DNA of 33,355 bases, taken from the NCBI GenBank assembly GCA_030430755.1, contig JAUIKO010000010.1, positions 1 to 33,355 on the forward strand. Reading direction: 5' to 3'. The position numbers were made by a program, and so were the translations under genes. The notes beneath the pieces are model-generated. The model made no database searches. It saw only the letters and a list, made by a program, of their open reading frames with translations, and was not told the origin of the DNA. The DNA is from Fimbriimonadia bacterium (GTDB lineage Bacteria; Armatimonadota; Fimbriimonadia; Fimbriimonadales; Fimbriimonadaceae). Shown one piece after another: positions 1 through 33,355 of this stretch. Each line of letters starts with the position of its first letter. The first letter of the stretch is position 1.

Positions 1-657
1 TGTGATATCCGCTTGTGCTGTTGCCAGGTCATCTTGCGCTGTCGTAAGGTCTGCTGTAAGTGAAGTAATTTGATCTTCTTTCGCGGTGACATCTGCCTGC
101 GCTGTTGCCAGGTCATTTGTGAGAGTAGTGATTTGATCTTCTTTTGCGGTGATATCCGCTTGTGCAGTAGCCAGATCATCTTGTGCTGTATTTAAGTCTG
201 CAGTTAATGTTGTAATTTGATTTTGTGCTGTCGTAAGGTCTGCTGATAATGTTGTAATTTGATTTTGTGCTGTCGTAAGGTCTGCTGTAAGTGTAGTAAT
301 TTGATCTGTTTTCGCAGTGACATCTGCTTGTGCTGTTGCTAGATCATCTTGTGCTGTCGTAAGGTCTGCTGATAATGTTGTAATTTGATTTTGTGCTGTT
401 GCCAGCTCATTCGTGAGAGTAGTGATTTCATCTGTTTTAGCAGTGATATCTGCCTGTGCTGTTGCCAGGTCGTTCGTGAGAGTTGTGATTTCATCTGTTT
501 TAGCAGTGACGTCAGCCTGAGCCGCTGTAAGATCCTCTTGTGCTGTATTTAAGTCTGCTGTTAATGTTGTGATTTGATCTTCTTTCGCGGTTACATCAGC
601 TTGTGCTGTTGCCAGGTCATTAGTGAGAGTTGTGATTTCAACTGTTTTTGCATTGAT
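1..657 (-). repeat. Intragenic heptad-multiple coding repeats
   Basis: The DNA here consists of units of 42, 63 and 84 bp (all multiples of 21 bp, seven codons) that are nearly identical. In protein they read as about ten ITTL/ITSL segments, each followed by (T/S)(A/N)(D/E)L, then (T/N/A)TAQ, with optional inserts of the type DDLATAQ and ADVTAKEDQ or ADITAKTDE. Any gain or loss of a unit keeps both the reading frame and the coiled-coil phase. The array continues past base 1. Confidence 0.9.
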
Positions 658-2151
658 ATTATTTAATAATTCTTCAATATAGAGTTCTTGCTTGGAAGTA
701 TTTGAAGAATAAGTTTTAGTCATAGCTTCAAGTTCTTCTTCTCTAATATTTATTTGATTTTCTAAATCTAAAATTAGATTTTTATAGCCGGTGGCTGTAT
801 CTTGTATAGATTGTATTTCTGTTTGTAGAGCAGCTATGTTTTCAGTTTGAGTTTGCTGTAATTGAATTATTTTTGATTGCAAGATATTTTCTTGATTATT
901 TTTTTCTGATTCTAATTCCAATAGTGAATGGGTTAAGGTTTCAACAGATTCTTCTAGAGAGAGATTCTTCGTCTTAAGTTTATTTATAGTTTCTTTATTA
1001 CTTGAAATTTCGCTTTCAAGGTTAGATACTATTGCAGTAGAGTTACTTTTTATCTGTTCTAATTCATTTAAGTAGTTTTGGATTTTATCTTCTAGAGCTT
1101 TAATATGTGTGTTTAATTCTTCCTTTTCTTCTTGATGTATTGCGAGAATTTGTTCAGAATTATTTAACTCTACTTGATATAGCTGTGTGGCCTCGAGAGC
1201 TTTTTCTTCAGAAAGAGATAATTGATTTGTTTTTTCTTTGAGTAATGTTTCTAAATGAGCGATAGTTGAGATGTGCTCTGATTCGGTATTTTGTATTGCA
1301 TAATACTGGTCAGTAATATCACTGAGATTATTGTATGTCTGATCCAACTCTTCTTTTACTTGTAGTAAGTTGCTTTTTTCTGAGAGTAATTCTTTTTTAG
1401 CTTTTTGAAGTTCATCATTCCTGGCAGCAAAAGCGTACTTATATGTATGAATCCTTTCGTTCCACGCAGGCTTTAGCTTATTATCTATATAATTTCTGTA
1501 ATGTTCTTTCTGTATATCAAAACTTTCATCAGCTTTTTGATAGAATTCTGTGTATATACTTTTAAGGTCATTAAAAGCATTGCTTAATTTCATATAAGAT
1601 TCTTTGTATTGGTTTAATTGCTCAGATTCAGATGCATGTTTTTGAGCTATTAAATACAGGATTCCATCGCCTAGCAAAGCATAATCTGCTGTTTGAAGTA
1701 CTACCTGAGAATCTTGACTAGAATTATGATTTTTCAATCTATAATAAGCTTGTAAGACCTCGTTGGCATATGATAATAAATTTGTTTTTTCTTCTTCAGT
1801 GATATTTTGTAGGATTTGAGGGGTGATTGAATGAAATACTTTAGTTTTTTCAGATTCTAAATATTGAGTCGCTTCGTCATTATTTGAATGAAGATTGCTG
1901 CTTATGCTGGCTGCTTTCGATTTTTTTCTGTCAGATTCATTATTTTTATGAGTAAGTTGAGTTTTTGTGGACGCTTTTTGGTTAAGGTTATGTGGTTTGA
2001 CACTTGCTTTTGATGATTTGGAGTTAGAGGTAGAGCGGTAAAGTGATTGTGAGGAACTTACCTTATTTTCACTTCCTCCACATCCTGACAAGATGTTGCT
2101 GATTATGGAAATAGCAACAGGTGTAGCGTATAATCGTGCAAATTTTTTCAT
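1..2151 (-). CDS. Coiled-coil repeat lipoprotein (3' end beyond window)
   Basis: An open frame starts at the ATG at 2149-2151 and stays open for 717 codons to the window edge, so the C-terminus is missing. The first 24 residues are a lipoprotein signal peptide: two lysines, a hydrophobic stretch and the lipobox LSGC, with the lipidated cysteine at residue 24. A Ser/Lys/Asn-rich linker follows (about 25-100), then a mixed helical region, then about 300 residues of continuous predicted coiled coil rich in Glu, Gln, Lys, Leu and Ile. From about residue 498 the protein becomes an array of near-identical heptad units built from ITTL, ADL, TTAQ and TAKED/TAKTD. It is therefore likely a membrane-anchored periplasmic or surface fibre. 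I do not recognise the family and assign no function. It lies downstream of the E2 gene on the same strand but is separated from it by a 13-bp hairpin, so it is probably transcribed separately. Confidence 0.85.
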   Translation of the reverse strand, partial: MKKFARLYATPVAISIISNILSGCGGSENKVSSSQSLYRSTSNSKSSKASVKPHNLNQKASTKTQLTHKNNESDRKKSKAASISSNLHSNNDEATQYLESEKTKVFHSITPQILQNITEEEKTNLLSYANEVLQAYYRLKNHNSSQDSQVVLQTADYALLGDGILYLIAQKHASESEQLNQYKESYMKLSNAFNDLKSIYTEFYQKADESFDIQKEHYRNYIDNKLKPAWNERIHTYKYAFAARNDELQKAKKELLSEKSNLLQVKEELDQTYNNLSDITDQYYAIQNTESEHISTIAHLETLLKEKTNQLSLSEEKALEATQLYQVELNNSEQILAIHQEEKEELNTHIKALEDKIQNYLNELEQIKSNSTAIVSNLESEISSNKETINKLKTKNLSLEESVETLTHSLLELESEKNNQENILQSKIIQLQQTQTENIAALQTEIQSIQDTATGYKNLILDLENQINIREEELEAMTKTYSSNTSKQELYIEELLNNINAKTVEITTLTNDLATAQADVTAKEDQITTLTADLNTAQEDLTAAQADVTAKTDEITTLTNDLATAQADITAKTDEITTLTNELATAQNQITTLSADLTTAQDDLATAQADVTAKTDQITTLTADLTTAQNQITTLSADLTTAQNQITTLTADLNTAQDDLATAQADITAKEDQITTLTNDLATAQADVTAKEDQITSLTADLTTAQDDLATAQADIT

Positions 2152-2230
2152 AATAACCCAGTGTCTAAAGCGTTTTGTATTAAAATACACAGACAGTCAG
2201 GGAATATTATTGGTCGTAAATTTGCAAGTT

Positions 2231-2267
2231 ATTATGTATAGAGACATTTTTTGACTCTATACATAAT
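2231..2267 (-). terminator. 13-bp perfect hairpin after the E2 gene
   Basis: Bases 2231-2243 and 2255-2267 are perfectly complementary inverted arms around an 11-base loop containing a T run. It starts 12 bases past the E2 stop codon on the minus strand, the right place for a terminator. There is no clear U tract after it, so it could instead be a Rho-independent variant, a 3' stabilising hairpin, or an element in the leader of the lipoprotein gene. Confidence 0.5.
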
Positions 2268-2278
2268 ACAAAAAGTTG

Positions 2279-3541
2279 TTAATTTAATAGTTTGCTTGGA
2301 TGCTCTAAATAATCACGGACAATGTTCATGAATTTAGCCCCGACAGCTCCATCGAGAGCTCTATGATCAAACGACCCTGATACATTCATCACTTGAGCTA
2401 CTTTGAACTCATCTTGATCGTCTACGATTACTTTTTTAGTAATAGAGCTAACTGCAACAATTGCTGTATTGGGCTGATTGATGATAGCTATGAAATTGTC
2501 TATGTTTAACATTCCCATATTAGATATACAGAAAGTAGATCCTTGCATTTCATCAGGAGTGAGTTTTCCATCTCTGGCTTTCTTTGCTAAGGATTTACAA
2601 GAAATAGATATTTCTCTAAGCGTTAAAAAATCTGCATTGTTTACAACTGGTACAACAAGTCCATCTGGGATAGCTACAGCGATACCAATGTTAACATTTC
2701 CATGTTCTATGATATTATCTTCAGAAATGGATGCATTAATTTCTGGCATGTCTTGCAAGGCCATAGCGCATGCTTTTACAACAAAATCATTTACTGAAAC
2801 CTTTCCGCTTTCATCATTTTCAAATATTTTCCTAAGCCTAATGATATTTTCTACATTCACCTCGACGGTTACATAAAAATGAGGCGCAGATAATTTTGAT
2901 TCTTGTGTTCTTTGTGCAATTACTTTCCTTAAACGAGTCAAGGGAATAATTCTGTCTTCTTTTCTTTTAAGTGATAGATTTGAAGGGATTTGATTCAAGG
3001 ATTCCTGATTTTCTATCATCTGCTTGATATCTTTTTCAATAATTCTTCCACCAGGTCCGGTGCCAATAACCTCTTCTAGCTTGATATGGTGCATGTCTGC
3101 AAGTTTTTTAGCTAGTGGAGAAGCTTTTATTTTGGTATCAGTATTTATTGTTATATTTTCATGACTTGGATCAGGATTTTTCGATAGAGTTCCTTGGGCA
3201 TGTGATGCTTCTGCATGTGATGTTTTGGCATCCTGACTCTCTAAATGATCTAAAGTTTTATCCGAAGGTTCTGAAGATGTATTCCAGTGTTCAGGTAAGG
3301 TTTCTCCTTTTTTAAGAATGGCTGCAATTGCCTTTCCGACAGGAACATTCTCTCCAGGCCCTACTAGAATCCCAGCTAAGGTCCCCGATGCAGGTGCTTC
3401 TAATTCGAGAGTTGCCTTATCTGTTTGAATAGTTCCTATGACTTCACCTGATTTTACAGTCTCTCCATTATTTTTTAGCCACTCTACGAGAGTTCCTTCT
3501 TCCATTCCGTCGCCCATTTTAGGCATGATTACTTCTACCAT
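2279..3541 (-). CDS. pdhC: 2-oxoacid dehydrogenase E2 (dihydrolipoamide acyltransferase, pyruvate type likely)
   Basis: This is the acyltransferase core of a pyruvate (or related 2-oxoacid) dehydrogenase complex, which moves the acyl group from lipoyl to CoA in the cytoplasm. The 420 residues show the standard order. A single N-terminal lipoyl domain (about 1-78) has the lipoylated lysine in TDKA at K42. A flexible Ser/Asp/His-rich linker (80-135) follows. The E1/E3 peripheral subunit-binding domain is at about 138-178 (SPLAKKLA, then GTGPGGRI). The catalytic domain ends in the DHRALDG motif, with H393 and D397 as catalytic residues. One lipoyl domain and the length are normal for bacterial PdhC. 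No E1 or E3 gene lies next to it, so substrate specificity is not proven; branched-chain or 2-oxoglutarate versions look similar. Start: the ATG at 3541 follows AAGG at a reasonable distance. Confidence 0.93.
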   Translation of the reverse strand: MVEVIMPKMGDGMEEGTLVEWLKNNGETVKSGEVIGTIQTDKATLELEAPASGTLAGILVGPGENVPVGKAIAAILKKGETLPEHWNTSSEPSDKTLDHLESQDAKTSHAEASHAQGTLSKNPDPSHENITINTDTKIKASPLAKKLADMHHIKLEEVIGTGPGGRIIEKDIKQMIENQESLNQIPSNLSLKRKEDRIIPLTRLRKVIAQRTQESKLSAPHFYVTVEVNVENIIRLRKIFENDESGKVSVNDFVVKACAMALQDMPEINASISEDNIIEHGNVNIGIAVAIPDGLVVPVVNNADFLTLREISISCKSLAKKARDGKLTPDEMQGSTFCISNMGMLNIDNFIAIINQPNTAIVAVSSITKKVIVDDQDEFKVAQVMNVSGSFDHRALDGAVGAKFMNIVRDYLEHPSKLLN

Positions 3542-3565
3542 TTTGATCCTTGCTTGTTACTGTTT

Positions 3566-3595
3566 ATGTTATCACTAGAATGGTTGATTTATCAA
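3566..3595 (-). promoter_or_regulatory. Possible promoter for the E2 gene
   Basis: On the minus strand TTGATA (3595-3590) and TAACAT (3571-3566) are separated by 18 bases and lie about 25 bases upstream of the E2 start. The -10 matches consensus at only four of six positions, so this is a weak call. Confidence 0.3.
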
Positions 3596-3776
3596 TAAAG
3601 TATGATATATCCCTAGTTTTTAATGTATAACAAAAGATTGTTTTTAGTTATGTGAATTTATTATTTAAACATATATTATTTTCGGTAATGATGCTGGAGT
3701 TTCCAAGCTGTTTTTATTGCTATTTAGAAGAAAAAAACAGAATTGATCCATATTTTAATTTGTAGAGTGGGCTTTA

Positions 3777-3805
3777 TTGAATATGAGCTTGTGTGCTATT
3801 ATTAT
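3777..3805 (+). promoter_or_regulatory. Likely sigma-70-type promoter of nusA-infB
   Basis: TTGAAT at 3777-3782 and TATTAT at 3800-3805 have the ideal 17-base spacing. Transcription would begin near 3812, giving a leader of about 80 bases before nusA. Confidence 0.5.
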
Positions 3806-3840
3806 ATTAGGTCTAACTAACAAATACTGTCTATTGGTTG

Positions 3841-3860
3841 GGCTCTACTTTGGTAGGGTC
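3841..3860 (+). promoter_or_regulatory. Hairpin in the nusA leader
   Basis: Arms 3841-3848 and 3853-3860 form an 8-bp stem (two G-U pairs) around a TTTG loop, 30 bases before the nusA start. There is no following U run, so it is not an obvious terminator or attenuator. nusA operons are autoregulated in some bacteria, but nothing here proves that. Confidence 0.35.
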
Positions 3861-3890
3861 GGCAATTTATTGTAGTAAGACGGAGATATT

Positions 3891-4925
3891 ATGGATATTT
3901 TGCAGCAACTTAATCAAATAGCCCAAGAAAGGGATATTCCTGTAAAGGAACTTACTCAAGAGCTCGAAGATGCTTTAGGTGCTGCGTATAAAAAATATAT
4001 CGATGCTCCAGGAGAAGTTGTCGTTCAACTTGATCCCAAAAGAGGGTGGACAGCGCTTATACAAAAAGAAGTCGTTGGCGAAGTGATGGAGCCTTCCATT
4101 CAGATTAGTTTGATCGAGGCTAAGAAAAGAAACCCTAACATAGAAGTAGGTGATTTTTTAGGAGTAGAAGTAGACCCTAATAGGTTTGGTAGAATTGCTG
4201 CTCAGACATTTAAACAAGTTTTAAATCAGAAGCTTAGAGATGCTGAGTATCGAAGAATCCAAGAAGTTTTTAGTGATAAAACGGGTCAGGTAGTCACAGG
4301 GACCGTTCTTAGAAGAGAAGAGAATACTGTTTTTGTTCAGGTAGATAGAGTGGAAGCAGAGCTCCCACAAAGAGAGCAAATACCTTATGAAAATTTAAGA
4401 GCTAACGATAATATACGTGTTTATGTTATACGAGTAGAAGAAGAGAGGCGAGGGCTCAAAGTTGTAGTAAGTAGAACACACCCACTATTACTGAAAGGGT
4501 TGCTGTCTCTAGAAGTTCCTGAAATTGGAGAAGGTATTGTAGTTATAAAAAGTATTGCAAGAGAACCTGGTCAGAGAGCAAAGGTATCTGTTTTGAGTAC
4601 AGATGAACGCGTAGATGCTTTAGGTTCTTGTGTAGGACAAAGAGGGGCTAGAGTTCAGGATATTATGGAAGAACTAAAGGATGAAAGAATAGATATTGTT
4701 CCTTATAGTGGTAATCCAGAAAAATATCTTGCGAATGCATTAAGTCCTGCAAAAGTAAATAGTATTAAACTTAATGAAGACGAAAAAAGTGCATTTGTAG
4801 TTGTTCCAGATAGTCAGCTGTCTTTAGCGATTGGTAAAGGTGGCCAAAATGTCCGCCTTGCTGCTAAGCTGACAGATTGGAAAATTGATATTTGCAGTGA
4901 GTCACAGCTGAAAGATAGAAAGTAA
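3891..4925 (+). CDS. nusA: Transcription termination/antitermination factor NusA
   Basis: NusA binds RNA polymerase and nascent RNA and modulates pausing, termination and antitermination. The 344 residues contain the N-terminal polymerase-binding domain (about 1-125), an S1 domain (about 130-198) and two KH domains with GxxG-type loops at VGQRGARV (248-255) and IGKGGQNV (314-321). The protein ends shortly after KH2, so the C-terminal acidic repeats of the E. coli protein are absent, as in Bacillus-type NusA. A Shine-Dalgarno GGAG at 3882-3885 lies five bases before the ATG. infB follows on the same strand after 65 bases, the common nusA-infB pairing, but rimP upstream and the small ylxR/L7Ae-like genes between the two are missing. 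Confidence 0.97.
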   Translation: MDILQQLNQIAQERDIPVKELTQELEDALGAAYKKYIDAPGEVVVQLDPKRGWTALIQKEVVGEVMEPSIQISLIEAKKRNPNIEVGDFLGVEVDPNRFGRIAAQTFKQVLNQKLRDAEYRRIQEVFSDKTGQVVTGTVLRREENTVFVQVDRVEAELPQREQIPYENLRANDNIRVYVIRVEEERRGLKVVVSRTHPLLLKGLLSLEVPEIGEGIVVIKSIAREPGQRAKVSVLSTDERVDALGSCVGQRGARVQDIMEELKDERIDIVPYSGNPEKYLANALSPAKVNSIKLNEDEKSAFVVVPDSQLSLAIGKGGQNVRLAAKLTDWKIDICSESQLKDRK

Positions 4926-4990
4926 AATGTGTCTTTTATGTAATATTGTATAGAATTAGTAAAATAGATTAGGAGAATAAAAAGTAGTTA

Positions 4991-6904
4991 ATGGAATTAT
5001 CAATTAGTAGTTTAGCAAAAAAATATAATGTCTTAGGTGTCCAAGTAAAAGCTGCTTTGAAATCTCTTGATTTATTCGATGATAGTGAAGTATTAGATAT
5101 AGATTCTGATGTTTTAGAATTACTGGAAGAATCGATAAAAGAAATAAAAAAGAATAACACAGTTGAACTGACTCCAGATGCCACTCCAAGAGATATCGCA
5201 CAGGCTCTAGATGTTTCACAGTCCGAAATACAGAAGCTTTTAATAACCAAATACAAGGTGATGGCAACCCTTACAACATCTTTAAAGCAGAGTGTAATAG
5301 AAAAGATATTTAGTGAGTATGGATACAATATTGTTTGGGAACAACCTAAGCCATTAAATGTTAAGCCAGTAAAGAAAAATCCGAAATCACCATCAGTAAA
5401 GCAGATTAGACCTCCAATTGTAACCGTCATGGGGCATGTCGATCATGGAAAAACCTCTTTGTTAGATTATATTCGAAAATCTGATATTGCTGCGGGAGAG
5501 CATGGTGGGATTACACAGCACATAGGTGCTTATCAGGTACACATACCTGAAGGTGTGATTACATTTTTAGATACTCCGGGCCATGAAGCATTTACAGCGA
5601 TGAGAGCTAGAGGTGCAAGAGTTACAGATATTGCCATTCTCGTTGTATCGGCAGATGATGGTATTATGCCTCAAACAATCGAAGCGATTCACCATGCACA
5701 GAGTGCAGAGGTGCCTATTATTGTAGCGGTCAATAAAATTGATAAGCCAGGTGCCAATCCTGAAAAAGTCCTTGCGCAACTCACAGAGCATGGCTTAGTG
5801 CCTGAAGCTTATGGTGGACAGACGATTACTTGTAATGTTTCTGCAAAAACAGGTCAGGGTATTCCTGAACTATTGGAAATGATTTGCATTCAAGCAGAAG
5901 TTCTTCAGCTTGAGGCAGAGCCTAAAGGAGAATTTCAAGGCATTGTAATTGAGTCCAAGCTAGATAAAGGCAGAGGCCCAGTCGCGACAGTTATTGTGGA
6001 AAATGGAACCATAAAACGTGGAGATGTGCTGGCAGTAGGAGCTGCTTATGGAAAAGTAAAGGCCATGCTAGATTACTATGGTGATTCTATAAAAGATGCC
6101 GTCCCATCAACTCCTGTTGAAATTTTAGGATTTAGTTCAGTGCCTGTAGCAGGTGAATTAGTTTATCGATATAAGAGTGAGAAGAAGGCGAGAGATATTG
6201 CAGAAAAACATGGTCAGGCTGTTTCTGATAAAATGCAAAAGAAAGGGTCTAGGAAACTTCATTTACGGGATCTAAAAGAGCAAATAGCTACCCAAGGATT
6301 AAAAGAGCTTAAACTTATTGTTAAAGCAGATGTACACGGTTCGTTAGAAGCTGTAAATGGTCTTCTAGATAAAATAGACAATGACGAAGTTATAGTTAAA
6401 GTTATTCACTCTGGAGTTGGAAGTATTTTGGAGTCGGACGTTCTTCTATCAAGTGCATCAGATGCAATTTGTGTTGGCTTTAATACAAGAACGGAACCAG
6501 GTGCTAGATCCCAGGCAGAAAAATTGAATGTTGAAATTAGACATTATAGAATTATTTACGAATTAATAGAAGATATTCATGCTGCTGTGAAAGGAATGTT
6601 AGCACCTAAATATGAAGAGCGACATCTTGGAATACTTGAAGTAAGAGCTGTGTTTGATCTTTCCAGACATGGTATGGTAGCTGGGTGTTATGTTCAATCA
6701 GGAAAGGTCAATCGTGATTCTCTAGTAAGAGTTAAGCGCAAAAAAGAGCTTGTGTTCACTGGTAAAGTTGCATCTTTGAAGCATTTAAAGAATGATGTGA
6801 AAGAGATGAGTATTGGTCAAGAATGTGGTGTGCAGATTGTAGACTATGTAGGATATCAAGATGGAGATATCCTAGAAATATATGAAATGATTCAAATAAA
6901 TTAA
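4991..6904 (+). CDS. infB: Translation initiation factor IF-2
   Basis: IF-2 is the GTPase that delivers initiator tRNA to the ribosome and promotes subunit joining. The GTPase motifs are complete: GHVDHGKT (148-155), DTPGHE (194-199), NKID (248-251) and SAK (284-286). The beta-barrel and C-terminal tRNA-binding domains follow. The N-terminal region before the G domain is only about 140 residues, with a winged-helix-like start ([11 protein letters not shown]) and a short Lys/Pro linker, so the protein (637 residues) is at the short end for the family. The best ribosome-binding match, AGGAGA at 4971-4976, is 14 bases from the ATG, unusually far, but an in-frame stop at 4985 rules out an earlier start. 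rbfA does not follow; instead the stop codon overlaps that of a convergent gene in the sequence TTAA. Confidence 0.97.
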
Positions 6905-7314
6905 TTCTTAGATTTATTTCTTTTCATTTCTTTGTAGATGCTTTTGATAAGTTGAATGTTTTGTTCTGATTTCTTGCACTTCGGGTTATATTTATATGCA
7001 AATTCGTATAATCTAAGTGCCTTTGGGTATTTTACGGAGGGCTTGAAAAGATGGCACTTCATTACAAAGTCTGCATAATCTAAAGCGATTTGGCTTATTT
7101 GTAGGTGTTCTGATTTTGAAATCTTATCTTTCTTGATATGTGAGAGTGCTTTCATGTATGTGCTATGGTATTGCATGAGGGTAGATTTTTCTTTTTTAAT
7201 TGTATTGAGAATACCTGTTGCATCTTTTTGTACAGGTTGACTAGCACAGATTGCTTGAAAAAGGACTAATAGAACAGATGTTTTTAAAAAGGTAAAAAGT
7301 CTCATTGTAAACAT
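6901..7314 (-). CDS. Small secreted protein of unknown function
   Basis: I do not recognise this protein. The frame can be extended up to a GTG at 7431, but the extension runs through homopolymer tracts, whereas ATGs at 7314 and 7305 directly precede a good signal peptide (MRLF, hydrophobic core, then a likely cleavage site around CASQP). The mature part is about 115 residues, basic and probably all-helical, with a Tyr/Leu-rich middle (SQIALDYADF, YEFAYKYNPKC) that looks loosely like a TPR-type helix pair. Its stop codon overlaps the convergent infB stop. No clear Shine-Dalgarno sequence precedes either ATG. Export to the periplasm is an inference from the signal peptide. Confidence 0.6.
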   Translation of the reverse strand: MFTMRLFTFLKTSVLLVLFQAICASQPVQKDATGILNTIKKEKSTLMQYHSTYMKALSHIKKDKISKSEHLQISQIALDYADFVMKCHLFKPSVKYPKALRLYEFAYKYNPKCKKSEQNIQLIKSIYKEMKRNKSKN

Positions 7315-7357
7315 AATGTACCGTAAAAAAAATAAAAAATAAAAGGGGAATAAATTG

Positions 7358-7428
7358 TTTTTTTTTTCACAAAAAGATGTTTTTTTTTCCACAAAAAATG
7401 GGGAAAATGACAAAAGTCCTGTGGAAAA
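7358..7428. promoter_or_regulatory. Cluster of DnaA-box-like sites and T tracts upstream of nrdR
   Basis: Three sites fit the relaxed DnaA box TTWTNCACA: 7363-7371 and 7385-7393 on the plus strand and 7420-7428 on the minus strand. The last two are a perfect inverted pair of TTTTCCACA. The first two sit in a 22-base tandem near-repeat (ten Ts then CACAAAAAGATG; nine Ts then CCACAAAAAATGG). The AT-rich context raises the rate of chance matches; a site with the sequence TTTTTCACA also occurs inside several coding regions of this window. Possible role: DnaA or another factor acting on nrdR-nrdJ or on the divergent small gene. Confidence 0.35.
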
Positions 7429-7453
7429 CACTGGGGAAATCGTTAAAATCTGT

Positions 7454-7483
7454 TTTACTATCCCGAAAAGTACAGGTTATATT
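7454..7483 (+). promoter_or_regulatory. Possible nrdR promoter
   Basis: TTTACT (7454-7459) and TATATT (7478-7483) are separated by 18 bases and lie about 55 bases before the nrdR start. No convincing NrdR box pair was found next to it or in the gap before nrdJ. Confidence 0.3.
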
Positions 7484-7537
7484 TTCTTCTGGAAAATGCA
7501 ATACTCAAAAGTATAGAAGGTCGATAAAGGTGTTAGC

Positions 7538-8080
7538 ATGAAATGTCCTTTTTGTGGGTATTTAGAGCAGCGTGTTTTGAATTCTCGAACAGGAAAGAAT
7601 CAGATTACTGTTCGCAGACGTCGAGAATGTGAGCGTTGCAAGAGAAGATTTAGCACATTAGAAGAGATTGAAAAGATCTCTATTTATGTGTTAAAAAGGG
7701 CTGGATCAAAAGAGTTATTTGATTCAGAAAAACTATTGCGTGGACTAATGATAGCATGTAGAAGAAGACCTGTTAGTATTGATTCTCTTAATGTTATCGT
7801 TGAATCGATCCGTCAAGATCTAATTGATAAAGGAAAAGTTGAGGTACTTGCTCATAGTATAGGGATTCTAGCAATGAATTACTTGAAAAAACTAGATGAA
7901 GTGGCATACATACGATTTGCAAGTGTTTATAAAGACTTTAAAAGCATTAATGAATTTATCGAGATAATCTGTAGCATTAGAGTAGAATCGATGCCAAATA
8001 AAAGGCTCTTTCGAAAAAGAGAGAAAGAACTTAAAAATATGATAGAGTCTGCGTTTGAAAATTTGAATTCGCTACCATGA
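7538..8080 (+). CDS. nrdR: Transcriptional repressor NrdR
   Basis: NrdR is the nucleotide-sensing repressor of ribonucleotide reductase genes. A zinc ribbon with C3, C6, C31 and C34 (CPFC and CERC) and the Arg-rich RRRREC segment form the DNA-binding part. An ATP-cone domain follows (about 48-140), with the typical FDSEKLLRGL. At 180 residues it is about 25 longer than most NrdR, through a basic C-terminal tail after residue 150. It lies 124 bases upstream of nrdJ on the same strand, matching its expected target. I could not identify NrdR boxes by eye. Confidence 0.95.
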   Translation: MKCPFCGYLEQRVLNSRTGKNQITVRRRRECERCKRRFSTLEEIEKISIYVLKRAGSKELFDSEKLLRGLMIACRRRPVSIDSLNVIVESIRQDLIDKGKVEVLAHSIGILAMNYLKKLDEVAYIRFASVYKDFKSINEFIEIICSIRVESMPNKRLFRKREKELKNMIESAFENLNSLP

Positions 8081-8204
8081 AGGAAGGAATCTTGTTTACA
8101 TGGATGGTGATAAGAAAATGTTAATTATAGTAAAAAAATTATAAGTGAGAATTTAATTAAAAGAAGCTAGTCCTTTATAGGAAAATAGGAGTTAAAATAC
8201 AATA

Positions 8205-11200
8205 ATGAAAATAACCCGTTTGTTTACAAAAGCTGGAAAGAGTCCATACGAGAATATTAAGTTTGAATCAAGAACAAGTGAAATCCGTAATCCTGATGGA
8301 TCTGTTGTTTTTAAAATGGAAAATGTCCAGGTACCTGAAACTTGGTCGCAAGTTGCGACAGATATTCTTGCACAGAAATATTCTAGAAAGGCAGGAGTAA
8401 ACAATGCTGAGGGGATGGAAACGGATTCTAGGCAAGTGTTTCATAGACTGGCTGGTTGCTGGAAACAGTGGGGAGAAAAGTTTGGATATTTTGATACTAA
8501 AGAAGATGCTGATGCATTCTATGATGAACTATGTCATATCCTTGCAAATCAAATCGCAGCACCGAACAGCCCGCAATGGTTTAACACAGGTTTGCATTAT
8601 GCTTATGGAATTACAGGTTCAGCACAAGGCCATTATTATGTAGATCCAGTTGAAGGGAAACTGAAAAGAAGCGTGAATGCTTATGAAAGACCTCAGCCAC
8701 ATGCATGTTTTATTTTAAGTGTTGGCGATGATTTAGTTAACAAAGGTGGGATTTTAGATCTCTGGACAAGAGAGTCTCGAATTTTTAAGTATGGTTCTGG
8801 AGTTGGTACTAATTTCAGTAAAATTCGAGGTGCTCATGAACAACTAAGTGGAGGCGGTATTTCGAGTGGGTTGATGAGCTTCTTAAGAGTTGGAGATAGG
8901 AATGCTGGCGCGATTAAATCTGGTGGGACTACCCGTAGAGCTGCTAAAATGGTCTGCTTGGATATGGATCATCCAGAAATCGAAGAGTTTATTTCCTGGA
9001 AAGTAAAAGAAGAACAGAAAGTAGCAAGCTTAGTGACAGGATCAAAACTGAATAGAAAGCATTTAAATAATATCATGCAAGCTTGTCACAGCTGGGAGAA
9101 TAAATTAGAAAAGTTTGATCCTAGAAAAAATAGAAAATTAAAGCAGGCTATAGCAGAAGCAAAGCAGCATATGATATCTGCAAACTATATTCAAAGAGTC
9201 ATCCATATGGCTCAGAACGGGGAGTCTACTATTGACTTCGCTGAATTCGATACTGGCTATGAAAGTGAAGCATATATGACAGTATCAGGGCAAAATTCCA
9301 ATAACTCAATTAGAGTCCCTAACGAATTCCTATCTGCATTAGAGACTAATAGTGATTGGAGGTTGACTTCCAGAATTAATGGAGAAACGGTTAAAACTAT
9401 TTCTTCTAAGAAACTTTGGGATGATGTTTGTCTTTCTGCTTGGTCATGTGCTGATCCTGGTGTGCAGTATGATACTACGATAAATGAATGGCATACTTGC
9501 CCTAAAGGTGGAAGAATTAATGCAAGTAATCCATGTGTAACAGGAGATACTTTTGTTGCTACTGTTCATGGAAATGTGCGGATACTTGATTTAGTAGGAA
9601 AAAGCACAAGTATAGTAAATGGTGAGGGAGATATTGTTCCTGTCAATCAAATATTTAAAACGGGTTATAAAGATGTATATCAGCTTAAAACAGTAAGTGG
9701 TTATAACCTTAAGGTAACTGGTGATCATAAAATATTAACAATGAATCGAGGTGATGTTCCAGCTTCGGAATTAACTCAAGAGGATATGATCTGCTTAGAG
9801 AGGCCTTGTTTTGGTAATCGATTAATGATTAGTGAAATAGCAGCTCAGATTGGTTCTGTGGTTGGATCTGAAGGAGTGAATGGAAATTCCAATGAGCTTC
9901 GATGGGTTATGAAACGTTATGAAATTGATCCAAAAGCAAAAAGATACCATGACATTTTGTGCAATGTTATCGAAAAAAATAGTGATATCTCTTATTCAAA
10001 TGCTACTACTGCTACCTTAGAACGATGGGATGATATTGTTAATGATATAGATTCAGCAGATAATTTAGATGATCTATTAGATAAATCACTTCCATTACTT
10101 ATTCAGTATCATTCAGAAGATAAGACTATAAGCTTTAAAGACAATGTGTTTTTATTAGAAAAAGAATCTTTATCTGAGCTATTAAGAAGTATGTATCAGT
10201 TCTCTGGTATCCGGTTTGATCGAGGTGAAAAACCTTTTCAAGTGTCTATTTCATTTAACAGCTTAAAGATCATTGAACAAATTCAATTACTTCTTTTATC
10301 GTTTGGCATAAAGTCTATCATAACTGAGAATCCTAAGACAATATACAAAGAAAATATTGGTCCAAACCTTACAGCAGACTGTCAGAAAATAACATATACT
10401 CTTACGATATCACCAGCTTCGGAATGGCAATTTTATGCAGATATTGTCAAAAAAGAATCCGATGGTAAGTTGGAAGAATTAATTCTAAAGGGGCAGTCTG
10501 TATGTACGATGACAGACTTTTTATCTGATAGATTCTCTTCTTTGGAGTACTTGGGTAAGGAAGATGTTTTTGATTTAACGGAGCCAATTTCTCATCACTT
10601 TGTAGCAAATGGTTTAATTGTTCATAACTGTTCAGAATATATGTTTTTAGATGACACTGCTTGTAATCTAGCATCTATCAATTTAATTAAATTTTATAAT
10701 CCTGAAACAAAAGATTTTGATATTGAAAGGTATAAACATACGATTCGTCTGTGGACCATTGTTCTTGAGATTAGTGTATTAATGGCACAGTTTCCCAGTG
10801 AATCTATAGCTCAACGAAGTTATGAATACCGTACACTAGGTTTGGGATATGCTAATTTAGGTGCTTTGCTTATGCAAATGGCAATACCATACGATAGCGA
10901 GGAAGGATGTGCTATTACAGGTGCATTAACTGCGATACTTGGTGGTATTTCTTATGCTACGAGTGCTGAAATGTCTGGAGAACTTGGACCATTTGAAAAG
11001 TATCAAGAGAATAAAGCTTCTATGCTAAGAGTTATTCGCAACCATAGAAGAGCAGCGTATAACACACACAAATCTGAATACGAAGATTTAAGTGTAACTC
11101 CGGTAGGAATTGATCCCAAAAAATGTCCTAAAAATTTACTAGAGACTGCTAAAGAATCTTGGGATAAAGCTTTATCCTTAGGTGAGAAGCATGGCTACAG

Positions 11201-12986
11201 GAATGCTCAAGTAACCGTACTTGCCCCTACTGGTACGATAGGTCTATTAATGGATTGTGATACAACTGGAATTGAACCAGATTTTGCCTTAGTAAAATTC
11301 AAGAAATTATCTGGTGGCGGTTATTTTAAGATTATCAATCAATCTATTCCCATTGCATTGAAGAAACTTGGCTATGATAATAATCAGATCAAAGATATCG
11401 TTTTGTATTGTATTGGAAAGAATTCGTTGGTAGGTGCGCCAAAGATTAATCCTGAAACTCTAAAATCTAAAGGCTTCGATCAGGTTGCTATTGAAAAAGT
11501 TGAATCAGCCATGAAGAATGCTTTTGAAATACAGTTTGCCTTCAATAGATGGGTGTTAGGAGATGATTTTTGTATCCATAAGTTAGGATTCTCTGAAGAG
11601 CAGTTAAATGATTGGAACTTTAATATGCTCGATGCTTTAGGATTTACAAAGCAGGATATTCAGCTTGCGAATGACTATGTGTGTGGCACGATGACCATTG
11701 AAGGAGCTCCTCATTTGAAAGAAGAACATTATCCAGTCTTTGATTGTGCTAATAAGTGTGGTCGCTACGGCAAGAGATATATTGAATCAAGTGGTCATAT
11801 TAGACAAATGGCTGCTGCTCAACCGTTTTTAAGTGGTGCTATTAGTAAAACGATTAATTTACCGTCTACGGCATCTATAGAGGATATTTCTAACTGTTAT
11901 TTACTGAGCTGGAAATTAGGAATTAAAGCAAATGCTCTATATCGAGATGGATGTAAATTGAGTCAGCCATTAAGTGCCTCCGTTGATGATGCTGCAGCGG
12001 CAATTCTTGAGGCCTCTTTAGAGGATGAAGTGTTGAGCGATGATATGGATAATAGTCATGATAAGGTGATGGCTACTGCCCAAAGATTAATTTATCGCTA
12101 CATTGCAAAGAAACGATCTCTTCCTGCTAGAAGAAGAGGTTATACTCAAAAAGCAAGAGTAGGTGGACATAATATTTTCCTTAGAACAGGAGAGTACGAT
12201 GATGGAAGCCTCGGTGAGATCTTTATTGACATGCATAGAGAAGGTGCTGCCTTTAGATCTCTTATGAACTGTTTTGCCATTGCTATTTCTATAGGTCTTC
12301 AGCATGGTGTTCCATTAGAGCAGTATGTAGAGAAATTTGTATTTACTCGATTTGAACCTAATGGACCTGTTGGTGGACATAAGTATATTAAAATGGTTAC
12401 TTCCATGGTGGATTATATCTTTAGAGAATTAGCTTTGAGTTACTTAGGTAGAACCGACTTAGCGCAAGTGAAACCTGAAGATTTGAGAGGGGATTCAATA
12501 GGAAATCCTTCTCAGGAAGATAAAAATACTCCTGAGTTTTTTGCAGAAGAAGATAAGGGAGTTATCGATGGTAATGTGCCAGGAATATCAGAAGAGTTAC
12601 ATGGTTCAAATGGTTTTCATGTAGGTCAAGATAGTTTAGCAGAGGATCAAGGTATTGTTTTAGGTGGAGAGTCTGAAATGAATTTGTTAGATTCTGGTAC
12701 TGTTTATCCAGCGACTGGATCACAAGTTAAGGTTAAACTTACAAAAGAAGTTTCAGTATCTAAACAGCTTAATACGGAAGTAGAAAGTACTGTGGAAGAA
12801 AAAAAAGATACCCAGAAAGTTGCTTCAGTAAAAGCAAAAAAATCTAAGCTTGCAAGTCAGATAAAAACAGCTAAATTAAGAGGATATGAGGGTGAAAGTT
12901 GTTCAGAGTGTGGTGCTTTTACAATGGTCCGTAATGGAGTCTGTTTGAAGTGTGATACATGTGGATCGACCAGTGGTTGCTCTTAA
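8205..12986 (+). CDS. nrdJ: Vitamin B12-dependent (class II) ribonucleotide reductase, intein-containing precursor
   Basis: The enzyme reduces ribonucleotides to deoxyribonucleotides using an adenosylcobalamin-generated thiyl radical, without oxygen. The precursor has 1593 residues, of which 444-808 are an intein; the spliced protein would have 1228, normal for the long NrdJ type. After splicing, N442-P443 joins C809-S-E811, recreating the NxCxE radical-site motif. Other marks are [10 protein letters not shown] near the substrate site, [20 protein letters not shown] in the barrel and a C-terminal zinc/redox tail with CSECG and [13 protein letters not shown]. An acidic, low-complexity linker (about residues 1425-1555) separates barrel and tail. 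AGGAG at 8187-8191 is 13 bases before the ATG, a long spacing. nrdR lies directly upstream and a strong hairpin follows. No NrdA/NrdB genes are present in the window. Confidence 0.97.
9534..10628 (+). mobile_element. Intein in NrdJ at the catalytic-cysteine site, with degenerate LAGLIDADG endonuclease
   Basis: The insertion is in frame and 365 residues long. Splicing motifs are intact: Cys1 in CVTGDT (block A), GDHKILT (block B, histidine at 65), [11 protein letters not shown] (block F) and ANGLIVHN (block G, penultimate His, terminal Asn365), followed by Cys+1 of the extein. The middle holds a LAGLIDADG-like endonuclease. Block C reads IGSVVGSEG (Asp replaced by Glu), and block E reads [10 protein letters not shown] (catalytic Asp replaced by Ser). 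Splicing should therefore work while homing is probably lost. Boundaries follow from the conserved extein motif and are exact if splicing is canonical. Confidence 0.95.
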
Positions 12987-13037
12987 ATGTTTGATAGTAT
13001 CTCACATGTTTAGGTTTGAAAACCATTCAACTTAAAT

Positions 13038-13078
13038 TATTATAGGACATATTTTTGAATAAAATATGTCCTATAATA
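13038..13078. terminator. 18-bp perfect hairpin, bidirectional terminator
   Basis: Arms 13038-13055 and 13061-13078 are perfectly complementary, with the 5-base loop TGAAT. It lies 52 bases after the nrdJ stop and about 125 bases after the stop of the convergent hydrolase gene. The arms carry T and A runs near the loop, and AT-rich sequence on both sides could serve both directions. Confidence 0.75.
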
Positions 13079-13202
13079 TTGAATATTATTCCTTATAGAA
13101 TATAAAATCTTACTGCTTACTGGATGTGATGCTTTCTCTTAATGTACTTATCAGATAAAGATGAAAGTTGTGTTAGCTTGATTGAATCAAGATATTTTAA
13201 AA

Positions 13203-14483
13203 TTATTTATCACTATTAATTAGAATACGAATGATTTTCTGCTGATCTTCTAACTTAGCAATATATTTTTTCTTCTTTTTAGAAATGGAATGTTGAGTAT
13301 GTTCTTTCATCATAAGTGCCATGAGAGATTTCAATCCTTGAAACTTATCGATGGGGGTATTCTTATCACAAATCAATCCATGCCTTAAAGGCATAACAAT
13401 ATTAAAATAATTATTTTTAATATCTTCGCAGAACTCTTCTTTATGATGGTTGTATATGTGTGCACTGCTAATAGGTACCATGCCATCATTTATCGCACCC
13501 CAAGGTTTATAGAAAAACAAATCCATTAATTTATGTCCTAGTGTATGAAGGTTTGTACCAGCCACGGTAAAGTAAGTGGTTTTTTCTGTAGCTTTTGACA
13601 TATTCATCTCTAGTTTATTTAGATCTTGTAAAAATTTCGAAGGTGATTTTCCTATTGATTCAGTACTAACATCAGTAATAGCACAAGCATGTTGATCTTT
13701 TAGATAATGGATAGGATCTGATTGAGTGAAATTAGATGCGTATAAAATAGGTGTTGCAATCGATAGTGCACGATAATTGTTAGTAGATTGTTGGAATATG
13801 ATATCGAAAATAGGTCCTATGTAAGCAATGGCGTAGTGAGAAATTCCTTGTAAGAATGATTTTACGTGGACTGGAATTCCATGATGGGGTGTGCAGAATG
13901 TGACAAGTCTATTGACAGGCACATGTAAATTTTCTTTTTCAGCTGCCCATCTGGCAACTAAGCCTCCCATGCTATGGCCGTACAAATCTACTTCTGTATG
14001 AGCTGGTAGGATCTCTTTTAAATGTTTACTAAATTGATAGGCAATATTCTTTATGGAAGCTAGTGAATAGTACTCGTAAGCTAGAATAGTATCATAATTT
14101 TTTATCTTTTTAGATTCATCAAAATTATGAATTAAATTAGCAATATCAATTCTTTTATGGGCTCCATTTCCAAAACCATGAAGAATAATCGCTATTTTTT
14201 TCCCTTTAACCCCTTTTTTAGGAGACATAGGCACCCAAATTCCAGCGTGATCAATATCTGAAAGAGGAACAGAGATTTTATTGATAGGTTTGAATTTAAA
14301 CCATTTATAAGCATTGGCAACTTTATGGTTCTCTATATCCATGAGAGAATAAAAAATTTGAGTCAGAGGAGCTCGGTTAATAGGGTTGAGATAGTCATAA
14401 TTGTTTTTATGGAATATAAAAAGACATAGCAATAATATGCAAGTGATAAACCGTATATTTACCCAATCATAAATCTGTTTCAT
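13203..14483 (-). CDS. Membrane-anchored alpha/beta hydrolase, lipase/esterase type
   Basis: The 426 residues begin with a hydrophobic N-terminal segment (about 11-25), probably an uncleaved anchor, so the catalytic part likely faces the periplasm. The hydrolase core starts at AIILHGFGNG (98-107, oxyanion-hole region). The nucleophile elbow GHSMGG is at 169-174 with Ser171, and TPHHG (198-202) is typical of triacylglycerol-lipase-like and PGAP1-like folds. The acid is probably the Asp of NDGMVP and the base the His of PLRHGLICD. The substrate is unknown; a lipid or ester is likely. Start: AGGGAG lies a few bases before the ATG. The gene is divergent from rseP with 96 bases between, and convergent with nrdJ. 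Confidence 0.8.
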   Translation of the reverse strand: MKQIYDWVNIRFITCILLLCLFIFHKNNYDYLNPINRAPLTQIFYSLMDIENHKVANAYKWFKFKPINKISVPLSDIDHAGIWVPMSPKKGVKGKKIAIILHGFGNGAHKRIDIANLIHNFDESKKIKNYDTILAYEYYSLASIKNIAYQFSKHLKEILPAHTEVDLYGHSMGGLVARWAAEKENLHVPVNRLVTFCTPHHGIPVHVKSFLQGISHYAIAYIGPIFDIIFQQSTNNYRALSIATPILYASNFTQSDPIHYLKDQHACAITDVSTESIGKSPSKFLQDLNKLEMNMSKATEKTTYFTVAGTNLHTLGHKLMDLFFYKPWGAINDGMVPISSAHIYNHHKEEFCEDIKNNYFNIVMPLRHGLICDKNTPIDKFQGLKSLMALMMKEHTQHSISKKKKKYIAKLEDQQKIIRILINSDK

Positions 14484-14579
14484 ACATGCTCCCTGTAAAA
14501 TTTTTTGTGAATATCGACGTCCTATATCTCTATCATATATTTTTGGTAAGATTATTGTCTTGTATAGCTAGTTTTTATT

Positions 14580-15803
14580 ATGTTTTATTCAATATCATTA
14601 TATATTTTATTGGCGAGAATAAAAGTGAGTAAAATAGTAGTTATCGTGAGTGATATTTTAGAAAATATATATTTTTTTGGTCCTTCAATCCTTGTTTTTA
14701 TATTTATGTTGACACTTTTAGTCATAGCACACGAGCTTGGTCATTTCTGGTTTGCTAGATTGATGGGGATGAAGGTAGAAGAGTTTGCGGTAGGTTTTGG
14801 AAAACCTTGTTTTCCTATTTTCAAAAAAAATGGAACTCTTTTTACGATTCGAGCATGGCTTTTAGGTGGGTTTGTCAAAATTCATGGCATGGAGCCAATG
14901 GATGATGGATCAGAAATTCAAGTGAAAGATGGATTTTACAGTAAAACACCTTTGGCAAGATTGTTAGTGCTCTTTGCAGGTCCATTATTCAGTATTTTAT
15001 TCGGATATTTTGTTTTAGTAGGATATTTTTTTTATCAAGGTGAAGTTCTTCCAAGTCAAGATAATAAATTAGGTTATGTTGGAGCTAATACACCTGCTGA
15101 AAAAGCTGGGTTGCAGGAGGGAGATGTCATATTAAAAATCAATGACACTGAGATAGAAAAATATATTGATATCATTAAGATTACTAGAACGCATGCCGGT
15201 AAATTGTTAAAGGTATCAGCTATAAGAAAGGGAGATATTTTTCATACAGAAATCACTCCGCAGTTAGATCCTACTCCAACTCCAGTTATATCTGATAATT
15301 TAGAATTGACTGATAAACTAATGCAGCAAGGAAAAATAGGTGCAATGTGGTCTGTAGTGCATAGAAAGATTAGTTTATCGGATGCCTTTATAAAGGGATA
15401 CGTGGAAACAGCGCGTGGTGCGTATATGTTTGCAAAGGTATTTACGTCATTTCAAAAAGCCAAGGAAAATCTTGGAGGTTTAGGAAGTATTGCCGCTATT
15501 ACACATCAAGCAACACAGCAGGGTATTGATAAAGTAGTTTATTTAAGCGCTATGATAAGCTTGTCTCTAGGATTTATGAATTTATTACCCATTTTTCCTC
15601 TAGATGGAGGACAGATGGTAGTAGCGTTTATAGAATTATGCAGAGGCGGTAGAAGGCTGAGTATGAAAGTGCAAAATATTGTTGCCACTGCAGGTTTCGG
15701 GTTGCTATTTTTACTGATAGCAGGAAGTTTATGGAATGATGTAGAACGATTTTCGTCAGGGATATTTAGTTCTAAAAAGCCGAATGTCGTTAAAAAAGAT
15801 TGA
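14580..15803 (+). CDS. rseP: Site-2 intramembrane zinc metalloprotease RseP/RasP
   Basis: This family cuts membrane-embedded anti-sigma factors and remnant signal peptides. HELGH (51-55) gives two zinc ligands and the catalytic Glu. A PDZ domain follows at about 160-235 (LGYVGANTPAEKAGLQEGDV), and the third zinc ligand is Asp342 in LPIFPLDGG. At least three other hydrophobic segments are present. The length (407) is normal for a single-PDZ member. No Shine-Dalgarno precedes the ATG; GTG codons at 14625 or 14646 would give an N-terminus closer to family norms, so the start is uncertain. dxr, cdsA and uppS, frequent neighbours, are absent. crcB follows after 20 bases. Confidence 0.93.
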   Translation: MFYSISLYILLARIKVSKIVVIVSDILENIYFFGPSILVFIFMLTLLVIAHELGHFWFARLMGMKVEEFAVGFGKPCFPIFKKNGTLFTIRAWLLGGFVKIHGMEPMDDGSEIQVKDGFYSKTPLARLLVLFAGPLFSILFGYFVLVGYFFYQGEVLPSQDNKLGYVGANTPAEKAGLQEGDVILKINDTEIEKYIDIIKITRTHAGKLLKVSAIRKGDIFHTEITPQLDPTPTPVISDNLELTDKLMQQGKIGAMWSVVHRKISLSDAFIKGYVETARGAYMFAKVFTSFQKAKENLGGLGSIAAITHQATQQGIDKVVYLSAMISLSLGFMNLLPIFPLDGGQMVVAFIELCRGGRRLSMKVQNIVATAGFGLLFLLIAGSLWNDVERFSSGIFSSKKPNVVKKD

Positions 15804-15823
15804 GTAAATAAATCAAGAGGAAT

Positions 15824-16216
15824 ATGATACAACATATGATTTATACGGTCGCAGGTGGTGCAATAGGTACTCTCCTGCGATTTTTTTTAATCTATTTTAT
15901 GCCTAAGTCATCATTGCTATGCTTAACACCGATTACCATCGTAAATAGTTTAGGATCCTTTTTACTTGGTGTGATCATCGGACTATCAGAAATATATCAA
16001 GGAGATTCATCTGTTTTTGTTCGCTATTTTCTGAAATTAGGTTTTTTAGGTGCTTTTACGACTTATTCTGCTTTTACGCAAGAAAGTTTTTCTTATGAGG
16101 AACATCATGGGATCCAAATGATGATAATATATATTATTTTGATGATCACACTCTGCATGTTAAGTTATTTTACAGGTGGTCTGTTAGTAAAGTGGATGAG
16201 ACATTTTATGATATGA
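15824..16216 (+). CDS. crcB: Fluoride exporter CrcB/Fluc
   Basis: The protein is a small four-helix membrane protein (130 residues) that works as an antiparallel dimer and lets fluoride leave the cell. GGAIGTLLRF at the start, IVNSLGSFLLG in the second helix and GFLGAFTTYSAF in the third match the conserved Asn and Phe/Thr-rich fluoride pore. AGAGGAAT upstream is a good ribosome-binding site. The 20-base gap after rseP suggests co-transcription. There is no room for a fluoride riboswitch directly upstream. A single crcB is consistent with the homodimeric type. Confidence 0.93.
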   Translation: MIQHMIYTVAGGAIGTLLRFFLIYFMPKSSLLCLTPITIVNSLGSFLLGVIIGLSEIYQGDSSVFVRYFLKLGFLGAFTTYSAFTQESFSYEEHHGIQMMIIYIILMITLCMLSYFTGGLLVKWMRHFMI

Positions 16217-16271
16217 ATCAAGGTTCATTGCACTCTTCAATCTACCTGTTCATTTAGTTTTAAGAAGCGAG

Positions 16272-16284
16272 TATAATCAACTCG
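16272..16284 (+). promoter_or_regulatory. Perfect -10 box close to a start codon, with small inverted repeat
   Basis: TATAAT (16272-16277) ends 11 bases before the ATG at 16289, overlapping an inverted repeat CGAGT/ACTCG (16268-16272 and 16280-16284). If used, transcription would start around 16284 and the message would be nearly leaderless. The -35 candidate (TTCATT at 16249-16254, 17-base spacing) is poor. Confidence 0.35.
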
Positions 16285-16288
16285 TAAG

Positions 16289-16918
16289 ATGAAGCCTGCA
16301 GAGATTCATATTCATATTCATAAACATCCGTCTGATACTTTATTATTTGACTTATCATATTTAAAGAATTTATCATCAGAAAAAGAAATTAGAACAAGAA
16401 TTGAAAGGCTAGCAACGAGTTTACACGGTGAATTAAGAGGGTTTAGATTCTATGTTTCCAAAGAAAAAGAGAATAGATTTTTATCTTGTAAGTTTGCACT
16501 AGCGATAGATAGTGACTTCATGAGACATGAATCTATTTTAGTTGCTATTTCGAATGTTTTCTGGGGTGAGGTAGATCCTTTGAAGTTTAATGATCTAGCC
16601 ATCTATTTCGATTATGCCTCGGTAATGGGTTATAGAACATTAAAGTCTTTTGCTTCGGATGATTATGCATTGTCTTCAGAATTATTTTTTGGTCCAGAAC
16701 AAAAAATCGAAGGGATTGAATATAGATTAACAAAAACTAGTCATCAAAATCGTAATCTAACTATTCATAGGGATGTAGCCATAGAATCTAAACAGAATAA
16801 ATCCTATTTGTTGCTTGGATCTTCGAATACTTTAACTTTTTGCCTGATAGTATTTACCAGTCTCATAATATTTTTTCTAACATATGTATATATAAAAAAG
16901 AGAATACATACCCGCTGA
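16289..16918 (+). CDS. Unknown tail-anchored membrane protein
   Basis: I do not recognise this 209-residue protein. The first 170 residues are soluble and begin with an alternating His/Ile run (EIHIHIHKH), a likely exposed beta strand. A mixed alpha/beta region of acidic, aromatic-rich sequence follows. Residues about 182-200 form one strongly hydrophobic helix, followed by a basic tail (KKRIHTR), so the protein is probably inserted by its C-terminus with the bulk in the cytoplasm. It could belong to the rseP-crcB transcription unit (72-base gap) or use its own -10 box. It converges with the FkbM gene 14 bases downstream. No Shine-Dalgarno is evident. Confidence 0.65.
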   Translation: MKPAEIHIHIHKHPSDTLLFDLSYLKNLSSEKEIRTRIERLATSLHGELRGFRFYVSKEKENRFLSCKFALAIDSDFMRHESILVAISNVFWGEVDPLKFNDLAIYFDYASVMGYRTLKSFASDDYALSSELFFGPEQKIEGIEYRLTKTSHQNRNLTIHRDVAIESKQNKSYLLLGSSNTLTFCLIVFTSLIIFFLTYVYIKKRIHTR

Positions 16919-16932
16919 AATAGAATGAAAAA

Positions 16933-18096
16933 TTATAACCATGTGTCCATTTGGCATGTTGGATTACTACATTTTATGAATTCTCTGTCTTCTGTTTTTT
17001 GGAGACTTATCATCCATGAAAGTTCTTTTAACTTATTTTTTTTAATGAAAAACATATCTGATCCAAACCAGCATCCTACTCCAATATCAGTTATGGACTC
17101 ACTAAATTGGATAGGATATAGATCAAACTGATTTAAGTAAGTTATGATATCAGCAGCAAGCCATTGATTATTAGAATAGTAAATAAATCTGGATTCAATT
17201 TCAAGTGAGTCCACAGATTTTAGAGTTTCTTTAGCACCTAATAAAACTTCTTTATCGAAGTTTTCTACGTCAATTTTTAAGTGACAATTTTCAGGGACAA
17301 TAGTATGTTTTTTTAGATAGTGATCAAGCGTATCTAAGTTTACAGATATACGAGTAGAATGTTCTATATCTCCTAGAAGTTTATTTTGAAAGTGAGGGTT
17401 AAAAGAACTACACGCAGATTCTTTCGGTACATAAATGTCTTGACATGATTGTTTGTCAGAAAATCCAATAGGATGTGTTTCCCAAGAATACTCTGTATTA
17501 TTCTTAACATTTTCTAACACTTTATATACTGTAGGAACGGGTTCAAAGGAATAGATCTTATGTTGGTATCCAGCATTATATATCCTGGAGGCGTATTGCC
17601 CACAATTTGCACCGACATCTAATATCATCTTGGTGTCTAAATATTCTAAATACGCAATTTTATTATAATAGGAGAATAAATCCATGGGATTATTTTGTAG
17701 ATTTTTTAAAAGTTTTTGTCTCCAGAAAATATTTAAATCTGTTAATGCGGTGCTTATCTGATCGAAAATGTCTGGATGAGTATTAAAAATATCTTGTTCA
17801 ATACTGTTCATAATGGTTCTTAGGATAGACTCTATCATCTGAACTTCATGGAGATGGTGTTTTGCACTTAGAGTATTTTGAATTTGAGTGCATGAATACA
17901 CAATCTGTTTTGTAATTTCATCTTGAGATAGATTCGTTTCGTATATATCGAAACTCTTTTTAGAGAGTATTTTTATATATAAATGAATCCTAAGAGTGTG
18001 TAGATTATTTGATATGAATGCAGATAAATTTTTCACACAATCTTCCAAATGTATTTTACAAGTTTCGCTATTATCTAATCTGACTGCTGTTTCCAT
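16933..18096 (-). CDS. FkbM-type SAM methyltransferase paralog 1 with N-terminal helical domain
   Basis: The FkbM fold transfers a methyl group from SAM, usually to sugar hydroxyls of glycans or secondary metabolites. The C-terminal half carries the SAM-binding loop DVGANCGQY (160-168), the acidic SAM ribose contact SFEPVP (183-188) and IDVENFDKEVLLGA (275-288), all intact. The first about 150 residues form a helical domain shared only with the three neighbouring paralogs (VKNLSAFISNNLHTLR is its best-kept part). The last 35 residues end in LSWMISLQK and a C-x2-P-x-C-x4-W-L terminus. Of the array it is the last gene in transcription order; 20 bases separate it from paralog 2, so co-transcription is likely. 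Its substrate is unknown; surface glycan or flagellar glycan methylation is a guess. Confidence 0.82.
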   Translation of the reverse strand: METAVRLDNSETCKIHLEDCVKNLSAFISNNLHTLRIHLYIKILSKKSFDIYETNLSQDEITKQIVYSCTQIQNTLSAKHHLHEVQMIESILRTIMNSIEQDIFNTHPDIFDQISTALTDLNIFWRQKLLKNLQNNPMDLFSYYNKIAYLEYLDTKMILDVGANCGQYASRIYNAGYQHKIYSFEPVPTVYKVLENVKNNTEYSWETHPIGFSDKQSCQDIYVPKESACSSFNPHFQNKLLGDIEHSTRISVNLDTLDHYLKKHTIVPENCHLKIDVENFDKEVLLGAKETLKSVDSLEIESRFIYYSNNQWLAADIITYLNQFDLYPIQFSESITDIGVGCWFGSDMFFIKKNKLKELSWMISLQKTEDREFIKCSNPTCQMDTWL

Positions 18097-18116
18097 GGCA
18101 TATCTCTTTTATATTT

Positions 18117-19283
18117 TTAAATCCAACTATGAATACCACAGCTTGGTCTTTCACAAACTGTTTTAGCTCTTTTTTCTATTTTCTGTAGACTTATCATCCA
18201 GGATAGTTCTTCTAAAATATCTTGTTTAATAAATATTAAATCACAACCGTAATAACTGGCACAAGATATATCTAGAACCTGATCGAATAATTGAATAGGA
18301 TGTAGTCTGAAAGGATTTAAATAGGTGATAATATCCGATGCTAGCCATTGATTGGTGCTGTAGTAAATAAATCGTGTTTCAATTTCTAGAGCTTTTATTC
18401 TGTTTATGGTTTCCCTAGAACCTAAAAGAACTTCTTTCTCATAGTTTTCAACATCTATTTTTAGATATCCATTCTTAAAAGAAATATTATTTTGTTCTAA
18501 ATAATGGTCAAGAGTATCCAGTTGAAGAGTTTCTCTAGCAATATCAGTATCTTTGCACAGGAGTTCTTTTTGAAAATATGGATTGAGTGTACTACAGGCA
18601 GAATGCTTAGATACATAAATAGTTTTAGATTCTTGTTTTTCACCTAATCCTTGATAGTGTGTATACCATTGATAGTTATGAGAGTTTTTTTGATTTTCTA
18701 AGGCATGGTATAGAACTGAAACAGGTTCAAAAGAGTGTATGATTCCATTATAACCTAGTGAAAAAGCTTTTTTTGCATACTGCCCCCCGTTTGCACCAGC
18801 ATCGATAATTGTATCGATATTTAAAAAGTATTTAAGTGCTAGCTTTAGGTATTTTCCAAAATATTCTTGTACTTCTTTTTTATAGATGATATTCTTAATT
18901 TTTTGTTTCATATGAAGTTCAAGGGTTATGAGGAGCTGGTTGAGATTATGATAATTTTCTTCCGATTTGTTTTCGTTGATTTTATGCTTCATAAACATAA
19001 TTTGGTCAACAACCATGGCAATTTCTCTAGCATCATCCGGATGATACTTGTCATGTAATGAATTTTTAATGGCTAAGCAGCATTCTGAAAAAATATTTTC
19101 AATATCAGCTTGGCTTATCTCTCTTAGTTTTGCAAATTCTGTTTTGTTGTAGAGTACATTTAAATAAAGCCTCATTCTTAGGGCATGAAGATTGTTAGAA
19201 ATAATAAAAGCGATATTTTTAACACCGTCTTTAATTTCCGGATGAATATAATCTTTTGGGTTATCAACTAAAAGTGTTTGCAT
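18117..19283 (-). CDS. FkbM-type SAM methyltransferase paralog 2 with N-terminal helical domain
   Basis: The protein has 388 residues in the same order as paralog 1: a helical domain (1-150; VKNIAFIISNNLHALR), the SAM loop DAGANGGQY (161-169), SFEPVS, then IDVENYEKEVLLGS, and the shared tail LSWMISLQK with C-x2-P-x-C-x4-W-I at the very end. All methyltransferase motifs are intact. It is more like paralog 1 than paralog 3 in the tail. Spacing to the upstream paralog is 18 bases. The conserved block NQWLASDIITYL, shared with the others, probably forms part of the acceptor pocket, but the acceptor is unknown. Confidence 0.82.
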   Translation of the reverse strand: MQTLLVDNPKDYIHPEIKDGVKNIAFIISNNLHALRMRLYLNVLYNKTEFAKLREISQADIENIFSECCLAIKNSLHDKYHPDDAREIAMVVDQIMFMKHKINENKSEENYHNLNQLLITLELHMKQKIKNIIYKKEVQEYFGKYLKLALKYFLNIDTIIDAGANGGQYAKKAFSLGYNGIIHSFEPVSVLYHALENQKNSHNYQWYTHYQGLGEKQESKTIYVSKHSACSTLNPYFQKELLCKDTDIARETLQLDTLDHYLEQNNISFKNGYLKIDVENYEKEVLLGSRETINRIKALEIETRFIYYSTNQWLASDIITYLNPFRLHPIQLFDQVLDISCASYYGCDLIFIKQDILEELSWMISLQKIEKRAKTVCERPSCGIHSWI

Positions 19284-19301
19284 CTTGTGTCCTCTTTAAA
19301 T

Positions 19302-20468
19302 TTATATAATGGATTGAGTTCTGCATCCAGGAGAATCGCATCTAAGTGTATTTCTGTTATTGTTGTATATTGAGTTAAAGAGATCATTTAACTCTTTTGC
19401 GATGCTTTTTTTAATGAAAATTAAGTCACAACCATACCATATTGCTGTGCTGATATCTTTAACAGGTTCATAGAACTGGAATGGTACGAATTCAAACTGA
19501 TGTAAATAACTAATAATGTCTCCAATTAACCATTGATCTTTAGCATAGTATATAAACCGGGCTTCTACCTCTACAGCTAATGCTTTATCAAGAGTATCCT
19601 TTGCACCTAATAGAACTTCTTTTTCAAAATTTTCAACATCTATTTTAATATAACTATTCTTGAAATCGAGATTATGTACTCTGATATAATCATCAAGCGA
19701 TGTAACCTGTACTGTTTCTTGATTTACTTTGAACCCCATCGATAACATTTCTTTTTGGATGTTTTCATTAAAAGAACTACAAGCGGAGTTACTAGCTATA
19801 TTAATATTTAGTCTTTCGTCTTTACTTCCAATGGCTGTTTGATGAAGGCTCCAATGGTATGAAGTTGCATTCTTGATCCTTTTTAGGGCTTCAAAATTGA
19901 TGGACACAGGCTCGAAAGAATGAATTTGGTTTTTATATCCTATGGAAAAGATTTTTTCTGCGTACTGACCAACATTTGCTCCAATGTCAAAGATAGTGTC
20001 TATGTTCAAATAATCAAGAAGGAAATTTCTATAGTAATCTCCTAAGGATTCTGTTTTTGCTGAATTTATGTAATCTGTAAATGATTTGTCCCAAAAATCG
20101 TAGAGATTCTCTGATGTTTTTAGTAAAAGTTTAAGATGATCTTTGTTTTTAAAGGAAGAGTAGTCTTGCATTCCAGATATTAAACTAGAAATCAATCCGG
20201 ATATAAATTGACTGTTCTCTTCGTTTTTGCTGAAGACAATACTGTTTTTAATTTTTTTAAGATCCTCTATGCTACCGCTTAGAAACATATCGAATTGCTG
20301 GATATCATTCATAGGAATATCAAAAATTCTTTGTAGTTGATTTTTGACTTTTAAACTTAAGAGACTATTTAGTATAAGATGTGAGAAATTTTTCACACAT
20401 TCAGACGTGTGGATGTGATTGATAAATTTTATATTGTCTAATTCTATTGAATCAATTCCTATTTTCAT
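19302..20468 (-). CDS. FkbM-type SAM methyltransferase paralog 3 with N-terminal helical domain
   Basis: The protein has 388 residues with the SAM loop DIGANVGQY (161-169), SFEPVS and IDVENFEKEVLLGA intact, so it is probably an active enzyme. The N-terminal helical domain is recognisable (ECVKNFSHLILNSLLSLK). The tail is the most divergent of the four: the SWMISLQK segment is replaced by LFNSIYNNN, and the terminus is C-x2-P-x-C-x4-I-I, keeping both cysteines and the proline but not the Trp. It follows paralog 4 after 53 bases and precedes paralog 2 by 18 bases. Confidence 0.82.
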   Translation of the reverse strand: MKIGIDSIELDNIKFINHIHTSECVKNFSHLILNSLLSLKVKNQLQRIFDIPMNDIQQFDMFLSGSIEDLKKIKNSIVFSKNEENSQFISGLISSLISGMQDYSSFKNKDHLKLLLKTSENLYDFWDKSFTDYINSAKTESLGDYYRNFLLDYLNIDTIFDIGANVGQYAEKIFSIGYKNQIHSFEPVSINFEALKRIKNATSYHWSLHQTAIGSKDERLNINIASNSACSSFNENIQKEMLSMGFKVNQETVQVTSLDDYIRVHNLDFKNSYIKIDVENFEKEVLLGAKDTLDKALAVEVEARFIYYAKDQWLIGDIISYLHQFEFVPFQFYEPVKDISTAIWYGCDLIFIKKSIAKELNDLFNSIYNNNRNTLRCDSPGCRTQSII

Positions 20469-20521
20469 GTTTTTAATCTCATTCGTTATTTCTAAAATAT
20501 GGTGTATATATCCGTATCACC

Positions 20522-21679
20522 TTATAACCATGCTCGAGTACCACAGCTCGGTTTGGAGCACTTAAGTACCTCTCTCGATTTACTTTTCTGCAGTGATATC
20601 ATTAATGAAAGTTCTTCGATGATGTGTTTTTGAACAAAAAGAATCTTGCACTCTTTCCAGTTACCGTACTTTAAATATAAGTGGGGTTCTAGAAATTGAA
20701 TAGGATGCAGATGATGTTTATTTAGGCAAGTAATAACATCTGTGATATCCCAATCATTATTAGATTGTGATGAAAAAGATACATGCAACTGTAACATATC
20801 AATTTTAGGTAAGAGAGTATCTAATTCTTGGAGAATTGTTTTTACAGGAAGTTTTGAACTCAGCATCACAGAACTGTTCTTTATTGGGATATTGTGAGTA
20901 GATAAAAAAGCATCCAGGGATGATAACGATTCGCTATTGTGTGATGGAGCTGAAGAACGTACTTTATTCATCGAAAAGTTTGAGTTTTCATGGGATTTAT
21001 GGACAAATTCCTCTGTGTGAAATAGAGAGGTTGTTTCCAGTGTATTTGTTTTTAAAATGGCATCTAATTCAAGTTTAAATGGAGTATTTGTATTGTTAAA
21101 GGAGTTCTCTTTAACAATGAGGGTATAGAGATTTTCTATATCAGGACCATAAAAACTCTTAAGGGAATCTTGTTGTAAGTTATCTGAGATATGAAAGATC
21201 TGTTTTATTTCTAAGAATTTTATAAGGGCTTGCTGATGTATTTTGTCAAAATCGTTATTGTAATATTGTGAAAGAGTAATATTGCGTAGTGTATCATTCC
21301 AGTATTTTTGCAGATCAGTAAGAGTGTTTAGTATGGGAATAAGCTGTGCTGCTCCAATCGAGGTTTTCTGGTTTACAATAAGGAGTACTTTATTGATTTT
21401 CTCCATGCAGGATGTATAATCTACTATTGAACTCATTTGATAAAGATTTTTTTGAATGATAGCGCAGTATGTTTCAATTGCTTTTATTCTATTTTGTACA
21501 CTGCTTTCTTTCGGGAATTTATCACTAATAGATAATTCTGCTTTACCTAGGTTGAGGAGTATGAGATGTATTTTAAGTGTATATAAATTATTTGTAATTA
21601 ATAACGAAAGAGATGTACTTTTATTATCAGTAAGATCAGAATGATCTGTGGTATGATGAAGATTCTCAATTGTACTCAT
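20522..21679 (-). CDS. Degenerate FkbM paralog 4: intact frame, methyltransferase motifs lost
   Basis: This 385-residue protein aligns with the three genes downstream over its whole length. The N-terminal helical domain is kept (SLLITNNLYTLKIHL), as are LDAFLSTHNIPIKNS, DITDVITCLNKHHLHPIQF, the LSLMISLQK segment and the C-x2-P-x-C-x4-W-L end. The SAM loop reads FHISDNLQQ (162-170) where the others have D(V/A/I)GANxGQ. The FEP segment is not recognisable, and the IDVEN segment reads VMLSSKLPVK. It should not bind SAM. The frame has no stop over 385 codons, so it is not a simple pseudogene; a regulatory, scaffolding or partner role is an inference. It is the first gene of the four-gene minus-strand array. 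Confidence 0.78.
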   Translation of the reverse strand: MSTIENLHHTTDHSDLTDNKSTSLSLLITNNLYTLKIHLILLNLGKAELSISDKFPKESSVQNRIKAIETYCAIIQKNLYQMSSIVDYTSCMEKINKVLLIVNQKTSIGAAQLIPILNTLTDLQKYWNDTLRNITLSQYYNNDFDKIHQQALIKFLEIKQIFHISDNLQQDSLKSFYGPDIENLYTLIVKENSFNNTNTPFKLELDAILKTNTLETTSLFHTEEFVHKSHENSNFSMNKVRSSAPSHNSESLSSLDAFLSTHNIPIKNSSVMLSSKLPVKTILQELDTLLPKIDMLQLHVSFSSQSNNDWDITDVITCLNKHHLHPIQFLEPHLYLKYGNWKECKILFVQKHIIEELSLMISLQKSKSREVLKCSKPSCGTRAWL

Positions 21680-21756
21680 AAATAATTCCTTAGGAAGAAA
21701 GCTTTTACCTGTGAAAATTATTGGTGTTAAAAATTTGAAATTATAGCTTCTCGAGT

Positions 21757-21790
21757 AAATATTTAATATTTGAGTAAATATTAAATATTT
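21757..21790. promoter_or_regulatory. 15-bp perfect inverted repeat in the FkbM/MATE divergent region
   Basis: Arms 21757-21771 and 21776-21790 are perfect complements around the 4-base loop GAGT. Each arm is itself a near palindrome (AAATATT-T-AATATTT), and GAGTAAATATT is also directly repeated. It is about 78 bases upstream of the FkbM array start and about 118 upstream of the MATE start. It could be a double operator for a shared regulator or a cruciform-prone site. The pure A/T composition makes some symmetry expected, though not a perfect 15-bp arm. Confidence 0.5.
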
Positions 21791-21863
21791 AAGGATTTAT
21801 ATATGAATTGATTTTAAGAAAAGATCTTTATTAAATCTATGTTTGAGGAATGAATGTTACTTA

Positions 21864-21893
21864 AATATCGTAGACTATAATATCGTAGAATAT
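21864..21893 (+). repeat. Tandem 15-bp repeat overlapping the -10 region of the MATE gene
   Basis: Two copies of AATATCGTAGACTAT (the second with one change, AATATCGTAGAATAT) sit back to back, ending 14 bases before the ATG at 21908. A TATAAT (21876-21881) spans their junction. This could be a pair of operator sites, or a local duplication that created a second -10 element. No Shine-Dalgarno is visible before the ATG. Confidence 0.55.
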
Positions 21894-21907
21894 AGTGTAG
21901 TAAATAA

Positions 21908-23299
21908 ATGTTTAGAAAAGACGGTGATGTTAGATTGGAAGGTACAAGAAGTAGAAGTATTTGGCTGTTATTGTGGCCTTTATTAATATTGAATACATTT
22001 CCAGTGGTCGTGGATTTTTTTGAAATAAAGATTATTTCAAGTTTGGATACATCATCCTTAGCTGCGCTTTATACGGCAAATACCTTTGTTTATCTTTTCA
22101 CTTGTGTAACAGGAGCTTTTTGGTTAGCATCCACAGCAATAATAAGTAGATCCTTTGGTGCGGGTGATTTAAAAGAGACGGTAAGTAGTACAAGAAGCCT
22201 GTTTTCTACGTCGTTTTTTAGTTCGATACTGTTATGTGGGATGTTTTTATTTTTTGTTCCATATTTTGCGTCACTCTTACTTCCAGCATCCGATAAGCTT
22301 TCACAACATTACTTTATTACTTACATGCAAAGGGCTTCTTTAGGCTTGCCAGCCTTATTCATCATGAATGTATTAATGGGGGCACTCGTAGCAATAAATA
22401 ATACAAAACTACCCATGTTGATATCATGTTTTCAAGTAAGTATGCAGTTAGTTATTTCGTACTACTTTATTCCTTCAAAAAATTATGTGATTATCAATGA
22501 TTTTATTGTTAATGGACTTGAGCTTGGAATTGGTGGTGCAGGATATGCAAAATCTATAAGTCAGTGGATTGCCATGTTTATACTGCTTTGGCAAGTCTCT
22601 GTGAAGTACTTTCCATTAATCTGGAAACTAGCGATTCCTAGATTAGAAGAAGTTTATAAAATATATAGAATAGCAGTTCCAGCAATGTTAACATCTTTAG
22701 TAAATATTAGTATGTATCTTGTTTTTAATAAGATATTAACATTCTCATCTAATGCAACGGATGTATTAGCTGCATCTAGAGCTGGTATAGCGATAGAATC
22801 ATTTACTACAATTCCTATATGTGCACTTTCTACTGTTTCAAGTGTACTGGTTGGACAATCATTAGGGAATAATAAAAAAGCAGAAGCATCTGCAGTAGGC
22901 TGGAAGTGTGCTCATTATGCTGGAATGGTAACTGGAATGATATCTATTTGTATTCTTTTATATCCTGAATACATTCTGAAACATCTTCTGACAGAAAACC
23001 CAGGCATCATTCCATTAGCTGTGGAATATCTGCAGTATATCTGTATCACTATTCCTATTTACGCTTATGGTACGATTTTGCTCGCTGGGATTCAAGGTGC
23101 TGGAGATACAAAAATTCCTTTATGGATTACGATCATCGATATGTGGTGTTTGAGAATACCTTTAGCTTGGTATTTAGTTGTCTGGAGTGGCTGGGGATTC
23201 AAGGGAGCCTGGGCGATAATGTCTGCCACTCAAGGTTTATTTGGTATCCTGGGTATGTTTGCATTTAAGTATTTAAACTGGAGCAAATATAAGATATAA
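21908..23299 (+). CDS. MATE-family multidrug/metabolite efflux transporter
   Basis: The 463 residues form about twelve transmembrane helices in two similar halves, the MATE layout. The N-terminal half begins with SIWLLLWPLLILN and a PVVVDFFEIKIISSLD segment, and the charged loop ISRSFGAGDLKE is typical, mirrored by LVGQSLGNNKKAEA in the second half. Such proteins expel drugs, toxins or metabolites in exchange for Na+ or H+; the substrate here is unknown. It is divergent from the FkbM array, sharing a 228-base control region, and converges with the ABC gene with 14 bases between. A link to export of a methylated product is possible but unproven. Confidence 0.88.
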   Translation: MFRKDGDVRLEGTRSRSIWLLLWPLLILNTFPVVVDFFEIKIISSLDTSSLAALYTANTFVYLFTCVTGAFWLASTAIISRSFGAGDLKETVSSTRSLFSTSFFSSILLCGMFLFFVPYFASLLLPASDKLSQHYFITYMQRASLGLPALFIMNVLMGALVAINNTKLPMLISCFQVSMQLVISYYFIPSKNYVIINDFIVNGLELGIGGAGYAKSISQWIAMFILLWQVSVKYFPLIWKLAIPRLEEVYKIYRIAVPAMLTSLVNISMYLVFNKILTFSSNATDVLAASRAGIAIESFTTIPICALSTVSSVLVGQSLGNNKKAEASAVGWKCAHYAGMVTGMISICILLYPEYILKHLLTENPGIIPLAVEYLQYICITIPIYAYGTILLAGIQGAGDTKIPLWITIIDMWCLRIPLAWYLVVWSGWGFKGAWAIMSATQGLFGILGMFAFKYLNWSKYKI

Positions 23300-23313
23300 A
23301 GAACATCATTCAT

Positions 23314-25107
23314 TTATGATTGAATATATTTTGCAGACTGTTTGCTGTACATATTTTTATAATCTAGATTGTTATGATATAAGTTAGCGTGCGTATCAAA
23401 AGCAACTTGATGACCTTTACTTAAGAAAAGCACTTTATCAGATAGAGATACGGAAGCAAGTCGGTGAGTAATAAATATGGTTATTCTGTTTTTACTTATC
23501 TGCTCAAAGTTTTTATATATTTCATGTTCTGCATGTGCATCTAAAGATGATGTTGGTTCATCGAGTAAAAGTAGTGAAGGGTTTTTATAGAGTGCACGGG
23601 CAATTGCAATTTTTTGCCATTCTCCAATAGATAGTTCTGTTCCTCCAAAAGGCTTTCCAAGAAGCTGTTGGTATTTATGGGGTAAGTTCGAAATAAAATC
23701 ACAACCCAGCATTTGAATTATTTCTGATGCTTTATTCTCCTCTATTTGCTCTCCTGACATGGTGATATTTTTATCAAGAGGTAGCGCATAACGACAAAAA
23801 TCCTGAAAAACTGTTCCTAATAGATTCCGTATTGAATCGATGTGGATATTCTCCATTGGGATATTATTTATCTGGATGGTTCCACTAGTAGGCATGTAGA
23901 ATCCACATATTAATTTAATAAGAGTGGTTTTTCCTGCTCCATTCTCTCCAATAAGGGCAATTTTTTCACATGGATTTATATGAAAATGAATGTTTTTTAA
24001 TGCTTCTCTTCCATCTGGATAGTTAAAAGATACGTTCTCGAAAGTGATGGATGATATACGATCTAGAAAAACCTTGTTTTTTTTCACCTGAGTGTAGTAT
24101 TGAGGTGGTTCTTTTGCCTTTAAAAATTCGAAGAGTTTCTCGAAGAATAAAAGATGGTCTGTTATCCAACCTATTTCTTGCCCAAAAGTTAATACCGATC
24201 CATGGAGGATATTCATTAATTGAAGAATCATGGCAATGGAACCAATACCAAGTACACCAGATTCAATACTTGCAATTGCTTGGTATACTGCCAGCAGATT
24301 GCCTGCCAAAAGAATGATAGATGGAAGAACAGGAGAAAGAGTAAGTTTCATTCTCATTCGAAACATTCTATGGTAGGTTTCATGGAAAATGTTTGAGTAT
24401 TGCTGCATGAGATATTTGTGCAAGGGGTATATTTTCATCTCTTTAGCGGATTCAGGATGTATGGTTAAACTTGAAATATAGGCCATCATCCTAGATTTTG
24501 GGCTCCTCCCTAGAGATTCTATCCATAAACGATGTTGCTGTTTGCTCATCATAATGGCATGAAAAATCAGGGTAGATAGTACTATAACCGCAAAACTTTT
24601 AATTTGAGATATAAGTAGCATTGTGCTGTAGAATATTAGGCACAGGTCATTAAATAGAGCTATAGATGTAACAACTAGGTTAATAGGTTTATTTTGTGCC
24701 CCAGATTTTATGATTTGTATATCGTTATAAAAATTTTGATCTTCGAAGTGAAACATGCTTTGAAGAGATTCAGATTTTTCCATAATTTTTTTATTAATAT
24801 GGTAGACGGATTTATCCCCTAGATTGCTTTGTAAAAAGGAAATAATGGGTGAAAGTATATGATGGATAAGAAGTGCAATTCCCCACATAATAAGGCTATG
24901 AAGATATTCGTTTTTCCCTTGTGATATATCTGAAATGAGATGAGAAGAAGAGTAAATTGCTATGACAGGAAAAATGGTTTGGAGTAGTACTAAAAATAGA
25001 ATAAGAATAAAGGCGCTTTTGTGAGAGTTGTAAGTAATCGTTAAGGCCTTTATAAATACAAAGAGTTTATACTTTAATGTATTTGGTAGTGTTTTGTTAT
25101 TATTCAT
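23314..25107 (-). CDS. ABC exporter with fused membrane and ATPase domains, peptide-exporter-like
   Basis: This half-transporter has 597 residues: an N-terminal membrane domain (about 30-330, five to six helices) and a C-terminal ATPase. Walker A GENGAGKT is at 387-394, the signature LSIGE at 492-496, Walker B LLLLDE at 512-517 and the H-loop His at 548. All are intact, so a homodimer should be active. The Q-loop FQDFCRYALPL and the signature context LSIGEWQKIAIARAL resemble exporters of lantibiotics and other modified peptides (NisT/LanT-like without the peptidase domain), so a peptide or lipid substrate is plausible. The start overlaps the stop of a small upstream ORF in ATGA, suggesting translational coupling. 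No precursor peptide or modification enzyme was recognised nearby. Confidence 0.88.
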   Translation of the reverse strand: MNNNKTLPNTLKYKLFVFIKALTITYNSHKSAFILILFLVLLQTIFPVIAIYSSSHLISDISQGKNEYLHSLIMWGIALLIHHILSPIISFLQSNLGDKSVYHINKKIMEKSESLQSMFHFEDQNFYNDIQIIKSGAQNKPINLVVTSIALFNDLCLIFYSTMLLISQIKSFAVIVLSTLIFHAIMMSKQQHRLWIESLGRSPKSRMMAYISSLTIHPESAKEMKIYPLHKYLMQQYSNIFHETYHRMFRMRMKLTLSPVLPSIILLAGNLLAVYQAIASIESGVLGIGSIAMILQLMNILHGSVLTFGQEIGWITDHLLFFEKLFEFLKAKEPPQYYTQVKKNKVFLDRISSITFENVSFNYPDGREALKNIHFHINPCEKIALIGENGAGKTTLIKLICGFYMPTSGTIQINNIPMENIHIDSIRNLLGTVFQDFCRYALPLDKNITMSGEQIEENKASEIIQMLGCDFISNLPHKYQQLLGKPFGGTELSIGEWQKIAIARALYKNPSLLLLDEPTSSLDAHAEHEIYKNFEQISKNRITIFITHRLASVSLSDKVLFLSKGHQVAFDTHANLYHNNLDYKNMYSKQSAKYIQS

Positions 25108-25346
25108 AGCTTGCTCGTTTTTTTTGGGGTATATGTTACGAATTTTAATTTTTCTTTAAAGTCTTTAGATGATAACACATCTTTTGTAGAGTTGATGGCT
25201 TTTGTAATGATCCGAATCATTGAATCGATTTGGTTAATAGAAAATATATATTTACCAATATCTAGCACTATTTGCCCAGAACAATATGGCACCCTCCTGA
25301 TGCGTATCAACTGTTTAATAGGTGTTTCATATAACAGAATACACAA
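25104..25346 (-). CDS. Possible small coupled ORF upstream of the ABC exporter
   Basis: An 80-codon frame begins at TTG (25346), preceded by AAGG at a usable distance and immediately by an in-frame stop. It ends by overlapping the ABC start (ATGA). The protein has a basic N-terminal part (QLIRIRRVPYCSGQ) and a following segment VLDIGKYIFSINQIDSMI that faintly recalls PqqD/RRE-like domains (strand, then LN-like, then helix), which often accompany peptide exporters. The resemblance is weak, the start is a TTG and there is an overlapping antisense frame, so this may not be a gene. Confidence 0.4.
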   Translation of the reverse strand: MCILLYETPIKQLIRIRRVPYCSGQIVLDIGKYIFSINQIDSMIRIITKAINSTKDVLSSKDFKEKLKFVTYTPKKTSKL

Positions 25347-25572
25347 TCAGAAAACCTTGTTATCTGAACTGATGGTACTAAAGCACTAATATTAAAATTA
25401 TTCTGATGAGATTATTAAAATATCAAATCTTTGGAATGATATTTGACATTGGAATATAGAAGAGAAATCAATCCAGGAAGGAATCTTTTTCTCATATACC
25501 ATAACTTTACATATGCAGCGATAGTGTATATGTGACGATTAAATAAATATTAATGACGATTTCGTGAGATAA

Positions 25573-28287
25573 ATGATGATTCCAGAAGAGAAAAAAAGAT
25601 TGATCCAAAATAGAGAAAAAAATGGTGTTTGGCATAATTGGGGCCCTTATCTGAGTGAAAGACAGTGGGGTACTGTTCGAGAAGATTATTCGGAGAATGG
25701 AAATGCATGGGAGTATTTTTCACATGATCAGAGTCGATCTAGAGCGTACAGATGGGGAGAAGATGGAATCGCTGGGTTATCTGATGAAGTTTCCTTACTA
25801 TGCTTTTCTGTAGCAATGTGGAATGGTAAGGATCCATATTTAAAAGAAAGATTATATGGTTTAACCAATAGTGAAGGGAATCATGGTGAAGATTGTAAAG
25901 AGATTTACTATTATTTAGATAATACACCTACTCATTCATATATGAAATATTTATATAGATATCCTCAGAATGAGTATCCATACGAAAAGCTAGTAAAAGA
26001 GAATGCAAAAAGAACAACCTATCAAGCTGAATATGAACTTTTGGATACTGGAATATTTGATGATGATGCTTACTTTGATGTTTATGTGGAGTATGCAAAA
26101 AAAGATCACGATGATATTTTGATTAAAATCACAGCAGTCAATAAAGGTACTGAAAGTGCTGAAATAACTCTTTTGCCTCAGCTATGGTTTAGGAATACCT
26201 GGTCTTGGAATGAAAAAAATACAAAATCGATTATTGAGCAAGAGGACAAAAACCTTGTATATGCACAATATAATCCTCATGCTTGTAAAAAATATGATAA
26301 GTATTATTCCAATTACTGGTTGGCCTTTGATAAAGCTAAGCAAATTCTATTTACTGAGAATGAAACAAATCATAGGAAATTGTACCGTTCAGAAAATGAA
26401 TCCAGATGTACTAAGGATGCTTTTCATGAGTATGTTGTATATGGTAATAAAAAAGCTGTTAATAGTCAAAAATGTGGATCGAAAGTTGCTGGATTATATA
26501 ATAAAAAACTTAAACCAGGTGAATCCTATACGATTAAACTAAGGCTTTCTTCAGGTAGAAAAGAAACTCCATTTGGAAAAGATTTTGAAAAAACGTTTAA
26601 GGATCGGATAAAGGAAGCAGATCATTTTTATGATAATATTTCTCAAAATTTGAATAGTGAGCAGAAGATGATTCAAAGACAAGCTTTTGCTGGGTTGCTC
26701 TGGAATAAGCAGTATTTTGAATACGATGTGAAAAGATGGATGGAAGGGGATAAATTAACCCCAAAGCCACCTGTCGAACGTGAGAGAGGAAGGAATAAGC
26801 AGTGGATACATTTTGAATCTCATTACGTGCTTTCTATGCCAGATAAGTGGGAGTATCCGTGGTTTGCTGCTTGGGATTTAGCATTTCATTCTGTAAGTAT
26901 TGCTCACATGGATCCTGAATTTGCTAAAAAACAGCTAACGGTACTTCTCCGTGAAAACATGATGCATCCGAATGGGCAGATTGCTGCATATGAGTGGTCA
27001 TTTGATGATGTAAACCCTCCTGTCCATGCTTGGGCAGCATATAGAGTATTTCAAATAGATTACGAACATAATGGTGTAAAAGATTATAAATTTCTAGAAC
27101 AAGTATTTCATAAGATGTTAATGAATTTTACTTGGTGGTTGAATCGAATAGATAAGCAAAATAAGAATATTTTTCAGGGTGGTTTTTTAGGGTTAGATAA
27201 TATTAGTGTATTTGACAGATCTCAAATGATGCATGAAGGGGTCGAAATTGAGCAATCAGATGCTACCAGTTGGATGGGTATGTTCTGTTTAAATATGTTA
27301 TCTATTGCCTTAGAGTTAGCGGTGTATGACAGAGTGTATCAGGATGTAGCGGTTAAATTTTTACAGCACTTCTTGCTTATAGCTAAATCCATGAATGGCT
27401 ATCAATCTAGAAAGTTTAATTTATGGGATGATGAAGATGGTTTTTATTATGATGCCATTAATACTGAATTTAATGGTCCACAACACATAAAAGTGAGATC
27501 ATTGGTTGGATTAATTCCTCTATTAAGTGTTGCGGTATTCGATCAGGAATTATTGGATAAGCTTCCAGAATTTAAAGCTCAGCTAAACTGGTATTTAAAA
27601 TATAGAAATGATTTAGTGAATGATGTTGATTTTAATTATTCTGTAGGCAGCAAAGATAAAATATTATTATCTCTCGTACCCTACTGGAGAATAGTGCGGT
27701 TATTAAATGTTATGCTTGATGAAAATGAATTTTTATCCAGATATGGCATAAGATCGCTTTCTAAATATCATAAAGATAATCCATATAGCATTATGTTTAA
27801 AAATCAGAAGTATTCTATTCAATACGAGCCTGCTGAATCGAATGTTGGATTGTTTGGTGGGAATTCTAATTGGAGGGGCCCTATTTGGTTTCCGTTAAAC
27901 TATCTGTTAATAGACTCATTGAGAACATATTCGAGTTATTATGGTGATCAGTTTTTAGTAGAGTTGCCAACAGGATCTGGGGATATCAAAAACCTAGATG
28001 AAATAGTAGAAAATTTAACAAGGCGCCTAATTGCAATATTCCAACTTAATAAAGGTGGAAAGAAACCTGTTTTTGGTGGAAAAAACAAATTTCAAGAAGA
28101 TAAAGATTGGCATGATAAAATTCTATTTTATGAGTATTATCATGGAGACAATGGAGCAGGAATAGGAGCCTCTCATCAAACGGGTTGGAGCGCATTAGTA
28201 GCTAATTTGATTCATGAACTTAAAAAAGAGAAAAGAAGAGCTCAATATACACTCTCATCGTTAGATAAAAAGGATTCTGCTGCTTAA
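25573..28287 (+). CDS. GH63-like glycoside hydrolase (MGH1-type alpha-glucosidase/mannosidase family)
   Basis: This large cytosolic-looking protein (904 residues, no signal peptide) belongs to the (alpha/alpha)6-barrel inverting glycosidase group. The N-terminal beta-rich part (about 20-330) starts with WGPYLSERQWGTVREDYS and contains DEVSLLCFSVAMWN. The barrel holds WEYPWFAAWDLAFH, with D435 the likely general acid, then HPNGQIAAYEWSFDDVNPPVHAWA, all hallmarks of bacterial GH63/MGH1 proteins. A C-terminal acid in EYYHGDNGAG is the likely base. The family includes enzymes acting on glucosyl- or mannosyl-glycerate, kojibiose-like sugars and glycans, so the substrate is uncertain. It stands alone, followed by a long hairpin. 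Start: the first two codons are both Met. Confidence 0.85.
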   Translation: MMIPEEKKRLIQNREKNGVWHNWGPYLSERQWGTVREDYSENGNAWEYFSHDQSRSRAYRWGEDGIAGLSDEVSLLCFSVAMWNGKDPYLKERLYGLTNSEGNHGEDCKEIYYYLDNTPTHSYMKYLYRYPQNEYPYEKLVKENAKRTTYQAEYELLDTGIFDDDAYFDVYVEYAKKDHDDILIKITAVNKGTESAEITLLPQLWFRNTWSWNEKNTKSIIEQEDKNLVYAQYNPHACKKYDKYYSNYWLAFDKAKQILFTENETNHRKLYRSENESRCTKDAFHEYVVYGNKKAVNSQKCGSKVAGLYNKKLKPGESYTIKLRLSSGRKETPFGKDFEKTFKDRIKEADHFYDNISQNLNSEQKMIQRQAFAGLLWNKQYFEYDVKRWMEGDKLTPKPPVERERGRNKQWIHFESHYVLSMPDKWEYPWFAAWDLAFHSVSIAHMDPEFAKKQLTVLLRENMMHPNGQIAAYEWSFDDVNPPVHAWAAYRVFQIDYEHNGVKDYKFLEQVFHKMLMNFTWWLNRIDKQNKNIFQGGFLGLDNISVFDRSQMMHEGVEIEQSDATSWMGMFCLNMLSIALELAVYDRVYQDVAVKFLQHFLLIAKSMNGYQSRKFNLWDDEDGFYYDAINTEFNGPQHIKVRSLVGLIPLLSVAVFDQELLDKLPEFKAQLNWYLKYRNDLVNDVDFNYSVGSKDKILLSLVPYWRIVRLLNVMLDENEFLSRYGIRSLSKYHKDNPYSIMFKNQKYSIQYEPAESNVGLFGGNSNWRGPIWFPLNYLLIDSLRTYSSYYGDQFLVELPTGSGDIKNLDEIVENLTRRLIAIFQLNKGGKKPVFGGKNKFQEDKDWHDKILFYEYYHGDNGAGIGASHQTGWSALVANLIHELKKEKRRAQYTLSSLDKKDSAA

Positions 28288-28296
28288 GCAGGTCCC

Positions 28297-28356
28297 TATC
28301 ATAACATGATTTGACATACAGGATAGAATTTAGGTGTGTCATTTCATGTTATGATA
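28297..28356. terminator. 20-bp imperfect hairpin after the glycosidase gene
   Basis: Arms 28297-28316 and 28337-28356 pair over 20 positions with a two-base internal mismatch, leaving a 20-base loop. The outer 13 bp are perfect. It begins nine bases after the glycosidase stop. There is no U run, so it may be a Rho-protected 3' hairpin or an operator for tatC as well as a terminator. Confidence 0.55.
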
Positions 28357-28370
28357 TTCAAGAGTTATGA

Positions 28371-28398
28371 TTCAGAATTAAGTGTAGAGTAGTATAAT
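28371..28398 (+). promoter_or_regulatory. Likely promoter of tatC-helicase-mnmE
   Basis: TTCAGA (28371-28376), 16 bases, then a perfect TATAAT (28393-28398), about 40 bases before tatC. It follows the glycosidase hairpin, consistent with a new transcription unit. Confidence 0.5.
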
Positions 28399-28439
28399 AG
28401 TTCATAGGTTTATGCTTGAGAGGTGTAAATTTATAAAAA

Positions 28440-29234
28440 ATGAACATGAAGTTATTGAAAAATTCTGATGAGAATAATACTTTAAATTCAGATGACTCTC
28501 TTTTTGATGAAGCAAGTGGTTCTTTTAATATTGTTGAACATTTCGAAGAAATTAGAGATCGTTTAATTCGTTCTATTTTGTGCGTGGGTGTTTGCTGGGG
28601 GATTGGCTGGTTTCTTCAGCCTTCTTTTTATGTATTGATATCAGATCATATCAAACAGTTGCTACCAACAGATATAGAGTACAGAGAAACTTTTAAAGGG
28701 ATCATGGATCCGTTTTTTTTAAAGTTAAATATATCATTTTTTATAGGTTTAACCATGAGTATCCCGTATTTATTGGGGGAAATATGGTTTTTTGTAGCTC
28801 CGGGACTAAAGAAAAAAGAGAAAAAGACGGTTTTATTTGCGCTGCCTTTGTCGATGGTTTTTTTTGTGTTTGGTTCCTTTGTTTGTTATTCCATTATGCC
28901 TTCAGCTTTAAACTGGTTAATTGGTTTTGTTAGTGAATTTCCAGGTACATATATATATCAAGAACCTGGTAGCTTAATAGCTTTTTTTGTCAAAATGATG
29001 ATTCTTTTTGGTATTAGTTTTCAGTTTCCTTTGTGTCTAATGTTCTTAATTCGGTATGGTATAGTAAGGTATGAAGCATTAAAGCTATATTGGCGACACT
29101 ACATAGCTGGAATTTTTACTTTCAGTATGGTTTTAAATCCATCTGCAGATCCGGTCAGTATGTTGATGTTGGCGTTACCTTTATCAGTTTTATTTTTAGC
29201 TTCTATGTTTTTTGCAAAACTAATGAGTCGGTAG
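28440..29234 (+). CDS. tatC: Sec-independent (Tat) translocase subunit TatC
   Basis: TatC is the receptor that recognises twin-arginine signal peptides and, with TatA, moves folded proteins across the cytoplasmic membrane. The 264 residues show six transmembrane helices. The conserved N-terminal cytoplasmic HFEEIRDRLIRS is present (HLxELRxR in the family), as are EIWFFVAPGLKKKEKK in the first cytoplasmic loop and LNPSADPVSM before the last helices. An acidic, Asn-rich N-terminal extension of about 27 residues is longer than usual. A GAGAGG element lies about 14 bases before the ATG. No tatA/tatB gene is next to it. The helicase-like gene follows after 61 bases. Confidence 0.95.
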   Translation: MNMKLLKNSDENNTLNSDDSLFDEASGSFNIVEHFEEIRDRLIRSILCVGVCWGIGWFLQPSFYVLISDHIKQLLPTDIEYRETFKGIMDPFFLKLNISFFIGLTMSIPYLLGEIWFFVAPGLKKKEKKTVLFALPLSMVFFVFGSFVCYSIMPSALNWLIGFVSEFPGTYIYQEPGSLIAFFVKMMILFGISFQFPLCLMFLIRYGIVRYEALKLYWRHYIAGIFTFSMVLNPSADPVSMLMLALPLSVLFLASMFFAKLMSR

Positions 29235-29295
29235 TAATATGAAAAAAGAAACTAGAAGTATTGAAATGTAAATATTTTATTTTGAATAATTAACA

Positions 29296-31560
29296 ATGGC
29301 TATGATGGATCAGTTGGATAGACAAAAAAAAAGTTATGAGAAAGTTAACAACTTATTGTCTGAATTCACCCCATTATATTGTTTAGAAATACCACCTGAT
29401 AAGCAAACTATTATCGATCCACGAAGAGCAATTGAAGAAAAATCTGTTATCAAGGAATTTTTAAACCCTAGAGAATCTGCTGTTTACGAATATCAATTAA
29501 ATCTTATTAAAAGGATTTTAGAGGGTGAGGATACTTGCCTTGTTTCTGCTATAACAGGGGAAGATTTTGATCTTATTCATAAAGGTATAGATTATATTAC
29601 TGGTTTACAAGGTCAATCGGGTTTATATATTTTTCCGAATGCTCATTTAGCTAAGCAGGCATATCATCAAATTGTAAGTAAGTCTGCTAATTATCGTCAA
29701 AAAGTTAAAATATTAGAAGATACAAAAGAGTATATAGCTAGTAATTATGTTATAGAGAATGGAGATATTTTAATTGCGACTCCACAAATGGTTCACTGGT
29801 TAATTGTATCGAACTATGCAAAATGGAAAAACTTTTTAGAACGTTTAGATGTCATTTTTTTAGATAGTATTCACTACTATAGCGAGGTGGCAGGTTCACA
29901 TTTATGTTCCTTACTTAGGAGATTGTTAAGAGTTGCAGAATCGTACAAATGTATACCTCAGATTATCGCAACAGTGTTCCCAGTAGATAATCCGCGTGAC
30001 TTTTTTTCTAAATTAACAGCTAGAGCTCCATCTATATTGGCGGGTCCTCAATCGACTTATTTTCCTAGATATTTATATACTTGTGGATGGAATCCATCAA
30101 AGCAACCCATGAAGAGTGAAAAACATGAGGTTCTGGCCAATTTAGCTGAAAAACTTTTAAAAGATGAAGTAAATGTTCTAGTGGTTTGTAAAAATGAATT
30201 TCAATCAAATAAAACTTGTGATTTTCTAAGACAGAAAGTGGACACCGCAAGGGACGCGCATGGTTTTGATTCTGTAGTAACTATTTCGCATAACCCAGAT
30301 TTAGTATATAAAAATACATATAATAACCTTGAAAGGTTATTATATGTAGTATCGGAAGACTTCATTGTTGAAAATGCATCAAAGCTAGAGAGTGCTGTGG
30401 ATGTTGTTATATACTTTGGTTGTCCTAATCCATATAAACCCTTTTATATGGTTCCTCAAAAATCCTCATCCATTCCTGTTATTCAGATTTTTCTTTGTGA
30501 AAATGATTCTAGAGATCATTTTTTATTATACAATCCCAACTTCCTATTGGATAGTAAAAATGGGTTGATGAATATTAATCCATCCAATGAATATATATTA
30601 AAAGAGCATCTTAAGAGCGCTGCACAAGAGTATCCCATCTCTCCATCAGAACTAGCCGTTTTTGGCGTTAAGGCAATAGACTATGCCGAGAAGTTAGACG
30701 AAAGCAAAGAATTTGTTTTTTCTGGAGGTAAGTTTTATAATTCATCAGAAAAATTTGATTTATCTGAATTCTATTTAGATAGTGTATTACAAGATAGAGT
30801 AGATTTATTTCATAATAATCAAGTTCTACAAACGGTAAGTTATTGGGATAATATGTTAAATTTTTATCCGGGAGCAATGATCCATTTAGGTAAACAGAAG
30901 TATGAAATTATGGCTCTAGACTTAAATGAATACTCGATTGATTTACATAAATCAGAAGAGAAATATCACACGATACCAAAGTATAACTGTTCTATGAGCA
31001 CACCTGTTATTCTAGAAACAGATACTTGCTTGGAGTGTACGATATCTTATGTTGAAAGTGATTTTGATTGTGGCCTAAGTGGCTATTATACAGTTAGTGA
31101 TGAATCTAAAGAGATATTAAATTATTTTGAACTCGGATTACCTCGTTCATACTTTAAAACACAAGCTATTCAGCTTAATATTCCAGATTTGACGGTATTC
31201 TATCCATATATAGACTGTTCTAGATCTGCCATTCACTGCCTAGATCATGCATTAAGAATATCAGCTCCTTTTTTTGTCCAAACAAAAAATAAAAATATTG
31301 GTACGCTATGGTTTAGGGGGATCTCTGCAGAAAAAATGTATTCCATTATTTTGTTTGATAATATTCCTGGTGGCATGGGATATTCAAAATTTTTGTATCA
31401 GCATCGGTATGAATGGTTTAGAGGAGCTTATAGGCTACTTAGTACTTGTACATGTATGAATGGATGTAAAAAATGTGCATACTTGGAATGTTGTCCTCAC
31501 ATGAATCAAGATATAAATAAAGCAGGAGCCATGTCTATTCTTAATTACCTATTATCATAA
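29296..31560 (+). CDS. MrfA/YprA-like DUF1998 helicase homolog with eroded ATPase motifs
   Basis: The 754-residue protein follows the layout of MrfA-type DEAD/DEAH helicases with a C-terminal DUF1998. The Q-motif-like region YEYQLNLIKRILEGEDTCLV is at 64-83, two RecA-like domains span about 70-420, and a zinc cluster ends it (C718, C720, C724, C727, with C732 and C733 nearby). The catalytic motifs are changed, however. Motif I reads AITGEDF (85-91) instead of TGTGSGK-like, so the P-loop Lys is absent. Motif II reads DSIH (190-193) instead of DExH. Motif III reads ATVFP, and the GRAGR-type motif VI has no counterpart around 378-395. ATP hydrolysis is therefore unlikely. It ends one base into mnmE (TAATG), so translation is coupled. 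Function is unknown; MrfA acts in mitomycin-type DNA repair. Confidence 0.75.
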   Translation: MAMMDQLDRQKKSYEKVNNLLSEFTPLYCLEIPPDKQTIIDPRRAIEEKSVIKEFLNPRESAVYEYQLNLIKRILEGEDTCLVSAITGEDFDLIHKGIDYITGLQGQSGLYIFPNAHLAKQAYHQIVSKSANYRQKVKILEDTKEYIASNYVIENGDILIATPQMVHWLIVSNYAKWKNFLERLDVIFLDSIHYYSEVAGSHLCSLLRRLLRVAESYKCIPQIIATVFPVDNPRDFFSKLTARAPSILAGPQSTYFPRYLYTCGWNPSKQPMKSEKHEVLANLAEKLLKDEVNVLVVCKNEFQSNKTCDFLRQKVDTARDAHGFDSVVTISHNPDLVYKNTYNNLERLLYVVSEDFIVENASKLESAVDVVIYFGCPNPYKPFYMVPQKSSSIPVIQIFLCENDSRDHFLLYNPNFLLDSKNGLMNINPSNEYILKEHLKSAAQEYPISPSELAVFGVKAIDYAEKLDESKEFVFSGGKFYNSSEKFDLSEFYLDSVLQDRVDLFHNNQVLQTVSYWDNMLNFYPGAMIHLGKQKYEIMALDLNEYSIDLHKSEEKYHTIPKYNCSMSTPVILETDTCLECTISYVESDFDCGLSGYYTVSDESKEILNYFELGLPRSYFKTQAIQLNIPDLTVFYPYIDCSRSAIHCLDHALRISAPFFVQTKNKNIGTLWFRGISAEKMYSIILFDNIPGGMGYSKFLYQHRYEWFRGAYRLLSTCTCMNGCKKCAYLECCPHMNQDINKAGAMSILNYLLS

Positions 31561-32873
31561 TGTTGAAAGATTTTAAAGATACCATTATAGCGCCTGTTAC
31601 AGGAGTGCAACCATCAGCTGTAGCCATTTTGAGGATTTCAGGTAGTCAGGCTATTGATATATCAAAAAAAGTATTTTCTCATTGGCCAAGTGAATTTAAG
31701 TATAGATATGCATATTACGGAACATTTAAAAATAGTGATGATGGTTTATTAATTGCTTTCGAAAATAATAAAAGTTTTACTGGAGAAGAATGTGTTGAAT
31801 GGCAAATTCACGGTAGCTTAGCATCGATTCAGTCTCTTATTGATTTATCGTGTAGAGAGGGTGCTAGATTCGCAAAGCCAGGTGAATTTACTATGCGAGC
31901 ATATTTCAATGGAAAGATAGATTTAACTAGAGCAGAGGCTATCAAAGATAGCATCGATGCAAAAACAGAGTCTCATTTTCGATTAGCATCGAATGTTCGA
32001 AATGGGAAAATTTATCTGGAATGCTTAGATATTAAAAAAAGTATATTGAAAATATTAGCACAAGTCGAAGCCTCTACAGATTTTTCAGAAGAAGTTGGTG
32101 ATCTGAATACACTAGAGGTTTCTGAAGTTTTAACTCTGTTATTGAAAAAATTAGATCTGTTATTAAACAGTAAAAGTAGCAGCAAGTTATTAAGGAAAGG
32201 GGTAAGAATTGCTTTAGTTGGAAAGCCTAATGCTGGTAAATCTTCTATTTTAAATATGTGTCTTGGAAGAGCTAGAGCGATTGTCACAGATATTCCTGGA
32301 ACAACTAGAGATACTATTGAAGAGAGCATTGAAATAGCTGGTTTTCCTTGTATTCTTGTGGACACAGCAGGTCTACGTACAGCAAGAGATATTGTTGAAC
32401 AGATAGGAATTGATAAGTCAAAAGATGAATTAGAAAACGCAGATATTGTTTGGTATGTCTATGATGCTAGTCTTGGTTGGTCTACAGAAGATCAGGAAGT
32501 ATATGGTAATATAACTTGTCCTAAAATAAAAATAGCAAATAAATCTGATTTAATTCGGCTTATACCTGAGGGGATAAAGATATCTACTTTTACGAGTCAA
32601 GGCCATCAAGATTTAATGCTTGCTACGAAAAAACTAGTGCCTGGTATCGATATAGAAAATCAAATTTATCTTAATGAAAGGCAAACAGATCTTTTAGAAA
32701 AAATCCATAACTTGATGATAAATTCTCTCCATACTATTCAAAATAACTACTCTTCGGATCTACTATCCGTTGATCTTTATACTGTCATTCGTTATATTTC
32801 TGAGATTTTAGGAGAGTCTGCTAATCCTGATGTAATTCAGGAGATATTTAGTGAATTTTGCTTAGGAAAATAG
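31560..32873 (+). CDS. mnmE: tRNA uridine-5-carboxymethylaminomethyl modification GTPase MnmE
   Basis: With MnmG this GTPase modifies the wobble uridine (U34) of certain tRNAs. The N-terminal folate-binding domain (1-118) includes DTIIAPVTG and ILRISG. The G domain inserted in the helical domain has GKPNAGKS (221-228), GTTRDT (247-252), DTAGLR (268-273) and NKSD (327-330). The C-terminus is FCLGK, with the catalytic Cys434. The length (437) is normal. It starts inside the stop of the preceding gene (TAATG). The usual partner mnmG is not adjacent. Confidence 0.96.
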   Translation: MLKDFKDTIIAPVTGVQPSAVAILRISGSQAIDISKKVFSHWPSEFKYRYAYYGTFKNSDDGLLIAFENNKSFTGEECVEWQIHGSLASIQSLIDLSCREGARFAKPGEFTMRAYFNGKIDLTRAEAIKDSIDAKTESHFRLASNVRNGKIYLECLDIKKSILKILAQVEASTDFSEEVGDLNTLEVSEVLTLLLKKLDLLLNSKSSSKLLRKGVRIALVGKPNAGKSSILNMCLGRARAIVTDIPGTTRDTIEESIEIAGFPCILVDTAGLRTARDIVEQIGIDKSKDELENADIVWYVYDASLGWSTEDQEVYGNITCPKIKIANKSDLIRLIPEGIKISTFTSQGHQDLMLATKKLVPGIDIENQIYLNERQTDLLEKIHNLMINSLHTIQNNYSSDLLSVDLYTVIRYISEILGESANPDVIQEIFSEFCLGK

Positions 32874-32991
32874 TATATTTACTTAATCATAATGTTTTAA
32901 ATACTGTCGGTAATACAGCTTGCTAGTACAACTTGCTGCCAGTATGAATTCTGGCACTAATGCCCCTTCTGCATACTAGTATTAAAACTAT

Positions 32992-33020
32992 TTTAGACCA
33001 ATACTGGTAATTGTTATAAT
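32992..33020 (+). promoter_or_regulatory. Flagellin promoter with extended -10
   Basis: TTTAGA (32992-32997), a 17-base gap, then TATAAT (33015-33020) preceded by TGT, an extended -10. Transcription should begin near 33027, giving a leader of about 77 bases. It looks sigma-70-like; I see no sigma-28 consensus. The motif ATACTG recurs around it (32901 and 33001, inverted at 32940-32945), with the palindrome ATACTAGTAT at 32973-32982, possible operator sites. Confidence 0.6.
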
Positions 33021-33029
33021 GAGGATATA

Positions 33030-33094
33030 CCTCCGTTTGACGAATAATTTTGTTACAGGGATAAGGATTATCTCTGTATAAGAATCACGGAGGA
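33030..33094 (+). promoter_or_regulatory. Structured flagellin leader with CsrA-like GGA sites and an anti-Shine-Dalgarno
   Basis: An 11-bp hairpin (33054-33064 with 33068-33078, one G-U pair) shows GGA in its loop, in the context AAGGATT. The Shine-Dalgarno GGAGGA (33089-33094) adds two more GGA motifs. CCTCCGT at 33030-33036 can pair perfectly with ACGGAGG (33087-33093), hiding the ribosome-binding site. One GGA in a hairpin loop and another at the Shine-Dalgarno is the arrangement by which CsrA represses flagellin translation in Bacillus and other flagellates. Confidence 0.55.
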
Positions 33095-33103
33095 ATAAAT
33101 AAT

Positions 33104-33355
33104 ATGGCATTTAGAATTAATACAGGCCCATTAGCATTAAGGGCTTTAGGTAATGTTTCATCAGTTAGTAACAGTTTAGCTACATCGATGCAGAGATTAG
33201 GTAGTGGTCTAAAAGTAGGTAGATCAGGAGATGATCCAGCAGCTTTTGTAGGTGTTTCCAGAATGAGAGACAGCGCTCAAAGTTTAGATACTTCTATTCG
33301 AATTACTCAAGAAAACACAAACTACATGAAAACTGCAGAAGGTGCTCTTGATGAA
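33104..33355 (+). CDS. Flagellin, N-terminal part (gene runs off the window)
   Basis: The 84 codons present encode the conserved flagellin D0/D1 start: FRINTGPLALRAL, then SMQRLGSGLKVGRSGDDPAA and, at the edge, TAEGALDE. These correspond to the family's INTN..AL..L, SLERLSSGLRINRAADD and LQTAEGALxE. The protein is exported by the flagellar type III system and polymerises into the filament. The start is set by a strong Shine-Dalgarno (GGAGGA, nine bases before the ATG). Notable differences are Gly-Pro after INT and SGDDPAAFVGVSRMR in place of the usual AADDAAGLAISE. No other flagellar genes are in the window. Confidence 0.93.
   Translation, partial: MAFRINTGPLALRALGNVSSVSNSLATSMQRLGSGLKVGRSGDDPAAFVGVSRMRDSAQSLDTSIRITQENTNYMKTAEGALDE

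What the first reader, a model, noticed from the sequence alone, without database searches (positions are those of the whole stretch)
16933..21679. Four tandem FkbM-like paralogs sharing an unrecognised N-terminal domain and a terminal Cys-Pro-Cys tail
All four proteins (385-388 residues) end exactly in C-x2-P-x-C-x4 plus two hydrophobic residues (WL, WI, II, WL), preceded in three by LSxMISLQK. All four also share about 150 helical residues before the methyltransferase fold. Ordinary FkbM proteins have neither. A conserved motif at the extreme C-terminus suggests a metal or disulfide clip, a localisation tag, or a docking tail for a partner. Close spacing (18-53 bases) and shared strand suggest one operon, perhaps a multi-subunit or combinatorial glycan-methylating system.
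Basis: partly seen in the sequence, partly recalled or inferred. Interest (0 to 1): 0.68.

Follow-up and report, generated by a model that had tools for sequence, protein, structure and literature searches.

The report
FliS-like chaperone–FkbM methyltransferase fusion paralogs
Four neighbouring genes in a small-genome bacterium encode proteins that join a domain folded like FliS, the chaperone that carries flagellin to the export gate, to a sugar-type methyltransferase, so they may be enzymes that dock on newly made flagellin and chemically decorate it before it is exported.

Summary
In detail: four tandem minus-strand genes (387, 388, 388 and 385 aa; gaps 20, 18 and 53 bp), each ending C-x2-P-x-C-x4-[WI]-[LI]. 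Only three have a detectable FkbM domain; the fourth has lost the SAM motif. The family occurs in this genome and its one sister species (also four copies, dispersed), and in none of 289 other genomes of the phylum (probably Armatimonadota). In the sister the tail is kept in two copies, has lost both cysteines in one, and is absent in one, so it is not essential.

FliS entries fill the top eight rows for the isolated domain and are the only helix bundles near the top for the whole protein. Sequence support is weak. Both genomes have ordinary FliS and 4-5 flagellins, and one fusion gene carries the flagellin promoter-like element. The window itself ends inside a flagellin gene.

Best reading: a FliS-like domain docks the enzyme on flagellin (or another export substrate) for methylation of the protein or its glycan. 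Flagellin binding, substrate and the tail's role are inferred. It resembles Caulobacter FlmG in design, but with different domains on both sides.

The parts
16933..18096 (-). Copy 1 (387 aa): FliS-like N-terminal domain + FkbM methyltransferase + Cys tail
   Evidence: ORF; PF05050 E=1.5e-12 and TIGR01444 77 bits over cut-off 37.7
18117..19283 (-). Copy 2 (388 aa): same architecture
   Evidence: ORF; PF05050 E=1.6e-11 and TIGR01444 64.6 bits
19302..20468 (-). Copy 3 (388 aa): same architecture; the copy modelled by AlphaFold2
   Evidence: ORF; TIGR01444 84.5 bits; model mean pLDDT 79, pTM 0.80
20522..21679 (-). Copy 4 (385 aa): same length, tail and N-domain, but SAM motif lost; probable pseudoenzyme; first gene of the putative operon
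   Evidence: ORF; no FkbM match; DIGANVGQ replaced by HISDNLQQ
20061..20405 (-). FliS-fold four-helix bundle of copy 3 (residues 22-136)
   Evidence: VIA-align: 3k1i Z 13.9, rmsd 2.0 over 105 of 106; 3iqc Z 14.2; 1orj Z 13.6; 6lea Z 13.6; 5maw Z 13.1
17689..18039 (-). Equivalent N-terminal bundle of copy 1 (residues 20-136, by alignment)
   Evidence: alignment; profile hit
18870..19220 (-). Equivalent N-terminal bundle of copy 2 (by alignment)
   Evidence: alignment; profile hit
21269..21628 (-). Equivalent N-terminal bundle of copy 4 (by alignment)
   Evidence: alignment; profile hit
16936..16971 (-). Tail CSNPTCQMDTWL
   Evidence: pattern scan
18120..18155 (-). Tail CERPSCGIHSWI
   Evidence: pattern scan
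19305..19340 (-). Tail CDSPGCRTQSII
   Evidence: pattern scan
20525..20560 (-). Tail CSKPSCGTRAWL
   Evidence: pattern scan
33104..33355 (+). 5' end of a flagellin gene, cut by the contig end: a candidate substrate of the fusions
   Evidence: PF00669 hit G000:C18:33116-33355; ORF
32975..33016 (+). Promoter-like element shared by six flagellin genes of the two species and found upstream of one fusion gene in the sister species

Best explanation
Each protein is a modular flagellin-modifying enzyme. An N-terminal four-helix bundle with the FliS fold docks on flagellin (or a related export substrate) in the cytoplasm, most likely on its C-terminal helices as FliS does. The C-terminal FkbM domain then transfers a methyl group from SAM to a sugar on that substrate or to the substrate itself. 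The docking halves have diverged much more than the catalytic halves, which fits paralogs specialised for different flagellins. Copy 4 has lost catalysis and would act as a binding-only partner or regulator. The cysteine tail is a non-catalytic accessory whose two cysteines act as a pair (metal or disulfide, or docking). Shown: the domain layout, the predicted FliS fold, the loss of the SAM motif in copy 4, flagellins and an ordinary FliS in both genomes, and the flagellin-type upstream element on one fusion gene. Inferred: flagellin binding, methylation target, paralog specialisation, and the role of the tail.
For: Fold: in the full-length model FliS structures from several species score Z 13.1-14.2 with rmsd 2.0-2.5 A over nearly their whole length and are the only helix bundles in the top 50. 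In a separate model of the domain from a different homolog, FliS entries are ranks 1-8, Z 10.4-11.8. Sequence: hhalign of the N-domain profile against FliS of the same bacterial family scores 20.9, P=0.013, in a helix-for-helix register ending at the W of FliS L-R-x-x-W; none of 600 block-shuffled controls reached 20.8. Context: ordinary FliS in both genomes; 4-5 flagellins plus FlgL. Regulation: in 322 kb counted over both strands, the best non-training match to the flagellin upstream element lies 79 bp before fusion gene S4. Divergence: N-domain 15-29% identity against 37-50% for the methyltransferase core among copies other than copy 4. Precedents: FkbM enzymes in flagellin glycosylation islands (PMC4875605, PMC5109656); FlmG, a glycosyltransferase with an N-terminal flagellin-binding domain (PMC7591256).
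Against: PF02561 does not hit the N-domain, and the tool warns that helical bundles can give Z up to about 13-14 by chance. For the isolated domain the gap to the best unrelated bundle is small (11.8 against 10.2). Foldseek alone gives weak E-values for it (0.16 or worse). hhalign probability is low (3.4%); with gappy FliS columns removed the score falls to 19.6, which one or two of 600 shuffles reach. No fusion gene adjoins a flagellin or fliS. The flagellin-type element is clear for only one of five fusion upstream regions. No Maf-type (PF01973) or true NeuB gene was found, so a flagellin glycan is not established.
Confidence: 0.55

Rival explanations
1. Surface-glycan (LPS, capsule or S-layer) O-methyltransferases that gained a generic four-helix dimerisation or docking domain in this genus; the FliS likeness is coincidental.
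For: FkbM proteins usually act on sugars of surface polysaccharides or natural products (general knowledge). No sequence match to FliS. Four-helix bundles are common.
Against: FliS entries, not bundles in general, fill the top ranks for two models. No glycan cluster was seen next to the fusions (inspection). One fusion gene has the flagellin-type upstream element.
Confidence: 0.27
2. The proteins are now mainly chaperones: FliS-like flagellin (or FlaG, FlgM) chaperones with a vestigial or regulatory methyltransferase half, as copy 4 suggests.
For: Copy 4 keeps the N-domain, C-region and tail with a dead SAM site and an intact 385-codon frame.
Against: Seven of eight copies keep the SAM and KxDxE-type motifs, and the methyltransferase core is the best conserved long part. 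An ordinary FliS is already present.
Confidence: 0.1
3. Fast-evolving effectors secreted into a host, with the conserved C-terminus as a secretion signal; the genome is small and looks host-associated.
For: Small genome against relatives of 1.7-6.5 Mb; rapid divergence (about 35% identity against 55-78% for core proteins); a conserved extreme C-terminus.
Against: The tail is missing or altered in two of eight copies and is not shared by other proteins. No secretion system was tested.
Confidence: 0.05

Closest known systems
FkbM family methyltransferases (TIGR01444 / PF05050; solved example 2py6)
   Same: Copies 1-3 exceed the curated cut-offs; SAM motif D-x-GAN-x-GQ; VIA-align Z 14.2 over 163 residues with 2py6
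   Different: Extra FliS-fold domain in front and Cys-Pro-Cys tail behind; copy 4 has lost the SAM motif
FliS flagellin export chaperone (PF02561; 1orj, 3iqc, 5maw, 6lea)
   Same: Four-helix bundle of the same topology and length, disordered N-terminus before helix 1, Trp in the last helix at the FliS LRxxW position
   Different: No detectable PF02561 match; fused to an enzyme; a separate ordinary FliS exists in the same genome
FlmG of Caulobacter (modular flagellin glycosyltransferase, PMC7591256)
   Same: N-terminal domain meant to bind flagellin, C-terminal transferase; several flagellins in the cell
   Different: The transferase is a methyltransferase, not a glycosyltransferase; the docking domain is FliS-like; flagellin binding not shown here
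FkbM and FliB methyltransferases of flagellin modification islands (PMC4875605, PMC5109656, PMC8598068)
   Same: Methylation of flagellin or its glycan as the proposed task
   Different: Those FkbM enzymes are encoded between flagellar genes and are not reported there as fused to a chaperone-like domain; FliB is a [4Fe-4S] enzyme of another class

Membership tests
FkbM methyltransferase (TIGR01444/PF05050) | Score over the curated cut-off | tested here: met
   Copies 1-3: 77, 64.6 and 84.5 bits against 37.7; copy 4 no match
FkbM methyltransferase (TIGR01444/PF05050) | SAM-binding motif intact | tested here: met
   Copies 1-3 and the four sister copies; not met in copy 4
FkbM methyltransferase (TIGR01444/PF05050) | O-methylation of a hydroxyl on a sugar or natural product | not testable with these tools
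   Needs enzyme assay
FliS (PF02561) | Score over Pfam cut-off | tested here: not met
   No hit for any N-domain even at E<=10; the genome-wide FliS search finds only the ordinary FliS
FliS (PF02561) | Four-helix bundle of FliS topology | tested here: met
   Predicted models: Z 13.1-14.2 in the whole protein; ranks 1-8 for the isolated domain
FliS (PF02561) | Profile similarity to FliS | tested here: inconclusive
   hhalign P=0.013, above all 600 block shuffles at 20.9 but low absolute probability
FliS (PF02561) | Binds flagellin C-terminal helices | not testable with these tools
   No complex prediction or binding assay available
FlmG-type modular flagellin modification enzyme | Flagellin-binding domain fused to a transferase | tested here: inconclusive
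   Transferase met; binding domain inferred from fold only
Nonulosonic-acid flagellin glycosylation (Maf/NeuB) | Maf (PF01973) and NeuB (PF03102) in the genome | tested here: not met
   No PF01973 match; the single PF03102 match looks like a DAHP-synthase-type protein by its sequence

The most novel reading that the evidence does not exclude
A FliS-derived chaperone domain was captured by an FkbM enzyme in one small-genome lineage, giving a set of flagellin-specific 'modify while escorting' methyltransferases, each matched to a flagellin paralog, with a catalytically dead member and a cysteine-paired tail regulating docking.
Probability: 0.3. Interest if true: 0.72.

Novelty: new variant of a known kind. 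Interest (0 to 1): 0.55.

Why it matters
How cytoplasmic modification enzymes pick flagellin out of the proteome before export is an open question, answered so far in the papers read here for FlmG, whose N-terminal domain binds flagellin. A FliS-fold domain fused to a methyltransferase would be a second, independent solution that borrows the export chaperone itself. It makes a direct prediction that can be tested by pull-down with flagellins from the same genome. It also gives a likely function to a domain with no sequence match in Pfam or the PDB.

Tried and rejected
Tail as a general localisation tag: rejected, no other true ORF carries it. Tail as an essential part of the family: rejected by the sister copies. 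Gene conversion as the reason for tail likeness between copies 1 and 4: unlikely, since third-position identity there is only 30% against 56% aa identity. N-domain shared with other proteins: none in 291 genomes of the phylum beyond the eight fusions, apart from one weak hit (E=0.001) that was not followed up. N-domain by sequence: Pfam and PDB sequence searches gave only chance matches. Spread on plasmids or phages: only the methyltransferase half matches; viral contigs and genome-contig scans returned FkbM-domain matches, and none of the returned matches covers the whole N-terminal domain. Maf and NeuB as glycan partners: not found. One-to-one orthology of copies between species: not resolved by trees. 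Flagellin number as a marker of the fusion: weak, since flagellated relatives mostly show 3-5 Flagellin_N matches (FlgL included) without any fusion. Flagellin-type element upstream of the window operon: not found (score 1.2).

Full report
Observation. The window (contig C18 of a 1.48 Mb, 19-contig genome) holds four same-strand ORFs of 387, 388, 388 and 385 aa with gaps of 20, 18 and 53 bp. All end in C-x2-P-x-C-x4-[WI]-[LI]; three have LSxMISLQK before it. A pattern scan of the whole genome and of its sister species for this tail plus stop finds, in this genome, the four genes and three sites that are not such tails: two have an internal stop and one lies antisense to another gene.

Distribution. 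The genome belongs to a family (85 genomes held) that includes the record JAKOXK010000005.1, titled Armatimonadota bacterium: locus L009 (G035) and L062 are the same sequence. The phylum is therefore probably Armatimonadota; Fimbriimonadaceae is my guess. A profile of the N-terminal domain hits only this genome and one congener (G060, 1.5 Mb, four copies) among 291 genomes of the phylum, apart from one weak E=0.001 match not followed up. In G060 the four copies sit at four separate loci. Their tails are CGSPLCSALHWI, YPSKYTSSLHWL (both cysteines lost), CSSPGCGIECIV, and none. Core proteins of the two species are 55-78% identical in most cases, the fusions about 35%. Trees do not resolve one-to-one orthologs. 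Each genome also has one other FkbM gene over the cut-off, outside this family.

What the N-terminal domain is. No Pfam or PDB sequence match exists. An AlphaFold2 model of copy 3 (mean pLDDT 79, pTM 0.80; eight-sequence alignment) shows a four-helix bundle, a methyltransferase fold, and a poorly defined tail. Second-look alignment to solved structures put FliS entries at Z 13.1-14.2: 3k1i rmsd 2.0 A over 105 of its 106 residues, 1orj 2.1 over 113, 6lea 2.0 over 104, 5maw 2.3 over 104, 3iqc 2.5 over 114. They are the only helix bundles in the top 50. Because bundles can match by chance, I modelled the N-domain alone from a different homolog (sister copy S1; mean pLDDT 78) and searched again: FliS entries took ranks 1-8 (Z 10.4-11.8), ahead of designed bundles, GPCR fusions and sensor domains (10.2 and below). 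The two models share the same eight sequences, so they are not fully independent. Profile comparison with FliS from the same bacterial family gives a weak but in-register alignment (P=0.013; the helix-4 Trp falls on the W of FliS LRxxW). None of 600 block-shuffled FliS alignments reached 20.8, although the observed score drops to 19.6 when gappy columns are removed, which one or two shuffles reach. I read this as a FliS-fold domain, probably a remote homolog, with homology not proven.

Flagellar context. Both genomes have one ordinary FliS. Flagellin_N searches give six matches in each. In the window's genome these are two complete flagellins, two 5' ends that stop at contig ends (one is the end of this window), one contig start that overlaps both of those ends by 127 bases, and an FlgL-type protein: at least four flagellins. 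The sister has five plus an FlgL-type protein. Flagellated relatives without the fusion mostly show 3-5 matches, so flagellin number alone is not telling. Six flagellin genes of the two species share an upstream element about 95-108 bp before the start codon. Scanning 322 kb (both strands counted) with a matrix of it, the best match outside the six training sites lies 79 bp before fusion gene S4 of the sister (score 17.3; 99th percentile of random 300-bp stretches 6.5). The other fusion genes and both fliS genes lack a clear match, so this is support from one gene.

How it most likely works (inferred from here on). FliS is a four-helix bundle around which the C-terminal ~40 residues of flagellin wrap before export (PMC7248283). 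A FliS-fold domain in front of a methyltransferase would hold the enzyme on flagellin in the cytoplasm. FkbM enzymes occur in flagellin glycosylation islands of enterobacteria and Geobacillus (PMC4875605, PMC5109656), so methylation of a flagellin-borne sugar or of flagellin itself is the natural guess. Caulobacter FlmG shows the same design principle, an N-terminal flagellin-binding domain that sets the specificity of a C-terminal transferase (PMC7591256). No Maf-type gene was found, and the single NeuB-model match looks like a DAHP synthase, so no known flagellin glycan pathway was identified. Among the seven copies with a SAM motif the N-domain is 15-29% identical while the methyltransferase core is 37-50% identical. 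That fits docking halves adapted to different partners, but relaxed constraint would look similar.

The tail and the dead copy. Copy 4 keeps an intact frame, the N-domain, the C-terminal region and the tail while its SAM site is gone. Its tail is 56% identical to that of copy 1 at protein level with only 30% identity at third codon positions, so the likeness reflects protein-level constraint rather than recent gene conversion. The tail therefore has a role apart from catalysis in this genome. In the sister copy S2 both cysteines are replaced together while the final HWL remains, and S4 lacks the tail, so the cysteines act as a dispensable pair. The model is unreliable there (pLDDT under 50), and I do not commit beyond a paired-cysteine accessory for docking or stability.

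Verdict. A real, lineage-restricted family with a domain pairing for which I found no description in the papers searched (the library is open-access only). Novelty: new variant of a known kind (modular flagellin-modifying enzyme), on condition that the FliS-like domain binds flagellin.

Noticed in passing
window 8205-12986 (+): NrdJ-type ribonucleotide reductase of 1593 aa that appears to carry an intein between ASNPC and HNCSEY; the sister homolog (L193 2246-6961) is 1571 aa and 74% identical. Read from the sequence, not tested.
   Followed up: no
window 33104-33355; L244 start; L245 end: Three contigs break inside flagellin genes with near-identical 5' ends (127-base overlaps), so the assembly hides at least one flagellin.
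   Followed up: partly
window 32975-33016 and L243, L245, L248, L250, L251: A shared element ([AC][CT][TA][GA]GTAATT with a TAAA-like box upstream) about 95-108 bp before six flagellin genes; possibly the flagellar sigma-factor promoter of this lineage.
   Followed up: partly
whole genome G000 and sister G060: Genomes of 1.48 and 1.5 Mb, about 30-38% GC in the window, inside a family whose other members are 1.7-6.5 Mb: a small-genome, still flagellated lineage, probably of Armatimonadota.
   Followed up: no
G057 / record JADZEW010000028.1 (L047): A record titled Methanoregulaceae archaeon is placed in the same family and has bacterial flagellin and FliS hits; the title is probably wrong.
   Followed up: partly
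L018 309-1130 (-): HlyD-family secretion protein next to the genome's other FkbM gene; could belong to a peptide-export system. Not tested further.
   Followed up: no
window 16289-16918 (+): 209-aa ORF with a C-terminal hydrophobic stretch and no Pfam match at E<=0.01, convergent with the fusion genes.
   Followed up: no
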